From the NCBI RefSeq assembly GCF_000337675.1, contig NZ_AOIB01000028.1:311481-375480 (forward strand): DNA of 64,000 bases, given 5' to 3'. Shown piece after piece: positions 1-64,000 of this stretch. Each line of letters opens with the position of its first letter. The first letter of the stretch is position 1. Source of the stretch: Natronococcus amylolyticus DSM 10524 (GTDB lineage Archaea; Halobacteriota; Halobacteria; Halobacteriales; Natrialbaceae). The notes beneath the pieces were generated by a model that saw only the letters and a list, made by a program, of their open reading frames with translations, was not told the DNA's origin and did not search any database. A program made the position numbers and the translations under genes.

Positions 1-299
1 GTTATAGAACTATTCACACGGGGTTGTTTCCATCTTGCTCTCAGTGAACCATTCGTTACGTAGATGTGTAGACGTAACGCCGTCTATTCCATCAACTAAT
101 AGAGGTGTTGAGAGAGCCGTGCTGGATACAGCGCGCGAATGCAGCACAAGATTCGGCTCGATCGACGAACGTGGTGATCGGACAGAACAGGGAACGTAGT
201 TGGAAAGCGCTACAATCGAAATGATAGCCATCTAAAATGGCGCGTCGCTTTTCGGAAGACTCGAATGCACGACAGGGGTATTGTGGGCAAAATTGCCGC
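1..299. other. Gene-poor left edge with an IS-end-like scrap
   Basis: No convincing gene is seen here. Around 110-150 the text (gccgtgctggatacagcgcg...) resembles the sub-terminal sequence of the inverted-repeat element at 30.9-31.4 kb and a scrap near 19.95 kb, so it is probably a solo remnant of the same transposon family. The short open frames have no recognisable protein features. Confidence 0.4.
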
Positions 300-1142
300 T
301 TAGTCCACGTCGCTGATGAAGGACAGCACCTCGTCGGTGAAGCGCTCTGGTGCGACGAAATACAACGCGTGCCCGTGCCCATCGAAGGTAACGAGGCGAC
401 TGTTCGGTAACGTGTCGTGGACTTTTTCAGCACTCTCTTTGAGCCACCCGCTCTCAGTCCCGACGGGAAGTAACGTTGGCGTAGTGAGGTTTTCGAACGG
501 TGTGAGATCCCGCCCACCACTCTCCGCACCCGCTTCTAACTCGGGCAAGAGTGTTTGCGGAAACCTATCCGTGTACCGATCCCATACCGGTGCCGAGCGA
601 ATCGCATCGAGTTCGTCGGGCGCGAATTTGGCGATATCGCCGAGGAAGAGTGTATACGCCTGCTCGTTCTCCCCCGCCTCTATCAAGGTGATCATCTCTT
701 CGACTGTCCCCTCTAAGCGGGCGAAACCCTCCTTGGAGACGATGGGGGGCTCGTAGAGGATTAGGCTCCGTAGATTGTCGATTCGCGGGGCCGCACCCAG
801 TGCAACGAGCGCGCCATAGGAATGGCCGATGAGCGTCACCGGGTCGTCGATCGACTCGACGACTGCGACCACGTCATCGAACTGTGGGTCTGGTTTCCCA
901 CTGTACTCGTCAGGGGAGCCGCTGTCACCGTGATACCGTCGGTCCATTGCGTGGACGGTGGTGTGTTCCGCGAACCTCGAACGGACGTCGCCGAGTTCCC
1001 AGACCACGCGATCAACGGTGGAGCCGTGGACGAAGACGGACGGCGGCCCACTTCCCGACCGCTCGTACACGATTTCAGTCCCATCGGCGGACGTCACTGT
1101 CGCTATTTCTTTCTCTTCATCTGGCTCTGTTGCTTTCGACAT
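300..1142 (-). CDS. Alpha/beta hydrolase
   Basis: Predicted 280 aa cytoplasmic alpha/beta-hydrolase-fold enzyme. An oxyanion-type FVHGS motif lies near residues 37-41, the nucleophile elbow GHSYG has Ser108, and a C-terminal DGHGHALYF segment supplies the catalytic His. Length and layout match the esterase/haloperoxidase-like family. The substrate cannot be read from sequence. The start is set at MSKATEPDEE, because the 52 codons upstream lack the acidic, family-like composition. It stands alone: the left side is empty and the right side is the debris zone beside the first HTH-R copy. Confidence 0.85.
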   Translation of the reverse strand: MSKATEPDEEKEIATVTSADGTEIVYERSGSGPPSVFVHGSTVDRVVWELGDVRSRFAEHTTVHAMDRRYHGDSGSPDEYSGKPDPQFDDVVAVVESIDDPVTLIGHSYGALVALGAAPRIDNLRSLILYEPPIVSKEGFARLEGTVEEMITLIEAGENEQAYTLFLGDIAKFAPDELDAIRSAPVWDRYTDRFPQTLLPELEAGAESGGRDLTPFENLTTPTLLPVGTESGWLKESAEKVHDTLPNSRLVTFDGHGHALYFVAPERFTDEVLSFISDVD

Positions 1143-1412
1143 GTGGTCTCTCACCCGGTGATTTCTATGGGAATTAGTCACATAGTTGCAACTGATGACG
1201 GATTTGCAAAGGCTAAACGAAACCCAGTCGATGATCGGGCTGCTGATCGGCTGACTCAACGCAGATCGCTCGGAACAAGCGCAGTCGATGTGCTGCATCT
1301 ATCCTCTATATTCAGCAGGCCCCTCTTGACAGCTATCTGAGGGGCCAATTGCTGCGCCGTTACCTCCTTGACCTGTACATAGCAGATTGGCCCTGATCAC
1401 AAGATCGGCTGT
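1143..1412. other. Gene-free debris next to HTH-R copy A
   Basis: No gene is supported. Near 1280-1325, on the minus strand, is a degenerate match to the sub-terminal sequence of the IR element at 30.9 kb (gtcaagaggggcctgctgaa...). From about 1375 (tgtacatagcagattgg) begins the repeat that also flanks HTH-R copies D and H. Confidence 0.4.
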
Positions 1413-1454
1413 TTAACCAACAACGGGTGCAGTAGAGGGACTTCCGTTGGTGAA
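1413..1454. repeat. 3' inverted repeat of HTH-R copy A
   Basis: Arms ttaaccaac and gttggtgaa (one mismatch) separated by about 24 bases, starting 42 bases beyond the stop of HTH-R copy A. The same arrangement is seen beside copies D and H, and again at 15668-15708 and 16125-16167. It could be a terminator hairpin, a binding site for the HTH-R protein, or an element end. Confidence 0.65.
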
Positions 1455-1496
1455 ATATATGCGGTAGTAGATCTCGATAGAACGACGATCAAGATA

Positions 1497-2279
1497 CTAC
1501 GGAGTTGTGTGAGAAAGCGGCTGCTGCTCGAGCGGTGAGCCCATCCGAACAGACTGGTTGTCCTCGATGGATTCTGTCGCTGAAAGTGCAGCGGCTAGTC
1601 GCATCTCTGGGCCGACCATCGGATGCTCGAGTAACCGTTCCGGATCTGGTGGCCAAAACAGCGCACTCCCAAGCGGATCAGCAGGATCGCCGTAGCGATC
1701 TGGTGTGAGCAGCGTCTCGAGGAGTGAATCGGCAGCATCGAGGAGCGTCTGGTTCTCCTCGAGGTGGGTCGGAACAACGGGATCGCATCGCTCAGTGGTT
1801 GTCTGGAATGACAACGCCAGACGATACCCGTTCTCGTCGACACGGATGAGATCGAGTGCCTCAAGTCGATCGCGGTAGTTCCGGATCGTCCGTGCTGAAA
1901 CATTTGCTCGGTCAGCAAGCTCACACTGTGAGAGATGTCTTTCAGCGGTGAGCAGTGTTTGAACGATTCGACCAGCTGTCGGCGGCAGATCGGAAAGCAA
2001 TTGCTCAGGTTCGAGCGTTCCCAGGGCATAGCGGAGTTCGTCCGATCGAAGCTCTCGGTGGTCGTCTCGCCGGCGAGTTGCTGCAGTGCTCGAGCAGCGG
2101 CATAGGGTGAGCCAGTCAACGCCTGAAGCAACGAAACGATATCTCGAGTCAGTCGAAGATTCTTGGACTGCAGAATCCGCGTCGCAGCTGCGGCATAGGC
2201 TGTCCGGTCGACCGTCGACAGGGAGACGTGGACTGCGAACTCGGTAGCGTCCTCAGCGAGGGCTGCTGGCGACTCGAGT
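1497..2279 (-). pseudogene. HTH-R family copy A (truncated, frameshifted)
   Basis: C-terminal two thirds of a helix-turn-helix protein that recurs in this window. The reading frame 1497-2000 holds the winged-helix part (VGRIV-like, then LSQCELADRANVSARTIRNY) and the conserved tail ALFWPP...LLEHPMVGP...SHTTP. The upstream part (LTGSPYAAARALQQLAGE) continues in another frame from about 2060, so at least one indel separates them. Compared with copy F the N-terminal region is missing: homology ends at about 2279, right where the TATA box of the next gene begins. The role is unknown; a DNA-binding regulator is likely from the HTH. Confidence 0.7.
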
Positions 2280-2286
2280 TATAAGT
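2279..2286 (+). promoter_or_regulatory. TATA box of the SBP56 gene
   Basis: ttataagt lies about 29 bases before the ATG at 2315, the usual haloarchaeal spacing for a leaderless transcript. It sits exactly at the break where homology to the HTH-R family ends, so the promoter probably came in with the SBP56 gene or formed at the junction. Confidence 0.5.
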
Positions 2287-2314
2287 GTTTGGAGAGTGAC
2301 GTTCTTTATCTAGG

Positions 2315-3727
2315 ATGAGTACAGACCAATCAAATTCTACAGATGAACAGCCAACCCACGATCACGACCACGAGGACGTCGACGGTCCCGGATACCCGAC
2401 GCCTGCGGCGATGCGGACCGAATCCGAACGGGAGAAAACGGCCTACGTGATGGCCCCCCGCGTCGGCATGGAAACCGACGGAAAGGATTTCGTCGGCGTC
2501 GTAGATCTCGATCCCGAGTCGGAGACGTACAGCGAGTTGATCGATACAGTGGAAATGCCGAACAAGGGTGACGAACTCCATCACTTCGGCTGGAATGCCT
2601 GTTCGTCGTCGTGTCACGCGGAGGGACTCGCCCGCCAGTATCTCGTAGTTCCGGGACAGCGATCCTCCCGCATTCACATCATTGACGCCGAAGATCCCCG
2701 GAATCCGCAGATCGTGAAAATTATCGAGCCCGAGGAGCTCTTCGAGTACGATCTTTCGGCGCCCCATACCGTCCACTGCGTCCCGGGTGGGAAGATAGTC
2801 ATCAGCATGCTTGGCAACGCTGACGGTGAACTCCCTGGCGGATTCCTCCAGTTCGATCAGGAGGACTTCACGATCGACGGCCGGTGGGAAGCCGACACCG
2901 GTGAATGGGAAGGGATGCACTACGACTACTGGTATCAGCCTCGACACGACGTGTTAGTTTCCACGGAGTGGGCCGCTCCGAACACCTATTACCCGGGTTT
3001 CGACCTCGAGGATGTCGAGGCGGGCAACTACGGCGACAGCATTCATATCTGGGACTGGTCGGAGAAACGTCACGAACAGACCCTCGAGTTTGGCGAGGAG
3101 GGCCAGATTCCCCTCGAGGTCCGGATGAGCCACAACCCCGAGGAGACACAGGGGTACGTGGGGGCAGGCCTTTCCTCGAACATCATCCACTTCTACGAGA
3201 CCAACGACGGCACGTGGGACTGGGACGTCGTCATCGAGGAGGAGGCCCGTGAACACGACGACTGGAATATGCCGGTGCCGTCGCTGATCACCGATACCCT
3301 GCTGTCACTCGATGACCAGTATCTGTTCTACGCGAACTGGCTCCACGGTAACCTTCGGATGTACGACGTAAGCGACATGGGCAACCCTCGGCTTGTCGAT
3401 ACGATCTGGGCTGGCGGGCTGTTCGGCGACCGCCAGGAGATTCAGGGGACCGACATCAGAGGGTCTCCACAGATGCTCCAACTTTCACGCGATGGCCGCC
3501 GGCTCTACTGGACGACCTCGCTGTTCTCCTCGTGGGACAACCAGTTCTTCCCAGAGATCGCTGAGGAGGGTTCGTTGATGTTCAAGGCTGACGTCTACCC
3601 GGACGAGGGACGGATGGAACTCGACGAGGAGTTCCTCGTCGACTTCGGCGACGCGCCGGGCGGTCCGGCCCGGGCTCACGAGATCCGCTGGCCCGGCGGT
3701 GACTGCACGAGCGATGTCTGGCAATGA
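2315..3727 (+). CDS. Selenium-binding protein 56 family / methanethiol oxidase
   Basis: 470 aa, the usual length for SBP56 (methanethiol oxidase, MTO) proteins. Family hallmarks are GWNACSSSCH (residues about 93-102), APHTVHC, MSHNPEETQGYVG, LLSLDDQYLFYANWLHG, LQLSRDG and the terminal HEIRWPGGDCTSDVW. In this family the conserved Cys/His residues bind copper, and characterised bacterial members oxidise methanethiol to formaldehyde, sulfide and peroxide. That activity is known for the family and not shown for this archaeal copy. There is no signal peptide; the N-terminus is His/Asp rich (HDHDHEDVD). The stop overlaps the start of a ferredoxin, so the two are co-translated. Confidence 0.9.
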   Translation: MSTDQSNSTDEQPTHDHDHEDVDGPGYPTPAAMRTESEREKTAYVMAPRVGMETDGKDFVGVVDLDPESETYSELIDTVEMPNKGDELHHFGWNACSSSCHAEGLARQYLVVPGQRSSRIHIIDAEDPRNPQIVKIIEPEELFEYDLSAPHTVHCVPGGKIVISMLGNADGELPGGFLQFDQEDFTIDGRWEADTGEWEGMHYDYWYQPRHDVLVSTEWAAPNTYYPGFDLEDVEAGNYGDSIHIWDWSEKRHEQTLEFGEEGQIPLEVRMSHNPEETQGYVGAGLSSNIIHFYETNDGTWDWDVVIEEEAREHDDWNMPVPSLITDTLLSLDDQYLFYANWLHGNLRMYDVSDMGNPRLVDTIWAGGLFGDRQEIQGTDIRGSPQMLQLSRDGRRLYWTTSLFSSWDNQFFPEIAEEGSLMFKADVYPDEGRMELDEEFLVDFGDAPGGPARAHEIRWPGGDCTSDVWQ

Positions 3728-4059
3728 CCCGCTGCGACGACCCCAGCCACGTCGTCGAACTCCGTGATGCTGACGGGACAGTGGGGTCCCTCCGGATCCC
3801 GATGGGGGAGTCGATCGTCGACGCCGCCGAGTCGGCCGGGATCGATCTCCCCTACGGCTGTCTCTACGGTGCCTGTGGGACCTGCACCGCCCGGCTCCTC
3901 GAAGGGAAGTGTACCCACCAGGAGCCGCCGCGCGCGCTGAAAGACGATGTACTCGAGGACGGATACGTCCTTGCCTGCGTCGCCACCCCGGTGACCGACT
4001 GTACGCTCCGGGTAGGTCACGACGTCCAAGCGGAGGCGATAGGGACGCCCTGGCGGTGA
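3724..4059 (+). CDS. Plant-type 2Fe-2S ferredoxin
   Basis: 111 aa. The cluster ligands are Cys46, Cys51, Cys54 and Cys85 (C-x4-C-x2-C-x30-C) in PYGCLYGACGTCTARLLEG and YVLACVATP. This is the classical electron-transfer ferredoxin fold. The ATG overlaps the SBP56 stop by four bases (ATGA), so it is very probably in the same transcript and may carry electrons for, or repair, that enzyme. The link is inference from the overlap. Other haloarchaeal ferredoxins often carry an N-terminal acidic insertion, which this one lacks. Confidence 0.9.
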   Translation: MTRCDDPSHVVELRDADGTVGSLRIPMGESIVDAAESAGIDLPYGCLYGACGTCTARLLEGKCTHQEPPRALKDDVLEDGYVLACVATPVTDCTLRVGHDVQAEAIGTPWR

Positions 4060-4100
4060 CGGCGGCGTACTGGACGGCCCGGGTGTTATAAAAAGCAAGG

Positions 4101-4245
4101 AGAATACCCGCGCCTTTAGGCGCGTGAGGACTGCTTCGACGATCTCGGAGCCAGCCGCTCCGAGGTCGTCACACTCATCAACCAGTTCTTCAACTTCGTC
4201 AACGAGTTCCGCTGAAAGAGCCACGCCAAACTTTTCTCTGGCCAT
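4101..4245 (-). pseudogene. Ribbon-helix-helix-like protein, 3' end lost
   Basis: The first ~45 residues (MAREKFGVALSAELVDEVEE...SEIVEAVL) look like a CopG-type ribbon-helix-helix DNA-binding protein, of the sort used as antitoxins or small repressors. After that the frame runs into an IS200/IS605-like hairpin (4109-4124) and then antisense to the ferredoxin, so the native C-terminus appears to be missing. The start ATG is at 4245. No toxin partner is visible beside it. Confidence 0.5.
4109..4124. mobile_element. IS200/IS605-like end hairpin (remnant)
   Basis: cgcgcc-ttta-ggcgcg, a perfect 6 bp stem with a 4-base loop, flanked by aaggagaatac on one side and gtgagga on the other. From memory this arrangement resembles the ends of haloarchaeal IS200/IS605 (TnpB-type) elements. 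No tnpA or tnpB is nearby, so this is a scar at best. It may also act as a terminator for the ferredoxin transcript. Confidence 0.35.
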
Positions 4246-4557
4246 TTTGAACCCCTCTCAGAACTCTGTGCACCGGGTGCACAGTCATTTATCTGGATGA
4301 GCGTCACTTTGGACATCACTATGACTCGCGAGCGGGCATGCAATGACGTTCAACGACTCCTATAGTAGATGCTGTCGGACGACAGTGAGTGAACTTTCAA
4401 TCGCGTCTCACGGACCGCCGCCGTCGGCGACGGGCCTTCGGGCCCGATCGGTGTGCGAACCGATCTGTCCGACAGTCTGTATCGGCGATCGCCGGTAACA
4501 CGCTGCCGCTCACTTCCGTAGGCCGTCGCGGTTATTGTCCTGACAATTGGCATATCG

Positions 4558-4566
4558 TTATATACG
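4558..4566 (+). promoter_or_regulatory. TATA box of the aminomutase-like gene
   Basis: gttatatac lies about 27 bases before the ATG at 4588, predicting a leaderless mRNA. The 4246-4557 interval holds no gene; near 4430 a GC-rich hairpin (gggcc-ttc-gggccc-like) is visible. Confidence 0.5.
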
Positions 4567-4587
4567 TGCCGGGTATGGTGTGCTACT

Positions 4588-5898
4588 ATGAGCGGCGACT
4601 CAGCTGATCCGTACGATCGATACCGAGATCGGACACCGGCGTCGGCCGAGCTATCGGAGCGAGCTAAGCGGGTGCTGCCCGGCGGCGACACCCGATCGGT
4701 CACCTACCACGGTCCGTACCCGTCTTTTTTCACCGAAGCGTCGGGAGCGACGGTGACGACGGCCGACGGTGAGACGCTGCTCGATTTCCTCAACAACTAC
4801 ACGCAGTCAGTGCTGGGTCATGCCCCCGAGGCGCCCGTCGAAGCGGCGTGTGACCGACTCCAGCACGGCAACGACGTCGCGGCGCCGAACGAGGACATCG
4901 TCGAACTCGCCGAACGCCTCGTCGACCGGATTTCTTCGGTCGAGCAGGTCCGATTCGGCAACTCCGGCACCGAGGGGACGATGAACGCGATCCGGGGGGC
5001 GATGGCCTGGACAGAACGCGATCGAATCCTCAAAGTCGAAGGCGGCTACCACGGCACCCACGACACCGTAGAAGTGGCGGTCGGTGATGAGAGCGCACAC
5101 GAGGGCATCCCCGACTCCGTCAAAAAGCGCGTCGACGCCGTCCCCTTCAACGACACCGAGGCGCTCAAAAACCGCTTCGAGTGCGCCGGCGAGGAGTACG
5201 CGTGTTTCATCCTCGAGCCGATTATGGGCGTCGGCGGTATGATCCCCGCCGAGGAGTCGTATCTCGAGACCGCCCGCGACCTCACCGCAGCCGCCGACTC
5301 GCTTCTGCTATTCGACGAGGTGATGTCGTTCCGGCTGGCCCCCGGCGGCGCCCAGGAGCGCTACGGTGTCGAACCGGATCTCACGGCGCTCGGAAAGCTG
5401 ATCGGCGGGGGGCTGCCGATCGGTGCCTTCGGCGGCCGCGAGGACGTCATGTCCCAGTTCCACCCGGAGACTGGCGGCCTCAAACACTCGGGAACGTTCA
5501 ACGGCAACCCGGCGACGATGGCCGCCGGCGCCGCGTTGCTGGATCAGTACGATGCCGATCGGATCGAGGCGCTGAACGAGCGTGGCGACCGCTTCCGTGA
5601 GCGTCTGCAGGGGATCGGGGACGTGTCCGACCGCCCGGTCCGGATCACCGGCGACGGCTCGCTGTTTCAGATCCACGTCACGGACGAACCGGTGACCGAC
5701 TACGAGAGCTCGACCGCCGGCGAGCCGCCGCTCGAGGATCTCTTCATCCGGATGCGCAACGACGGAATTCTGCTCGCCCCCCGCGGAATGGGGAACCTCT
5801 CGACGGCTATCGAAGACGAGCACACCGATACCTTCCTCGACGCGTTCGAGGAGGCGATCGATCGCATCCCAGAAGCGAACTCGACAACCGCCGTTTAG
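4588..5898 (+). CDS. Class III aminotransferase, glutamate-1-semialdehyde 2,1-aminomutase-like
   Basis: 436 aa PLP enzyme of fold type I. The PLP-binding FDEVMSFRLAPGG has Asp243, the Schiff-base lysine is Lys270 in LTALGKLIGGGLPIGAFGG, the cofactor-phosphate loop is GNSGTEG (124-130), and HSGTFNGNPATMAAG matches the HemL-like subgroup. True HemL converts glutamate-1-semialdehyde to 5-aminolevulinate for tetrapyrroles, but no haem gene is nearby. The accessory setting and the divergent C-terminus suggest a paralogue acting on another amino or keto acid. It stands alone with its own TATA box. Confidence 0.85.
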   Translation: MSGDSADPYDRYRDRTPASAELSERAKRVLPGGDTRSVTYHGPYPSFFTEASGATVTTADGETLLDFLNNYTQSVLGHAPEAPVEAACDRLQHGNDVAAPNEDIVELAERLVDRISSVEQVRFGNSGTEGTMNAIRGAMAWTERDRILKVEGGYHGTHDTVEVAVGDESAHEGIPDSVKKRVDAVPFNDTEALKNRFECAGEEYACFILEPIMGVGGMIPAEESYLETARDLTAAADSLLLFDEVMSFRLAPGGAQERYGVEPDLTALGKLIGGGLPIGAFGGREDVMSQFHPETGGLKHSGTFNGNPATMAAGAALLDQYDADRIEALNERGDRFRERLQGIGDVSDRPVRITGDGSLFQIHVTDEPVTDYESSTAGEPPLEDLFIRMRNDGILLAPRGMGNLSTAIEDEHTDTFLDAFEEAIDRIPEANSTTAV

Positions 5899-5957
5899 TA
5901 GCCGACGAACCCAGTATTCGGCTCGGTTTGAACTCCGGTACGGATGGTCTCGTCGGA

Positions 5958-6040
5958 TCAGAGGACCTCGATCAGCGAGAGACCGTCGTCGGGTGTGATG
6001 CGGTCGATGTCCGTCTGGTACCGGATCAGTGTAGCGCGTT
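5958..6040 (-). pseudogene. C-terminal scrap of an unidentified protein
   Basis: On the minus strand an uninterrupted protein-like tail (LIRYQTDIDRITPDDGLSL then IEVL and stop) is visible. It has no start and cannot be followed upstream beyond about 6040, where the sequence becomes low-quality spacer before HTH-R copy B. Probably the end of a gene removed by rearrangement; the family is not recognised. Confidence 0.3.
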
Positions 6041-6175
6041 ACCGGCCAGCGCCATTCCGGTACCGGCGCTCACCGGTACCGATCTCCACTGGACGGTATG
6101 AAAGACAATCGCCGAGCCGGCGTCTTAGGTGCCTCTGACGACTCACGTTCCGACTGCGCGTACACGTCCACGAAC

Positions 6176-6307
6176 GACCAGGGAGCCGATGAGCGTCCCT
6201 AGCGGGTCGTCAGCGTCGACGGTCGGCGAGAGTGCCGTCTGTCGCTTCTCTTCTCGAGCTTCGAACAGCTGCCGGTAGCAGGCGAACGTACCGTATTTCG
6301 ACTGATA
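6176..6307 (-). pseudogene. HTH-R family copy B (short fragment)
   Basis: About 130 bases match the middle of HTH-R copies F and H (KYGVF..YRQLFEAREEKRQTAL... region in nucleotide alignment). The fragment stops at accgtatttcgactga and is joined directly to the HEPN gene downstream region. The identical junction occurs at about 29.2 kb, so the two loci share a duplicated block. Confidence 0.6.
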
Positions 6308-6327
6308 TAGGACTCCTCAGAAGAGAA

Positions 6328-6825
6328 TTATCTGTTCCGACTACAAAGGCATTCATGACTTTGTGATGACCGACCAGTGACGAATCGATGGATTTCAAAC
6401 GCGAGTGCATACATTTTCTCAGCTCGATGCGCTGTAGCAAGCCCATCTTGATAATATGTTTTTGCTCGGTGGTCGCGCCATAGATCTGTGAGATCTTCTG
6501 CAGTCGCTTCTGAGAAAATTCCGACTGTGGCCGCTTCTCGATATACACCGGGATGTGTTCCAGGCAAATCATCTGGTTCCAGAGTCCCTCGTTCCAAGAG
6601 TCGAAACTCGACCGTTCGCTCAATAGCTACGAACGATGCTTCGATCACGAGCATGTAGTATCCTTCTTCGCGAAGTGCCTCTGCGCCAGCGAGTAGCCGA
6701 CATCCTTTCCGAAGTTGGAGTACCGCTGCGTCTTTAGTATCCAGACCGAACTCGATCTTGGTTGGGCATTGGTCGAACGCTGCTTGTGCATCAGCGATCA
6801 GTTGTTCAATCTGTGTACTACTCAC
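6328..6825 (-). CDS. HEPN-domain protein, partner of a nucleotidyltransferase
   Basis: About 165 aa, all-alpha, with regions like AVLQLRKGCRLLAGAEALREEG and DLWRDHRAKTYYQDGLATAHRAEKMYALAFEIH typical of HEPN proteins encoded next to nucleotidyltransferases. The RDHRAKTYY stretch is an R-x4-H-like variant of the HEPN active site, so RNase activity is uncertain. The start is taken as GTG at 6825, which overlaps the end of the upstream nucleotidyltransferase gene by 8 bases, implying translational coupling. A toxin/antitoxin or phage-defence role is inferred from the pairing. Its 3' part is duplicated at 29.2-29.4 kb. Confidence 0.75.
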   Translation of the reverse strand: MSSTQIEQLIADAQAAFDQCPTKIEFGLDTKDAAVLQLRKGCRLLAGAEALREEGYYMLVIEASFVAIERTVEFRLLERGTLEPDDLPGTHPGVYREAATVGIFSEATAEDLTDLWRDHRAKTYYQDGLATAHRAEKMYALAFEIHRFVTGRSSQSHECLCSRNR

Positions 6826-7507
6826 GTGCAAAGACCTCTTTTCGGAGTGACTGTAGCCGTTCGCTTCCGTAGACGGTGATTCCTTCGTGGAAAATCTCTC
6901 GGAGCTTCGGCCCAGCACGGTGTGCACTTTCTACTGACTCGACATATGGTTCGAAGGCAAATCGATCACCGTCGAATCGTCGTTCACTGAGATCGCTAAC
7001 AACATCTGCGACACGACGTCGAGCGGTGGTTCGAGTGCCCTCAATAACCACGAATAGATCGATATCGCTCTGTCTGTCAGCCTCTCCACGAGCGACACTT
7101 CCGAACACAATAATCCCGAGAACGCCCTCGATCTCCTCGGATTCGCTGACAGCCTTGTGGACTTGTTCGACGAACGTGCGTACTGGATCCTGAAATTCGG
7201 ATTGTTCAATTGCGAGTATGGGATCGTCTTTTTCGAGACGGTCGCGGCTGATTGTGACGTAGTTTCGCTGTGGTGTCTCTCGGATTTCAACAGCCCCAAT
7301 TTCGTGGAGTAGGTCAACGGCTCTCCAGACCGTTGAGCGGGTTACGTCCGTTGCATTGACGAGTTCCGCTATTGTGAACTCTGTCTCGTGAGCATCGGCT
7401 AAGAGACGAAGGATGTCGTCAGCAGCACTGATTCGGAAGAGGGGTTTTTGATCGCCTGCATCAATATCGATACAGACCCGTATCCCTTGTTGCGTTGTTT
7501 CAGACAC
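6818..7507 (-). CDS. HTH-fused nucleotidyltransferase (MNT-type)
   Basis: 229 aa. Residues about 25-90 form a winged helix (ILRLLADAHETEFTIAELVN then VTRSTVWRAVDLLHEIGAVE). Residues 105-225 form a pol-beta-like minimal nucleotidyltransferase with IVFGSVARGEADRQSDIDLF (Gly136-Ser137, Asp148, Asp150). MNT enzymes paired with HEPN toxins can AMPylate and silence them. The fused winged helix suggests that the antitoxin also represses its own promoter. The start is GTG (cac at 7505-7507), inside a 15 bp dyad. Confidence 0.85.
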   Translation of the reverse strand: MSETTQQGIRVCIDIDAGDQKPLFRISAADDILRLLADAHETEFTIAELVNATDVTRSTVWRAVDLLHEIGAVEIRETPQRNYVTISRDRLEKDDPILAIEQSEFQDPVRTFVEQVHKAVSESEEIEGVLGIIVFGSVARGEADRQSDIDLFVVIEGTRTTARRRVADVVSDLSERRFDGDRFAFEPYVESVESAHRAGPKLREIFHEGITVYGSERLQSLRKEVFARE

Positions 7508-7514
7508 TGTCTGA
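7500..7514. promoter_or_regulatory. Dyad operator over the start of the MNT/HEPN operon
   Basis: tcagaca-c-tgtctga is a 15 bp interrupted palindrome spanning the GTG start of the MNT gene. A TATA-like atttatttatatg lies about 25 bases upstream (7528-7541), which puts the expected transcription start inside the dyad. The best candidate binder is the HTH domain of the MNT protein itself (autoregulation, inference). Confidence 0.5.
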
Positions 7515-7788
7515 TATCGTGCAACGACATATAAATAAATGGCGCTGCGTTTGTCGTTGAAATACGACCCAACTTCACTTTCTTATCCCTGTGGTGAGTG
7601 ACTGTTGGCAGACTGGTGGTCCTACAGCGACCGGCGTCTCTTGGCCTAGTTGCTCGGTACCGCTCAGCCTGGCAACCGGTTTGTTTATAGGAAAGAGAAC
7701 AGATACGGCCGAACTCAACCACTTTATGTTACGACTGGAGGTCCGTTGCTCCGTGGGTATGATCGTAGCCAGAATGGTCTTTGGGATT
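7515..7788. other. Intergenic region with MNT/HEPN promoter
   Basis: It holds the TATA box for the operon to the left (7528-7541). No gene is supported; the open frames across it lack protein-like composition. Confidence 0.4.
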
Positions 7789-8688
7789 TCACTCACACGT
7801 TTTTGCGACCGATCGCTGGATGTGAGCTCGCAGTGCATCTGTTGCGAGCGATCCGGTGACGTGCCCTTTCTCTAGAACGCCAAGATCACTCTCTTCGTAG
7901 GCGAATCGTTGTGTTTCGAACTCGATGATTCGGTCATAGCGAGCGAGCAGCGGGTCACAGTCGTCCGCGTTGTCGCTGGTGAAGGCATCCGCAAAGTCGA
8001 GGACGGTGCGTAACACCTCCGGGTTCGCTCGCGCCGGTTCGGCCACTAGTTTCCGATAGATTGACGATACGAACATTTCTCCCAGTTGTGCCCCGGCAAA
8101 CACCGGGACGTACCGATCGACACCCGCATAATAGGCACGGTGGAGATTGATTGCCCAGCCACCGAGGCTTATTCCCGCAGCAAGGATGGCAGAGAAGCCT
8201 GTATCCCGCAATCTACCGACCAGTGCCTCGATGAGTGAAGCTGATGTGGCGAGCATTCCAACGAAGTTTTCGAGGTCGTCCATCGCCCGAACGTACTCTC
8301 TATTCGAACGATCGTGAAACGGCGCTCGAAGAGCAATCAGGTTGATGTCTCGGTCGAAGTTCGTCCCGAAGAGTCGCCCAAACGAGCTCGAACTGAACCG
8401 CCCAAAGTCGAACGGCTGTTCGCCACTTCCATGATGATACAACAGCGTCGGTGCGTCTCGTCCTCGCCACTGAGAGACGAGATATGCTGCCTGGAACTCC
8501 CCAATGGGAGTGGATGCAGAGACTCCCTGAACACCCCCGGTTCGAATGTTCTCGATATCGATCGCCGTACCACTGACGACGGCACCGATCGGAGCGCTGG
8601 AAACTGACCGGGAAAAGAACCTGGAATTCCGCAAGAGCAGCCCACTCATCGAGATGGTCGCAACGTCGATGAGTTCGTGTCTGTTCAT
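7789..8688 (-). CDS. Alpha/beta-hydrolase-fold protein
   Basis: 299 aa. LLYHHGSGEQPF (residues about 82-93) gives the oxyanion region, and ILAAGISLGGWAINLHRAYY gives a nucleophile elbow with Ser174. It lacks a clear signal peptide. The family resembles uncharacterised peptidase/esterase-like haloarchaeal proteins; the substrate is unknown. The start overlaps the stop of the small membrane protein gene at 8685-8930 by four bases, so the two are probably one operon with the 61 aa ORF further upstream. Confidence 0.75.
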   Translation of the reverse strand: MNRHELIDVATISMSGLLLRNSRFFSRSVSSAPIGAVVSGTAIDIENIRTGGVQGVSASTPIGEFQAAYLVSQWRGRDAPTLLYHHGSGEQPFDFGRFSSSSFGRLFGTNFDRDINLIALRAPFHDRSNREYVRAMDDLENFVGMLATSASLIEALVGRLRDTGFSAILAAGISLGGWAINLHRAYYAGVDRYVPVFAGAQLGEMFVSSIYRKLVAEPARANPEVLRTVLDFADAFTSDNADDCDPLLARYDRIIEFETQRFAYEESDLGVLEKGHVTGSLATDALRAHIQRSVAKTCE

Positions 8689-8930
8689 CGGTGTTCAGAT
8701 TCAGGTTCGTCGTACGTATTCCGACCTAGTGCGCGATTCGCCGGACACTTCTCGGCACCGGCTGTACCCAACAGTACGAACGCAGCAAAGAGGAGGACGG
8801 CAGCGACGATTCCTTGTGTGGGATCGCCGAGTGGTTCTCCGAAGGCGACCGTCACCATCATCGCTGCAACCAGGACGAGCCCGACGACGATTCGGATCGT
8901 TCGATCAGTTCCGCCAACATTTTTCTCCAT
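8685..8930 (-). CDS. DUF2892/YgaP-type small inner membrane protein
   Basis: 81 aa from MEKNVGGTDRTIRI; the 14 codons before this Met are not family-like. The pattern NVGGTDRTIRIVVGLVLVAA (membrane segment 1), a short loop, and IVAAVLLFAAFVLLGTAGAEKCPANRALG (segment 2 followed by a Cys-Pro) is the signature of DUF2892 proteins, often found with rhodanese or sulfur-transfer functions. ATGA overlap with the hydrolase downstream suggests translational coupling. Confidence 0.8.
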   Translation of the reverse strand: MEKNVGGTDRTIRIVVGLVLVAAMMVTVAFGEPLGDPTQGIVAAVLLFAAFVLLGTAGAEKCPANRALGRNTYDEPESEHR

Positions 8931-8935
8931 ACCAA

Positions 8936-9121
8936 TTACTCCGATCGTTCTTCGCCGCGGGATAGCAGCCACCAGAGGGCTACGAACATGGCGATGAAGA
9001 CAGCAGTTCCTTGAAGAAATTTGGTTCGTCGTGATTTCGAGTTATCAGTTGACTTTACCCGAATCGCTGCTCGGTCAGACCCTTCGTTAGTTGTGCGCTC
9101 GAACGTGGACAGAAATTTCAT
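8936..9121 (-). CDS. Small single-span membrane protein
   Basis: 61 aa from MKFLSTFERTT. A basic, Ser-rich stretch is followed by one hydrophobic helix (GTAVFIAMFVALWWLLS) and a short charged tail. No family is recognised. It lies six bases before the DUF2892 gene on the same strand, so it probably starts the operon. Confidence 0.5.
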   Translation of the reverse strand: MKFLSTFERTTNEGSDRAAIRVKSTDNSKSRRTKFLQGTAVFIAMFVALWWLLSRGEERSE

Positions 9122-9335
9122 ACTCGGTTCGCAACTCGTCACGAACGAAGGTAAGTATACGAGTCAATTCTTCGGCTCCGGGATCAATCCTCTTCCTCGT
9201 TCTACCATCTAGCTCGTCGAGAAACGATGAGACCAGCACGGCTCTTGTGAGTGAAGGACTCGGAAGGACAAGCCCACGCGACTTCGATGATTCGTTAAAT
9301 GTTCAACCGGGGCAATGGCATCGCCCAGCTGTCGA
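9122..9335. other. Intergenic, no gene seen
   Basis: This separates the small-membrane-protein operon from the 3' end of the reductase/hydrolase fusion. Nothing protein-like was found on either strand; it must contain the upstream promoter of the leftward operon. Confidence 0.35.
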
Positions 9336-11189
9336 TTAGTCCACAGTCTCCAGAAACGAGGACAGGATCTCGTTGAAAGTCGCCGGATTATCGTGGTTCG
9401 CAAGGTGTCCCGCATCTGGGACGGTCTTGTACTCGCTGTTGCGGAGTTTTTTGTTCCACTCCTTCGCTTTCTTCCGGAGCCAGAAGTACTCGTCTTCACC
9501 GGCCACAATCAATTGCGGGAGTTCGGTCTGTTCAGGGATCCCTTCTTCAATGTCTTCGAGGAACACTCGTTCGAGGGAAACCATGTTCGCCTTCCCAGTA
9601 CGTGCACTCGCCTGTCTCGCGTACTCTTGGGCCTGGGGAGTGCGAGCGACCAACCGACCAAACATGTCGCACGTCAGCTTCTCCGGCATGAGTTGGAGTA
9701 GCCTCACGTGCACCCCCATCAGCTTGATCGTACGTTCGGAGAACCCATCATGTAACGGGAAGCCCCCAACGTGAACGAGAGCTCGAACACGGTCGGGGTA
9801 ATGGTATGCAACGTACTGGTTCAACAGGCTCCCCATCGACTGGCCGATCAGGACGGCCTGGTCGATTCCTTCGTCGTCCAGTACGTCGAGCAACTTGCGA
9901 GCCGAGACATCGAATCGGACCGGCACACTCGACTCGGCAGCGTCGCCACACCCGGGGACGTCCCAAGAGAAAACCCGATACGATTCCGACAACGTAGCGG
10001 TCTGGGCTTGCCACGTCTCGCGGTCGAGGGCAAATCCGTGCGTGAACACCACGGCGGTCGCCTCTTCGGGGCCGCTCACCTCGTAATAGACGCCCCCAGA
10101 TTCACGTTCGGCCGCGGAATCGGCTCTCGCTTTGGATCGTAAATGCCGAAGAGCAAGCGTGAGCACCCCGATTCCGATCGCGGGGGAGACGAGACCACCC
10201 CACTTCATGGATATCTCCCGTTTTCCTTCGGGGTACGAAGGTGTGTCTGGATCGTAGTACGGAGCCAGCTGGTCGATTACGTCCGTGTCTCCATCCGCTT
10301 CCTCGATGAGAGAACGCAACTCGTCGAACAGATACGCCATCTCGTCACGGCCGTCCCTGGCGTGCCCTTCGACCGAGACCTTCGCGTACTCCTTTCGCAT
10401 GAGCCACCCGATGGCCCAGACGCAGATCGGCTCCGGGACGTATTCGAAGCTCCTGACGACCGGTGGACTAGGGGAGTACCCCGCTTTGCGTAGTCCTCGA
10501 AGCCCTTCCTTCGTCGCACGGATTGAAAGCACCAGCAAATCTCTGGTCCCGCCCAGCCGCTTCATGCGAGTGTCAGCGGCATACAGCGCGGGGACGAGAC
10601 CGGACATGAGCAACGCGACGTGGTATTTCAACCACTCGTCCATGTCAGTCCGGATCTCGACGTCGTACCCTCGCATGTCCGAAAGCACTGCGGCCACCGC
10701 TCGGGTCCTGGGGCGAATCGTTCCATCGACCTCCCCGATCGGAATGGTGTATTGCTCGTCCTCGTCGATCGGGAGCACGCGCATAACGTGTCCGTCTCGT
10801 TTTCCACCAGGGTACGGAAACCCCAACATCACGCGCTCTTTGCCGAGCGCCCGGACCATTTCGTCGGACCCGTTGACGTTGTTCCCCATGAAGCAGAACG
10901 TCGGGACAGACTCGTTTTCGGCCAACGTATCCAGAATCTGTACCGCTTGATGCTCCCCCATGACGACTAGAACGAGATCGTAGTCGTCATCTGGCTCCAG
11001 AGAGTCAACTACATCGATATGAGCCACTTCCTCCTCGTCAGCGCCTTCTTGCTGAATAACGACTCCGTGTTCTTTCAGATCTGCCAGTCGTTGCCCTCTG
11101 GCGAGCAGTGAGACGTCGTGTCCCGCCTCGTGGAGTCGCGCCGCTTTTAAGCTACCTAACGGCCCTGCGCCGAATACTAGAATCTTCAT
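9336..11189 (-). CDS. Ketopantoate reductase-like / alpha-beta hydrolase fusion
   Basis: 617 aa from MKILVFGAGPLGSLKAARL. Residues 1-~340 are an ApbA/PanE-type reductase: Rossmann GAGPLG at the N-terminus, then CFMGNNVNG and the helical C-terminal domain with DMDEWLKYHVALLMS. A hydrophobic stretch (GLVSPAIGIGVLTLALRHL, about 345-363) links it to an alpha/beta hydrolase (VVFTHGFALDRETW, nucleophile LIGQSMGSLLNQ, terminal DAGHLANHDNP with the catalytic His). Each domain looks complete. NADPH-dependent reduction of a keto acid coupled to ester/lactone hydrolysis is possible but unproven. The single open frame argues against a sequencing artefact. Confidence 0.85.
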   Translation of the reverse strand: MKILVFGAGPLGSLKAARLHEAGHDVSLLARGQRLADLKEHGVVIQQEGADEEEVAHIDVVDSLEPDDDYDLVLVVMGEHQAVQILDTLAENESVPTFCFMGNNVNGSDEMVRALGKERVMLGFPYPGGKRDGHVMRVLPIDEDEQYTIPIGEVDGTIRPRTRAVAAVLSDMRGYDVEIRTDMDEWLKYHVALLMSGLVPALYAADTRMKRLGGTRDLLVLSIRATKEGLRGLRKAGYSPSPPVVRSFEYVPEPICVWAIGWLMRKEYAKVSVEGHARDGRDEMAYLFDELRSLIEEADGDTDVIDQLAPYYDPDTPSYPEGKREISMKWGGLVSPAIGIGVLTLALRHLRSKARADSAAERESGGVYYEVSGPEEATAVVFTHGFALDRETWQAQTATLSESYRVFSWDVPGCGDAAESSVPVRFDVSARKLLDVLDDEGIDQAVLIGQSMGSLLNQYVAYHYPDRVRALVHVGGFPLHDGFSERTIKLMGVHVRLLQLMPEKLTCDMFGRLVARTPQAQEYARQASARTGKANMVSLERVFLEDIEEGIPEQTELPQLIVAGEDEYFWLRKKAKEWNKKLRNSEYKTVPDAGHLANHDNPATFNEILSSFLETVD

Positions 11190-11479
11190 TTCGACCGGCC
11201 CCAGCCATTGCAGTTCCGTCGATCGTCCCAGTCTTTTTGCGGTCTGCATTGACGACCTCGACGAGAGCGGCGTTCGGTTATGGTGCCCATACTACAAGTA
11301 GTGTCTTGCGTTCGATATAATAGGGGAGCAATTCTCTATAGTAGCCACTGACCGTCACTGCACACTTGCTCGCCGGATGCCGTTGCGATTAGCATGTCAC
11401 TCGTTTCAGCGTCTACTATATCGTCCGTGGCCCGCTTCGATAGAGTCCCTGAATGAGACTGTCTGCCGTTTCTCCAAGG
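11190..11479. other. Spacer between fusion gene and HTH-R copy C
   Basis: It contains the promoter of the fusion gene (minus strand) and unrelated low-information sequence. ttctctatagtagc near 11330 resembles ttctctatagttgg at about 20505, suggesting a short repeat shared with other rearranged sites. Confidence 0.3.
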
Positions 11480-11700
11480 AAGCGAAAATACGGAACGGGT
11501 CGAAAGAAACGTATGGCCATCCTCGAGCGATTCTGTTGCCGTGAGTGTAGCTGCTAGTCGAATCCATGGGCCGACCATCGGATGCTCGAGTACTCGCGAT
11601 GGGTTCGGTGGCCAGAACAACGCACTCCCAAGCAGGTCGTTGGGATCACCGTAGCGATTAGGTGGAAGAATCGTTCCGAGGAGTTCACTCGGCAGCACGA
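11480..11700 (-). pseudogene. HTH-R family copy C (C-terminal fragment)
   Basis: Matches the conserved tail of the family (LLGTILPPNRYGDPNDLLG, ALFWPPN..RVLEHPMVGPW, LAATLTATESLEDG) and then loses homology before the normal ending. Everything upstream of the tail is absent. No HTH remains, so it cannot act as a regulator. Confidence 0.65.
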
Positions 11701-11836
11701 GATTTCCTTTGTGATCTCCCGAACGCGTCTACGAGGAACGTGGTAGTGCTCCTGACCGTAGTACACTAGGACAGACATTGATCAACAGCGCGCTCGAGCC
11801 AAGGGTCAACTGCCAGCTGATTCGAGAGTGATATTA

Positions 11837-12349
11837 TCAGGAATCTTTAAGCAAGGAGCGGGCCCGCTGTACGTAGCTGTTCGCGTCCCAGCTGCGGGCG
11901 TCACTGATTTTGTCGAGGAGTTGCCGGGCCTCGGCACCTAACAGCTGCTCGGTTTGGACAAGGACCGAGAGCATGGTCGGCGTCGTCACAAGCCGGGTAT
12001 CGGCGAGCGATGCGTGGATCAAGCCGAGTTGGTTAAATTCATCACAGAGAAATAGTGTGGCGTCAAGTTCGTTCGAGAGGGTGACAGCAGCGTTCTCACC
12101 GTCATCGAGCGGAAACTCGGCGTCGAGGTCGACTAACCGTCTCTCGAGCATCTCATCTCGCTCAAGCACAGCGGTTGCGCCACGACCATGGGCGTCATCG
12201 TATGAGGCGACCTCTTGGAGTTCCCCGATGACCGCTGTTGGAACCTCAATCTCGTACTGGGTCAGACAAATTGAGAGTGGATCGGGATCGTCGTCAGCAA
12301 CGATTCCGAGACTAATGAGGCCAGAGGAGTCTGCGACAAGCCGCGACAT
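11837..12349 (-). CDS. PIN-domain nuclease, probable toxin
   Basis: 170 aa PIN fold of the DUF3368-like type. Likely metal-binding acids are Asp7 (LVADSSG), Glu43 (VIGELQEV), Glu85 (DDGENAAV) and Asp103 (LFLCDEFNQLG). PIN proteins of this kind cleave RNA and are usually the toxin half of a pair. The gene begins on the base directly after the stop of its upstream partner (12350-12652), so they form one transcript. It could alternatively be a general RNase without toxicity. Confidence 0.8.
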   Translation of the reverse strand: MSRLVADSSGLISLGIVADDDPDPLSICLTQYEIEVPTAVIGELQEVASYDDAHGRGATAVLERDEMLERRLVDLDAEFPLDDGENAAVTLSNELDATLFLCDEFNQLGLIHASLADTRLVTTPTMLSVLVQTEQLLGAEARQLLDKISDARSWDANSYVQRARSLLKDS

Positions 12350-12652
12350 CTATGCGTCGGCAACCTCGTCGATGAAGTCCTCGTCCAGCTGCTGTTTTAA
12401 CACCCGGAGATTCGCCGCCTCTTCGGCGCCGACGAGTGCTTTAAGCTGCTCGAAAGAAATCTCGTTGTCGTAGTAGGCGGCTGCGATCTCTTGGGTGAGC
12501 GCGTCGTCGTGAGCGGCCTCCTGGAGGTACTCCCGGAGCGCAGTCACGAGGATGTCCGTCCGGTCTTCTCCGAGGACGTCCGCGAGTGCATCAGTTCGAT
12601 CGATAAGTCGGTGTGGCGCCCGAAATTGAACGCGCTTCTTATCGCTACTCAT
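12350..12652 (-). CDS. Antitoxin-like protein paired with the PIN gene
   Basis: 100 aa from MSSDKKRVQFRAP. The N-terminal half is a ribbon-helix-helix-like DNA-binding segment (RVQFRAPHRLIDRTDALADVLG then RTDILVTALREYLQE). The C-terminal half is helical and acidic (FEQLKALVGAEEAANLRVLKQQ), suited to wrapping a toxin, as in UPF0175-type antitoxins. Zero spacing to the PIN gene supports a toxin-antitoxin operon with the antitoxin first. Confidence 0.75.
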   Translation of the reverse strand: MSSDKKRVQFRAPHRLIDRTDALADVLGEDRTDILVTALREYLQEAAHDDALTQEIAAAYYDNEISFEQLKALVGAEEAANLRVLKQQLDEDFIDEVADA

Positions 12653-13072
12653 GATGTGTACGTTGTGAGCCAGCACATTTAGCCCTTTTCGTGTGTACAA
12701 TGTGAGTCTGGCTGGTATCGAGTTGTGATTTCGTGCCCGACGGCCACCAGATACACGATGCGATTCGGGGTCGCGAGTTCACCCAGGGACGGAGTCGTGA
12801 AATGGTAACCTTTCCATAGTATGGTATAGACTCGAGTTGCTGGAATCGGTAACTCGCTCACCTGTACGTAACGCGAGTTTCAGACGAGATTTGTGGAAAG
12901 AAATCGCAATTGTTCGCGGGGTTCTTGCTCGAGGTGTCCCTACTACTCCGGGATCACTACGCAGATCGTCACGGACACCCGGTCGCGGACCCTTCCTGTC
13001 CGTAAGCTCACAGCTGGTCACGAATTTGACCCTCCTGGGTATTCCAGTCACGGTTTCGGTCCCTATTACCCA
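12653..13072. other. Unassigned 420-base interval
   Basis: It must hold the promoter of the antitoxin/PIN operon at its left end. Weak open frames run on both strands, but none shows a recognisable motif, signal or ribosome-binding context. It may contain decayed transposon sequence. Confidence 0.3.
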
Positions 13073-13429
13073 CTATGAGGGCAAGTCCGCTGATTCACAG
13101 TGATCGAGACAGAGTTCAGCCAATTCAGGGAGATCACGAACCAAGACCATTTCAGACCGTCTATCGTATTCAACGAGCCCAGCATCTTTGAGTTCAGGGA
13201 GGTGCTTGTGGTGTAGATTCATCTTGACTCTCTTGACTGCTTTATCTGAGATTTCATCGGAATGAGAGTCATATTTCCACGTAATGAGTTGGTGAGCTAT
13301 TTCACTTTTAGAGGCTGGACCCTCCTGTTGAAGATATAGCATAACACGTCGTCGTTGAGTGTTACTGAGACTACTTAAAATCTCATCGGACCGGTGACTG
13401 ACGCTGACAGTGTAGTTTTCAGAACCCAT
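13073..13429 (-). CDS. DUF7344-type winged-helix regulator
   Basis: 118 aa from MGSENYTVSVSHRSDEIL (an alternative in-frame Met lies 9 codons upstream). The pattern LSNTQRRRVMLYLQQEGPAS, then IAHQLITWKY, then KAVKRVKMNLHHKHLPELKDAGLVEYD, is the haloarchaeal DUF7344 winged-helix domain. Members are found near sensory and accessory genes and are thought to bind DNA. It stands alone on the minus strand. Confidence 0.75.
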   Translation of the reverse strand: MGSENYTVSVSHRSDEILSSLSNTQRRRVMLYLQQEGPASKSEIAHQLITWKYDSHSDEISDKAVKRVKMNLHHKHLPELKDAGLVEYDRRSEMVLVRDLPELAELCLDHCESADLPS

Positions 13430-13732
13430 GTTGGAATTTCTAAGCCCGTCTGACATAGCTTGCCAATTTGACAGTCCTATACTTAAATCTCGGGGCTCAG
13501 ACTCATTGTGTTGGTATGTTGTTTTGAGGAAAACATATAAAGAATCGTGGTGGGAGGGGGCACCCCTTCCCATATTTGAGAATCGTAACAGTTTTAAGAT
13601 ATTCCGTAAGCATGGAAGCGGTCGGCTGAATCGATACACAAGCGTCTGGAGTCGTGGACCCCTGGGTTGACCGGAGAAGATCGGCCCTCGAACTGTGTTA
13701 TTACTATTTTACCAATACTACTCTATAGTTGG

Positions 13733-14049
13733 TTGTCCATTTCAGACAACCACTGAGCAACACGACCCCGTTGTCCGACCCTCTTTGAGAAGAGTCAGAC
13801 GCTCCTCGATGCAGCCGATACATTGCTCGAGACAATCTCCCACCAAATCGCTACGGCGACCCCAACGACCCGCTTGGGAGTGCGTTGTTCTGGCCATCGA
13901 ATCTATCGCGATTACTCGAGCATCCGACGGTCGGCCCGTGGATGCGATTAGCAGCTGCACTCCTAACAACAGAACTCATCAAAGACAGTCAGGCCGTTCA
14001 GATGGGGTCTCCGCTCGAGCAGCAATCGCCTTCTCACACAACTCCGTAG
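13733..14049 (+). pseudogene. HTH-R family copy D (plus-strand C-terminal fragment)
   Basis: The only copy on the plus strand. It begins inside the family at SFQTTTEQHDPVVRPSL, shifts frame near 13795, and then follows the tail (RYGDPNDPLG, ALFWPSNLSRLLEHPTVGPW, PLEQQSPSHTTP and stop at 14047-14049). It lacks the HTH. The 3' inverted repeat follows at 14094-14133, showing that the repeat travels with the gene irrespective of strand. Confidence 0.65.
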
Positions 14050-14093
14050 CAAAACTGTATCTCCTTCTCTCTCCGATCTACTACCGCATGTAG

Positions 14094-14133
14094 TTAACCA
14101 CGAAGACCCTCTCTTGTACCCGACGTTGGTTAA
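14094..14133. repeat. 3' inverted repeat of HTH-R copy D
   Basis: Arms ttaaccacg and gttggttaa (two mismatches), about 40 bases overall, 45 bases past the stop of copy D. The sequence beyond the right arm (aagcaggtaatcttg...ctgctatgtaca) is the reverse complement of that beside copies A and H. Confidence 0.6.
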
Positions 14134-14301
14134 GCAGGTAATCTTGTAATTGGGGCCAGTCTGCTATGTACAGGGCAAGCGAATAACAGGGCCAATAACG
14201 GATATCGTCGACTTATTAAAAGTGTCCTGTATGTTTAGATCGACCTGAGAGAGCTGATTACCGTACAAAATAATTAAGTCAATGTGTGAATATCTGTCAG
14301 T

Positions 14302-15162
14302 ATGGACCTCGATCCGCGCACCGAAGATCAACTCCAACTCCTCTGTGATGCTCGCAATCGCGCCATATGTGATATCCTCGCAGAGGCAGATGGGCCCCTT
14401 CACGTAACGGAGTTAGCGGATCAGATCGTGGCCCATGACGTGGACATAGTCAGCTCAGCGACCTACGACGAAAAATTCGATACTGTGTCTTTCGAACTTC
14501 ACCATGTGCGGTTGCCGAAATTAGCAGAGGTTGCCCTGGTCGAGTACGATCCTGACGCGAATTTCGTCTCCCGGAAATCGTCACCGGGGTCCATGGTGGA
14601 GTGGCAGGACGAGAAGGCTCTCGAAACGCTGGTAACAAACCTTCCAGGTACTCGCGAAGGCGAAGAGGGCGATGTAGGAGTGATCGAAGGACTCGACCCA
14701 GCCTTCGAATACGCGCGAAAACTGGCCGACGAAGCCGAGGAGGAGTTGTTCGCGTTGTATGCCACTACCGACCTCCTCGAAGACGAGTGCGTCCGTCACG
14801 GCGAGCGTGCCCTTAATCGTGATGTGCGGATTTCTATCGGCTCACAGAACGAGACGGTTCGTGAACTGTGTCGAGAAGGACTACCAGAAGCCACCGTATG
14901 GGAGCCACAACTCGACTGGCTCAATACACCGACCTATCCGCGTGTGGGTCGGCTTATTCTCATAGATCGACGCAAAGTCATGTTTTCCGTCCTTACGGAA
15001 CCGCCATCCGAGGAGGGTCCTCCCGAAGAGATTGCACTTATCGGTAACGGCGAAGAGAATCCGCTCGTCGTTCTCGTCCGCGAACTTCTCGGGCCGCGAC
15101 TCGACCACCTCGACTACCAACATGATGATATCCGAAGCCATCTCCCTACCTACAATGACTGA
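14302..15162 (+). CDS. DUF7344 winged helix plus TrmB-C-like sensor domain
   Basis: 286 aa. Residues about 5-90 form a DUF7344-type winged helix (LCDARNRAICDILAEADGPL, VSFELHHVRLPKLAEVALVEYD). Residues about 130-275 (FEYARKLADEAEEELFALYAT ... VWEPQLDW ... VGRLILIDRRKVMFSVL) resemble the effector domain found in TrmB-like haloarchaeal regulators. Probably a one-component transcription regulator. It overlaps a HalOD1 gene by 8 bases; such DUF7344-HalOD1 neighbours are common in haloarchaea and suggest a joint signalling role. Confidence 0.75.
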   Translation: MDLDPRTEDQLQLLCDARNRAICDILAEADGPLHVTELADQIVAHDVDIVSSATYDEKFDTVSFELHHVRLPKLAEVALVEYDPDANFVSRKSSPGSMVEWQDEKALETLVTNLPGTREGEEGDVGVIEGLDPAFEYARKLADEAEEELFALYATTDLLEDECVRHGERALNRDVRISIGSQNETVRELCREGLPEATVWEPQLDWLNTPTYPRVGRLILIDRRKVMFSVLTEPPSEEGPPEEIALIGNGEENPLVVLVRELLGPRLDHLDYQHDDIRSHLPTYND

Positions 15163-15460
15163 CGATAACACCCCGTCTGGACCAAACGACGCGACGCGAT
15201 CCAAGAGTCTCAGCTATGAACTCGATGCGGACGAACGCCCAAGTGAAGTGGTCGTCCACGCCGTCGCAACACTAACCGACACGCCAATCCTCGATTTGGA
15301 CCCACTGTACCATACGGTTGATCCTGATCACTTAGATGGCATGATTACCGGTCGAAAGAGTAGCGGAACCCCCACGGAAAGTTCATTTTCCTTCCATTAC
15401 CACGGGTGTCGGGTTACTATGAATCAACACACGGTTCGTGTGCAGATTGATGACGATTGA
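15155..15460 (+). CDS. HalOD1 output-domain protein
   Basis: 101 aa from MTDDNTPSGPNDATRS. The core SEVVVHAVATLTDTPILDLDPLY, HTVDPDHLDGMI, FSFHYHGCRVTMNQHTVRV matches the HalOD1 domain (haloarchaeal output domain 1), a small alpha/beta module thought to pass on signals. The start lies inside the last codons of the upstream regulator gene (8-base overlap), indicating co-translation. Confidence 0.85.
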   Translation: MTDDNTPSGPNDATRSKSLSYELDADERPSEVVVHAVATLTDTPILDLDPLYHTVDPDHLDGMITGRKSSGTPTESSFSFHYHGCRVTMNQHTVRVQIDDD

Positions 15461-15667
15461 AACATCAGCACCGCCATTTCGCACTGATAGAACTCTCGGT
15501 GTTACATTCGTATACCTACTCATCGGCCGATTCACTGTAGAAGCGGGTGTAATCAACACCGTGGGAAGAGTTCTATGACACGCTCAGTAGAAGCTACGGA
15601 CCGACAGCAGGCCGTGAGTGAGCCCGCAGTGATCCAACGCGGGAACGGTGCGAGAGCGGACCGAATC

Positions 15668-15708
15668 TTAACCAACACTGGACGGGGTTAACCCACGCTG
15701 TTGGTTAA
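15668..15708. repeat. Orphan HTH-R-type inverted repeat
   Basis: Perfect 9 bp arms ttaaccaac and gttggttaa, 41 bases overall, with no HTH-R gene directly attached. The interior differs from copies A and H, so only the arms are conserved; that favours a function for the arms. Confidence 0.6.
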
Positions 15709-15731
15709 GACTGTGAGGGGCCGATCTACCC

Positions 15732-16061
15732 GGAGCCTTCACGCGTGGTTGCTCGGAAGGTGTGAGCCTGGAGCCGATAACAGGCCGTCAGTAGCTTCGA
15801 GAGCCGGCGCGTTTCTACTCGAGTAGTTGGGCCCGGTCCAGGGCAAGAGTTGGCCGGATCGTTCCCACCTGGAGCCCGGCCGTTGCCTTCGGGGTGATCG
15901 GAGCCTGCGGAGCCTTCCCGAGTAGATCCACAGAGAGCAACAGCGGGCCATGAGTGAACGCATAGGCTACTCAGGAGTCTTTCCCGTAGGTTGGACCCAC
16001 CGCGGAGAGCCTTCGACGTGAGTGGATCACTACGGAGCCCTGGAGCCCGCGGAGTGGAGCC
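15732..16061. repeat. Cluster of GGAGCC hexamers
   Basis: GGAGCC occurs at 15732, 15770, 15871, 15900, 15909, 16034, 16042 and 16056, eight times in 330 bases. Several continue as ggagccttc or ggagccc. This is well above chance for a hexamer even in GC-rich sequence and is not caused by a simple tandem array. Confidence 0.5.
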
Positions 16062-16124
16062 TTCCGGTGGCGGTCGGTAGTGGTCGTTAGTGGTCGAGAC
16101 CTTCACGCGTCGTTGCTCGAGAAG

Positions 16125-16167
16125 TTAACCAACACTGGACCCCTCGAAACCCCCCGAAGTTGGTTAA
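16125..16167. repeat. HTH-R-type inverted repeat beside copy E
   Basis: Perfect 9 bp arms ttaaccaac (16125-16133) and gttggttaa (16159-16167). The left half (gttaaccaacactggac) repeats the orphan copy at 15668. It lies at the broken 3' end of HTH-R copy E. Confidence 0.65.
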
Positions 16168-16169
16168 GA

Positions 16170-16560
16170 CTTTCACTAAATCCGAGGGTTTCGCCAATTC
16201 TCGGTCGTCGAGAGCCTGTAATTTGTCGATATTGATGGGTTGAGCCCAGTGGGTGGTTGTGGTCGATTGGCAACGCCAGCCGATACCCGTTTTCGTCGAC
16301 ATGGATGAGGGAGAGTGCCTCGAGGCGATCGCGATAGTTCCGGACTGTCCGTACCGAGACGGCCGCTCGGCCAGCAAGCTCACACTGTGAGAGACGACTC
16401 TCAGCGGTGAGAAGAGTGTGAACAATTCGGCCAATCGCCGGTGGGAGATCGGAGAGCAACTGCTCGGGCTCGAGCGTTCCCAGTGCATAGCGAAGTTCGT
16501 CCGGTCGAAGGTCTCGGCGTTCGTCTTTGCCGGCGAGTTGCTGCAGTGCTCAAACAGTGG
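16170..16560 (-). pseudogene. HTH-R family copy E (truncated both ends)
   Basis: It retains the HTH block (IGRIVHTLLTAESRLSQ, ELAGRAAVSVRTVRNYRDRL, LIHVDENGYRLALPI), then departs from the family at about 16265, so the usual tail ALFWPP...SHTTP is missing. The N-terminal end fades at about 16560 after LRPDELRYALGTLEPEQLL. A start at 16459 would still give a 118 aa HTH protein, so residual DNA binding is possible. Confidence 0.6.
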
Positions 16561-16762
16561 TGTGGAGCGAACTGGCTGTTTCCCGAGTCGGTCGGCAACT
16601 TGTAGACTACAGGCTCCAAGTTGTAGCCGTTGTGTAGGATGTTAGATAAATGTCAAGAGAGAAACGTAGACAGCGAATTCGGGAGCTCCTCAACAAGCGC
16701 TACTAGATCTCCAAGCGGAGCTAACCGAATCTTTCTGTCTTGTACGGAGTACCTCTGACAGA

Positions 16763-17221
16763 TCACTCGTCAAGCGCGCCAGCAGACTCAAGATAGTCAC
16801 GGACCTCGATCAAGAATTGCCGATACCGCTCAAGATCCTGCAAGGCATTGTAGACGACATCATGCTCAATAATCTCTCCGTAAGTGTGTGCGAGGACGTT
16901 GCGGAACCGGGCTCCCTGTGCCATTTCGGTAGCAGTGGAAGTCGAGAGAATTCCGAGCTCTTCGAGCGCCTGCATCGATTTTGGATTGCTTTCCGGCGGT
17001 GACCCTCGCTCGTGTTTGACCAGTTCCTCAGCGATATCAATCCCTGCCTCGGTCATTTTCACGAACCGTCGCTCGACGATATCCTGACTCTCGGTGTCGG
17101 TATAGTACTCTTCTCTGCTTAGTGACTGTTTCCGAGCAAGGATACCTAGGCTGACCTCAATTGTCTCGACAGCATTCAGTATCCTGCTGAGGCGGTCTGG
17201 TGAGAAAGGCTCATCTGTCAT
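16763..17221 (-). CDS. hepT: HepT-like HEPN toxin (DUF86)
   Basis: 152 aa, all-helical. The RNase motif R-x4-H-x-Y is intact: Arg107, His112 and Tyr114 in RFRNVLAHTYGEII. In HepT toxins this site cleaves RNA, including tRNA, and is silenced by AMPylation of the Tyr by the MntA partner (family knowledge). The start ATG (17221) lies 11 bases inside the 3' end of the mntA gene, so the two are translationally coupled; an in-frame GTG at 17233 is an alternative. Confidence 0.85.
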   Translation of the reverse strand: MTDEPFSPDRLSRILNAVETIEVSLGILARKQSLSREEYYTDTESQDIVERRFVKMTEAGIDIAEELVKHERGSPPESNPKSMQALEELGILSTSTATEMAQGARFRNVLAHTYGEIIEHDVVYNALQDLERYRQFLIEVRDYLESAGALDE

Positions 17222-17696
17222 TCTTCGCTTCACCGTCTGTTGCTGTCACAGCAGATCCACCGAGGTGATCGTCGATTTTAGTTAGTGCTGCGTCGAACCG
17301 TTCACGTGGCGACTGGATCGACGACTCTGTTGATGTGAGTTGGTCTCGAAGGGAAGTCGCATGCTCCGGATTACCAATGAGGATGACTCCTTGGTCGAAA
17401 ATCGTCGTTGCTAGTTCTGGTGAGGCTCTTTGGAGATCCACAACATCTACCTCATCAGTCTCGAGTGTCTCACTGAGATCAGCACTCAGTCCGAAAAAGC
17501 GTTCATTGTACTCTGGATCGGCTGGTTGAACGTCTTCGAGGTCGACTGCGATATCAACATCACTTCGAGAATGAGTTTCTCCGCTCGCGTGAGATCCAAA
17601 TAGGATCGCCAACCGAATCTCATGTTCTTCGAACACTTCCTGTAGCCTCTCGAGTGGGAGAGATTTGTCGAGGGTAGCCTCCTTCCAGGTTCTCAT
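17211..17696 (-). CDS. mntA: MntA-like nucleotidyltransferase antitoxin
   Basis: 161 aa. The minimal nucleotidyltransferase motif is LAILFGSHASGETHSRSDVD (Gly34-Ser35, Asp46, Asp48), followed by VVDLQRASPELATTIFDQGVIL. It would transfer AMP to the HepT active-site tyrosine and neutralise it. Unlike the 6.8-7.5 kb pair, it has no fused HTH. The start ATG is at 17696. The pair lies between HTH-R copies E and F, consistent with an accessory region. Confidence 0.85.
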   Translation of the reverse strand: MRTWKEATLDKSLPLERLQEVFEEHEIRLAILFGSHASGETHSRSDVDIAVDLEDVQPADPEYNERFFGLSADLSETLETDEVDVVDLQRASPELATTIFDQGVILIGNPEHATSLRDQLTSTESSIQSPRERFDAALTKIDDHLGGSAVTATDGEAKNDR

Positions 17697-17789
17697 TGCC
17701 CGAAAACACGCCCTCGGTACACATAAACGCTCAGGCAGGCATCGTTAAGATAGAGCGTCAAACTCGAGATTGCTACTATACTCTAGGCC

Positions 17790-17930
17790 GTGACGTCCTC
17801 CCCGCTGTAAACACGGGGCTTCCTGTACGGCAGGTCGGGATATTTGCCGGTCTACGACACAACCTGTTCTCTCGTGTTGAACGTCCCGTTCTCGCGGTCG
17901 AACAAGTAGGTCGATAGCTGTGCCACGGAT
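17790..17930. mobile_element. IS200/IS605-type end remnant
   Basis: The text ggccgtgacgtcctccccgc followed by tgtaaacacggggcttcctg contains the hairpin ccccg-ctgtaaaca-cgggg. As recalled, this phrase is typical of haloarchaeal IS200/IS605 TnpB-element ends. No tnpA or tnpB frame is present. It abuts and truncates the C-terminus of HTH-R copy F, which reads into it and ends with unrelated residues. Confidence 0.5.
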
Positions 17931-17934
17931 CACC

Positions 17935-19080
17935 ATGCCGATCCGGTGTAAGAATCGTTCCGAGGAGTGAATCAGCTATGTCAAGGAGTGTCTGGTTCTT
18001 CTCGAGGAGAGCCGGAACAACGGGATCACGTCGCTCAGTGGTTGTCTGAAACGACAACGCCAGGCGATACCCGTTCTCGTCGACACGGATGAGATCGAGT
18101 ACCTCAAGTCGATCGCAGCAATTCCGGATCGTCCGTGTCGAGAGGTCTGCTCGGTCAGCAAGCTCACGTTGTGAGAGCCGACTCTTAGCAGTGAGAAGCG
18201 TGTGAACGATTCGGCCAACTGTCGGTGAGAGATCAGAGAACAACTGCTCAGGCTCGAGTGTTCCCAAGGCATGGCGGAGTTCGTCCGGCCGGAGCTCTCG
18301 TCTCTCATCTTCACCGGCGAGTTGTTGCAGTGCCCGAGCAGCAGCGTACGGCGAACCGGCCAGTGCGTGGAGCAACGAAACTGTCTCTGGAGTCGGGTGC
18401 AGGTTCTTGGACCGTAGCATCCGAGTCGCAGCCGATGCATAGGCCGTTCGGTCGACCGTTGAAAGGGAGACGTGTACTGCGAACTCGGGAGCGTCCTCAG
18501 CGACCGCTGCTGGGCTCTCGAGCGATTGCTCGAGTTTCTGGCGGAGTCGGTGGGCGTCGTCTCCTCGAACGACTACTGATCTAATGAGCGTCCCCAGCGG
18601 GTCGTCGGCGTCAACGGTCGGTGAGAGTGCAGTCTGTCGCTTCTCTTCCCGAGCCTCGAACAGCTGTCGGTAGCTGGCGAACACACCGTATTTCGACTGA
18701 ATTGCCGTTGCAATGCTGATCGAGGTTGCGAGTTCGTTCAGTGCATTGGTGTCAAGTCCAGCCGGCACCCGGAGTTCGCGAACGACGTCGATCTCGAGAG
18801 CGTCGAAGAGATGCACGATCGACCCGGAAAGGACGTGAGCCGACCGCATGATCGAACTCCGAAACCGATTGTGCTCCTCGTATTCGCCGGCAGAGAGTTT
18901 CGCCGTGAGATCCTCGAGCTCAGTCCCCCACTCGATGAACACCTCACGGAGCGTTTCGGGATCCTCGAGACCCTCATCCGAGAGCCCACCGATACAACGA
19001 GCATCACGCAGGATTGCCGGCGGATTCTCCAAAGACTTGAGGCGACTATTGGTGAGCACTCGGTTGAGCAAACGGAGGAG
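17935..19080 (-). pseudogene. HTH-R family copy F (longest copy, C-terminus cut)
   Basis: The most complete N-terminal region of the family: a helical part (LREVFIEWGTELEDLTAKLS, SAHVLSGSIVHLFDALEI), the REEKRQTALSPTVDADDPLG block, LAGSPYAAARALQQLAGEDE, then the winged helix (LSQRELADRADLSTRTIRN). After LTPDRHGDP the frame enters IS200/IS605-like sequence and the family tail is lost; an open frame continues to 17776. Upstream it meets the start region of a subtilase gene on the other strand, so its own N-terminus may be incomplete. Confidence 0.7.
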
Positions 19081-19158
19081 AGGTTAACGCTGTCGCGAGA
19101 CGCACTCTGTATCCCAGAAGAAAGAATCAAATCCCTTGCAGTCGAACCCAGAGATAGC

Positions 19159-19886
19159 ATGCCAGAGTACATCGATCCACAGGTGGAGGATCTGCGTGGG
19201 AGCAACAGTCCAATAGAGGTGACGCTCCTCATCGGTGTCTCTGGCAAGTATGACACTGCCACAACCTGTGAATCAGTTGAGCAGGCCGGTGGAACTGTCG
19301 ACACCGAAATCGGGCGTGCGACACTCAGAGTAACTGCACCAGAAACAGCGATTGAATCCCTCTGTACACTTGAGGAGGTCAAATCGATCGAACTCGAGCG
19401 AGACGACGTTCAGGTGCTGGCTGAGGGAAACCCGAACTCCCGCCCGCGTGTGACACGGTAGTCGATCTTCGGCAGCGTATTTTCGAATCCTATCTTCAGA
19501 CGCTTGGCGCTCGTGATTCGAAGAACAAGGGCCAGTTCATCCGAATCGGTATCGTCGACTCGCTCTATCAACCAGAACCGGAGCTGGCAGACGCGTTCTC
19601 TGTCAACCGCCGTGAAAACTACGTCCATTCGACGACGGGCGATACGACTGGCCACGGTGGGGATGTGTTCGAAACACTCGGATATTTTGCCCCGGATGCG
19701 GAATTCAATCTTTACCGCGTCATCGCAGAGAACGGCCGAACGCGCCGGGGTGACCTCGTTCAGGCGATCGCTGATGCGAGTCGCCATGGTATTGATTTTC
19801 TGAATGTCTCAGTTGGGATTGCTCATCATAAAGAGGACGACTACGATTGTGGGGGGCACTGCGTAGTTGAGTGGGCGTTCCTCTTG
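19159..19886 (+). pseudogene. Subtilisin-like protease (S8), N-terminal half
   Basis: Begins MPEYIDPQVEDLRGSN with an inhibitor-like prodomain (VTLLIGVSGKYDTATTCESV, LCTLEEVKSIELERDDVQVL). The frame stops at 19461; the protein resumes in another frame with the catalytic Asp region (QFIRIGIVDSLYQPEPEL) and the His region (TTGDTTGHGGDVFETLGYFA), then IADASRHGIDFLNVSVGIAH. Homology ends near VVEWAFLL at about 19886. No catalytic Ser follows here, but a matching S8 C-terminal half sits at 27493-27745. The gene is therefore frameshifted and split by about 7.6 kb of DNA. Confidence 0.75.
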
Positions 19887-19944
19887 AGGAAGCACGTGCT
19901 ACATAGAGCATGCGAACGTAATGCTGCTACTTCTATCAGCTATC

Positions 19945-19995
19945 GGTGGTGTTGATAGAACCGTGCTGAATACAGGGCGCGAAGGTGCAGTATTT
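19945..19995 (+). mobile_element. Solo transposon-end remnant
   Basis: gttgatagaaccgtgctgaa then tacagggcgcgaaggtgcag matches the left sub-terminal sequence of the IR element at 30.9 kb (gttgatagaaacagcgtgct...). It lies close to the break in the subtilase gene, so this transposon family may have helped split it. Confidence 0.4.
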
Positions 19996-20063
19996 CTAAC
20001 CGAATTACACCTCGAAACCATCCGATGTGAACAATTATCGAGAGGCGCACCATCTAGAAACCC

Positions 20064-20471
20064 ATGGCGTCAATCGGTAACATCACGTTCGCGTGTGAGG
20101 ATCCTGAGGCCCTCGCCGCATTTTGGACCGCAGCAGTCGACTACGAACTGCAGGAGGCTCCGCCGGGGCTTCTTGAGGCTATAGAGGCTGAGGACGGCAA
20201 TCCAAACGCAGCCGCAGCAGCAATCGATCCGGAGGGTCACGGTCCTCGACTGTTTTTCAAGAAAATGCCCCGGTCGTCGCCCGAACATATTCCGATTCAC
20301 CTCGACCTCAACGCTGCTGACCGCGACGAAGAGGTCAAACGACTCGCTGAACTCGGCGCGTCTCTTGTAGAAACCAAAACCGAAACCACTGGTCCGTACA
20401 CTGAGACCTGGACAGTTATGCGCGACCCCGAAGGGAACGGCTTTTGCGTGCAGTCACCGCCAGAAGAATAA
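20064..20471 (+). CDS. VOC-family (glyoxalase-like) protein
   Basis: 135 aa, one vicinal-oxygen-chelate repeat of the Glyoxalase_6 type. ITFACEDPEALAAFWTAAVD begins the fold; HIPIHLDLNAADRDEEVKRL and WTVMRDPEGNGFCV supply the metal-ligand His and Glu regions. Members include glyoxalases, dioxygenases and drug-binding proteins, so the reaction is open. The single domain would need to dimerise. Its start lies in a spacer full of transposon scraps. Confidence 0.8.
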   Translation: MASIGNITFACEDPEALAAFWTAAVDYELQEAPPGLLEAIEAEDGNPNAAAAAIDPEGHGPRLFFKKMPRSSPEHIPIHLDLNAADRDEEVKRLAELGASLVETKTETTGPYTETWTVMRDPEGNGFCVQSPPEE

Positions 20472-20511
20472 GCAGAATTTGAAACGGATCAGTTTGCTAC
20501 ATCCATTCTCT

Positions 20512-20900
20512 ATAGTTGGTCGGATGTTCCGGTGTCGCTCACGGCCTCGGTTAGTTCCTGTTGACGGCCGACTTGGGCGTCAAGCGTGGCGAGTAGCTGT
20601 TGGCCAGCCTCGAGCAACTCGACAGTCCGATCATCCGCTGGTCCGAACTCCGCGGGTGAGCGAGTTCTGCTCGGAGACAAGCAGCTGGGAGATTCGACTG
20701 CGATCGACGTCATGCATCGCTCGCAGGGCGTGCCTCGAGAACGCCTGGGCAGGCTCATCCGCGAGTTGCCGCAGGAGTTCGACCTTTCGGCCATCGGGAT
20801 CCAGTACCTCGAGTGCTTGCTCAACTTGGTCCCCAGTAGGATGGTGTGTCTCTCGCCACCCGCTCACGCCGGGGAGATTGTCGCGATGCTCTCGAGCGAG
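20512..20900 (-). pseudogene. Decayed HTH-type regulator
   Basis: The N-terminal piece GWRETHHPTGDQVEQALEVL, DGRKVELLRQLADEPAQAFS, LRAMHDVDRSRISQLLVSEQ reads as a winged-helix-like domain (20630-20900). It then shifts frame to PADDRTVELLEAGQQLLATL, DAQVGRQQELTEAVSDTG and stop at 20512. No good start is seen upstream. Probably a broken regulator gene. Confidence 0.5.
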
Positions 20901-20909
20901 CCAATGCTG

Positions 20910-21440
20910 TCAGTCCGGCGGTCGAGAATCGACGGCCAGCCAGTAGGTCCACAGCAGCCGTATCTTCACCCGAAGCAAAATCGCGAGTCGAAACGACATA
21001 TGATGCGAGACCTTCCACGGTCGGCGTTCACAGCGCTCGATCACGGTCGTCAGAAACGACGCCACCGTTGGTCGGTTCTTCTGGTCGATCGGGGAAACCG
21101 TTACAACACAGAGGTCTGCAGTTGCCTCTCTCTGTTTCTCTTCAGGAAGCACGAACCGCGTTACGGCGCCAGTAAGCGGATCGACCGTCGCGGGAATGAT
21201 TTCAACTTCGAACGATGTAGGTTCCTCTACGGTGAGCAGGAATCCCGACGTATTGGAGCCAAGCATCTTTCGTTCGGTCTCGGTCGGATCGAGCGTCTCG
21301 GTGCTGAACTCATACTCGAGCGCAGTGAGAGCTTCGGTCATCACCTTGAGCAACGACTCCTGGTCAAGTCCACAGAAGGTTCGCCATCGAGCACGGATCA
21401 ACCATGTGAGTACTTTTGTCCGGATTGATGAATCCGTCAT
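20910..21440 (-). CDS. Conserved-looking hypothetical protein
   Basis: 176 aa, mixed alpha/beta, with an N-terminal helix (SSIRTKVLTWLIRARWRTF), a central strand-rich segment (TSGFLLTVEEPTSFEVEIIP, ATADLCVVTVSPIDQ) and a basic C-terminal helix (SFRLAILLRVKIRLLWTYW). No catalytic motif or membrane segment is clear and the family is not recognised. Its start is one base from the symporter stop (21441), so it may be the last gene of that leftward operon. Confidence 0.5.
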   Translation of the reverse strand: MTDSSIRTKVLTWLIRARWRTFCGLDQESLLKVMTEALTALEYEFSTETLDPTETERKMLGSNTSGFLLTVEEPTSFEVEIIPATVDPLTGAVTRFVLPEEKQREATADLCVVTVSPIDQKNRPTVASFLTTVIERCERRPWKVSHHMSFRLAILLRVKIRLLWTYWLAVDSRPPD

Positions 21441-22973
21441 TTAATCGTCTGCCTGAGTGGTGATCGATTGATCAGGCTTCTTCTCGTGGAATTTTTGGAA
21501 GTTTCTGAGCTCTTTCGGTCCTGGTCGAGCAGTGGCGTAGCTTCCAATAATCAACGCAGCAATCCCAACGGGTACGCTGACGAGTACTTCGGCGTTTTCG
21601 ACCGCCATGACGTCGAAAGCGAGTAGGCCACCATATGTCAATGTCCCTGCGAGCATCGCAGCAATTGCACCATACGCGTTAGCTCGTTTCCACCACGTTC
21701 CGATAGCCATCGCTGGGAACAGTCCACTTGCTGCAGCTCCGGCAACAAGGGTAATCATCAGCGCGATAATACTGGGTGGTGAGAGTGCGACCCAGGCAGC
21801 TGTAATCGCACCTGTCCAAGTGATAATCGCACCGAGCCAGGTTTCTTTGCGTTCGTCGAGATCGATACCCATTGTCTCGGGGATGTCGTGTCCGAGACTA
21901 GCACTCAATGCGATCAACAATGCGTCGGTCGTTGACATCACCGCAGCGAATAGGGCGGCAGCGCCGAATCCCTGGATAATTGGACCTGCATATTCTGCTA
22001 GAACAGCATAGTAGAAATAGTCCGCATCAGCGAGATTCGGTTCAATTGCCATAGCTCCGGCCGAGACGAACACGCCCATCAGAGTGAAAACTATCAGATA
22101 AACGACCGAGACCCACATTATTGAGCGTCGCGCAACCCGGTCTGTGTCGCTTGATAGAATCCGTTGCCCGAAGTATGGGAGACCGAGTGGAGCAAGCACC
22201 CAAGTCACTGCCAGTCCAACTAGGAATAACCCGGGTGCTGTTGTTCCACCGAAGCCAGGGTCGTTTGCGATTGCAGCAGAAATAGATCCTCCAGCGCCTA
22301 AATCCCAAATGATGAACGGGACTGGTGCAACAGCCACGAACATTACGATAACGCCCTGAATAAAGTCAGTCCATGTTACCGCCCACATTCCACCAACTGA
22401 GACATACAATGCGAAAACAACCGTCGCGATGAATACTCCAGCTCCGTAACCGACATTTGGAAGGACAAAGTCGATCGTGATTCCGGCAGCCGTGAGTTGT
22501 GGAATCAAGTATGCCCACGAAAAGGTGGCGAATAGTAGCGCTGCAACAATTCGGACTGCATTACTGTTGTAGCGTAATTTGAGGTAGTCAGGAACAGTGT
22601 AAACACCTGCACGACGCATCGGTGCTGCAACGAATATCATCATGAATACGAGTCCGCCGAGAATAGCAGAGAGGAACACTGCCATCGCACCGAGGCCAAA
22701 CCCGTATGCCATTCCACCGATTCCAAAGAAGGTACCGCCACTGACTACTGCAGCAAAGAAAGCGAACACTTGGACGCGCAACGAAACTGTTCCACCAGCG
22801 ATCCAGAAGTCTGCTGTAGATGCGTGTGCACGCTTGACAAAGAGTACCCCGATACCGATCATTAGTAAAAAGTACGCGACTACGACCGCAACTGCTGTGG
22901 CCGAATCCGCGACTTCGGGTGTAACGCCGTTCTGTAACGGCAACAGGCTAACAGCGATATTCTCGGCAGTCAT
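21441..22973 (-). CDS. Sodium:solute symporter (SSS family)
   Basis: 510 aa with about 13 membrane helices. Family features are FWIAGGTVSLRVQVFAFFAA, the YTVPDYLKLRYNSNAVRIVA motif (SSS proteins use D-Y-L-x-x-R-F/Y), and AALFAAVMSTTDALLIALSA near helix 8-9. It resembles the acetate/propionate and other monocarboxylate members (ActP-like), so a carboxylate is the likely substrate, taken up with sodium. A 107 aa membrane partner overlaps its start by four bases. SDR and acyl-CoA ligase genes upstream fit uptake followed by CoA activation. Confidence 0.85.
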   Translation of the reverse strand: MTAENIAVSLLPLQNGVTPEVADSATAVAVVVAYFLLMIGIGVLFVKRAHASTADFWIAGGTVSLRVQVFAFFAAVVSGGTFFGIGGMAYGFGLGAMAVFLSAILGGLVFMMIFVAAPMRRAGVYTVPDYLKLRYNSNAVRIVAALLFATFSWAYLIPQLTAAGITIDFVLPNVGYGAGVFIATVVFALYVSVGGMWAVTWTDFIQGVIVMFVAVAPVPFIIWDLGAGGSISAAIANDPGFGGTTAPGLFLVGLAVTWVLAPLGLPYFGQRILSSDTDRVARRSIMWVSVVYLIVFTLMGVFVSAGAMAIEPNLADADYFYYAVLAEYAGPIIQGFGAAALFAAVMSTTDALLIALSASLGHDIPETMGIDLDERKETWLGAIITWTGAITAAWVALSPPSIIALMITLVAGAAASGLFPAMAIGTWWKRANAYGAIAAMLAGTLTYGGLLAFDVMAVENAEVLVSVPVGIAALIIGSYATARPGPKELRNFQKFHEKKPDQSITTQADD

Positions 22974-23293
22974 GCGTTCTTCCCCGTTGTTTCGCGATCT
23001 TCATTTTTCGTCACATAATACTCGTGAACCATCGCCGACGCAGTAATGATCGCGCCCCAGAGAAGCCCGGTATATGTGAGTAGTGTTACTCCGTCGCCTG
23101 CTTCATGAATATAAAGTGGGTAGCCGATCAGTACTATTCCAGAGAGTACAATGGCAGCCGTAACTCCGACCATCGGTCGATACCCTGCGGTTGTTGCAAT
23201 ACTCACTTCATCATACGTGAGGTCAGTGTCTGTCTTCTCACTCTCTGACTGGTTTGTTGCTTTATCGGTCGGTTGTGACGTTTTGTTAGCCAT
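22970..23293 (-). CDS. Small membrane partner of the SSS symporter
   Basis: 107 aa. A polar, Thr/Ser/Asp-rich N-terminus of about 35 residues is followed by two hydrophobic helices (GVTAAIVLSGIVLIGYPLYI, LLTYTGLLWGAIITASAMV) and a charged tail. Size, topology and ATGA overlap with the symporter match DUF485/DUF4212-like subunits that accompany SSS transporters. Exact family is uncertain. Confidence 0.7.
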   Translation of the reverse strand: MANKTSQPTDKATNQSESEKTDTDLTYDEVSIATTAGYRPMVGVTAAIVLSGIVLIGYPLYIHEAGDGVTLLTYTGLLWGAIITASAMVHEYYVTKNEDRETTGKNA

Positions 23294-23879
23294 AATTATC
23301 TCAATTCTGTGACTATATGTCTGGCATCAAGGGTACTCGTAGCCGATTCTGCCGTTGAAATCAGTCGAACATTTTCTGCCGGAATGCTATTTCTTGGACC
23401 CCTGTAGCGAGCCACCACGGTGCTGGTACGAGTAGCTGATTCGAGACCTGTTGATTCGGCCGTCCAGCCCTTGCTTCCGAAGAGAATTTGACTTTTGCCG
23501 GTCATACTCCACGAAACCAGCTTCTGGTCGAACAGCCAATCCATGACGAATCCAGAACGGCTGGATAGCGTGTATTCGCTTTTCCAGACTGGTTGCTACC
23601 AAGCACCATGGAAACAAATAGGGAACCAACACCAATGAGTTGAGGCGTTCAAGTTTGAACATGCCGCTAGATAAGTCGTACAATCGGATTCTGGTTGACC
23701 AAAATCACGCTTCACTCTATTCACTCTACGATTCAATCTGTCGACTCGTTACGAACTGAATTTCTATGAACGATGAGTAAGGTAGGTAGGAGTGGGTCTA
23801 TCTACGGGATAGGGAGAAGCTATTGGACCTCCGATAGCCGACTCAATTCTGCCTGTAGACTGATAATAGGAGGAGAGGG
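23294..23879. other. 586-base interval without a supported gene
   Basis: It holds the promoter of the symporter operon at its left side. Two minus-strand open frames (23296-23683) have no recognisable motif or start context and overlap each other; they may be decayed coding sequence. The right part (23690-23870) is AT-richer and looks intergenic. Confidence 0.35.
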
Positions 23880-24626
23880 TTAGGAAAAGCGCATTCCGCC
23901 GTTGACATCAAGGACCGTTCCAGTGACATAATTGGACTGCTGGGAAGCAAGGTACACGACACCTTCAGCAATATCTTCGGGCTCAGCCAGTCGATTCAAA
24001 GGGGCCCACTCTGGCCGGTAATCCTGGTCTTCGGTCATCGGGGTTTTTACCGCACCTGGTGCGAGTGCGTTCACGTAGATGTTGTGTTCGGCCGCGTTCT
24101 TCGCAAGCCAGCGAATAAGTCCGTGAATGCCGGCTTTCGACGCCGCATAACCCGCATCAGAGATAACGCCACCGACCTTGGCCGAAACGGAGCTGACACA
24201 GACGACCTTTCCGTACTCGTTTTCGACCATCTGATCGTAGAAAGCGTGAGTGACGAGGAACGTTCCCGTCTGATTGATACCGATTACGCGGTTCCATCGC
24301 TCGAGTGTCATCTCCGAAAAATCGTGTCTGTGGACAACACCAGCCACGTTGACGACGATTTCGATCGTATTGGCAAATTCTAACGCAACCTCACGAAGGT
24401 TATCTATATCGTTTGGATCAGAAATGTCTGTTAGGACAGTCTCGACGGCCTGCCCCTCCTCTTCGACCAGTCGAGCGGTTTCGGCGAGTCGTTCTTCGTC
24501 GAGATCCGTCGCAACGATGTCAGCACCTTCACGAGCGAGCGAAATACAGGTAGCCCTACCGATCCCACCCGCTGCACCAGTGACTACGGCCGTTTGACCG
24601 GATAGATCGGCAGGACCGCTCGTCAT
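23880..24626 (-). CDS. SDR-family oxidoreductase (FabG-like)
   Basis: 248 aa from MTSGPADLSGQTAVV. Classical short-chain dehydrogenase: TGAAGGIGRATC cofactor loop, DIxD-like ATDLDEER for NAD/NADP choice, VNVAGVV (NNAG equivalent), and the catalytic SSVSAKVGGVISDAGYAASK with Ser, Tyr and Lys. It ends with LDVNGGMRFS. It probably reduces or oxidises a 3-hydroxyacyl or similar alcohol. It lies downstream of the acyl-CoA ligase on the same strand. Confidence 0.9.
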   Translation of the reverse strand: MTSGPADLSGQTAVVTGAAGGIGRATCISLAREGADIVATDLDEERLAETARLVEEEGQAVETVLTDISDPNDIDNLREVALEFANTIEIVVNVAGVVHRHDFSEMTLERWNRVIGINQTGTFLVTHAFYDQMVENEYGKVVCVSSVSAKVGGVISDAGYAASKAGIHGLIRWLAKNAAEHNIYVNALAPGAVKTPMTEDQDYRPEWAPLNRLAEPEDIAEGVVYLASQQSNYVTGTVLDVNGGMRFS

Positions 24627-24816
24627 CGGGCTCACGGTCTAATTCACCCCCTTTTGCCGCGGCTCGAGTTCTTTCGTGATCGGTGCAAGCTGTCCAGCTG
24701 AGTGCCTGCGGTTTCGTGACTGTTGGCGAATCATAGTTTCATGTTCTGTGTCGTTTATAGTTCGATACCAGTGATGACCAGCGACTGTTCGAGTCGGACT
24801 TTCGCTGGTATGAAAG

Positions 24817-26412
24817 CTATGCGACATTTCGGTCTGCCTCCTTCCAGTATGGTTCCCGAAGTGCCTTCTTGTCGACCTTCCCGTATGGTGTCGTGGGGAG
24901 TTTTTCGACGAACTCGACATTTTTTGGCTTTTTATAATCTGCCAGGGCCTCATCGGCGAACGATAGTATCTCGTCTTCGGTCAATCCGTGAGGTTCTGCC
25001 GGAACGATGACTGCATGAACAGATTCACCCCAGTCGTCGTGTGGAATCCCGATTACAGCGACTTCAGCGACGCCGTCGTGTGCATCGAGTGCATCTTCGA
25101 CCGTCGTCGTGTAAACGTTCATCCCGCCCGAAACAATGACGTCTTTATCTCGATCGAGAATGTATACGTAGCCGTTCTCGTCTTTTTTCCCGACATCGCC
25201 TGTCCTGATCCAGCCGTCGACGATCGTCTGCTCGGTTGCGTCCGGAAGTTTGTGGTATCCAACCATCGCGTAGGGTGCACGGAGGAGGATTTCTCCTTCC
25301 TCTCCGATCGGCACTGGATCAGTCGACGACTTTGCGTCGAGAGGGGCGATCCTGACGTCGACCATCGTCGCAGCCCGGCCACACGACTCGAGGGATTCGC
25401 CTGCTCCGAGGTCGTGGTCAGCCTTTTGGAGCGTAGTACCGATGTTCGGGATCTCACTCTGTCCATACAATTGGATGAATACTTGGCCGAAGGCTTCCAG
25501 TCCCTCCTCGAGGCGCTCTCGCGTAATCGGCGCAGCGCCGTATACCAATGTTTCGAGCGAGGAGACGTCAGTCTCTGACAGCTGATCGTGATCGAGGATG
25601 CGATAGAGCATCGTCGGTACCATCCACGTCCAAGTGATCGAGTCCGTCTCGACGAGTTCGAGGAACTCACCGGGATCGAACCCATCAGTAACGACGACGT
25701 GTGCACCTCGAAGCATTCCGGCGAGAAATGCGTATCCTGCAGAGTGCGGTAACGGCGTCGTCAGCAACATCTGCTCTTCGTGACCGATCTCGAGTTCGAT
25801 CACGTGGGCGTGCAAGTCCATCGCTAAACCGAACTGGGTGTGTTTCGCTCCCTTGGGTTTCCCGGTCGTCCCACCGGTATACTGAAACATCGACAAATCA
25901 TCTGATGTGACGTTTGCATCTACGCTATTGGGTTCACCCTTCGCAAGACAATCATCAAACGAGATGACACCATCCGGTGGATTCGGCGTGATTCCAACGA
26001 TGTGCTCGAGTGCGTTGTTATTTGTCCGAATTGATTGGATCGTCTCAAGGAACTCGTCCTCTACGACGACTGCGGTAGCACCCGAGTCAGTCACAATATG
26101 TCGTATTTCCTCGTCGGAGAGCATATCATTCAGTGCGACCTTGACAAAGCCCCCTCGAACGCAAGCAAGGTCGGCGATAACGTACTCAACTCGGTTTGAC
26201 GAAAGTAAGCCGACTCTGTCACCGGGTTCGACACCAGCATTCGCGAGTGCATCGGCAAGCTGTCCCGCGCACCGCCAGGCTTCTCCATATTTGATAGTTG
26301 TCTCACCGACCGTTACGAGAGGGTTTGACGCATACTTCTCACACGCCCGCTCGAGTACTCCTTGTAGCGTCGGTTCGCTGTTCACTGTGTGGTCACCTGG
26401 ACCATACCACAC
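24817..26412 (-). CDS. AMP-forming acyl-CoA synthetase
   Basis: About 531 aa from a GTG (residue 27 of the longest frame, which begins at 26490). The AMP-binding signature is MFQYTGGTTGKPKGAKHTQ; later motifs are QLYGQSEIPN, GWIRTGDVGKKDENGYVYIL and DRDKDVIVSGGMNVYTTTVE, with the C-terminal Lys in PTTPYGKVDKKAL. It activates a carboxylic acid to its CoA ester via an acyl-adenylate. The GTG start is preferred because a 22 bp palindrome and a TATA-like box would otherwise fall inside the coding sequence. It is followed by an SDR gene. Confidence 0.85.
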   Translation of the reverse strand: MWYGPGDHTVNSEPTLQGVLERACEKYASNPLVTVGETTIKYGEAWRCAGQLADALANAGVEPGDRVGLLSSNRVEYVIADLACVRGGFVKVALNDMLSDEEIRHIVTDSGATAVVVEDEFLETIQSIRTNNNALEHIVGITPNPPDGVISFDDCLAKGEPNSVDANVTSDDLSMFQYTGGTTGKPKGAKHTQFGLAMDLHAHVIELEIGHEEQMLLTTPLPHSAGYAFLAGMLRGAHVVVTDGFDPGEFLELVETDSITWTWMVPTMLYRILDHDQLSETDVSSLETLVYGAAPITRERLEEGLEAFGQVFIQLYGQSEIPNIGTTLQKADHDLGAGESLESCGRAATMVDVRIAPLDAKSSTDPVPIGEEGEILLRAPYAMVGYHKLPDATEQTIVDGWIRTGDVGKKDENGYVYILDRDKDVIVSGGMNVYTTTVEDALDAHDGVAEVAVIGIPHDDWGESVHAVIVPAEPHGLTEDEILSFADEALADYKKPKNVEFVEKLPTTPYGKVDKKALREPYWKEADRNVA

Positions 26413-26438
26413 TAGTTTCCTCGCTGCAGCAAGAAGAG

Positions 26439-26460
26439 GAAGGTTCAACGTTGAACCTTC
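26439..26460. promoter_or_regulatory. 22 bp perfect palindrome, operator of the ligase-SDR operon
   Basis: The half-site gaaggttcaac and its exact reverse complement meet at 26449/26450. A TATA-like ctattttaac lies immediately upstream on the minus strand (26461-26470), so the palindrome covers the expected transcription start, a repressor position. The divergent HTH-10 regulator at 26552 is the nearest candidate binder. Confidence 0.6.
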
Positions 26461-26551
26461 GTTAAAATAGCGACCGATGTGTAGAGGCACATATGAAATT
26501 ATTAATATGCCGGGAGCACCTTCGTGTTATGAGTACTAGGGGGCTCAGATT

Positions 26552-27256
26552 ATGATAACGTACACGCTGGACATGGTACAGTACGACTGTCCGTATATTG
26601 ATGTTTCTGACGACTTTACCTCCACGTTTACCGGCGTTCACTGGGACTTCGATGCAACACGTGAGGAGCTCGAATCTCGAGTTCTGGTCAAAGCAACTAA
26701 TCGAGAAGAGTTACATAAGTCGTTACAGGCACTTTGCGACCATCGAAAAATGAGCCAGTATGAACTCTTGTCGGTCAAGAGTGACCGGGCAATTCTTCGA
26801 AACAGGGTCCCCGAAACGGAAGCGATGAAAACGATTCGCAGCCATGGTGGATATCTAACGGGACCGTTCGAGGCGAATAACGGGAGCGAAGTCTGGAACG
26901 TCGGTTTCGATGCTGCAGAAAATGCAGAGGAGGCATTATCGGCACTTGAACAGAACAACGAGTTTGCAGTCGAGTCCCGAGATATGATCTCGATCGATGA
27001 TTTTCTCGATCTCGTCCGTAATGTAGGGTCAGCGAAACAACTTCTCGATAGCTGCCGAGATCTCACCGCTGTTGAGCGGGCGACAATGAAGCAGGCATAC
27101 TCGAGAGGCTACTTCCGCTCACCACGCGATGCGACGCTTTCGACGCTCGCCGACGAGTTTGACGTCTCATGTTCTGCTGTTTCAAAGAACCTGCGCCGTG
27201 GGCAAGACAAATTGATCGGTAGCGCCGTTGAGGTCTTCGAAGATGAAACAGAGTGA
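26552..27256 (+). CDS. Bat-type (HTH-10) transcription regulator
   Basis: 234 aa. An N-terminal strand-rich sensor region is followed by the C-terminal HTH-10 domain typical of bacterio-opsin-activator-like regulators: LTAVERATMKQAYSRGYFRS, PRDATLSTLADEFDVSCSAV, SKNLRRGQDKL. It is divergent from the acyl-CoA ligase gene, with the 22 bp palindrome between them, so it probably controls that operon. A slightly later Met (MVQYDCPYID) is an alternative start. Confidence 0.85.
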   Translation: MITYTLDMVQYDCPYIDVSDDFTSTFTGVHWDFDATREELESRVLVKATNREELHKSLQALCDHRKMSQYELLSVKSDRAILRNRVPETEAMKTIRSHGGYLTGPFEANNGSEVWNVGFDAAENAEEALSALEQNNEFAVESRDMISIDDFLDLVRNVGSAKQLLDSCRDLTAVERATMKQAYSRGYFRSPRDATLSTLADEFDVSCSAVSKNLRRGQDKLIGSAVEVFEDETE

Positions 27257-27334
27257 TTCGAACAATCAGAGGAATCGAAGCTCGCCAGCGATTGACACTG
27301 ACGTTCACTGAAGATGTATAGTGGAAGTACCCCG

Positions 27335-27492
27335 TTTCGTCGATCCAGATGAGATCAAGCGCCTCGAGTCGGTCGGGGGTTCTTGGCCTGGAGGATCCGC
27401 GTCACAGCCGCTGCATAGGCTGTCCGGTCGCCCGTGGAAAGGGAAACACGGGCTGCGAACTCGAGAGCGTCCTCAGCGAACGCTGCTGGCGT
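27335..27492 (-). pseudogene. HTH-R family copy G (internal deletion)
   Basis: Minus-strand remnant. The piece for the VDENGY region (gtttcgtcgatccagatgag) is joined at ctcgag-tcggtcgggggttc to the piece about 300 bases further upstream in copy H. Identity with copy H is very high from 27380 to 27490 (gcataggctgtccggtc...gctgctggcgtc). The short ctcgag match at both sides suggests a deletion between direct repeats. The fragment then joins the C-terminal half of the subtilase. Confidence 0.6.
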
Positions 27493-27745
27493 CGATGTAC
27501 TTACTCCCGTCCATCACCCTGTGGACTCCTGGGGTACACCGTTGTTGCAGTCCGGAACGAGCTTTGCGGCACCAATCGTTTGTGGAATTCTTGCAGCGAT
27601 GGCTGGTGACCTGATTGAGCTCGGGGTTAGTCCGACACCGGCGGAGTTGCAGACGGCAATCGTACAGGGAACAGCTGAGTTGGATGAGGGCAAGCTCGCA
27701 AAGTTCCACGCTGGAGGAACGTGGGCCGTTCTCCAAGACCTGTAG
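27493..27745 (+). pseudogene. Subtilisin-like protease (S8), C-terminal half
   Basis: Reads VDVLTPVHHPVDSWGTPLL then QSGTSFAAPIVCGILAAMAG, the catalytic-serine block of subtilases (GTSxAAP), followed by IELGVSPTPAELQTAIVQGT and a normal stop at 27743-27745. It has no Asp or His block; those are at 19159-19886. The middle (about 60-100 residues with the oxyanion Asn) is missing. An in-frame Met exists only inside the HTH-R copy G remnant. Confidence 0.75.
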
Positions 27746-27863
27746 TAGACCTGCTAAGAGTTTCTGACCGCGTATTTCGCGACTACTGTTTCATCTTGAG
27801 TAGGCCAGAATTGACTGTTACGTAGAGTATGCGAACTAGGCGATCGGTAGAAAGAGCGTATGG

Positions 27864-28037
27864 TTAGCAGTAGTAGACCCAGAAGGTGTGTTCGTTCGAA
27901 CATTTAAGCTCCGTGTTATCACCGAACGCGGCGACGTACGGGCTGACTTTAATTTCTACGTCCCGTTCTGGGACTGATATGCTACTGCTCTCTCCACATT
28001 TCGGACACGCCACTTCGCGTGTTTCTGGCACTTGCAT
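27864..28037 (-). CDS. Zinc-ribbon microprotein (57 aa)
   Basis: A short reading frame starting MQVPETREVACPKCGESSS and ending SNEHTFWVYYC. It has CPKC and a later Cys (LKCSNEH) with a nearby His and a terminal Cys, the layout of small haloarchaeal zinc-finger proteins. The central part is strand-like (RDVEIKVSPYVAAFG). Function is unknown; such proteins often bind nucleic acids or partner proteins. It sits alone between the subtilase fragment and HTH-R copy H. Confidence 0.65.
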   Translation of the reverse strand: MQVPETREVACPKCGESSSISVPERDVEIKVSPYVAAFGDNTELKCSNEHTFWVYYC

Positions 28038-28158
28038 CAGAACTGATCATGTACTCTACGGCGCGAGTGATAATGAATAACACTGTCGCTGATTGATAGA
28101 TTCGCGTCACTATGTCATCTGTTCATAGCAGATTGGTGCCGATCACAAGATAGCCTGC

Positions 28159-28200
28159 TTAACCAACAACGGGTGCGTCAGAGGGGCTTCCGTTGGTTAA
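28159..28200. repeat. 3' inverted repeat of HTH-R copy H
   Basis: Perfect arms ttaaccaac (28159-28167) and gttggttaa (28192-28200), 41 bases past the stop of copy H. The flank catagcagattgg at about 28125 is shared with copies A and D, marking one end of the repeated unit. Confidence 0.7.
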
Positions 28201-28241
28201 CTACGCCAGTAGTAGATTGGGAATCGAACGAGACTCAGTTG

Positions 28242-29215
28242 CTACGGAGTTGTGTGAGAAAGCGGCTGCTGCTCGAGCGGAGAGCCCATCTGAACGGTCC
28301 GGCTGCCTTCGGTGGGTTCTATCGCTGTGAGTGCAGCGGCTAGGCGCATCCATGGGCCCACCGTTGGATGCTCGAGTAACCGAGATAGATTCGGTGGCCA
28401 AAACAGTGCATTTCCAAGTAGGTCATTGGGATCGCCGTAGCGGTCTGGCGGGAGAATCGTCTCGAGCAATGCATCGGCTACGTCGAGTAGCGTTTGATTC
28501 TTCCTGAGACCAGTCGGAACAACAGGATCGTGGCGTTCAGTAGTCGTCTGGAACGACAACGCCAAACGATACCCGTTTTCGTCGACATGGATCAAATCAA
28601 GCCCCTCGAGCTGGTCGCGATAGTTCCGAATTGTCCGTGTCGAGATTTCTGCTCGGTCGGCAAGTTCGCGCTGTGAGAGACGACTTTCAGCCGTAAGGAG
28701 TGTGCGGACGATTCGGCCAACTGTCGGTGGGAGATCTGAGAGTAACTGCTCGGGCTCGAGCGTTCCCAGCGCATAGCGGAGTTCGTCCGGCCGAAGCTCT
28801 CGGTGTTCGTCTTCGCCGGCGAGTTGCTGCAAGGCTCGAGCAACGGCGTACGGTGAGCCAGCCAATCCGTGAAGCAACGAAACGATATCTCGAGTCGGTC
28901 GGGGGTTCTTGGTCTGGAGGATCCGCGTCACAGCCGCTGCATAGGCTGTCCGGTCACCCGTCGAAAGGGAAACACGGGCTGCGAACTCGGGAGCGTCCTC
29001 AGCGAGCGCTGCTGGCGTCTCGAGCGTTTGCTCGAGTTTGGGGCGGAGTCGGTGGACGTCTTCACCACGGATCACTACCGAGCCAATAAGCGTCCCTAAC
29101 GGGTCGTCGGCATCGACGGTCGGCGAGAGTGCCGTCTGTCGCTTCTCTTCTCGAGCTTCGAACAGCTTGCCGGTAGCAGGCGAACGCACCGTATTTCGAC
29201 TGATATAGGACTCCT
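28242..29215 (-). CDS. HTH-R family copy H (longest intact C-terminal copy)
   Basis: The frame 28242-29189 gives 315 aa: FEAREEKRQTALSPTVDADD, LAGSPYAVARALQQLAGEDE, the winged helix (VGRIVRTLLTAESRLSQREL, ADRAEISTRTIRNYRDQL, HVDENGYRLALSF), and the complete family tail (ALFWPPNLSRLLEHPTVGPW...SHTTP). An extra base near 29168 (cagcttgccgg against cagctgccgg in copy B) breaks the frame from the N-terminal part. It is probably a DNA-binding protein; the start codon is uncertain because the first Met lies after the frameshift. Confidence 0.65.
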
Positions 29216-29225
29216 CAGAAGGGAA

Positions 29226-29420
29226 CTATCCGTTCGGACTGTAAAGGCATTCATGACTTTGTGATGACCGACCAGTGACGAATCGATGGATTTCAAACGC
29301 GAGTGCATACATCTGCTCTGCGCGATGTGCTGTAGCAAGCCCATCTCGATAATATGTTTTTGCTCGGTGGTCGCGCCATAAATCTGTGAGATCTTCTGCA
29401 GTCGCTTCTGAGAAGATTCC
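29226..29420 (-). pseudogene. Duplicate of the HEPN gene 3' end
   Basis: Encodes GIFSEATAEDLTDLWRDHRA, KTYYRDGLATAHRAEQMYAL and so on, nearly identical to the C-terminal half of the HEPN protein at 6328-6825. It is joined to an HTH-R fragment at the same base as there. The upstream half and the nucleotidyltransferase partner are absent, so it is non-functional. Confidence 0.75.
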
Positions 29421-29593
29421 AAACGAAAAGGTTGAACGAATGATGGAGATCATCGATTCAGAGTGTGATGACTCAACGATAACTAGACTGCTTTCATACA
29501 TTTGGTGTAGGATTCACCCTCTTGATCCGATTTGCTTTCAAGCTGACTAGGGGTCGGCAATAGAGACCTCGTTGTGCCGATAGGATATGCGCT

Positions 29594-29851
29594 TCAGGTG
29601 TCTTCCTCTCCGGCTAAATCAACGGTGCCATCTTGGTCTACAGTCACCGTGTAACCGAGATAGTCGAACTGTACTCTTCTAGTAGCGTTGTGGAACAGGT
29701 TATTCAAGGCATCAGGGTTGACCGCTTCAAAGAGCGGGGGTTCTAAATCGATCTCGCTGACGCCTTCTGCTTCGGCGACAGCTGCAATGACTTCGCTACT
29801 TAGCTTGGTGTGAGTTTGCTCGCCACCTGAGAACTCTTGGGACTCACTCAT
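29594..29851 (-). CDS. HalOD1 output-domain protein
   Basis: 85 aa from MSESQEFSGGEQTHTKLS. SSEVIAAVAEAEGVSEIDLE, PPLFEAVNPDALNNLF and VQFDYLGYTVTVDQDGTVDL match the HalOD1 domain, as in the protein at 15155-15460. No regulator overlaps it here; a Bat-type regulator follows at 29953 on the same strand. Confidence 0.8.
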   Translation of the reverse strand: MSESQEFSGGEQTHTKLSSEVIAAVAEAEGVSEIDLEPPLFEAVNPDALNNLFHNATRRVQFDYLGYTVTVDQDGTVDLAGEEDT

Positions 29852-29952
29852 CAATACACGTGGATAGCTGTTGCCCACGGTCAGTTCTACCGTGGCATAC
29901 TGCCGTGGTTTTTATGGGGCACTATCCTCACCCGGAGAAGATAGCAGAGTGG

Positions 29953-30603
29953 TTATGATCCGAAATGGTATTCGAAGAGCTTTGCCCTAATTTTTCGAAG
30001 GTGGGAGGACAGCGTGGAGGGAGAAATATCGAGTGCAGCGGCAACTTCCTCAGCACTAGCTCCTCCTGTCTCAAAATACCGCATTTCTGTGGCAGTACGA
30101 GCGACCTCTCGTTGCCGATCAGTTAGTCGTAGTCCTCCTCCATCTTCGGTATTTGCTTGGGCGCTGACATCCCTGCTGAACACTTTCTTCAGGTGGCACT
30201 CGATGTCTTCACCGTGACAGTACGCGAGGAATTCTTCGAAGTGACTGCGCTCCGAGGCGTGAACCCGAACCTGCCAACCACCGTCTACACCGGTTGCATC
30301 CATGAACCGTAACCCGGATTCTGTAAATGGCAGAATTTTTGTCTCATCGGAAAACCCAATTTTATAGATTCGAGACTCGGTAACCTCAGCGTTGACTTCC
30401 CAGTCAACTACGGTATGATCGGACCTCAGTGACGATTCGAACTGGTCGAAGTCGGGGGTCTGAACCAGATAGAACAACATGAGGGTGTCTGTAGGGGTTG
30501 TCGTTTGGGATTCAACACGAATGTCAAGGTTTTCGACCTCCTCCAGAGTCGTCGTCAACGATAAGTCAGAATGGCGCACGACCATCTCACCAATATGACT
30601 CAT
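29953..30603 (-). CDS. Bat-type (HTH-10) transcription regulator
   Basis: 216 aa. The N-terminal ~140 residues form the variable sensor-like domain; the C-terminal HTH-10 reads LRLTDRQREVARTATEMRYF, ETGGASAEEVAAALDISPST, LSSHLRKIRAKLFEY. It is upstream of the HalOD1 gene with about 100 bases between, so the two may share a transcript. The target is unknown. Confidence 0.85.
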   Translation of the reverse strand: MSHIGEMVVRHSDLSLTTTLEEVENLDIRVESQTTTPTDTLMLFYLVQTPDFDQFESSLRSDHTVVDWEVNAEVTESRIYKIGFSDETKILPFTESGLRFMDATGVDGGWQVRVHASERSHFEEFLAYCHGEDIECHLKKVFSRDVSAQANTEDGGGLRLTDRQREVARTATEMRYFETGGASAEEVAAALDISPSTLSSHLRKIRAKLFEYHFGS

Positions 30604-30877
30604 TGTCTCTCACAGGGAGTCGAATGCGGCTCTCGTTTGTTGGGACGTGGATGGAACATAGGTGTTGGTTTGAGTGTTCCCCGAGATTGAAACGGAATGG
30701 GGGAGTCTGATAGCTATTGGGTGCAAGGCATGAACGCTCATTAATTAGGCAGTATTTTCCCATACCCAAATTTCAGATTTTAAATGAAATTCTTGGAATT
30801 GGTAGAATTACCAACGGTCAATACGCAGGTCTACTGAACAGCTGGTTCGGCGTAGTTCGATTGAAATAAACGAGATC
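30604..30877. other. AT-rich spacer before the IR element
   Basis: It holds the promoter for the leftward regulator and an AT-rich stretch (30730-30800). No gene is supported. Confidence 0.35.
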
Positions 30878-31381
30878 GGCTCTGTTGAAACCTTTCGTAG
30901 TTGATAGAAACAGCGTGCTGAATACAGAGCGCGAATGTAGCAGCAATCAGAAACCGACCAGTGGTTACTCAGAACAGGCCAAAACACGCCCAGCACACAT
31001 AGGTTTATTGACACCCGCGTCGTCTATAGCCATATGCCCCTCAATGAAGTCGGAATTAACGCCTTCTACCTCGTGTTTATATGGGTTATCTTTATTGGTG
31101 GGATTTACCTTGATGCCATTCGCCGTGACATCGCTCGACCGCGCGCTAGAGCAGTTCTGTTTGGTGCGCTTGGGCCTGGTGGGGCACTCATATATTGGAT
31201 GAGACACGGATGAGACATACCTCACGTACCCGGCTACCTACTCTTTCTGCGTTGGCCACCGATCCTACCGGCTGGTTCAGTAGATTCAGTGTGAAATAAC
31301 CGAAGCTGCCGTGCTGAACTCATGCTCTGTATGCAGCAGGAATGCAGGAACGTATCACCTAGCGAGGGTTTCAACAGAGCC
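30878..31381. mobile_element. 504 bp element with 15 bp perfect terminal inverted repeats
   Basis: The left end ggctctgttgaaacc (30878-30892) is exactly inverted at ggtttcaacagagcc (31367-31381). Sub-terminal sequences on both sides also resemble each other (tgatag/tgatac...tgctga). It encodes no transposase, only a 59 aa membrane-like protein. It is a MITE or a deleted IS, probably IS5-like by end style (uncertain). Its right end cuts the coding frame of a surface-protein remnant. No clear target duplication is visible. Confidence 0.6.
31034..31213 (+). CDS. 59 aa membrane microprotein inside the IR element
   Basis: MPLNEVGINAFYLVFIWVIF begins the first membrane helix; a basic loop (DAIRRDIARPRARA) and a second hydrophobic segment (VLFGALGPGGALIYW) follow, ending MRHG. 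The basic loop between two helices predicts it faces the cytoplasm. No family is recognised. Its clean composition inside a transposase-less element suggests cargo. Confidence 0.6.
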   Translation: MPLNEVGINAFYLVFIWVIFIGGIYLDAIRRDIARPRARAVLFGALGPGGALIYWMRHG

Positions 31382-31590
31382 AATTCTCAGTTTCGCTGTC
31401 GCTGGCAGTTGCCTCAACTTCGACTTCAGTGAAGGATGCGCTGGCAGTACCTTCGGGGTTGTCGACGACTACATCGAAGGTGATGCTAACTGGCTCAGTT
31501 GCCGCGCTTCCCCCCCAGATTCGTCGTTCCTGACGCATGGAGTGTGAGCGTTACCTCTTGACTGGTCTGTGGCTGATGTTCCTACCCCTC
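31370..31590 (-). pseudogene. C-terminal-like fragment of a secreted/surface protein
   Basis: A minus-strand frame of acidic beta-rich sequence: QEVTLTLHASGTTNLGGSAA, TEPVSITFDVVVDNPEGTAS, ASFTEVEVEATASDSETENW, then two residues encoded by the element terminal repeat and a stop. This composition is typical of haloarchaeal secreted or cell-surface proteins. The 5' part is missing and the 3' part was cut by the element. Confidence 0.45.
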
Positions 31591-31739
31591 GAGATGCACG
31601 CCGGTGTCGATTATCATACTTAGTATGAGATTCTCTCGACTTGTCTACGGTGACGATATGAGCACAAGACGAATTCGAGACAACAATCCGCACGTAGGCC
31701 GAGAGTGAGTAGCTTCCACACTTGGCCTCTGTGCGTTGA

Positions 31740-32399
31740 TTACCGCTCAATTGTGGTTTGCCGATACTGATCGCGAGTGGCACGCTCGTGTGGATTCATC
31801 AACGCTGAGGACAACAACGCTTGCTCGGCCTTTCGTAGGTGTTCATGCAGTGTTGCACGACTGATCTCGAGTTCCTCGGCAAGTTCCTCGTTCGTTATTT
31901 TTCGCGGCCAGTCGTAATACCCACGAGCTAAGGCCTCACTGGCGACTTCGTGTTGTCGTGTAGTTAGCAGCGAATCCGAATTCGCTCTGAACTCCTCGAG
32001 ACGACCAAGCGTTACCGTTCCGAACTCTTCTAAATCTTCGAGGATATTTTTGAGATCGGCGCGCTGAAAGACGAGAACGTTGTATTCTCTTTGCCGACCT
32101 GAAACCGTATTCGATCGCCGTAGCGTTCCGTGGTTTTTGTAGATAGCAGAATATGCCCCACAGGAGGGCTTGGTGACCAGCAAATTTCCGTCATCGAGCC
32201 GTTTTACATGCCGAACGTGGTCTGCAGCCTCGAGTTCGGCTTGAAAGTTGTCTGCGTGGGGCCCAGCTTGGAGAACAAACGTGACGACACCATTCTGAAT
32301 TTCTTCAATTTCAATCGGGACTGGATCGCTAATGTCGGCTGTAAGCCGTCGAAGGATGCACTCTCGATGCTGCGTGAAATGGAGCGTCGCAGTAAACAT
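31740..32399 (-). CDS. Bat-type (HTH-10) regulator divergent from hyuAB
   Basis: 219 aa. Sensor-like N-terminus, then HTH-10: LLTTRQHEVASEALARGYYD, WPRKITNEELAEELEISRAT, LHEHLRKAEQALLSS. It is divergent from hyuA with 154 bases between, which contain two dyads, so it is the likely controller of the hydantoinase operon. The sensed ligand is unknown. Confidence 0.85.
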   Translation of the reverse strand: MFTATLHFTQHRECILRRLTADISDPVPIEIEEIQNGVVTFVLQAGPHADNFQAELEAADHVRHVKRLDDGNLLVTKPSCGAYSAIYKNHGTLRRSNTVSGRQREYNVLVFQRADLKNILEDLEEFGTVTLGRLEEFRANSDSLLTTRQHEVASEALARGYYDWPRKITNEELAEELEISRATLHEHLRKAEQALLSSALMNPHERATRDQYRQTTIER

Positions 32400-32467
32400 C
32401 TCTGTCTCTCTATGTGAGTGAGTCGCATAACCAAAAGCCTAGTTACTCGCTCACAAGGCCGACCGCA

Positions 32468-32511
32468 GATTCCCCGCGGTATATAATTGGCCAACAGCTG
32501 TTGGGGGAATC
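32468..32511 (+). promoter_or_regulatory. hyuA promoter with nested dyads
   Basis: The TATA box tatataat is at 32480-32487. Flanking it, gattcccc (32468-32475) is inverted at ggggaatc (32504-32511). A perfect 14 bp palindrome ccaacagctgttgg lies at 32491-32504, just before the expected transcription start (about 32510). Both could be operators for the divergent HTH-10 regulator. Confidence 0.5.
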
Positions 32512-32553
32512 CTTACTCCCCGATCTGCTATCTAGCACACTGTGCGATAACAT

Positions 32554-34617
32554 ATGTCATACAATATTGGCGTCGACGTCGGTGGGACGTTCACGGACGT
32601 TATCGTCTTCGACGAAGATACCCATGAACTGACCATAGACAAGGTTCTCTCCACACCTAAAAACCCCTCTGAGGGTGTTGTTCATGGGATTGCGGAAGCG
32701 ACGACGAAAGCAGACACGTCGTTATCCGAAGTCGAGCTGTTGTTTCATGGCACAACGGTCGTGACGAATATGCTTCTCGAGGAGACAGGCGCTCGCGTCG
32801 GTCTCATCACCACTGCCGGTCACACGGATATTCTCCATCTGGCACGGGCGTGGACACCCGGGCCGCTGTATGGGTGGATGGGTATGGAGAAACCGGAGCC
32901 ACTCGCAGATCTCGTCGACACGCGAGGGGTTGCTGGGACTATTGATTCGCCAACGGGCGAGGAAGTAGAACCGCTTGACGAGGCCGCAGTCCGGGAAGCT
33001 GTTCGTGAACTCGAGGCAGCTGGCGTCGAGTCGGTAACGGTTGCACTGCTGAATTCGTACCTCAATCCAGCCCAAGAGGAACGTGTCCGCGAAATCGTCT
33101 CCGAGGAAGCCCCGGAGCTTCCGGTTTCGATTTCATCCGAGATCGTCCCAGAGTACGGCGAATACGAACGAACGCTCACGACGGTTATCAACGACTATGC
33201 GCGCCCAACGGTCATCGGATATCTCGAGGATCTCGATAACTCACTCGCCGATGCTGGGTCGACGGCGACGATGAATATTGTCCGCTCGGACGGCGGGCTG
33301 ATGAGCTCCAAGGCTGCCAAGGAACGACCAGTCGAACTCGCGCTCTCGGGACCCAGCGGCGGTGTCGTTGGCGCTGCGGCCATTGCCACGAAGAAAGGAA
33401 CACCGGACGTCTTGACGCTCGATATGGGCGGAACCTCGACTGACGTTTCGCTCGTTGAAAGCGGGACGGCCGAAACAACGCGGCAAACAAAGGTCGGCTA
33501 TCGAGAGTTTACGTCACGGTCGGTCGACGTGAACACCGTCGGAGCCGGCGGTGGTTCTATCGCGCGCGTCCAGCTAAACGGAGCGTTACAGGTCGGTCCA
33601 GAAAGCGCCGGTGCCGATCCCGGCCCAGCCTGTTACGGACAGGGTGGCGAGCAACCGACTGTTACAGATGCGAACGTCGTCCTCGGCCGTATTCCACCGA
33701 GTGTTCAACTCGGCGGCCGGATGGAACTCGACAGACAGGCTGCTCGTGACGCCGTCGCGACGGTTGCCGACGACCGCGGTAGCACGGTTGAGGAAGCCGC
33801 ACAAGCCATTCTCGATATCGTCAACGAGAATATGCACGGTGCACTCCGTGTCGTGTCCGTTGAACGCGGGTATGATCCTCGAGAGTTTGGGTTGGTGGCA
33901 TTCGGTGGCGCCGGGCCGATGCATGCCAACGCACTTGCAGATGTGATGGATGCGTATCCGCTAATCGTCCCACCGGGTCCGGGAGTGATGTCCGCGTTCG
34001 GATTTCTCACATCCGATATTCAAAACGAGTTCTCTGAGACCTATCTGGAGACCGAAGAGGACATTACCGGCGAAGACGTCTACGAGAAACTCCACGACCT
34101 CAAGGGCGAAGCGGGATCGTGGCTGGCTTCCGAAGGCGTCGACGAAGATGCTCACTCGTTCGATTATTTCGCGGAGTGTCGGTACTTCCGCCAGGACATC
34201 CAGATGTCGATTCCAGTCACGATCGACAATCTTCGAAGCGAGGCCGGTCTTGCAGAAATCAAGAACGACTTCGAGGCCCGCCACGACCGGCAGTTCGGAT
34301 TCTCACTCGATGCACCCCTCGAGATCGCGAATCTCCGAGTCATCGGAAAGGGGACCGTACAGGGCGTGACCATCGAAGAGGAGGAGCTCACAGCATCCGA
34401 TCCGAGTGACGCTGTAATCGATTCGAACGACGTGTATTTCGACGGCGACAACTACGAGACCCCAGTGTACGACCGAGCACGACTCCGACCAGGTAACGAG
34501 ATTGAGGGACCTGCGGTCGTCACCGATAACGACTCGACGGTCGTCGTCCAGCCGGACCATCGCGCGACGATCGACCGCTACGGAAACATCGAAATCAATC
34601 GAGGTGAGGACCAATGA
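32554..34617 (+). CDS. hyuA: Hydantoinase/oxoprolinase subunit A (ATP-dependent)
   Basis: 687 aa. The N-terminus YNIGVDVGGTFTDVIVFD is the actin-fold ATP-binding loop; later hallmarks are LLFHGTTVVTNMLLEETGAR, LDMGGTSTDVSLVESG, GAGGGSIARV, GADPGPACYGQGG and GLVAFGGAGPMHANALAD. HyuA with HyuB opens cyclic amides (5-oxoproline, hydantoins, N-methylhydantoin) at the cost of ATP. The specificity is not readable from sequence. It overlaps hyuB by four bases. Confidence 0.92.
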   Translation: MSYNIGVDVGGTFTDVIVFDEDTHELTIDKVLSTPKNPSEGVVHGIAEATTKADTSLSEVELLFHGTTVVTNMLLEETGARVGLITTAGHTDILHLARAWTPGPLYGWMGMEKPEPLADLVDTRGVAGTIDSPTGEEVEPLDEAAVREAVRELEAAGVESVTVALLNSYLNPAQEERVREIVSEEAPELPVSISSEIVPEYGEYERTLTTVINDYARPTVIGYLEDLDNSLADAGSTATMNIVRSDGGLMSSKAAKERPVELALSGPSGGVVGAAAIATKKGTPDVLTLDMGGTSTDVSLVESGTAETTRQTKVGYREFTSRSVDVNTVGAGGGSIARVQLNGALQVGPESAGADPGPACYGQGGEQPTVTDANVVLGRIPPSVQLGGRMELDRQAARDAVATVADDRGSTVEEAAQAILDIVNENMHGALRVVSVERGYDPREFGLVAFGGAGPMHANALADVMDAYPLIVPPGPGVMSAFGFLTSDIQNEFSETYLETEEDITGEDVYEKLHDLKGEAGSWLASEGVDEDAHSFDYFAECRYFRQDIQMSIPVTIDNLRSEAGLAEIKNDFEARHDRQFGFSLDAPLEIANLRVIGKGTVQGVTIEEEELTASDPSDAVIDSNDVYFDGDNYETPVYDRARLRPGNEIEGPAVVTDNDSTVVVQPDHRATIDRYGNIEINRGEDQ

Positions 34618-36470
34618 GTGATTCACAACCAGATTTTGTCGGCGAACACGACATCGACCAGACGACACTCGACATCATCGAAAGCACGCTTTCGAACACC
34701 CGCTACGAGATGGATCGAGTCGTCGAGACGACGGCGATCAGTCCGGTAATCCGTGAACAGTCCGATCAGTTTCCGCTGATCGCAGACGCGAAGGGTCGGA
34801 TGGTCATGGGCCAGTTTGGCTCGGCCATCGACACGATTCTCGAGAATTCCGCGTTCGAGCGCGAGGATCTCGAGGACGGTGACGTGATCGCAACTAACGA
34901 TCCCTACATGTGTGCTGGGGCCGTCTCGCATACCCCAGATATGCTCCTGTTGCGTCCGATCTTCTACGAGGATGATCTGATCGGCTTCTCGAGTCAGTGG
35001 GGGAACCTGATGGACGTCGGTGGGAAGACACCCGGTAGCATGCCCGTCCAGGCAGGGACGATCTTCGAGGAGGGGATGCGCTTGCCACCGGTCAAACTCT
35101 ACAAGCAAGGCGAATTCGATAGCGAACTCCTCCAAACGTTCGCGCACAACACTCGACTCCCGAACCACGCGGAAGCAGATATCAAGGCGCTTGCAGCGGG
35201 GACGAAAGCTGCCGAAACTCGAGTCCACGAACTCTGTGATCGGTTTGGCAAGGAGACGTACGTGGAAGCGTGTGACGCCATTCTCGATCGTACCCGTGAT
35301 GGGATGATCGACCTGATCCACGAGTTCATTCCCGAGGGAGAGCGCTACACGTTCGCGGATTACGTCGACGACGACGGCATGGGGAACGGTCCAATCAAGC
35401 TCCACCTCGAAATCTACCGGGAGGGAGAAACGGTGTACCTCGATTGGACCGGAACCGACGAGCAGGTACCGGGAACGGTGAACTTCCTCCTGAACGAGCA
35501 GATGTTCAAGATGTTCACCGGGGTCTTTCTAATCATGGCATTCGATCCCTTGCTCACGTTCAACGACGGCTACTACGACCTCTTCGACGTAACACTACCG
35601 GAGGGATCGGTCGTTCAGCCGGAGTTCCCGGCAGCGCTCGGGAATCGGTTACCGATGATGGCTCGCCAGTTCGACGTGCTCCAGGCAACATTCTCGAAGC
35701 TCATCGACGACTTCTCCGTCGCGGGGAGCTACGGAACGTCACCAAATCTCGTCTACGCGGGAACTGACTCCGAAGGTAACGACTTCCAGATGCTCGAGAT
35801 CTTGTACGGAGGAATTCCTGCTCGACCGGGCGGCGACGGTCTCGACGGCCACTCCTGGTGGCCGCTGTTCCGTACCGTTCCGGCGGAGTATCAGGAGGCC
35901 TACTACCCGTTGACTATCGACGAGTACAGTACCCGAACAGACACCGGTGGCGCTGGCGAATTCCGTGGCGGTCACGGTATCACGAAGGTCTACACCTTCG
36001 AGGAGGACGGAGCGATAACCTTCCAGGACGATCGTGCACACACCTATCCGTGGGGTGTCGACGGCGGGCAGCACGGCCAGACGAGCGAAAAGAAGCTGAT
36101 TCGGACCGACGGGACGGAAGAAGAGCTCCCGTCGAAAGTCGAAAACGTCGCCGTACAGGCGGGTGACAAGCTCGTCTTTAGCACCGCCGGTGGTGGCGGA
36201 CTCGGTGATCCCGTAGAACGTGATCCCGACGTCGTTGCTACGGAAGTCGAACGAGGGCTCATCTCCGAAGTCACGGCACGTGAAGAGTACGGCGTCGTTC
36301 TCGACGACGATGGGGCGGTTGAGACTACCGCGACGGAGGAACGGCGCAATGAAATACGATCGAACCGTGACGAACCCGACGCGTTCGACTACGGTCCGTT
36401 GCCGGACAACGAGACACTCGAAGCGCAGATCGCAAACGAGCGCCGAGAGTTTGCCAACCGAGACAACTGA
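34614..36470 (+). CDS. hyuB: Hydantoinase/oxoprolinase subunit B
   Basis: 618 aa. Family features are VVETTAISPVIREQSDQFPL, ATNDPYMCAGAVSHTPDMLL, MPVQAGTIFEEGMRLPPVKL, the FRGGHGITKVY region and TAGGGGLGDPVERDPDVV near the C-terminus. It is the partner of HyuA in ATP-dependent cyclic-amide hydrolysis and starts within the hyuA stop codon. An isochorismatase-family gene follows after 26 bases. Confidence 0.92.
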   Translation: MSDSQPDFVGEHDIDQTTLDIIESTLSNTRYEMDRVVETTAISPVIREQSDQFPLIADAKGRMVMGQFGSAIDTILENSAFEREDLEDGDVIATNDPYMCAGAVSHTPDMLLLRPIFYEDDLIGFSSQWGNLMDVGGKTPGSMPVQAGTIFEEGMRLPPVKLYKQGEFDSELLQTFAHNTRLPNHAEADIKALAAGTKAAETRVHELCDRFGKETYVEACDAILDRTRDGMIDLIHEFIPEGERYTFADYVDDDGMGNGPIKLHLEIYREGETVYLDWTGTDEQVPGTVNFLLNEQMFKMFTGVFLIMAFDPLLTFNDGYYDLFDVTLPEGSVVQPEFPAALGNRLPMMARQFDVLQATFSKLIDDFSVAGSYGTSPNLVYAGTDSEGNDFQMLEILYGGIPARPGGDGLDGHSWWPLFRTVPAEYQEAYYPLTIDEYSTRTDTGGAGEFRGGHGITKVYTFEEDGAITFQDDRAHTYPWGVDGGQHGQTSEKKLIRTDGTEEELPSKVENVAVQAGDKLVFSTAGGGGLGDPVERDPDVVATEVERGLISEVTAREEYGVVLDDDGAVETTATEERRNEIRSNRDEPDAFDYGPLPDNETLEAQIANERREFANRDN

Positions 36471-36496
36471 ACGACACCTACTTCCACTACATCATC

Positions 36497-37141
36497 ATGG
36501 ACTGGCTCCACGACATCGATATCGACTACGACGACTCAGAGTTTGGTGCGAGTGTCGGTATTGGTGACCAACCCGCATTGGTTGTCATCGATCTCATAAA
36601 TGCCTTCACCGATCCCGAAACGAGTCTCGGCTCGGACGTAACTGACGTTCTCGAGCAGAGTTCTCGGCTACTTGAGGCCTTCCGCGAGCACAACTTACCT
36701 CGGTACTTCACGACTGTCGCGTTCGAGGAGTCCTACGGTGATGCCGGTCGGTTCATCGAGAAGGTTCCTGCACTCAAAGAACTACAGCTTGGCACCGAAG
36801 CAGTTGAAGTCGACAATCAGGTCGCCCCGGTGGACGATGAACGAGTGATCCTGAAGAAGTACGCCAGTGCCTTTTACGGGACTGACTTACAAACCGAACT
36901 GACGACAGACCGTGTCGATACACTTGTCCTCGCCGGTGTAACGACGAGTGGCTGTATCCGTGCAACGGCCGTCGACAGTCTCCAACACGGTTACCGGACT
37001 ATCGTCCCTTCGGATGCAGTCGGTGACCGTGCCGAAGGACCACATCGAGCCAATCTCTATGATATCGATACGAAGTATGGCGATGTTGTTACTACAGATA
37101 CCGTACTCGAACACCTCTCCAACAATGAAGAAGAAAACTAA
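36497..37141 (+). CDS. Isochorismatase-family amidohydrolase (N-carbamoylsarcosine amidase-like)
   Basis: 214 aa cysteine hydrolase. The catalytic triad is readable: Asp32 in LVVIDLINAF, Lys120/121 in VILKKYASAF, and Cys153 in VTTSGCIRATAVD with the usual cis-peptide Val-Thr-Thr. Family members hydrolyse N-carbamoylsarcosine, maleamate, nicotinamide or isochorismate. Being directly behind hyuAB, removal of a carbamoyl group from the opened hydantoin ring is the most likely job (inference). Maleamate amidase is an alternative. Confidence 0.87.
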   Translation: MDWLHDIDIDYDDSEFGASVGIGDQPALVVIDLINAFTDPETSLGSDVTDVLEQSSRLLEAFREHNLPRYFTTVAFEESYGDAGRFIEKVPALKELQLGTEAVEVDNQVAPVDDERVILKKYASAFYGTDLQTELTTDRVDTLVLAGVTTSGCIRATAVDSLQHGYRTIVPSDAVGDRAEGPHRANLYDIDTKYGDVVTTDTVLEHLSNNEEEN

Positions 37142-37195
37142 CAATGAACAGACTGTATCGACGCTACCTTACCGACTTCGATCAGGTGATCGACG

Positions 37196-38143
37196 ATGAC
37201 TGAGTCCGGTGCAATACTCCGAGAGCACCTCAATCGTGACGAGATCTTAGCCTGTCCGGGCGTGCACGACCCGCTTACAGCCGGTGTTGCTGACGCCGTC
37301 GGCTTCGATGCGATATACATGACCGGATACGGAACCTCCCTATCGAAGACGGGCTATCCTGATGCCGGCTTTATTACGATGCCGGAGATGATCAGCAACG
37401 CTGCAAATATTCAGGAGCGTATCGACGTCCCACTGATCGCCGATGCCGATAACGGGTACGGAAACGCAACAAACGTCGTCCGAACGGTTCGAGAGTACAT
37501 CAAGGCCGGCGTCGGCGCGATCCATATCGAAGATCAGACCTTCCCGAAACGGTGTGGTCATACGAAAGGCCGGCAGGTCATTCCGCGAGACGAGGCAGTT
37601 GGAAAGATCGAAGCTGCAGCTGACGTACGAGACGACCGTGGTGAAGACTTCGTCCTCATTGCTCGGACGGACGCTCGCGGTACCGGGGACGGATCACTCG
37701 ACGAGGCGATCGGTCGCGCTAACGATTTTCTCGAGGCTGGGGCCGACATCGCATTCGTCGAGGGACCGACCGATGAATCGGAACTCGAACGTATCGGCCA
37801 GGAGGTCAACGGACCACTCGTCTACAATTTCGTCGGCGATCTCGGCTCCTCACCGTACGTTGAACTCTCCGTACTCCAAGAGTTAGGATTCGATCTCGTG
37901 TTGTTCCCAATCGCCGCGACACTCTCAACGATTGCAAACGTGTACGCTGACTTCAGCGCCTTCGCAGAGGATCCAGTTGCAGCAATGCGAGCCATCGATG
38001 ATACGTTCAATTCTCAACCGATCGGTAGTCTCCACGAGTTTTCTGGGTTTCCAGAAGTTGTTGAGTGGGAACAGCAGTATCTCCCCGATGACGAACAAGA
38101 GAAGTACGAGGGATCACTGGGAGACGAGCTCGAATCCGAATAG
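37196..38143 (+). CDS. Isocitrate lyase / PEP mutase superfamily enzyme
   Basis: 315 aa TIM barrel. The metal-binding DADNGYGN and active-site loop FPKRCGHTKGR (Cys120-Gly-His) are typical of the PEPM/ICL superfamily, close to oxaloacetate decarboxylase, 2,3-dimethylmalate lyase and methylisocitrate-lyase-like members. It cleaves C-C or C-P bonds of alpha-oxy-carboxylates. It is the last gene of the hyu cluster (54 bases after the amidase). The substrate is unknown; a dimethylmalate-lyase-like step would give pyruvate plus propionate. Confidence 0.85.
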   Translation: MTESGAILREHLNRDEILACPGVHDPLTAGVADAVGFDAIYMTGYGTSLSKTGYPDAGFITMPEMISNAANIQERIDVPLIADADNGYGNATNVVRTVREYIKAGVGAIHIEDQTFPKRCGHTKGRQVIPRDEAVGKIEAAADVRDDRGEDFVLIARTDARGTGDGSLDEAIGRANDFLEAGADIAFVEGPTDESELERIGQEVNGPLVYNFVGDLGSSPYVELSVLQELGFDLVLFPIAATLSTIANVYADFSAFAEDPVAAMRAIDDTFNSQPIGSLHEFSGFPEVVEWEQQYLPDDEQEKYEGSLGDELESE

Positions 38144-38177
38144 CACCGAAAAGGTCGGTGATAGTTTAGTCCTGATT

Positions 38178-38975
38178 TTATCTTTCAAGATAGCGGCTCA
38201 GTACTGCGGCAAGCACCATTATTACAACAAGTACTGTTGAGAGAGCGTTGATCTCGGGGGTGAGTCCAGTACGGAGCATATCGTAGATCTCGACCGGAAC
38301 AGTACTGGTTCCAGGTGCAATGAGAAACTGTGTGGCAGTGAACTCGCCGAATGAGACAATAAATGCAATAAACAACCCAGAGAGCAAGGCCGGTGAAATG
38401 ATGGGGGCAGTGACGTTCGTGAACGTCATTGTCGGATCAGCGCCGAGAACACGAGAGGCTTTCTCGAGATCGTTATCGAATGTTACGAGTTCTGAGCGCA
38501 CGAGCAAAAAGACGTACGGAACGCCCAGGATAGAGTGACCGATGATGAGCGTTGGATAGCCGGCATTGACGTTGATCTGCCCGAAGTAGCGGATCAGAGC
38601 GATTCCCGTAATCACAGGAGAGATGATCATCGGCAACAGCATGATCGTCGAAAGCTGCTGTTTGTAGGGGAACTCCGCACGGACAAAACCAATAGCCGCA
38701 ATGGTTCCAAAGATGACCGCAATAATCGCTGCACCCGTTGCGACGACAAAACTCGTAAAGAGCGCGCCAAGCAGCTGGCTGTCGGTCATCAATGCAACGT
38801 ACCACTGCAGACTAATACCATCGTACGGGATCGCGGGAAATGCTCGTCCGGTAAAGGAAGTCAGAACGACCATCGCGACTGGCACAAGCAAGAAGACGTA
38901 GATCAGCAAGATAGTGCCTAGTAACACGCCACGGCGCAGCAGCCCTGTCTGCTTGAGAGATCCAACTGCGCTCAT
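38178..38975 (-). CDS. ABC transporter permease (PotC-like)
   Basis: 265 aa with six membrane helices. The cytoplasmic coupling loop ASRVLGADPTMTFTNVTAPI (EAA-type motif) binds the ATPase. Sequence style and position match the second permease of polyamine/opine-type importers. Its start overlaps the previous permease by four bases. It is convergent with the hyu cluster, 34 bases from the end of the lyase gene. Confidence 0.88.
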   Translation of the reverse strand: MSAVGSLKQTGLLRRGVLLGTILLIYVFLLVPVAMVVLTSFTGRAFPAIPYDGISLQWYVALMTDSQLLGALFTSFVVATGAAIIAVIFGTIAAIGFVRAEFPYKQQLSTIMLLPMIISPVITGIALIRYFGQINVNAGYPTLIIGHSILGVPYVFLLVRSELVTFDNDLEKASRVLGADPTMTFTNVTAPIISPALLSGLFIAFIVSFGEFTATQFLIAPGTSTVPVEIYDMLRTGLTPEINALSTVLVVIMVLAAVLSRYLER

Positions 38976-39820
38976 AGGTTACCAAGCGCCTCCTGAAGAT
39001 CGAACACGGCATTGAATATCGCGATAAACCCGATTAGCAGGATCGTATAGATCACTGCTAATGCTGATGCGAGTTGGATATTAAACGCCTCAAGGAATGC
39101 GCGGGCAATTTCGTTGGCGATCATTGACTGTCCCGATCCGCCAAGGATGTCTGGGCCGAGGAACGATCCTGCCGAGAGGATGAACACGATTACTCCGGCA
39201 GCGACGACACCTGGCATGCTCAACGGAAGGACAACCGAATAGATCGTTCGCAACTGGCCAGCGCCAAGGGTCCGGGAAGCGTTGATCGTCTCATGGTGTA
39301 TTGCGTTGAGCGAATTGTAGATTGGGAGGACGGCAAACGGAAGATAGGCGTTGGCCAGTCCAATGATTACCGCTGTTGTCGTAAACAGTAAGTCCGTTTC
39401 AATACCGAATGACTGTGCGAGCGGACCGGTCGGTGAGAAAAACAAGAGCACCCCGAAGTAACGGATGATGTATGCGATCCATAGCGGAACAACCACTAAC
39501 GTCAACAGGAGACGAACGCGTTTGCTCGAGAACACGAGATAGTACGCAAGGGCGTACGCCAACGCAAGTGTCACCAGCGTCGTTACGATTCCGTAGAGGA
39601 ACGAACGAACAAAAGCGGCGAGATAGACGCCACCCATGGCACGCTGATAGGCCTGAAGTGGGTGCCCATCGCCGAAGTTGATACTCTCAACAACTAGGAA
39701 GAGGACTGGAAACACGAAAAAGAACGTGACCCAACCGACACCGATAGCTACGAGGTGGCGATTGGTTATCCGATCGCTGAGCCAGCTCGGAACGGGGCTG
39801 CGTTCGACGACAACGCTCAT
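38972..39820 (-). CDS. ABC transporter permease (PotB-like)
   Basis: 282 aa, six helices. The coupling loop is ASRTLGAGQLRTIYSVVLPL, and SMPGVVAAGVIVFILSAGSF follows, as in PotB-like permeases. ATGA overlaps on both sides tie it to the ATPase gene and the second permease gene. Confidence 0.88.
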   Translation of the reverse strand: MSVVVERSPVPSWLSDRITNRHLVAIGVGWVTFFFVFPVLFLVVESINFGDGHPLQAYQRAMGGVYLAAFVRSFLYGIVTTLVTLALAYALAYYLVFSSKRVRLLLTLVVVPLWIAYIIRYFGVLLFFSPTGPLAQSFGIETDLLFTTTAVIIGLANAYLPFAVLPIYNSLNAIHHETINASRTLGAGQLRTIYSVVLPLSMPGVVAAGVIVFILSAGSFLGPDILGGSGQSMIANEIARAFLEAFNIQLASALAVIYTILLIGFIAIFNAVFDLQEALGNL

Positions 39821-40896
39821 AGAACGATCACCGATTCTGAGTCGAACGTGACGAGTACTTCATCACCGACCTCAAGATGCGGGAAACGATTTGTACTCGC
39901 AAGAGCGGTTTCGCCACTTTCGAGGGTAGCTGTGACCTCAGCCCGATTACCGAGATTTGAAACTTTTTCAATCGTCCCTGGAAACGCGTTCTCTTCAGTC
40001 GCAGCTACAGTCGTTGCGCCACCGTCAGCTGTTGCCTGTGCTGCCTCGATATTGACATCCTCTGGGCGAACATACAACGAGACTTCTTCTCGATCACTGC
40101 TAACACTATCATTTGGAAGAACAACACAGGTATCGCCGGCATCTACGAAGGGTCTCGGCCCATCGTTTCTAATCGGTCCACTGAACTGCATCGACTTTCC
40201 GACAAACTCCGCGACAAAGTCGTTTACTGGTTGTTCGTAGATAGCCTGTGGATGATCGACTTGCTGGATTTCCCCATCATCAAGGACGACGACTTTGTCA
40301 GACATCGACAGCGCATCCTCTTGATCATGTGTAACGTACAATGAGGTCACTCCCAACTCTCGCTGAAGCGTCATGAGCCACTGTCGCATCTCTTCTCGGA
40401 GAACTCGGTCGAGCCCGGTCAGCGGCTCGTCGAGCAGTAAAATATCGGGTTCGTAGGCAAGTGCCCGAGCTAACGAGACGCGCTGTTGCTGTCCTCCTGA
40501 GAGTTCGCCAGGGCGATGATCATCGTGATTGGGAAGATCAACGAGTTCGAGAAATTCTTGTACTCGTGCATGACGTTCTTCCTCATCGTACCCGTGCATA
40601 CGAAGTCCATATGCGATGTTCTCCCGAACAGTCATATGGGGAAAGAGGGCAGTACTCTGAAAGGCCATCCCGATGTTTCGCTCTTCCGGGGGTAGGTTAG
40701 TGACATTCTCGCTCCGTAATGTCACCTCTCCTTCCGTTGGCTCTCTGAGACCCGCAATCATGTGCAACAGCGTTGTCTTTCCACAGCCAGACGGGCCTAG
40801 CAGAGTGACGAATTCACCCTCATCGATACGGAAACCGACGTCGTTGACGGCGCACAAGTCGCCGTAATACTTTGTAAGTCCGTTGACTTCTAACAT
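39817..40896 (-). CDS. ABC transporter ATPase (PotA-like)
   Basis: 359 aa from MLEVNGLTKYYGDL. Walker A GPSGCGKTTLLH, Q-loop MAFQST, signature LSGGQQQRVSLARALAYEPD, Walker B ILLLDEPLTGLD, and a H-loop YVTHDQEDALSM. The C-terminal part is a TOBE domain (LYVRPEDVNIEA...ALASTNRFPHLEVGDEVLV). It energises import through the two permeases. The longest frame starts further upstream, but that stretch is the spacer behind the binding-protein gene. Confidence 0.9.
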   Translation of the reverse strand: MLEVNGLTKYYGDLCAVNDVGFRIDEGEFVTLLGPSGCGKTTLLHMIAGLREPTEGEVTLRSENVTNLPPEERNIGMAFQSTALFPHMTVRENIAYGLRMHGYDEEERHARVQEFLELVDLPNHDDHRPGELSGGQQQRVSLARALAYEPDILLLDEPLTGLDRVLREEMRQWLMTLQRELGVTSLYVTHDQEDALSMSDKVVVLDDGEIQQVDHPQAIYEQPVNDFVAEFVGKSMQFSGPIRNDGPRPFVDAGDTCVVLPNDSVSSDREEVSLYVRPEDVNIEAAQATADGGATTVAATEENAFPGTIEKVSNLGNRAEVTATLESGETALASTNRFPHLEVGDEVLVTFDSESVIVL

Positions 40897-40928
40897 CGTT
40901 AAAATTTGTATTGGTAGTATTATTATGG

Positions 40929-41993
40929 TTAGCTCTGCTGTACTTCCTGGAAGCGCTCCGACCACTCGTCTTGAACTGGGAGAATTCGGGACCAGTCATT
41001 GAAGCTCAACTCATCGATGGGCGCATAATCTGGGAGTTCTGTCATCTCCTCAGGGGGATCCTCCACCTGTACTGTATAATTCATGTCATCCGACATCTGG
41101 AGGATATTATCTCGCTCGTAGGTGAAATTCAATAAGTCGTGAATGAGATCTCGGTTTTCCGTTTCTTGGACAATTGATAGTGTGTCAGTCCACGCCATCG
41201 TTCCCTCTTCGGGGAGAACGTACTCGATGTGCTCATGGCCGTCTTCTTGTAGCGCAATAACACGACCACCCCATGCCTCACAGATGTGGGCGTTCTCCTG
41301 GCGTAGATACTGGATTGAGGTGTCTCCGTCAGACCAGTAACTAAAAGCGTTCTCGTTTTGTTCTTCAGCTTCTTCGATTACCTCTTCGAAGAGATCCTCG
41401 TCCTCTGCGGCTTCGTTGATATCAACGTCGATCGCAGCAGCACAGTTCGAAAACCGATCGACTGCTCGGTCGAGTAGTGCAACCTGTCCCTCGTACTGTG
41501 GATCTTTAATTTCCTCCCAACTAGTGAGTTCTTCGTCAACAAGTTCAGTGTTGTACGCATACCCAGTTGCCCCGTTTTCTCGAATCAGGCCGATCGTCTC
41601 ACCATCATCGAGTAGAAAGTCGAGTTCCTGTGCATCGTCGCGGATGTTGTCTGTATAATTCGGCACTTCATCGAGGTCAATCGGTTCAAGAACACCTTCG
41701 TCTTGCCCCTGGGCCATTCCAGTATCATTGAGTGCGACGATGTCATATTCCCCTGTGTTTTGTTGAATCTGGGAGATCATCTCAACCGTCCCTCCAGCGG
41801 AGTCACCCTCAATTTCGACATCCTCCTCTTCTGCCCACGCGTCAAAAATTCGCTCCTGTGCTTCCTGTGTATTTCCACCGAACCCGAGGAAGCGAAGCGT
41901 ACCACCACCACCATTCATGCCGCCCATACAACCCGCGAGGCTTACGACTGATCCTGCTCCGAGTGTAGCCAGTGCGCTGCGCCGAGTCACCAT
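40929..41993 (-). CDS. ABC substrate-binding lipoprotein (PotD-like)
   Basis: 354 aa from MVTRRSALATLGAGSV. The twin-arginine signal with lipobox (VSLAGCMGG) predicts Tat export and lipid anchoring at Cys. The mature part reads GTLRFLGFGGNTQEAQERIF and YDIVALNDTGMAQGQ, the style of polyamine/putrescine-type binding proteins. The acidic mature surface fits a halophile. It is the first gene of the four-gene importer operon; the location next to hyuAB suggests that a nitrogenous substrate is imported. Confidence 0.88.
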   Translation of the reverse strand: MVTRRSALATLGAGSVVSLAGCMGGMNGGGGTLRFLGFGGNTQEAQERIFDAWAEEEDVEIEGDSAGGTVEMISQIQQNTGEYDIVALNDTGMAQGQDEGVLEPIDLDEVPNYTDNIRDDAQELDFLLDDGETIGLIRENGATGYAYNTELVDEELTSWEEIKDPQYEGQVALLDRAVDRFSNCAAAIDVDINEAAEDEDLFEEVIEEAEEQNENAFSYWSDGDTSIQYLRQENAHICEAWGGRVIALQEDGHEHIEYVLPEEGTMAWTDTLSIVQETENRDLIHDLLNFTYERDNILQMSDDMNYTVQVEDPPEEMTELPDYAPIDELSFNDWSRILPVQDEWSERFQEVQQS

Positions 41994-42172
41994 GTTACTA
42001 CCTTCCATGGACCTTTCTCTACATTCTATGGTATGGTATAATAGTGTTCCGGTGAGTCCGAATTAAGAAGTATAATTTAGGAAAATCTCCGAAATGCCTA
42101 AGTCAGATAGGGACAATTATAATAGCTACGCGCCTCGCCGTGAAGATTGGTGGGCGTCATACGAGACAACAC

Positions 42173-42994
42173 ATGACCTGTACCGAGGATCGAAGAGTGG
42201 AAACTGTCGAACCGGCATCGACCGAAACTGTCGACTACCGAGTCGACGACAACGTCGCGTACGTCACGCTGACACGCTCGGATCGGCTCAACGCCGTTAC
42301 AAAGGAACTATATGCGGGCGTTCAAGGTGCTCTCAAGCGGGCGAGTGAGGACGATGCCCGCGTGATAGTACTTGAGGGCGAAGGCCGTGCTTTCTGTGTT
42401 GGCGCAGATCTGAAAGACCACGACGAACGCGAACGAACTGCTGCAGAGAAACGCGAGTACGCTTGGACTGCTCAACGAACCTGTGAGGCAATCCAGACCC
42501 ATGAGCGACCAGTTATTGTCAAGATCCAAGGATATGCTATCGGTGCTGGCGCAGAGATGGCACTTAGTGCAGATCTCATCGTAATGGCGACACAAGCAGA
42601 AATACGGTTCCCGGAAACATCTATTGGAACCTACGTTGGTGGTGGTGTTACGGATACACTGCCTGAACGCGTCGGAACCGCGAAAGCAAAGGAGCTATTG
42701 CTCACTGCAGCCTCACTAGACGGAGCCGAGGCTGCCGAGATCGGACTCGTAAATGAGGTTGTCCCGGACGACAAGTTGGACGACGCCGTCAACAACCTGG
42801 CAACTGAGATTGCCAACAACGCCCCGATTCCAATTGCTTTCGCGAAAAAACAACTGAATCAGCAACCAGCTGACCGTGAGCTGATACTGACTGCAGAAGT
42901 CGATGCACTCCTAACATGTATGGAAACCGCCGACTGGCAGGAAGGCATCGACGCGTTCGCCGAGGAGCGCGAGCCAGTCTTCGAGGGGCGATAA
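42173..42994 (+). CDS. Enoyl-CoA hydratase/isomerase family protein
   Basis: 273 aa from MTCTEDRRVETVEP (the 11 upstream codons are not conserved-looking). Crotonase fold: VAYVTLTRSDRLNAVTKELY, oxyanion GRAFCVGADLKDH and IKIQGYAIGAGAEMALSADL with the Gly-Gly-type turn, then EIRFPETSIGTYVGGGVT and the Glu region. It could hydrate, isomerise or hydrolyse a CoA thioester. It is the first gene of an operon with acd (2 bases away), another crotonase gene and a nitrilase gene. Confidence 0.88.
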   Translation: MTCTEDRRVETVEPASTETVDYRVDDNVAYVTLTRSDRLNAVTKELYAGVQGALKRASEDDARVIVLEGEGRAFCVGADLKDHDERERTAAEKREYAWTAQRTCEAIQTHERPVIVKIQGYAIGAGAEMALSADLIVMATQAEIRFPETSIGTYVGGGVTDTLPERVGTAKAKELLLTAASLDGAEAAEIGLVNEVVPDDKLDDAVNNLATEIANNAPIPIAFAKKQLNQQPADRELILTAEVDALLTCMETADWQEGIDAFAEEREPVFEGR

Positions 42995-42996
42995 CG

Positions 42997-45177
42997 ATGC
43001 GGAAAACTATCGACCGTATCCTCGAACCCGAGACAATCGCAGTCGTCGGTGCCTCCACTGATCCAAGCAAGCGCGGGCACCAGGCTATCAAAACTCTACA
43101 AGAGGGAGGTTTCGAGGGAACCGTCTACCCTGTCAACCCAAGCGCAGAAACAATTCGAGGTCTCAGTGTTTGTTCCTCCATTTCCGAGATTCCAGAGCCT
43201 GTTGATCTGGCACTGATTGTTGTCCCCAAACAGGTCGTTCCATCAGTCCTGGAAGAGTGTCGCGACATCGATGTCGCGGGAGCAGTCGTCATTGCTGTTG
43301 GTTTCGGTGAGACCGGCGACGAAGGGGAAGAACTCGAGGAAGATATTATCCATATTGCCCGACAAAACAATGTCCGTCTGGTAGGTCCAAATACTTCCGG
43401 ACTGATCAACGTTCACGAGGGAGCCAACCTCGTAGGAGCCGACAATGTACCTGCCGGCGAACTCGGTTTGCTCTGCCAAAGTGGAAACCTCGCAATTGCA
43501 TTATTCACCGAAGCCGCCGCTCTCGAAGGAGTCGGCTTCAGTCACTACGTCGGAGTCGGCAATGAAGCTGACCTCCAATTCCACGAGTACTTGCCGTACT
43601 TCGCCGATAACGACAAAGCTGATGCGATTGTCTGTTATGTCGAGGGGTTGGCTGATGGACGTGCCTTCCTTCAAGAGGCTCACGAAACTGTCCCCGAGAC
43701 ACCGATCGTCGTTTGCAAAAGCGGACGATCCGCAGTTGGGAAACAATCTGCGAATTCTCATACGGGATCGCTGGCCGGCGATGCAGCCGTAGCCGACGCT
43801 GTCTTCAGCCAAGCTGGTGTCATCAGCGTTGATCGATCGGACGAGCTACTTGCGGTTTCCGACGCACTCGCCTCCCAGCCACCGATGGACGACGCGAACA
43901 TTGCAATCCTCGCTGACGGCGGCGGGCACGCGACACTTGCTGCAGACGCATTGGCCGCCCGTGATCTCTCCGTCCCTGAACTGGAGGCAGGGACCAAAGA
44001 CCGTCTTCGTGAAGTTCTTCCTGACGCAGCAAGCGTCCGAAACCCAGTTGACGTCGCCGGCGGTACTGACGATGACCCCTCGGTATTCGCTGATTGTGCC
44101 GAGGCGCTATTCGATGATCCGAACGTCGATGGCGTGTTGCTTTCTGGACTATTCGGTGGCTACGGCATCCGATTTACTGACGATCTCGAGCCGATCGAGA
44201 AAGCGGCCGCACGAGATATCGTCACCTTTGCTGAGGATACCGATACACCACTGGTAGTTCAGAGCGCCTATGAGAGTGCTGACCCCGAGGTCCATACGAT
44301 TCTGCGCGAGAGCGATGTCCCAGTTTACGAGTCACTTGATCTTTCGGTCGCCTGTCTCTCTGCACTTGCGGAATACGGCACTCATCTGAAGACTACAGAC
44401 GAGAGGGACAGTTTCAACCTTGAAGAAGGTGAACGAACCATAGATCCGGCTGAGGCGACCAACGGCACGCTTACTGAGTACGATGCGAAGAAGGTACTCG
44501 ATCAGTACGATGCACCGGTGACACCGTACGAACTGGTCGAGACGCCGATGGAAGCGAAGCGTGCCGCAGTTGAGTTCGATGCGCCAGTCGCGATGAAGGC
44601 TGTTTCACCTGACATCGTTCACAAAACCGAAGCCGATGCGGTCGCCCTTGAGGTTACAGAGGATGCCGATGACGTTTTCCAGGACCTGGTTGAGAACGCA
44701 CGCACATATGACCCACAAGCGCGGATCGATGGCGTTCTCGTTTCCCCGATGCGTACTGACGGCATCGAGGTGATTGTCGGGGCGACTAGCGACGAGCAGT
44801 TCGGGCCCGTCGTCATGTTTGGTCTTGGTGGCGTCTTCGTTGAGGTCTTCGAGGATGTCGCCTTCCGTGCTGCGCCGCTCTCCAAAAGCGATGCGCGGTC
44901 GATGATCGAGGAGATCGATGCCCAGCCACTACTCAATGGAACACGGGGTGGGTCATCGGTTGACCAGGAAGCGTTAGTCGATGTACTCTGTACTGTCTCG
45001 GATCTCGTCGTTGATAATCCCGTGGTCGAAGAAGTAGACCTGAATCCCGTGCTCGCAGCCGAAGACGGAGTAGAAATTCTCGACGCAAGTATTCTTTTGT
45101 CGAATGAAAGCCAAACTACGACCCACACAATGGAGTCAGAAAATGAGGTCATTTCGGATGGAGGTGACAACGAATGA
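42997..45177 (+). CDS. acd: ADP-forming acyl-CoA synthetase (alpha-beta fusion)
   Basis: 726 aa from MRKTIDRILEPETIAVVGAS. The order is: CoA-binding Rossmann domain (1-~130), succinyl-CoA ligase-like domains with the phosphohistidine loop (SANSHTGSLAGDAAVADAV), and a C-terminal ATP-grasp (TEYDAKKVLDQYDAPVTPYE, VAMKAVSPDIVHKTEADAV, VMFGLGGVFVEVFEDVAF, DLNPVLA). It interconverts acyl-CoA + ADP + Pi and acid + CoA + ATP, so here it likely gains ATP from the CoA ester formed by the flanking crotonases. ATGA overlap with the next gene. Confidence 0.92.
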   Translation: MRKTIDRILEPETIAVVGASTDPSKRGHQAIKTLQEGGFEGTVYPVNPSAETIRGLSVCSSISEIPEPVDLALIVVPKQVVPSVLEECRDIDVAGAVVIAVGFGETGDEGEELEEDIIHIARQNNVRLVGPNTSGLINVHEGANLVGADNVPAGELGLLCQSGNLAIALFTEAAALEGVGFSHYVGVGNEADLQFHEYLPYFADNDKADAIVCYVEGLADGRAFLQEAHETVPETPIVVCKSGRSAVGKQSANSHTGSLAGDAAVADAVFSQAGVISVDRSDELLAVSDALASQPPMDDANIAILADGGGHATLAADALAARDLSVPELEAGTKDRLREVLPDAASVRNPVDVAGGTDDDPSVFADCAEALFDDPNVDGVLLSGLFGGYGIRFTDDLEPIEKAAARDIVTFAEDTDTPLVVQSAYESADPEVHTILRESDVPVYESLDLSVACLSALAEYGTHLKTTDERDSFNLEEGERTIDPAEATNGTLTEYDAKKVLDQYDAPVTPYELVETPMEAKRAAVEFDAPVAMKAVSPDIVHKTEADAVALEVTEDADDVFQDLVENARTYDPQARIDGVLVSPMRTDGIEVIVGATSDEQFGPVVMFGLGGVFVEVFEDVAFRAAPLSKSDARSMIEEIDAQPLLNGTRGGSSVDQEALVDVLCTVSDLVVDNPVVEEVDLNPVLAAEDGVEILDASILLSNESQTTTHTMESENEVISDGGDNE

Positions 45178-45983
45178 GTGACCGTGAATCGGTAGATGAG
45201 CCCGTCTGTGTTGAGCATCCACGTGAACACGTTGCCCGCGTTACGCTCGATCGACCGGATGCACTGAACGCTTACAACGAATCGCTCCTGCGGACACTCG
45301 TCGATCGGCTCGAGGGACTCGACTCCGATCAGGATGTCCGGGCGATCGTTCTGACTGGTGCTGGTGATCGTGCGTTTTGCAGCGGTGTCGATCTCGAGAA
45401 TATGCCGCTTACTCCAGAGATGGAATTTGCCGAATACGAGGAGGGGCTCGGATTGTTCCAGAACGTTGTCCGAACCTTACGAACGATCGAAACACCGGTC
45501 GTCGGCGCGGTGAATGGCTACGCACTCGGCGCTGGCTGTGACACTGCCCTTGCCTGTGATATTCGTATCGTCAGTGAGGAGGCCACTATCGGTGAAACGT
45601 TCATCGATGTCGGCTTCGTTCCTGGAGATGGCGGTGCCTATCTCCTTCCTCGGCTCATCGGGGAGTCTCGAGCAAAAGAGCTGATTTTCACTGGTCGGAA
45701 ACTTGAGGGAGAAGAAATCGTCGAATGGGACCTTGCCCGCGAGTGTGTTCCGCAGGGAGAGTTACTCGAGGCTGCTGAAGACTTCGCTGCCGACCTCGCT
45801 TCCCAGCCACCGGTTGCCCTCGGCCTGAGTAAGACGCTCGTCGGGGAGAGTCTCGATGTCGACCTTGAAACCGCATTTGATCAGGCCACTCGCGCCCAGC
45901 GGATCTGTTCACAGACTGATGATCACGCAGAAGCAGTCGCCGCGTTCAACGAGAAACGAGATCCGGAGTTCACGGGAGAATGA
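45174..45983 (+). CDS. Enoyl-CoA hydratase/isomerase family protein
   Basis: 269 aa crotonase. VARVTLDRPDALNAYNESLL, GDRAFCSGVDLENM (oxyanion), VNGYALGAGCDTALACDIRI, and GETFIDVGFVPGDGGAYLLP (the Glu position carries the Gly-Asp-Gly-like turn). It is overlapped at both ends by acd and the nitrilase gene (four bases each). Two different crotonases around one CoA synthetase suggest successive steps on the same acyl chain. Confidence 0.88.
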   Translation: MSDRESVDEPVCVEHPREHVARVTLDRPDALNAYNESLLRTLVDRLEGLDSDQDVRAIVLTGAGDRAFCSGVDLENMPLTPEMEFAEYEEGLGLFQNVVRTLRTIETPVVGAVNGYALGAGCDTALACDIRIVSEEATIGETFIDVGFVPGDGGAYLLPRLIGESRAKELIFTGRKLEGEEIVEWDLARECVPQGELLEAAEDFAADLASQPPVALGLSKTLVGESLDVDLETAFDQATRAQRICSQTDDHAEAVAAFNEKRDPEFTGE

Positions 45984-46777
45984 GCCTTGAAACAATCACA
46001 TTAGTACAGTTCGATTCATCGATCGGCCCCGCCGAAGATGGGACGCTCGAACGAATGTGTGCGCACATTCGAGCTGCGGATGTTGATCTAATCGTCTTCC
46101 CCGAGCTCGCGACGACTGGCTACTCTATCTTTGATCAGATCGAGAAATGTGCCGAGCCGATACCAGGTCCTACCACTCGTATACTTGGCCAAGCGGCTGC
46201 TGAGTCGAATACTCACGTTCTCCTGGGAATGCCTGTTCAGGGCCAGAACCGCGTCCATAACAGTGCGATATGGATTGACCGCCAAGGCAAGGTGCGTATT
46301 CAGTATGACAAGCGGCAGTTGTGGGGTGACGAATGCAACGTATTTACTCCGGGTGAGGATCTCGTTGTAGTTGACTGTGAAGGACTCTCAGTAGGAATTC
46401 AGATCTGTTATGATCTGAATTTCCCTGAGCAAGCAGCTGCCTTTGCCCGCGCTGAGGTGGATCTTTTGGTGAACATCTCGGCGTGGTCTGAGCCGATGAA
46501 AGGTGATTGGGACCGGCTACTGCCTGCCCGTGCGATTGAGACCGGGGCATTCGTTCTTGGCTGTAACCATGCCGGAGACGAAGGAGACCTCATGTTTTAC
46601 GGCCATAGCACTGTATATAATCCGGACGGATCAGTAAACAGGCGACTTAAGAACGAGCCCGATGCAATCACCTGGCAATTCGAAGAGAAACTGCTCACGC
46701 AGGAACGCAAACGAAACCCAATGCGCGAGGATAGGCGTGAAGACGGACCAGGAATTGAACGCATTCAGGTTGAGTGA
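45980..46777 (+). CDS. Nitrilase-superfamily amidohydrolase
   Basis: 265 aa carbon-nitrogen hydrolase. The catalytic Glu42 (VFPELATTGY), Lys111 (YDKRQLWGDE) and Cys143 (GIQICYDLNFPE) triad is complete. Members hydrolyse nitriles, amides or N-carbamoyl compounds. It lies downstream of the acyl-CoA genes with an ATGA overlap, so it may remove ammonia or a carbamoyl group from the same substrate. Confidence 0.9.
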   Translation: MSLETITLVQFDSSIGPAEDGTLERMCAHIRAADVDLIVFPELATTGYSIFDQIEKCAEPIPGPTTRILGQAAAESNTHVLLGMPVQGQNRVHNSAIWIDRQGKVRIQYDKRQLWGDECNVFTPGEDLVVVDCEGLSVGIQICYDLNFPEQAAAFARAEVDLLVNISAWSEPMKGDWDRLLPARAIETGAFVLGCNHAGDEGDLMFYGHSTVYNPDGSVNRRLKNEPDAITWQFEEKLLTQERKRNPMREDRREDGPGIERIQVE

Positions 46778-46833
46778 ACTGGAGTACCAAGAATCGTAGT
46801 GGGGATCACCCATCCTACATACAACAAAAGCAA

Positions 46834-47361
46834 ATGACGAACTTAACACTTGACGAAACTGACTTTCGGCTCTTGAAAGCACTTGACGAGAACGGCGATG
46901 TCGATGCCGATGAAATTGCAGACGAACTGGACATCAGCCAATCAACGGTATACTATCGTCTAGAAAAATACCGCGAAAAGGGAATCATCACTGACACGGT
47001 TGCCCATCTTGACCGTCACAAACTCGGCCTTGGGATGACTGCTATTACTCGGATCAAGACCGTCTATGGGCCGGAAGCGATGGAAGTCGGCAAAAGAATC
47101 CAGGAACTCTCAGGTGTTCAGCAGGTGTATTCTATGCTCGGAGAAATGTCGTTCTGCGTCATCTCTCATGTTAGGGACCATGAACATCTTCAGGGGCTTG
47201 TTGAGAAGATTATCGAGACAGAAGGTGTTCAGAACTCAGAAACGAATATTGTGCTCCGGACGTTCAAAGAGGAGCCACGGTTGCTGGTCAACTACGATGA
47301 TGCTGATCTCGAGAAATTGTTCGCTTATACTGCTGACGATAAGTCATCGATCTCGGACTAA
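46834..47361 (+). CDS. Lrp/AsnC-family regulator
   Basis: 175 aa from MTNLTLDETDFRLLKAL. The N-terminal HTH is ADEIADELDISQSTVYYRLE; the C-terminal RAM-like domain begins LGLGMTAITRIKTV and contains VYSMLGEMSFCVI. The ending (RLLVNYDDADLEKLFAYTAD) is longer than in short Lrp proteins. Such regulators bind small amino-acid-like effectors as multimers. Last gene of the operon, 56 bases after the nitrilase gene, suggesting autoregulation of the cluster. Confidence 0.88.
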   Translation: MTNLTLDETDFRLLKALDENGDVDADEIADELDISQSTVYYRLEKYREKGIITDTVAHLDRHKLGLGMTAITRIKTVYGPEAMEVGKRIQELSGVQQVYSMLGEMSFCVISHVRDHEHLQGLVEKIIETEGVQNSETNIVLRTFKEEPRLLVNYDDADLEKLFAYTADDKSSISD

Positions 47362-47693
47362 AGCATTGTCAGCTGCGAGTTCGTCATATACTCGGTTCGG
47401 GAGAACGAAGGTGATGTCGTTGCGACGAACGAATCGCTGGATGGCTTTGTACAGGTGTTTGATGGCATGTTGAGGCAGTTAGCGAACTCTCGGAGACGTC
47501 GTCCGTATGCGCCGCGGTAGCTTCCAAGAACCAGGTAGCTACTATTTGCTTGCTCGAACCGGGGGAGCTCTTCGTTCATATAACGGACAACTTCGTGGTA
47601 GTCCCCCCGAGGTGGGGAGCTAATTCCTTCGAAAATACGGTTGACAGCCCGGTAGATGGCGTATGAATTGCGTGGAACGCGTGGGCCGCTCAT
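47344..47693 (-). pseudogene. Frameshifted haloarchaeal protein of unknown function
   Basis: Starts MSGPRVPRNSYAIYRAVNRI, continues SPPRGDYHEVVRYMNEELPR and SYLVLGSYRGAYGRRLREFA, then loses frame near 47478. The true continuation is in the neighbouring frame (PQHAIKHLYKAIQRFVRRND, VLPNRVYDELAADN, stop at 47344). Family not recognised. The 3' end overlaps the Lrp gene by 18 bases, consistent with a remnant being overwritten. Confidence 0.5.
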
Positions 47694-47808
47694 ACTACTG
47701 TCTACAGATGTGTCCGTCTTAAGCGTCCATATTCGAGTTGGAAAATATGGTATTTTCCCAACTTGCCCGCCCCGAACAGTTACGTGAATGGAGACAAAAT
47801 AGACACCT

Positions 47809-48447
47809 ATGAGTAATAGTGCGGGGGGCGCAGGAAATCCGGTCGGCGGCGAGGCAGAACCATTTGGCGGTGACGATGTCATGCCGATCGAGAAACAGCG
47901 ACGGGCACACCAATTCCTCACGCAGGAAACCCGCTACCTCATCATCCAAGCCGTGCTTGGGCATCCAACGTACTTGGCGACACTCGACGAGCTCAAATAC
48001 CTCGTGCCCAAGAATCGCTCTACTATCCGGGAGCATCTTGACCAGCTCGCAGATAAGCAGGTGATGGTAAAGTACAAATACCGTGGAGATGAGACCGAGC
48101 GTAACGAACCACGGGAGTTCTGGGGGTTCACCAGTTACGGGATCACCCTCTTAGATGAGTACAGCTACCTCCGGTACGTCCCGGTTCTGCGTGCCCTACA
48201 GGAAAATCTCCATCTGACCGAGAAAATTGAACGGCACCAGGATTCGCCGCGACCAGAACTGCCAGAAGACGTTAGTGGAGCCCTCAAAATACCAGAAATA
48301 GACGACGCAACAGAGGCCATTGTTGATGACACGCTCGCTGCCCGAGAACGCGGTGGCGACCGGCTCTTCGATGCTCCCCCTATTGAACCGGATGAAGACG
48401 GTGAAACCGAACCCGGTGCAGACCGACCTCTCGATGAACTCTTCTGA
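47809..48447 (+). CDS. Winged-helix DNA-binding protein
   Basis: 212 aa. After a Gly-rich start, residues about 28-95 form a winged helix (RRAHQFLTQETRYLIIQAVL, ATLDELKYLVPKNRSTIREH, LDQLADKQVMVKYKY), then FWGFTSYGITLLDEYSYLRY, and an acidic, Pro-rich disordered tail (PIEPDEDGETEPGADRPLDE). ArsR/PadR-like haloarchaeal regulators have this form. The target is unknown. Confidence 0.75.
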   Translation: MSNSAGGAGNPVGGEAEPFGGDDVMPIEKQRRAHQFLTQETRYLIIQAVLGHPTYLATLDELKYLVPKNRSTIREHLDQLADKQVMVKYKYRGDETERNEPREFWGFTSYGITLLDEYSYLRYVPVLRALQENLHLTEKIERHQDSPRPELPEDVSGALKIPEIDDATEAIVDDTLAARERGGDRLFDAPPIEPDEDGETEPGADRPLDELF

Positions 48448-48672
48448 TCTTACCACTCCTAACGGGGATCACTGCTCGCGTCAATTCAAGCCGGTCGACT
48501 ATCTCTTGAGTCGTGAACAATCGCGAACGGTACGACGAACTCGATAACTCCACGGTGTCGCTAGATCAAACGAGATCTCGGACCTCACACAGAGGGAGTA
48601 GTATCGAGGCTGGCTGTTAGCTGGCACGTGTCTGGATTCCTGTACGTAACCGCTGGAGGATCTCGGATTGGT
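48448..48672. other. Spacer without a gene
   Basis: Nothing protein-like is seen on either strand between the winged-helix gene and the IS6-derived miniature element. Confidence 0.4.
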
Positions 48673-48782
48673 GGGCACCGTCTAATTAGCGCAGTTTGAG
48701 GAACGAGCAGGTCTTCGAGCATTTGATCCAACGAACTCAACGATCTGCTCACTTCTCAAACTGGCTTGACTAAACAGTGCCC
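48673..48782. mobile_element. IS6-derived miniature inverted-repeat element (110 bp)
   Basis: The ends gggcaccgtctaattagc...gagcag and ctgctc...gactaaacagtgccc are imperfect inverted repeats of about 38 bases. The centre (gtcttcgagcatttgatcca) is nearly identical to the start of the IS6 transposase gene at 52.8 kb (SLSSLDQML). It appears to be an IS6 end followed by an inverted copy of itself, without transposase. Confidence 0.6.
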
Positions 48783-48852
48783 GTCGACGTTCCGTCTCTG
48801 TTAGAAACCTGCATCACTCGTTACTGAAAAGAACCAGATCGTCATGACCCCT

Positions 48853-50337
48853 CTATTCCAGCCACGGTTTGACGATTGGTGCAAAGAGAATGACTGCAAT
48901 GAGAACGACGATCACTATGGATAAGGGTTCGGTAAAGAATACCGGAACGGTCCCTTCGCCCAGAATCAACGATCGGTGGAGATTTTCTTCGGCGATACTG
49001 CCTAAAACGATACCGAGGACAAACGCAATGATCGAGTAATCATATCTCTTCATATAATATCCAATGACTCCGAGTCCGACGATCGTGATAGCGTCGACCC
49101 AGCGGCCGTTGTTGAGTGCAAACGAGCCGAGGAACGAGAGGACGATAATCATCGGGATAATATAGTCAGTGTCAATCTTTGTTAAAATGCCTGCGCGAGT
49201 GACGAGACCAAGTCCGAGCACGAGAATGAGGACGTTACCGATCAGTAATGAAATGAAGAGTGCATAGGTCACATCAAGATTCGCGTCGGGATCGAACAAG
49301 TCAGGGCCGGGAACAAGCCCATGCATGATCAGCCCCCCGATTAATACCGCCGTCGCGGCGCTACCGGGGATTCCGAAGGCAATAGCTGGAATTACCGATC
49401 CGCCGATAGTCCCATTGTTCGACGATTCAGAAGCGATCACTCCGATAGGGTTTCCTTTCCCAAACGACTCCGAATCTTCTGACGCGCGTACTGCTTCGGT
49501 GTACGCGATGAAGTTAGAAACTGTTGAACCGGCACCCGGAATAGAACCGATTCCGGTTCCAATGAACGCTGATTTTACGAGCGTTACTGGGTGGTCCAAA
49601 ACTGTTTTGACGCCGCCGAAGACGTCGCCGGTGACCTCGAACTCTTTCTTCGAAATACCTCCTGTTTCGTTAGCTAATTTTAGCATTTCAGCGACAGCGA
49701 ACAGACCGATCAGAGCAGCTATAAACGACAGTCCCTCATAGAGTGGGAAGTATCCGAACGTATATCGAACGTCTCCGGTCATCGGTGCCGATCCAATCGC
49801 CGTCAAGGATAAACCAAAAAATCCAGCGATCAGGCCTTTGACCATCGAGCCGCGGGCAACGATTGTGATCATCGATAGGCCAAGAATGGCGATCAAAAAT
49901 CGTTCTGGCGAGCCGAACATGAGGACGAAGTCAATAAGAATCGGCGATAAGAGAATAATCGCTGTGACGGTAATGAACCCCGCAAGCGCAGACGAGGTTG
50001 CTGATAACGAAAGCGCAGTAACCGCTTCTCCTTGACGTGACATAGGGTATCCATCAAACGTCGTTGCAGCGGCTGCTGACGTCCCCGGAGCGTTAATGAG
50101 GATTGCAGCAATAGACCCGCCGTACATTGCTCCGCTGTATATTCCGATGAGCAAAACAATTGCGTCAATGCCACCAAGCGGCAGCGTTAGCGGAAGTAAA
50201 ATTGCCATCCCGAGTGAAGCACCTAATCCGGGGAGTGCCCCAACGACAATCCCGATGATGAGACCAGCCATAACCCAGAAAATAGTCGGCCAACTGAATA
50301 CGAGTTGGACGGCTTCAATAAACACCTCAAAGCTCAT
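48853..50337 (-). CDS. tctA: Tripartite tricarboxylate transporter permease TctA
   Basis: 494 aa with about 11-12 membrane helices. The family block LIIGIVVGALPGLGASLGMA, the GGSIAAILINAPGTSAAAAT segment and the repeated IPGAGSTVSNFIAYTEAVRA / IAFGIPGSAATAVLIGGL segments are typical of TctA. It forms the large membrane pore of a secondary, binding-protein-dependent carboxylate importer. It overlaps tctB by four bases. Confidence 0.92.
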   Translation of the reverse strand: MSFEVFIEAVQLVFSWPTIFWVMAGLIIGIVVGALPGLGASLGMAILLPLTLPLGGIDAIVLLIGIYSGAMYGGSIAAILINAPGTSAAAATTFDGYPMSRQGEAVTALSLSATSSALAGFITVTAIILLSPILIDFVLMFGSPERFLIAILGLSMITIVARGSMVKGLIAGFFGLSLTAIGSAPMTGDVRYTFGYFPLYEGLSFIAALIGLFAVAEMLKLANETGGISKKEFEVTGDVFGGVKTVLDHPVTLVKSAFIGTGIGSIPGAGSTVSNFIAYTEAVRASEDSESFGKGNPIGVIASESSNNGTIGGSVIPAIAFGIPGSAATAVLIGGLIMHGLVPGPDLFDPDANLDVTYALFISLLIGNVLILVLGLGLVTRAGILTKIDTDYIIPMIIVLSFLGSFALNNGRWVDAITIVGLGVIGYYMKRYDYSIIAFVLGIVLGSIAEENLHRSLILGEGTVPVFFTEPLSIVIVVLIAVILFAPIVKPWLE

Positions 50338-50912
50338 AGAAACACCTCATGAAGGTATCCTTCTTCAATCGGGATACCGATGATATCGTAGAAGAGAAAC
50401 GCGATACCGAACGATAGTAGCGTCAAACCAACAATCGCGTATATCGGTTGCTTCCGCCACCAAGTGTATGCGATGACGAATAATGGGGTTGCCCACAACA
50501 TTCCGATCAGGAACGACCCCATCAGATATCCAACACACATGGATCCGAGAACTGCTGCTCCATATGCGACCGTCTCTTCTTCCTGGATATCGGAGGTCTC
50601 AGCTGCGAACTCTTCTTCGTCTGAGTCTGTCTCCTCTACTATACTTTCGGCATCTCTAGTGTCTGTTTCGAGAATGTCGGCTTCATCAACAACCAGTCGG
50701 CGCAGTGGTCCGGGAAGATAACCTCTGAAAAGTAGTAGCACACCAAATAGAATTACCATTCCGGACGTAAATTGTGGAAAGTGTTGTGCAGCAGAAGAAA
50801 ATTCAAACGACTCTACAAACATATACACCGAAGGTAGAATGAAAACTAGAAGTAGTACATGTTCCATTGTTACCTCTTCTTTCAAATTGAATGTGGGATG
50901 TTTTTCACTCAT
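50334..50912 (-). CDS. tctB: Tripartite tricarboxylate transporter small permease TctB
   Basis: 192 aa with four membrane helices (LLLVFILPSVYMFVESFEF, FTSGMVILFGVLLLFRGYL, AVLGSMCVGYLMGSFLIGM, IVGLTLLSFGIAFLFYDII) and a long acidic loop between the second and third (EETDSDEEEFAAETSDIQ). Length, topology and place between tctC and tctA identify TctB. The acidic loop is unusual for bacterial members and fits haloadaptation. Confidence 0.85.
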   Translation of the reverse strand: MSEKHPTFNLKEEVTMEHVLLLVFILPSVYMFVESFEFSSAAQHFPQFTSGMVILFGVLLLFRGYLPGPLRRLVVDEADILETDTRDAESIVEETDSDEEEFAAETSDIQEEETVAYGAAVLGSMCVGYLMGSFLIGMLWATPLFVIAYTWWRKQPIYAIVGLTLLSFGIAFLFYDIIGIPIEEGYLHEVFL

Positions 50913-50979
50913 TGTAGTACTTTTGAATCTAACACTTATTTATATGTGAATATGCTGATCCTGGGAGGAGGAGAATCAC

Positions 50980-51975
50980 CTACTCCTGGAGATTATCCAG
51001 ATCAACGGCATCCGGAATCTCGTCAAGTGTCTCCTCGAGGGTTTGGTTCGCCGATTCCGGATCTCCGTATGTGACGTCGTTGCCGGTCTCATCAGACCAG
51101 TCTTGCACGTCCTCGTCCTGCGTTGCCTCTTCAAGGGCCTCAGTGAGGGTTTCAATTTGCTCCTCGTCTGTTCCTGGAGCAGCGTACAACGCGAGCGTCG
51201 TCATCGCAACGAAGTCGATATCTGGATACCCAAGTTCAGTTGCCGGTTCGAGATCGGGGAAAACATCTGTCGGTTCGCTTGAAAGATTGGCGACCACGTT
51301 TAGGTCTCCTCCCTCGACCGGTTCACGAGCCGACGTTGCAGTCGCAATCCCGACCGACACTTCGTCGGATATCACGGCCTCACTTGTCGGTCCACCACCA
51401 TCATATGGAACGACTTCCTCCCATTCCATTCCGAAGTCGTCGCGAAGGAGGAACGAGATAACGTGTGTCGAGTGGCCAATTCCCTGCATAGCGAATTGGG
51501 TGAATTCACCGTCCTCGTATGCATCGACGAGGTCATCTATATCCTCGATGTGGTCGTATTCGGGGTTAACGATAAGTGTAAACGGGTACTGGCCGATAGA
51601 ACCGATCCCTTCGAGATCGGTGATATCGTATCCGGGGTCGTCCATTAACCACGCCGTTGCGACCGACGGTAAGTTGACGTTCCCAATCGTATACCCATCG
51701 CCATCAGCCCCGTGGAGAATTCCGGTCCCCTCAAGTCCGCCAGCACCTGGTTGATTATCGATGTCAAGTTCTCCGTCGAGTGCCTCATTCCAAGCCGGTT
51801 GTAGTTGTCGAGCGTATGTGTCTGTACCTCCGCCTTCACCGAACGGAACGACCCATCGGATTGTCTGGCTCGGATACTCACCATCACCATTCTCGTCACC
51901 AAGGCACCCAGCTAACCCCACCACTGACGCGACTGAAACCGTTCCTGCAGTTTTTAAGCAAGTGCGTCTATCCAT
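50980..51975 (-). CDS. tctC: Tripartite tricarboxylate transporter binding protein TctC
   Basis: 331 aa from MDRRTCLKTAGTVSV. Tat signal with lipobox (VVGLAGCLGDENGD). The mature part opens YPSQTIRWVVPFGEGGGTDT and has DNQPGAGGLEGTGILHGADG, the standard TctC ligand-binding region. It captures a carboxylate at the cell surface and passes it to TctAB. It is the first gene of the tctCBA operon. The identity of the carboxylate is open. Confidence 0.9.
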   Translation of the reverse strand: MDRRTCLKTAGTVSVASVVGLAGCLGDENGDGEYPSQTIRWVVPFGEGGGTDTYARQLQPAWNEALDGELDIDNQPGAGGLEGTGILHGADGDGYTIGNVNLPSVATAWLMDDPGYDITDLEGIGSIGQYPFTLIVNPEYDHIEDIDDLVDAYEDGEFTQFAMQGIGHSTHVISFLLRDDFGMEWEEVVPYDGGGPTSEAVISDEVSVGIATATSAREPVEGGDLNVVANLSSEPTDVFPDLEPATELGYPDIDFVAMTTLALYAAPGTDEEQIETLTEALEEATQDEDVQDWSDETGNDVTYGDPESANQTLEETLDEIPDAVDLDNLQE

Positions 51976-52101
51976 AGCACACCTCATGCGTTCACAAGCA
52001 TAGGGTATAAACTCTTTCCCGTTACTAGTAATTCTCCAAATAATTAATAACTATTAATTGACCTATTGAATTTTTCTAAATAGCAGCAGAATTGGCTAAC
52101 A

Positions 52102-52846
52102 GGCACTGCCTAGTTCAGCATCCCCTCGGCTGGTGTCTTTCCATCGAGCGATTGATGCGGCCTCTGGCGGTTATAATAATGCATGAACTGTTCAACCCAT
52201 TCGCGTGCGCTCGCTCGACTGTCCACCCAGGAATTATGATAACAGTCGACTCACATTTTGAGGGTGTGAAACCACTTTTTGATATGGTTTCGGTCGGTAG
52301 AGTTCACTCGACCGTTCAACCCTAATCGAGCAAGGGCAGTCCGATAGACAAATTGACCGACGAGAAACTCAGCATCTGGGAGCTCGTGTTTCTCGCGAAG
52401 TCCATATAGAAATGCAGCTGCCGGATCAGTGCCATGTCGACCAAACAACGCGACGTCGAGAATCAATTTTGTTTCGGTATCTATTGTAGCGTCCAACCAA
52501 GACCACCCCTCATTGATCTTGACAGCGGTCTCGTCGACAGCGACCCGCGACGGCGACGCTGTCGGCGGGTCGCGTCCGCTGTCAGCCAGCCGATGTACCC
52601 AGTTCCAGAACGCTCCGTGAGAGCGCTCAATGCCTAATTCAGCGAGAATCGTTGTTGTCTCCCGGATAGAACGACCGGTCTGATGGAGACGGACGGCGAA
52701 TGCCCTGACAGGCGTCGCCGTCCGCTCGTTCTCCCAAGATTCTTCTAAATCCGCGTCATAGCTCTCGCTGGGCAGGTCTGCGAGCATTTGGTCCAACGAA
52801 CTCAACGACCTGCTCACTTCTCAAGCTGCCTCAACTAGACAGTGCC
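52102..52846. mobile_element. IS6-family insertion sequence (decayed)
   Basis: About 745 bp bounded by near-perfect inverted repeats: ggcactgcctagtt (52102-52115) and aactagacagtgcc (52833-52846), 13 of 14 matching. No 8 bp target duplication is visible. It contains one minus-strand transposase frame that is inactivated. Confidence 0.8.
52110..52817 (-). pseudogene. IS6-family transposase, inactive
   Basis: 236 codons from MSRSLSSLDQMLADLPSE. The HTH region (VRLHQTGRSIRETTTILAEL) and the first catalytic Asp (RVAVDETAVKINEG) are intact. The second catalytic Asp is replaced (FLVGQFVYRT where the family, from memory, has FLVDQFGYRT), the Glu is replaced (NHIKKWFHTLKM instead of an I-E-K-W type), and an in-frame TGA (52251-52253) interrupts before VDCYHNSW...NRQRPHQSLDG. 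The element cannot move itself. Confidence 0.85.
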
Positions 52847-52949
52847 CGAAACTTGATTAGTTCGGATTTCAACCACTTTATGGCGAAGCTTTGCAGCTAT
52901 TAGATCGACTTGAGACAAGACGGAGATAAGCCACCTATTTTCACCAGTC

Positions 52950-52971
52950 AGTAATACTGTACAGTATTACT
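52950..52971. promoter_or_regulatory. 22 bp perfect palindrome downstream of xdhC
   Basis: The half-site agtaatactgt is followed at once by its reverse complement. It lies 107 bases past the stop of xdhC and 104 bases from the IS6 element. The perfect symmetry and AT-rich halves are typical of a repressor operator, yet no gene starts nearby; it could be a terminator or an operator whose gene was removed by the IS. Confidence 0.5.
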
Positions 52972-53077
52972 AATCATATTGGCTGGCTCGAATAGATATT
53001 TGCTACGTTTGTGCTCCTTTTCAAGCCCATAAGTACAACCAGACAGGGAGTTAGCTACATGTTGATTGCTTCTCGGC

Positions 53078-54238
53078 CTACTGTGACATGACCGACTTCC
53101 GATCGTGAATAGGTCCTGCTTGGTCTACGAGCCGACCACCGTTACGATCGTTACTAACTGCGATGATTTCCGACACAACACTCAGAGCAATTTCGACTGG
53201 TGCATCACTCCCCAGATTTAGCCCGACCGGAGTCGCAATCCGTTCCCGATCCCGTTTCGAGAGTTCGACACCCTCATTTTCCAGATCTGACTGAAGTTGC
53301 TCAAATCGTTTTCGGGGTCCCATCAACCCGATGTACGGGGCCTCTGTCCCAAGTGCTGCCTCAAGCGCGAGTCTATCGTCGACAAAGTTGTGAGACATAA
53401 TAAGAACGAATGTCCGTTCATCGATTCCGGCATTGGATAAGTTGGTTGGATGGGTTGCTAAGACGCGATCTGCAGCCGGGAACATCTCATCATCAGCACG
53501 TCCACCACGACCTGTCACGACTGTAACTTCAAGCCCGACCTGCGCTGCGAAGCGGACAACGGGACGAACATCTGGCTGGCCACCGAATACGACCAGTTTT
53601 TGTGAGGGTTCGATACCGTCAATAACGAGCACTATTTCTCCCGTCTCAGTTGACACAGAGATGCAGTCAGTGCTCCCTTCAGTCGCATACGTTCGTGCCT
53701 CCGTTTCAATATCTGCTATAACCGAGTCAGGAAGAACCGTTCGCTCACGAATGCGGCGGTCGTTAGTTCCTGAACCTTGTTCACTGATAACCGCTCTAGC
53801 TCCGACGGGAATCGAGGGGTCATTGCTCTCGATTGCGGTTACGAGACTACACGCCTTGCGGTTCGTGCGTGCGTCAACCATCTGCTGCCACGAGTCATCG
53901 GTAGGCTCGATGAGAACGTCGATGACACCATTACAGCCGAGGCCAAGCCCCCAGGTATCGTCGCTTGTAAGATCATACGTGACAACAGTCGAAGACCCGG
54001 ATTCAAGAACCTCATTCGCAGCTTCCTGCAACGGTTCATAGAGACACCCAGCGGTGATTCCGCCGTGGGACGTACCATCCGATTCAATCACCATTTTGGC
54101 ACCGGGTCGTCGATAAGCCGTTCCCTCGACATCAACGATCGTTGCGACCGCAAATTGAGAGGTGGCTGCAAGAGCTTGCTCAATTTGCCGGTAGACCTCG
54201 GATGTAGTGGTACTCCATGAATCTGCCGCCATATGCAT
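53078..54238 (-). CDS. xdhC: XdhC/CoxI-family maturation factor
   Basis: 386 aa. The N-terminal XdhC_CoxI domain (FAVATIVDVEGTAYRRPGAK, ESDGTSHGGITAGCLYEPLQ) is followed by a C-terminal Rossmann XdhC_C domain (KLVVFGGQPDVRPVVRFAAQ, VLIMSHNFVDDRLALEAALG, YIGLMGPRKRFEQLQ, IATPVGLNLGSDAPVEIALS). It binds molybdenum cofactor, helps sulfurate it and inserts it into the dehydrogenase. It is divergent from the Fe-S subunit gene with 53 bases between the starts. Confidence 0.9.
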   Translation of the reverse strand: MHMAADSWSTTTSEVYRQIEQALAATSQFAVATIVDVEGTAYRRPGAKMVIESDGTSHGGITAGCLYEPLQEAANEVLESGSSTVVTYDLTSDDTWGLGLGCNGVIDVLIEPTDDSWQQMVDARTNRKACSLVTAIESNDPSIPVGARAVISEQGSGTNDRRIRERTVLPDSVIADIETEARTYATEGSTDCISVSTETGEIVLVIDGIEPSQKLVVFGGQPDVRPVVRFAAQVGLEVTVVTGRGGRADDEMFPAADRVLATHPTNLSNAGIDERTFVLIMSHNFVDDRLALEAALGTEAPYIGLMGPRKRFEQLQSDLENEGVELSKRDRERIATPVGLNLGSDAPVEIALSVVSEIIAVSNDRNGGRLVDQAGPIHDRKSVMSQ

Positions 54239-54260
54239 AGATTAGCTATTCGACCGACAC

Positions 54261-54268
54261 ATATATGG
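54261..54268 (+). promoter_or_regulatory. TATA box of the xdh operon
   Basis: catatatg lies about 28 bases before the ATG at 54292, giving a leaderless transcript. It sits in the short divergent gap shared with xdhC. Confidence 0.45.
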
Positions 54269-54291
54269 TTGTCGTTAGTCATTGTCATTCT

Positions 54292-54849
54292 ATGCCCGTA
54301 GAGATAGATATTACGCTAAATGGGGCTGAACGTACGTTCGAAGCTGAACGGTCAGATTCGCTTCTTGATGTTCTTCGTCGAAATGGCTACACTGGCGCGA
54401 AACGTGGCTGTGATACGGGGGACTGCGGTTTCTGTACTGTATCTGTTGATGGCGAACCAGAGCGTTCCTGTATCAGACCTATCAGTACAATGGATGGGGC
54501 AGAGATCGAGACCATCGAGGGACTCGGCACCCAGAATGACCTCCACCCCGTTCAGGCGGCGTTCGTCGATAACGCCGCACTCCAATGTGGATTCTGTATC
54601 CCCGGGATGATCATGCAGTCACGAAGTTTGCTTCAAGACAATCCTGATCCGACTGAAGCCGAGATCCGCAAGGGGCTCTCAGAGAATCTCTGTCGGTGCA
54701 CCGGCTACGAGAAAATCATCGATGCGGTACAGGACGCCGCCGAACGGATGAGTAGCGATCAGACCGTCGCTACTGACGGTGGCGACCCGACTCACGGAAC
54801 AACGGCGTGTTCGAACCGGAAGTGCAGCAGGGGTGAGAACGATGAGTAA
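54292..54849 (+). CDS. 2Fe-2S subunit of xanthine-dehydrogenase-type enzyme
   Basis: 185 aa from MPVEIDITLNGAERT. The first [2Fe-2S] cluster is plant-type (GAKRGCDTGDCGFCTVSVDG with a fourth Cys in ERSC); the second is in LQCGFCIPGMIMQ and ENLCRCTGYEKII. It passes electrons from the molybdenum centre. The C-terminal tail of about 30 residues (after DAAERM) is extra and ends with two Cys (TTACSNRKCSRG), unusual for this subunit. The next gene starts 8 bases inside it. Confidence 0.9.
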   Translation: MPVEIDITLNGAERTFEAERSDSLLDVLRRNGYTGAKRGCDTGDCGFCTVSVDGEPERSCIRPISTMDGAEIETIEGLGTQNDLHPVQAAFVDNAALQCGFCIPGMIMQSRSLLQDNPDPTEAEIRKGLSENLCRCTGYEKIIDAVQDAAERMSSDQTVATDGGDPTHGTTACSNRKCSRGENDE

Positions 54850-57283
54850 ACCCGATGGGCCACAACGCGATGAGACTCACCAGCAATCGACCTCCGCTGA
54901 GGACGAACATCCCCTCGAGTGGGACGAGAGCCCGAACAATCGCAAGTCTAAGAGCGAGCGACAGGCCATCTCCAAGCGCGAAGAGAAAAACGACGCTCGA
55001 AAAATCGTTACAGGTGAGTCGAAATACACTGCCGATTACGCGCTGAACTTCCCGGATTTAGCTGAGGCAGCGGTCCTACGTTCAGATATTGCACACGGGT
55101 ACGTAACCGAAATCGATACGAGTGCCGCTGAAGCAATGGAGGGAGTCCATGCAGTCATCACGCCCGATTCCGGCGAGGTACCTGACACGATGTATACCTC
55201 CGCAGGACAGTCGTATCCCGAACCAAGCCCATGGGACCTAAGCGTTCTCCGACGAAAAGTGCGCTATGTGGGTGATCCAATCGCTGCTGTAGCAGCCACA
55301 GATGGCCAGACAGCTGACAAAGCTATCAGAGCGATTGATGTCACGTACGAAGAGATAGACGCCGTTCTCGACCCAGAGGAGGCGATGGAACCTGATGCAC
55401 CACAGATACACGATCCCGATCGGGTAGAAAACATTCAGCCGGGTGCGGACTACGAACGGAATATCGAAGCACAGATCGAAGGCGAAATCGGCGATGTGGA
55501 CGCAGCTTTCGAGGAGGCAACGTCCAGAGATGACTGGATTGTCACTGAGACCGAGTGGAAGACGCCCTACCAATCCCACTGTGTTCCCGAACCACATACG
55601 ACTATTGCACATCGCGACGAGGACAATCGCTTTCATCTCATCTCGGCTACACAGGTTCCGTACCATACACGTCGGCAGCTCGCGCATCTATTCGATGTTC
55701 CAATCCGAGATATTCGGGTAACGAAGCCGAGAATCGGTGCCGGATTTGGTGCCAAACAGTCGATGCTGATCGAACCAATTACCATGGCGCTGATGCTGGC
55801 CGCAGATCGACCTGTGAAATTGGAGACGACGCGCCGCGAGCAGTTCTATGCCATGCGATCCCGACGTCCTGCTCGAGTCCGATTGCGAAGCGTCGTTACT
55901 CAGGAAGGGGAGCTCAAGGCACTCGATATGTCGGCGGTTACGAACTCGGGTGCGTACGGACCGCATGGGATGACAGTAGCCAGTTCTATTGCAACGAAAC
56001 CGCTGCCGCTGTACACACATACACCGAACATCCGGTTTGAGATGAAAGCAGTCCATACTAATCTCCCGATCGGGGGCGCATTCCGCGGCTATGGAGCCCC
56101 CCAGGGGCACTTTGCACTCGAGGGCCACATGGACGAAGTCGCCAACGAACTAGAGCTTGATCCTATCGAGTTTCGTTCGCGGAACCTCATTGGTAACGGT
56201 GATCTGGATACTGCATCGGGTATCACGAAGGATGGTGAGCATGTCCGTCGGATTCGCTCGTGTGGTATTGATGAGTGTATTGAACGTGGGAAAGACGCTA
56301 TCGGCTGGGAAGAGATCGAACAGCCTGAAGAGGAGCATCTTCACCGCGCCTGTGGTATTGCTCTCACCGCTCAGAAAAGCGGTGTCGCAGGCGACGAACT
56401 CGGTGCTGCACATATCAAAATGAACGAGGACGGTTCGTTCATCCTTCAAACGGGCGCTGTCGATATCGGGCCCGGTGCGGACACTGCGATGGCACAGATC
56501 GCTGCAGAAGTTCTCGGTGTGCCACCCGAGGATGTTCTCGTTCAACCCTCGGATACGGATATCTCACCGTTCGATTACGGTGCATATGCGTCCTCAACAA
56601 CGTACGTTACCGGAAGTGCAGTGAAAAAAGCAGCCGAAGAGGCACGGACGCACCTATTTGAATTTGCCTCACAGATGCTCGATGAGCCAGCAGAAACCCT
56701 TGAGGCCCACGACGGAGCCGTCCACTCAAAACAGACTGGCGATTCGGTCACGATAGAGGAGATCGGGTATGAATCTATCTACGGCGGCAGGGTACGCGAG
56801 CAGATAATGGGCCAGGCGAGCCACAGTACGAACGAATCACCGGCCCCATTTGGCGCACAGTTTGCCGACGTGACCGTTAACGAATACACCGGTGAATTCG
56901 AGATCCACCAACTCGTGTACGCAGTCGACTGTGGCGTCGCAATCAACCCAGACCTCGCAGAAGGACAGGTAGAGGGTGCAATGCATATGAGTTACGAGCT
57001 CGCGGTGTCCGCAGGCTTCTCGTTTGACGACGATGGGACCCCGGAAATCCTTGGGTTCCGTGACTATGGGATGCCAACGACGGAGGATCAGCCTCCACTC
57101 GACTCAATTCTCGTCGAAACATACGAGCCAACGGGGCCATTTGGCGCAAAATCTGTCGCTGAGATCCCCGTTAACGGCGTTCCGCCAGCATTGAGCAATG
57201 CGATTCGCCGCGCTGTCGATATTAGGGTCAGCGACTTGCCAATCACCGCTGAGAAAATCCAAGCAGAGATTGACAACGACTAG
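54842..57283 (+). CDS. Molybdenum-binding large subunit of xanthine-dehydrogenase-type enzyme
   Basis: 813 aa from MSKPDGPQRDETHQQ. An Ala_xan_dh_C domain (YTADYALNFPDLAEAAVLRS, VRYVGDPIAAVAATDGQTAD) is followed by the Mo-cofactor domains: GAGFGAKQSM, GGAFRGYGAPQGHFALEGHM, TGAVDIGPGADTAMAQIAAE, and the catalytic Glu region PFGAKSVAEIPVNGVPPALS. Xanthine/hypoxanthine is the best guess from the neighbouring purine genes, but related enzymes oxidise aldehydes, CO or nicotinate. No FAD subunit follows. Confidence 0.88.
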   Translation: MSKPDGPQRDETHQQSTSAEDEHPLEWDESPNNRKSKSERQAISKREEKNDARKIVTGESKYTADYALNFPDLAEAAVLRSDIAHGYVTEIDTSAAEAMEGVHAVITPDSGEVPDTMYTSAGQSYPEPSPWDLSVLRRKVRYVGDPIAAVAATDGQTADKAIRAIDVTYEEIDAVLDPEEAMEPDAPQIHDPDRVENIQPGADYERNIEAQIEGEIGDVDAAFEEATSRDDWIVTETEWKTPYQSHCVPEPHTTIAHRDEDNRFHLISATQVPYHTRRQLAHLFDVPIRDIRVTKPRIGAGFGAKQSMLIEPITMALMLAADRPVKLETTRREQFYAMRSRRPARVRLRSVVTQEGELKALDMSAVTNSGAYGPHGMTVASSIATKPLPLYTHTPNIRFEMKAVHTNLPIGGAFRGYGAPQGHFALEGHMDEVANELELDPIEFRSRNLIGNGDLDTASGITKDGEHVRRIRSCGIDECIERGKDAIGWEEIEQPEEEHLHRACGIALTAQKSGVAGDELGAAHIKMNEDGSFILQTGAVDIGPGADTAMAQIAAEVLGVPPEDVLVQPSDTDISPFDYGAYASSTTYVTGSAVKKAAEEARTHLFEFASQMLDEPAETLEAHDGAVHSKQTGDSVTIEEIGYESIYGGRVREQIMGQASHSTNESPAPFGAQFADVTVNEYTGEFEIHQLVYAVDCGVAINPDLAEGQVEGAMHMSYELAVSAGFSFDDDGTPEILGFRDYGMPTTEDQPPLDSILVETYEPTGPFGAKSVAEIPVNGVPPALSNAIRRAVDIRVSDLPITAEKIQAEIDND

Positions 57284-57328
57284 CTGACCCGGTACTCATC
57301 GACGAGTTTCGATAGTAGGGAAACGACT

Positions 57329-57346
57329 ACAGGTCGGGTGACCTGT
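57329..57346 (+). terminator. Probable terminator of the xdh operon
   Basis: acaggtc-gggt-gacctgt, a perfect 7 bp stem with a 4-base loop, followed by ggcttttgt. It lies 46 bases after the stop of the large subunit gene and before the convergent adenine deaminase gene. Confidence 0.5.
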
Positions 57347-57539
57347 GGCTTTTGTAACTCCCCCAGCCTATGCGGATAATCCAGTGCCGCCCGTTCGAAT
57401 TCGTAGACGGTTCGCTATCAAACGGGCTGCCGGTGAGCAGGAAGCCGACGTGAGCCATATCTGTACTATTAGAAAGGGACAATGAGCGTTAGCACCTCGC
57501 ATGCTTGGCGGCGACGTCATAGGTCGTTCGCCGTCTGTG

Positions 57540-59207
57540 CTACTCAACGATAACGTCGACGTGCTTCCAGCGCTCGACATCGACCAATCCCCGATTTGTG
57601 AGGCGGTACTGGGGAATGACTTCGAGCGCAAGAAATGAGAGCGTCATCAGACTATGACGATCAAGACCGAGGTCCTCCGCTCGGGCGATAACCTGCTTGA
57701 ACCGTTCGCAAACGGTTGACAGCGGATCGTCGGACATCAGCCCGGCGACCGGAAGCGGCAACGCTGTGATCTCTTGTCCGCTCCGCTGTGGATCGTAAAC
57801 GGCGACACCGCCGTCGATGTCGCGAAGGTGATTCGCAATTCGGGCCATTGCGTCGTACGTTGTCCCCGCGACGATACAATTGTGCGCATCGTGAGCGACC
57901 GTCGAACCGATCGCCCCGCACTCGAGACCGAGACCACGAACAAAACCGCATCCGATACCGGCGTCCTGACCATGTCGTTCGATCACCGCAAGGGGAAGGA
58001 CATCGTCGTCAGGCACCGGTTCGATCCGACCCCCAACGACGGAGAGAGTCGCTTCTGTACGTTCTGTTTGAATACCATCCGCAATCGCGAGGGTGCGAAC
58101 CGTGACTCGTTCCATTTCTGCCGGCAAAGTGAGCGCCAAATCCGCTCCTGAAACTGGCTCGAAATCGACGGTTTCGGATGATAAAGCGGTGGTCGGTGGG
58201 GAGCAAACGGAACTCGTCGGATCGATCTGTCCGTCGATGAGGACGTGGTCGACATCCCACGATTCGAGGTCGTTGAGCAGGACAAGGTCGGCAGGTGCGC
58301 CGGGCTGGATCCGTCCGTACGGAAAGTCATAGCACTCCGCCGTGTTTAGCGTCGCCATCTGAACGGCCTCAATTGGATCGACTCCTTCTTCGATCGCCTT
58401 TCGCACCGCGAAGTCGACACCGCCGTTTTCGACAAGATCAACGACGTCCCGATCGTCCGAACACAGCGAAAGTCGCCGCGTTGGGACCTCATCGACGATC
58501 CCGACGAGATCTGCGAGATTCTTCGATGACGATCCTTCGCGAAGGTACACGCGGAAACCGAGATTGACTTTCTCTCGCGCCTCGGCCTCGGATATACTCT
58601 CGTGATCGTTGTCGAGGTACCGCGCTGCCTCATGTAGATCCGGGCCGGTGACCCGCGGAAGGTGACCGTCGACGGTGAGTCCTCGTTCGCGAGCAGCACG
58701 TATCTTCGCGTGCAGATCCGGATCGTTCTCGACGAGCGCGGGAAGATCCATCACTTCGCCGAGCGCAACAGCGTGTTCGTGTTTAAGTAATGACTCGACG
58801 TCGTCGGCATCGAGTGTCGCCCCACTGTCTTGTAAATTCGAGGCTGGGACGCTCGATGGGACGCTAAACCGTACTTTCAATGGGGTTTTCGTCGCATCCT
58901 CGAAGACGGCCCGAACGCCGTCAGCTCCGAGAACGTTCGCGATCTCGTGAGGGTCGTGGACGATACTGGTCACGCCGCGCGGTATCATCGCTTCCCCATA
59001 CTGAGGAATCGTGACCATGCTCGACTCAACGTGCTTGTGTGCGTCGATCAGTCCCGGTGCGATGTATTCGGCTTCGAACGTTCGCTCTGCTGGCCGCTCC
59101 TCGAGCGCGACTATTTCACCGTCATCGATGGCGATCGCCCCTTCTTGAAGTGCGCCAGCGTTGACGTTGACGATCGTTCCTCGAACGAGTGTGTCTACCT
59201 GGCTCAT
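57540..59207 (-). CDS. ade: Adenine deaminase
   Basis: 555 aa from MSQVDTLVRGTIVNV. Metal-binding APGLIDAHKHVESSMVT, the Ade-specific GVTSIVHDPHEIANVLG, LTVDGHLPRVTGPDLHEAAR, VYLREGSSSKNLADL, CSDDRDVVDLVENGGVDFAV, and the C-terminal GLGLECGAIGSTVAHDAHNC. It converts adenine to hypoxanthine plus ammonia. The product would feed the xanthine dehydrogenase nearby. It is convergent with the xdh operon and may be a single-gene transcript. Confidence 0.92.
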   Translation of the reverse strand: MSQVDTLVRGTIVNVNAGALQEGAIAIDDGEIVALEERPAERTFEAEYIAPGLIDAHKHVESSMVTIPQYGEAMIPRGVTSIVHDPHEIANVLGADGVRAVFEDATKTPLKVRFSVPSSVPASNLQDSGATLDADDVESLLKHEHAVALGEVMDLPALVENDPDLHAKIRAARERGLTVDGHLPRVTGPDLHEAARYLDNDHESISEAEAREKVNLGFRVYLREGSSSKNLADLVGIVDEVPTRRLSLCSDDRDVVDLVENGGVDFAVRKAIEEGVDPIEAVQMATLNTAECYDFPYGRIQPGAPADLVLLNDLESWDVDHVLIDGQIDPTSSVCSPPTTALSSETVDFEPVSGADLALTLPAEMERVTVRTLAIADGIQTERTEATLSVVGGRIEPVPDDDVLPLAVIERHGQDAGIGCGFVRGLGLECGAIGSTVAHDAHNCIVAGTTYDAMARIANHLRDIDGGVAVYDPQRSGQEITALPLPVAGLMSDDPLSTVCERFKQVIARAEDLGLDRHSLMTLSFLALEVIPQYRLTNRGLVDVERWKHVDVIVE

Positions 59208-59315
59208 GGTTTTAAAGTTCGGTCGGACTTCGTCTGGTGGTCGTACCATTGTATAGACCGTTCGCCCCGTCCTGGACGAGTCCGGTTCGGATCGAAGGGA
59301 CGAACAAATTCACAG

Positions 59316-60704
59316 TCAATCGTCCTCCTGCATACCAGTGGAATCGTGCGGTGAGGGATCATCATCGGTGACTGGTTCCTCCAGCCCGAATTCGAATTCG
59401 CTGTCTGGTCGCGGAACAAGGGTATTGAGCAAGACTGCAGAAAGTGCAGTCATGATTACCGCATTCCCGAAGAAAATCTCGGCACTTCCCGGCAGTGCCT
59501 CGAGGGCTTCGGGACGGACTTCAACGCCGAGTCCAAGACCGATCGAAACGGCGATGATAACCATATTGCGTCGGTTCATCCGTTCATTGAGGAAAATGAG
59601 TCGAAGACCGCTCGCCATCACCATGCCGAACATAACGAGTACGGCACCGCCGAGTACCGAGTCCGGGATCGTCGCGACGATCGCACTAACTTTGGGAATG
59701 AAGCCGAGGACGAGGAGAATGCCGCCCCCGACACCGACCACGTATCGACTCATCACGCCGGTAAAGTTGATGATTCCAACGTTTTGAGAGAACGTTGTCA
59801 GCGGAAACGCACCGAAGATCCCACCGAGTGAACTGCCGAACCCGTCGACGAACAGCCCACCACGGATCTCACGCTCTTTTGGATTCCGGCCTTCTGCAGC
59901 CGTGATACCGGACATATCACCGATCGACTCGATTGCCGCCGTAATAAAGAGGGCCGTGAACGTGAGGATTGCTACCGGCTCGAATGCGAATCCGAACCGA
60001 CCGGGAACCGGAAGCGCGAACCAGCTCGCCTCCGCAACGGGAGTGAAGTCTACGATACCAATCGCAATGGCGGCCAGATAGCCGACGACAATTCCGATGA
60101 GTATGCTGAGAATTCGCCAGATACCCTCCATAAAAAGGTTCATTCCGACAGTGATTCCAAGAACGAGCATCGCGAGTCCGAGGTGGTAAAGCGCGCCGTA
60201 ATCGGGGGCTTCGGCGCCGCCGGCCGCGTAGTCGATTCCGACGGGGATCAAGTACAGACCGATGATCATCACGATGAGACCAGTGACAAGCGGCGGGAAA
60301 AACCGTCTAACACGGCTGAACTGCCACGCAATGAGAACCTCTACCAGAGCTGCGATGACAATTGCCCCGAACACCGCATCGAGACCATACTGCCCGCCAA
60401 TGGCAATCGCTGCTCCAACAAACGCAAAACTCGAGCCCATAACGATCGGGAGTCGCGCGCCGACCGGTCCGATCGGAAACACCTGTACGAGCGTTGCGAG
60501 GCCCGAGAAGATCAGAACCATCTGAATGAGATAGGTCGTGTCCGCTGCGCCGAGCCCGATTGCTCCAGAGACGATGATCGCGACCGCGATGGTCGGAACA
60601 AACATCGCCGAAACGTGTTGCAGTCCTAAGAAAAAGGACTTGAGGGCTGGGGGTTTCTCTTCCAGCTCATACGCCAGTTCGATAGACCCGTCATTGGATG
60701 GCAT
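59316..60704 (-). CDS. NCS2-family xanthine/uracil-type permease
   Basis: 462 aa with about 14 membrane segments. The family motif QNVGIINFTGVMSRYVVGVG (Q-N-x-G-x4-T-G) lies in helix 10, with AAIESIGDMSGITAAEGR before it. This subgroup carries xanthine, urate or uracil with protons. Here xanthine is most likely because the neighbours are purine enzymes. The acidic tail (EPVTDDDPSPHDSTGMQEDD) is a halophile trait. Confidence 0.9.
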   Translation of the reverse strand: MPSNDGSIELAYELEEKPPALKSFFLGLQHVSAMFVPTIAVAIIVSGAIGLGAADTTYLIQMVLIFSGLATLVQVFPIGPVGARLPIVMGSSFAFVGAAIAIGGQYGLDAVFGAIVIAALVEVLIAWQFSRVRRFFPPLVTGLIVMIIGLYLIPVGIDYAAGGAEAPDYGALYHLGLAMLVLGITVGMNLFMEGIWRILSILIGIVVGYLAAIAIGIVDFTPVAEASWFALPVPGRFGFAFEPVAILTFTALFITAAIESIGDMSGITAAEGRNPKEREIRGGLFVDGFGSSLGGIFGAFPLTTFSQNVGIINFTGVMSRYVVGVGGGILLVLGFIPKVSAIVATIPDSVLGGAVLVMFGMVMASGLRLIFLNERMNRRNMVIIAVSIGLGLGVEVRPEALEALPGSAEIFFGNAVIMTALSAVLLNTLVPRPDSEFEFGLEEPVTDDDPSPHDSTGMQEDD

Positions 60705-60711
60705 GAGATAA

Positions 60712-60730
60712 CATGCATCAAATATGCATG
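60712..60730. promoter_or_regulatory. Dyad operator before the NCS2 permease gene
   Basis: catgcat-caaat-atgcatg, 7 bp arms and a 5-base spacer, beginning 8 bases before the permease ATG. A TATA-like sequence (ctttatc, 60736-60744 on the minus strand) lies immediately upstream, so the dyad covers the expected transcription start. A repressor, possibly the IclR protein in the same island, could bind there. Confidence 0.45.
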
Positions 60731-60878
60731 CACCATGATAAAGTCTTGGGATTGGACGAAACTGACAACTCTCCTCCGGTATTTAGATATAATCAGCTTT
60801 TTCTTAGAGTGTCTTTGCCCAAATAATTCACAGCCATGTCCAAACAGCGGATATAAGATGACAATGAAACGTGTGCGG

Positions 60879-62276
60879 TTACGTGCTCGATATAACTCCA
60901 CCGGCAGAAATATAGTAATAAAGGACGAATGCAGCGGCCAGAACCCACTGACCGGGATGAACATCTTCTCCCTCACCCATTGCGGTCTTGACCAGCGGAT
61001 AGCTAATGATACCAGCTGCGAGGCCATCTGCGATGGAAGCCGTAAGCGGCATAACGGTGATTGTGAGACCGCTCGAAATGAGCCATGCGGGGTGTTCCCA
61101 GTTGATATCGGTCACGCCCTGGAGCATGATAATGCCAACGACTACCAATGCCAGATACGATGCGTATTGCGGGATCGCAGCGATAAGTGGAACAGCCGCC
61201 AACGAGAGCAAGAAGAGCGCGCCGACAGTAAGCGCGGTCATACCGGTCCGACCTCCCTCCTCGATTCCGGTCGAGCTCTCGATGTATGTCGTGACTGTCG
61301 AAGTGCCCACCATCGCACCGAATGTGGTACCGACCGCGTCTGCCATCAGCGGTTTTTCCATCTCCGGGAGGTCGCCGTCCTCGTCGAGGAAACCGCCGAA
61401 CTGCGAGACACCGATGAGCGTGCCTGCAGTATCAAAGAAATCTACGAAAAAGAAGGTAAACACGACTACTACAAACGTTGCCGGATCAATCTGGTGGAAG
61501 CCCTCGAGAAAAGCTCCGGCCAGCGGCGTAATATCATACTGCGGAGATGCGAGTTCGGCCGGCGCAAGAACGCCGCGTTCGACGACACCAGCGAGCGTAA
61601 GCGCCCAGCCCGCAATCGCCGTCGTGATGATACCGATGATAATTGCACCGGTGATGCCGCGAGCGTACAGGATGAACGTGAACATCAGTCCTCCAAGTGC
61701 GACGAGCGCCACAGGATCGGTCGCGACATCGTTTAACTGAACTAACGTCGCATCGTATGCCACGATAACGTTCATTTCGATCAATCCCAGCAAAAGCAAG
61801 AACAATCCAATCCCTGCGCCGACAGCGAACTTGACCGGTGCCGGGAACAGTTCGATAATGTAGCGTCTTGCACCGAAGTACGTCAGTGCCATGAAAATTA
61901 TTCCTTCGACGAACACCGCAGCGAGTGCGGTTTGCCATGGAACGCCCAGTAGTATCACAACGGTGAACGCGAAGTACGCGTTCAACCCCATTCCGGGCGC
62001 TAATCCGAAGGGACGATTCGCGTGAAATGCCATCACGAGTATGGCGGCGACAGCCGCCAGAATGGTTGCGATCGCAATCATCTGGAATACCTCCTGATCT
62101 GTGTAACCCTCAATCTCGATCGCTTCCGAGAGGATTGCAGGGTTGACGATGATAATGTACGACATCGTGAGGAACGTCGTCGTACCTGCAATCACCTCTG
62201 TTCTCAAATCTGTGTCGTATTCTTCGAACCCAAAGTACTCTGCTAATCGCGATCCTGAGTCACGTGACTTCGACAT
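60879..62276 (-). CDS. AzgA-type hypoxanthine/guanine/adenine permease (NCS2)
   Basis: 465 aa, about 12-14 helices. AEYFGFEEYDTDLRTEVIAG, TTFLTMSYIIIVNPAILSEA, LAPGMGLNAYFAFTVV, the DFFDTAGTLIGVSQ motif and FGAMVGTSTVTTYIESSTGI are AzgA hallmarks. It takes up purine bases with protons, giving substrate for adenine deaminase and xanthine dehydrogenase. The start is MSKSRDSGSRLAEYF. Confidence 0.92.
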   Translation of the reverse strand: MSKSRDSGSRLAEYFGFEEYDTDLRTEVIAGTTTFLTMSYIIIVNPAILSEAIEIEGYTDQEVFQMIAIATILAAVAAILVMAFHANRPFGLAPGMGLNAYFAFTVVILLGVPWQTALAAVFVEGIIFMALTYFGARRYIIELFPAPVKFAVGAGIGLFLLLLGLIEMNVIVAYDATLVQLNDVATDPVALVALGGLMFTFILYARGITGAIIIGIITTAIAGWALTLAGVVERGVLAPAELASPQYDITPLAGAFLEGFHQIDPATFVVVVFTFFFVDFFDTAGTLIGVSQFGGFLDEDGDLPEMEKPLMADAVGTTFGAMVGTSTVTTYIESSTGIEEGGRTGMTALTVGALFLLSLAAVPLIAAIPQYASYLALVVVGIIMLQGVTDINWEHPAWLISSGLTITVMPLTASIADGLAAGIISYPLVKTAMGEGEDVHPGQWVLAAAFVLYYYISAGGVISST

Positions 62277-62719
62277 ATGCTGTACGTCATTCTATACCAT
62301 CCTATATGTTTCCCTATCTCACCATTTTCGAAATGAAACACTATGGGTGCTCACTGTTTGCTGACATCCTCGCATGACTGAAGTCGTGGAGTTCCCGTCA
62401 CAGACGGTGGTCCTACGGGTTGAGGAGGTTCGCGGGTCCGCAGTTCCCGCATCTGAAGACTTCCGATAGACCCACTCGGAGCGATGAGAAACTACCGTTG
62501 AATACCAGTCATAGCCAATATGTGCGTTCAACATATACAAACAAGATCTATTATCCATATTAAGACGACACATCTAATCAGTTCTTGGGACTGAACAGCC
62601 CTTACATTTACACCAGTATGGCTGTAATTTCTGAAGGCACGGAAGACAAATCACCAGACCTGAGACCCTCGAGATGTACACGAGCAAGTGCCAAGTCTTG
62701 ATAAACGTGACTGCGGAAT
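62277..62719. other. Gene-poor interval with an IS200/IS605-like scar
   Basis: From about 62369 (ctgacatcctcgcatgactg...gtcgtggagttcccgtc, then cctacgggttgaggaggttc) the text resembles the ends of haloarchaeal IS200/IS605 elements, as recalled; no tnpA or tnpB frame is present. The rest (62490-62719) is AT-rich and holds no supported gene. Confidence 0.4.
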
Positions 62720-63538
62720 TTATGTCTCGTCTTTGACTATCTCAGAGCTTCTTCTATGCATATTGACGTTCACCTCGATGACGTTCGCCACTTTTGTTAC
62801 CAAATCAATGATTCTCTGGCACTCAGAATCCTCCCCGAACATACTTTTCGGACCGGAGACACTCAGAGATCCCAGAACAGTTCCATCCCGGGATCTAATT
62901 GGAGCACCAATAGCTTGGAAACCCTCGATCTCTTCTTCATTGTTATGAGAGAACCCTTGTTCACGAATGTCAGCCAATTCTTCGAATAGACGGTCTTTGC
63001 AGGTAATCGTCTGCTCGGTACGAGCGGGCAAGCCATAGCGGTCAATAATCATTTCCACTCGCTCTCGGGGAAGATATGCAAGAATTGCTTTCCCTGAAGC
63101 GGTAATATGAAGATAGTCTCGTTGCTGGAATTTGGCCATTTGGTAGCCGTCGCCAACTGCCTGTTCTCCTTTCGATTTATACAAATTGTGTCCACGGCCG
63201 CTCTCCTCAACAACCAAGTGAGCGTACTGTCCTGTTTCTGCGGCTAAGTTATCGACCTCGCTTTTCCCTATCGTATAGAGAAGGCTTTGATTCCGAACGT
63301 ATTCTCCAAAGATCAGCATATCATACGATAACCGATAGCGGTCATCATCTTTCCTAACGAGACCACCCTTTTCAAGAGATTTGAGGTAGGTATACGTCGT
63401 ACTCTTTGACTCACCAAGATGATTAGCGAGCTCTGTAACACCTGCACCATTCAAGTGCATAAGGGCGCGTATGATATCGATTGCGTTGAGCACAGTCGTT
63501 AGTGTACGTGGATCAGATTTTGTGTCGTCAGTTGGCAT
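62720..63538 (-). CDS. IclR-family transcription regulator
   Basis: 272 aa. The N-terminal winged helix is LNAIDIIRALMHLNGAGVTE then LANHLGESKSTTYTYLKSLE; the C-terminal effector domain reads HLVVEESGRGHNLYKSKGEQ, YLHITASGKAILAYLPRERV, GFSHNNEEEIEGFQAIGAPI, LGSLSVSGPKSMF. IclR proteins respond to small organic acids or ureides. It is divergent from the dihydropyrimidinase-family gene and is the likely controller of this purine region. Confidence 0.9.
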   Translation of the reverse strand: MPTDDTKSDPRTLTTVLNAIDIIRALMHLNGAGVTELANHLGESKSTTYTYLKSLEKGGLVRKDDDRYRLSYDMLIFGEYVRNQSLLYTIGKSEVDNLAAETGQYAHLVVEESGRGHNLYKSKGEQAVGDGYQMAKFQQRDYLHITASGKAILAYLPRERVEMIIDRYGLPARTEQTITCKDRLFEELADIREQGFSHNNEEEIEGFQAIGAPIRSRDGTVLGSLSVSGPKSMFGEDSECQRIIDLVTKVANVIEVNVNMHRRSSEIVKDET

Positions 63539-63687
63539 AGCACAGTATCAAAGGTAAACCCTCTTCAATATTTTGTCAGTGTTCAATATATACGAACGCC
63601 CCATCTGATTGTAACACTCTCGATGGTCCAATCTGAACTGTCCAGCCAGTGCAATCAATTATATAGCCGTGTACAGAAAAGCAGACC

Positions 63688-64000
63688 ATGACCATCGATA
63701 CAGTAATTAGTGGAGGCACGCTTGTTACCAGCCAGAATACGCTTTCTAGCGATTTGGCGATAGATGATGGAGCTATCGTAGGAATCGGCGACAAAGACTG
63801 TATGCCGGAACCCGAGGAAACTATCGATGCTTCGGGGCTTCTTGTGATGCCTGGTGTAATCGACCCGCATGTGCATATCGATGATCATGTTTCTCTCGAC
63901 ACGTACGAGACGGCCACCAGTGCTGCTGCGCTAGGCGGTGTCACGACGGTCATTGACTTCGCTTGGCAGTCGTATGTCAGTGAAGATAGTCCCTGGAAAA
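63688..64000 (+). CDS. Dihydropyrimidinase/allantoinase-family hydrolase (5' part)
   Basis: The first 104 codons before the window ends. MTIDTVISGGTLVTSQNTLS, then ASGLLVMPGVIDPHVHIDD (metal-binding HVH) and GGVTTVIDFAWQ, typical of the cyclic-amide amidohydrolases (dihydropyrimidinase, hydantoinase, allantoinase). In a purine island allantoinase is attractive, but the active-site residues that decide specificity lie beyond the edge. The TATA box attatatag at 63658-63666 gives a short or leaderless start. Confidence 0.85.
   Translation, partial: MTIDTVISGGTLVTSQNTLSSDLAIDDGAIVGIGDKDCMPEPEETIDASGLLVMPGVIDPHVHIDDHVSLDTYETATSAAALGGVTTVIDFAWQSYVSEDSPWK

Follow-up and report, generated by a model that had tools for sequence, protein, structure and literature searches.

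Which compound is consumed by a gene cluster that joins a HyuAB-type hydrolase to an isochorismatase-like amidase and a PEP-mutase-family lyase? The cluster lies in a 64,000-nucleotide stretch of Natronococcus amylolyticus DSM 10524 DNA (the window). An earlier note had proposed the degradation of N-methylhydantoin or a similar cyclic ureide, as in the breakdown of creatinine. The four open reading frames have the coordinates and the families that were given there. The features of the locus are the following.

32554..34617, + strand: HyuA, predicted subunit A of an ATP-dependent cyclic amide/imide hydrolase (PF05378/PF01968/PF19278; Hydantoinase_A 1.8e-92; module clade, 100/100)
34614..36470, + strand: HyuB, predicted subunit B of the same hydrolase (PF02538, Hydantoinase_B, 1.2e-135; 85-92% identity among haloarchaeal copies)
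36497..37141, + strand: cysteine amidase of the isochorismatase superfamily, predicted alkylmaleamate amidase (PF00857, Isochorismatase, 5.3e-37; PDB neighbours 26st, 4l07, 1nba and 3ot4; signature residues)
37196..38143, + strand: C-C lyase of the PEP-mutase/isocitrate-lyase superfamily with a KRCGH motif, predicted 2-alkylmalate (citramalate-type) lyase (PF13714, PEP_mutase, 2.6e-48; best PDB match 3fa3; recurs with HyuAB and amidase)
31740..32399, - strand: HTH_10 ("Bat"-type) transcriptional regulator, predicted local regulator of the operon (PF04967 HTH_10, 8.5e-20; divergent, adjoins HyuA)
32480..32486, + strand: TATA box TATATAA of the HyuA promoter (from the sequence; conserved in 22 aligned Bat-HyuA intergenic regions)
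32491..32504, + strand: 14-bp perfect palindrome CCAACAGCTGTTGG, predicted operator (alignment of 22 intergenic regions; genome site counts)
32504..32521, + strand: second conserved element GGGGAATCCTTACTCCCC, an imperfect inverted repeat that adjoins the palindrome (conserved in the 22-region alignment)

A conserved four-gene block

The last 4 bp of HyuA are shared with HyuB, and gaps of 26 bp (HyuB-amidase) and 54 bp (amidase-lyase) follow. This spacing makes a single transcript likely, and the four genes look like one operon. The same HyuA-HyuB-amidase-lyase block recurs in 10 further genomes of the family (79-92% identity), and a class-wide search located it at 12 further haloarchaeal loci (73-91% identity). 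Chance does not account for an arrangement that is kept at some two dozen loci in haloarchaea: the operon is real and conserved, and is predicted to be catabolic and locally regulated. Several copies are plasmid-borne (annotated plasmids of Natronomonas pharaonis and Halorientalis marina) and the block therefore behaves as an accessory element.

Among 125 genomes of the family, the amidase has 20 close orthologues (76-86% identical, the window's own included), after which identity drops to 47%. At 11 of these 20 loci, again with the window included, HyuA, HyuB, the amidase and the PEP-type lyase stand in order. Eight others carry HyuA-HyuB-amidase without the PEP-type lyase, and a CoA-transferase III and/or a LeuA-type enzyme is found nearby. 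This variant also occurs at loci of Haloterrigena alkaliphila, Haladaptatus and Halogranum. In a congener (L046), the amidase is accompanied by LeuCD-type genes, a CoA-transferase and a LeuA-type enzyme, without HyuAB.

The next relatives of the lyase in the class-wide search belong to three lyase-LeuCD clusters without HyuAB (L264-L266), and four orphan lyases were found in four genomes. That the lyase depends strictly on HyuAB is thus unsupported, and the orphans indicate that this enzyme has uses without HyuAB.

The ring opener and the amidase

The Hydant_A_N, Hydantoinase_A, Hydant_A_C and Hydantoinase_B domains are all complete. The assignment of HyuAB to the ATP-dependent ring hydrolase family is supported; ring hydrolysis itself is predicted. 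A profile search of named genomes yielded 80 HyuA loci, which were combined with annotated plasmids. The profile matches span Actinomycetota, Pseudomonadota, Chloroflexota, Acidobacteriota and others. HyuA of the window falls into a clade of split HyuA, in which the archaea are joined with Rubrobacter, Geobacillus, Chloroflexota, Acidobacteriota, Actinomycetota and Pseudomonadota (the module clade).

The creatinine-type reading, with HyuAB producing N-carbamoylsarcosine and the amidase releasing sarcosine, draws on the best PDB matches, namely N-methylhydantoinase 7hk5 for the ring opener (1.3e-138) and the N-carbamoylsarcosine amidohydrolases 26st/1nba for the amidase. In the known system (C. 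glutamicum cshA-hyuB, PMC8864220; 7hk5, 1nba), an ATP-dependent HyuAB-type opener is likewise followed by an isochorismatase-superfamily amidase, in the same order of chemistry. In the window, however, HyuAB is split instead of fused and belongs to another clade: 7hk5 lies outside the module clade, grouped with L152 and the divergent L055, and a tree that forces the haloarchaeal HyuA together with 7hk5 and L152 was rejected (AU p 2.26e-66). Locus L152 looks like a real N-methylhydantoinase/amidase pair and allows a comparison. It encodes a fused HyuAB of 1291 aa in the 7hk5 clade and then a 1nba-clade amidase, and it has no lyase, hydratase or CoA-transferase genes. The window's operon has the added C-C lyase, for which the creatinine route has no role. 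It carries no creatinine or sarcosine genes; creatininase, creatinine deiminase and sarcosine oxidase were found neither in the block nor in its conserved copies. Members of these families do occur elsewhere in the window's genome, where the sarcosine-oxidase-like proteins (soxA) score below the family cut-off. The sarcosine oxidase and creatininase families are common in haloarchaea, so that their presence says little. For the ring opener the creatinine reading is wrong and for the amidase it is unlikely; as a complete pathway it is very improbable.

Another possibility is a lactam hydrolase operon, acting on 5-oxoproline, caprolactam or a hydroxylactam. HyuAB enzymes do open lactams, and caprolactamase CapA/CapB (NF050156/NF050157) are the best matches among the curated NCBIfam families. 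Their scores of 523.4 and 218.2 bits are far under the 1000-bit cut-offs, though, and the caprolactamase assignment was rejected; the substrate and the neighbours of CapAB also differ. The clustering of HyuA with 5-oxoprolinases, which the earlier note had raised as a danger to its own reading, was checked by phylogeny and did not occur. The 5-oxoprolinase 6yra lies even further out in the tree than 7hk5, and its forced grouping with the haloarchaeal HyuA was rejected (AU p 9.87e-66), and with it the 5-oxoprolinase assignment. Moreover, the product of lactam opening is an amino acid, without a primary amide on which the conserved amidase could act. A lactam substrate is therefore improbable.

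The amidase carries the triad D32, K120 and C153. Five further positions (150, 151, 156, 183 and 185) are T, S, A, H and A in the window's enzyme and in nearly all 82 module-side amidases. The same five residues are found in 3ot4, 4l07 and 26st, the last of which is the nearest solved amidase (44% identical) and is named N-carbamoylsarcosine amidohydrolase. In the 1nba clade, these positions are A/M, A (S in one), H (A in one), V/I/T and W; T150, A156, H183 and A185 set the window's amidase apart from 1nba, L152 and L105. The enzymes NicF (3ot4/3uao) and Ami (4l07), which we take to be maleamate amidases, have the superfamily, the triad and the signature residues in common with it. NicF and Ami free ammonia from a cis-butenedioic monoamide. 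In nicotinate/nicotine catabolism their maleamate stems from N-formylmaleamate after cleavage of the pyridine ring, whereas in the window it would stem from a ring opened by HyuAB.

The amidase phylogeny is less decisive. A quick tree placed 3ot4 inside the bacterial module amidases, and in a careful tree the deep branches were poorly separated. A grouping of the haloarchaeal amidases with 1nba was not rejected (AU p 0.39), so the amidase tree alone is compatible with the N-methylhydantoin route, and the type assignment rests on residues and context instead. From the residues around the catalytic cysteine and the gene context, the enzyme is predicted to be of the maleamate-amidase type.

Exchangeable lyases and the proposed pathway

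The best PDB match of the lyase is 2,3-dimethylmalate lyase 3fa3 (5.5e-50), and the catalytic motif K(K/R)CGH is kept as KRCGH in the alignment. Its score against the PrpB methylisocitrate lyase family (TIGR02317) is 228.2 bits, below the cut-off of 354.4. At the 88 HyuA loci examined, the amidase was found 62 times, a CoA-transferase III 58 times, an HMG-CoA lyase 53 times and a PEP-type lyase 10 times. The 62 loci with amidase divide into 43 with only the CoA pair (CoA-transferase III plus an HMG-CoA-lyase- or LeuA-type lyase), seven with only the PEP-type lyase, one with both and 11 with neither (Fisher 4e-4, kinship ignored); L102, whose PEP-type lyase is truncated at the end of its contig, falls into the last of these classes. 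Eight changes of lyase type are seen on the HyuA tree. This mutual exclusion and the eight swaps indicate that the PEP-type lyase and the CoA pair perform the same last step. The PEP-type lyases come from several branches, and hence were recruited more than once.

The alternative lyase is not the same in all lineages. In haloarchaea it scores as a member of the LeuA/citramalate-synthase family (2.5e-77), in bacteria it belongs to the HMG-CoA-lyase family. Malate-type acids are what lyases of the PEP-mutase family cleave, enzymes of the LeuA family condense acetyl-CoA with 2-oxo acids, and the relatives of HMG-CoA lyase include (R)-citramalyl-CoA lyase. Judged by these reactions, the substrate that all three types could share is a 2-alkylmalate, with citramalate as the simplest case. 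Both (R)-citramalyl-CoA lyase and succinyl-CoA:(R)-citramalate CoA-transferase are known enzymes (EC 4.1.3.46 and 2.8.3.20; PMC8307300). They accomplish a CoA transfer and a retro-Claisen cleavage of citramalate, as predicted here for the CoA variant; that system has no known coupling to ring hydrolysis, and the window's operon uses a CoA-free lyase.

The shared last step bears on two further alternatives. A six-membered glutarimide could be converted to literal 3-hydroxy-3-methylglutarate and cleaved as HMG-CoA, which would fit the HMG-CoA-lyase family of the bacterial enzymes and the nearest solved relative of the CoA-transferase, succinate--hydroxymethylglutarate CoA-transferase (6e-59). 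However, the established mechanism of the two archaeal lyases, of the PEP-mutase and the LeuA type, requires a malate-type substrate. They could not act on 3-hydroxy-3-methylglutarate, which makes this route quite improbable. A cyclic ureide other than N-methylhydantoin (a substituted hydantoin, an allantoin-like or a pyrimidine-derived compound) would pass through HyuAB and a carbamoyl hydrolase to a branched amino or hydroxy acid and then to the lyase. HyuAB and the amidase superfamily are both known to act on ureides, and other haloarchaeal amidases of the superfamily are found in dihydropyrimidinase/Zn-hydrolase loci (L051-L054, L065). Yet such a ureide would leave an amino acid, and the block has no conserved gene for an aminotransferase or a deaminase. 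All of its conserved end reactions are suited to hydroxy-dicarboxylates, and the exchangeable lyases act on malate-type hydroxy acids instead of ureide-derived amino acids; the residues of the amidase are likewise of the maleamate-amidase type. A ureide substrate is thus unlikely.

In the preferred reading, with a probability of about 50%, the operon serves to break down a carbon-branched cyclic imide by a pathway that ends in the cleavage of a 2-alkylmalate. LeuCD-type genes stand beside the amidase at L083, L088, L091, L130, L139, L140, L149 and in Geobacillus, and fit an alkylmaleate as the precursor of the 2-alkylmalate. An amidase that makes alkylmaleate points to alkylmaleamate as its substrate, and hence to a maleimide-type ring. 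The simplest candidate would be a 3-alkylmaleimide, for example methylmaleimide (citraconimide), or its hydrated form. Alkyl- and dialkylmaleamates easily close to the ring again, which would explain the ATP spent on ring opening.

In the proposed sequence, HyuAB would first open the imide ring with ATP to generate an alkylmaleamate. The isochorismatase-type cysteine amidase would then free ammonia, yielding an alkylmaleate (citraconate type), to which a LeuCD-type hydratase would add water to give a 2-alkylmalate (citramalate type). In the last step, the PEP-mutase-family lyase would cleave free 2-alkylmalate to a 2-oxo acid (pyruvate) and acetate. In other lineages this cleavage would take place on the CoA ester, by the CoA-transferase III and the HMG-CoA-lyase- or LeuA-type lyase; the LeuA-type enzyme would run backwards, from 2-alkylmalyl-CoA to a 2-oxo acid and acetyl-CoA. 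The analysis establishes gene content, conservation, phylogeny, signature residues and the conservation of the operator, from which we infer the individual reactions, the compound consumed and the direction of regulation.

The end steps resemble those of nicotinate fermentation in Eubacterium barkeri, where dimethylmaleate hydratase (LeuCD type) and 2,3-dimethylmalate lyase (PEP-mutase family) accomplish the hydration of an alkylmaleate and its cleavage to pyruvate and a fatty acid. In E. barkeri, however, dimethylmaleate is formed by a B12-dependent carbon rearrangement, and neither HyuAB nor amidase takes part.

At some loci the set of enzymes, hydratase included, is complete: L139 and L130 encode HyuAB, amidase, PEP-type lyase, LeuC and LeuD together, and the Geobacillus plasmid pGYMC5201 encodes amidase-HyuAB-CoAT-HMGCL-LeuC-LeuD. 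LeuCD finds no support as an obligatory neighbour, being present beside only 10 of the 62 amidase loci without enrichment (Fisher p 0.5). In the window's genome, a search for a dedicated hydratase elsewhere gave housekeeping relatives only, and the block-carrying Natrialbaceae mostly have just housekeeping aconitase/LeuC relatives. This third step is therefore weak in the window's genome; it might be carried out by the housekeeping isopropylmalate isomerase or aconitase, unless the ring is already hydroxylated.

Of the earlier interpretation, the ATP-dependent HyuAB, a cysteine amidase of the N-carbamoylsarcosine amidase superfamily and a C-C lyase in one locally regulated operon have stood, while the N-methylhydantoin/ureide substrate has not. 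Its passing suggestion of a carbon-branched ring came closer than its title did. The enzyme families are all known individually, and a literature search found neither a published account of their combination nor relevant work on citraconimide or methylmaleimide. We know of no HyuAB enzyme with demonstrated action on a maleimide. It is doubtful, but conceivable, that the loci represent an undescribed ATP-dependent catabolism of cyclic imides in several phyla, with alkylmaleimides opened by HyuAB and their carbon recovered by reversed leucine/citramalate-type chemistry through interchangeable CoA-dependent and CoA-free lyases. If the proposed route is correct, a function would be given to a large HyuAB group annotated merely as hydantoinase/oxoprolinase, imide hydrolysis would join the known HyuAB reactions, and two unrelated lyase solutions would have been swapped repeatedly within one pathway. 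As for the source of alkylmaleimides, oxidised chlorophyll, haem or bilins are a speculation.

Regulator, operator and the neighbouring importer

The operon had also been coupled to a Bat regulator. The divergent HTH_10 gene is there, but the domain search detected HTH_10 only and no BAT domain in it; a BAT domain is present in the other regulator, at 29953-30603. In nearly all haloarchaeal copies of the PEP-lyase type, the HTH_10 regulator is divergent from and adjacent to HyuA. When 22 Bat-HyuA intergenic regions were aligned, little was kept except the TATA box, CCAACNNNTGTTGG and then GGGGAATCCTTACTCCCC. The element CCAACNNNTGTTGG is found in 22/22 regions, four bases past the TATA box.

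The palindrome has a single match in the window, where 0.11 would be expected with one mismatch allowed. There is exactly one site per genome in all nine block-carrying genomes tested, and none in the three genomes without a complete block. Since the palindrome sits between the TATA box and the expected transcription start, the predicted operator suggests repression. The HTH_10 regulator would bind there and repress the operon until induced. For haloarchaeal genetics, this provides a tightly defined predicted regulator-operator pair with one site per genome.

An importer that faces the operon had been noted as well. It is present (38178-42008), convergent with the operon and of the polyamine type (SBP-PotABC), but it is not part of the HyuAB system. 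In eight other genomes, a distance of about 5 kb separates the SBP from the nitrilase. At the six of these loci that were examined, SBP-PotA-PotB-PotC and ECH1-ACS-ECH2-nitrilase-Lrp make up one divergent unit of nine genes; if such a genome also has HyuAB, the unit sits on a different contig or at a great distance from it. The importer is thus part of this neighbouring unit. Genomes with the nine-gene unit are enriched for the HyuAB/lyase block (Fisher 1.4e-5, kinship ignored).

Alternative assemblies of the gene set

The locus L055 from Natribaculum breve represents the same functional set, put together independently with another HyuAB branch. Its HyuAB belongs to the N-methylhydantoinase clade (37% identity to that of the window) and adjoins a lyase and an amidase that are 64% and 43% identical to their counterparts, respectively. 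In three other haloarchaeal loci (L063, L064 and L066), a dihydropyrimidinase is clustered with a distant amidase and a CoA-transferase III, accompanied by a varying set of extra genes (aconitase-like, HMG-CoA-lyase-like or PEP-type lyase). These clusters are possibly relatives of the proposed pathway with an ATP-free ring opening.

PEP-type lyases without HyuAB

The PEP-type lyases of L264, L265 and L266 (53-64% identity to the window's lyase) are found next to LeuC, LeuD and MmgE/PrpD in the absence of HyuAB, and two of these loci also contain a CoA-transferase. Apparently, the three clusters are the nitrogen-free counterpart of the pathway's end.

Orphan lyase copies with 81-88% identity occur in L247, L248, L249 and L258; HyuAB, the amidase and the palindrome (the predicted operator) are all absent nearby.

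Import and neighboring genes

Two further features flank the HyuAB/lyase block:
29953-30603, minus strand, upstream: another regulator, which carries both a BAT and an HTH_10 domain
38178-47361, divergent nine-gene unit: SBP-PotA-PotB-PotC / ECH1-ACS(ADP-forming)-ECH2-nitrilase-Lrp

The gene order of the nine-gene unit is kept in the six other family genomes examined, while its genomic location differs among them. The HyuAB/lyase block is commoner in genomes containing this unit (Fisher, 1.4e-5, uncorrected for kinship).

In 23 bacterial loci (e.g. L073, L109 and L126), a TonB-dependent receptor is located close to the HyuAB module, which suggests that its Gram-negative hosts import a larger or scarce substrate.
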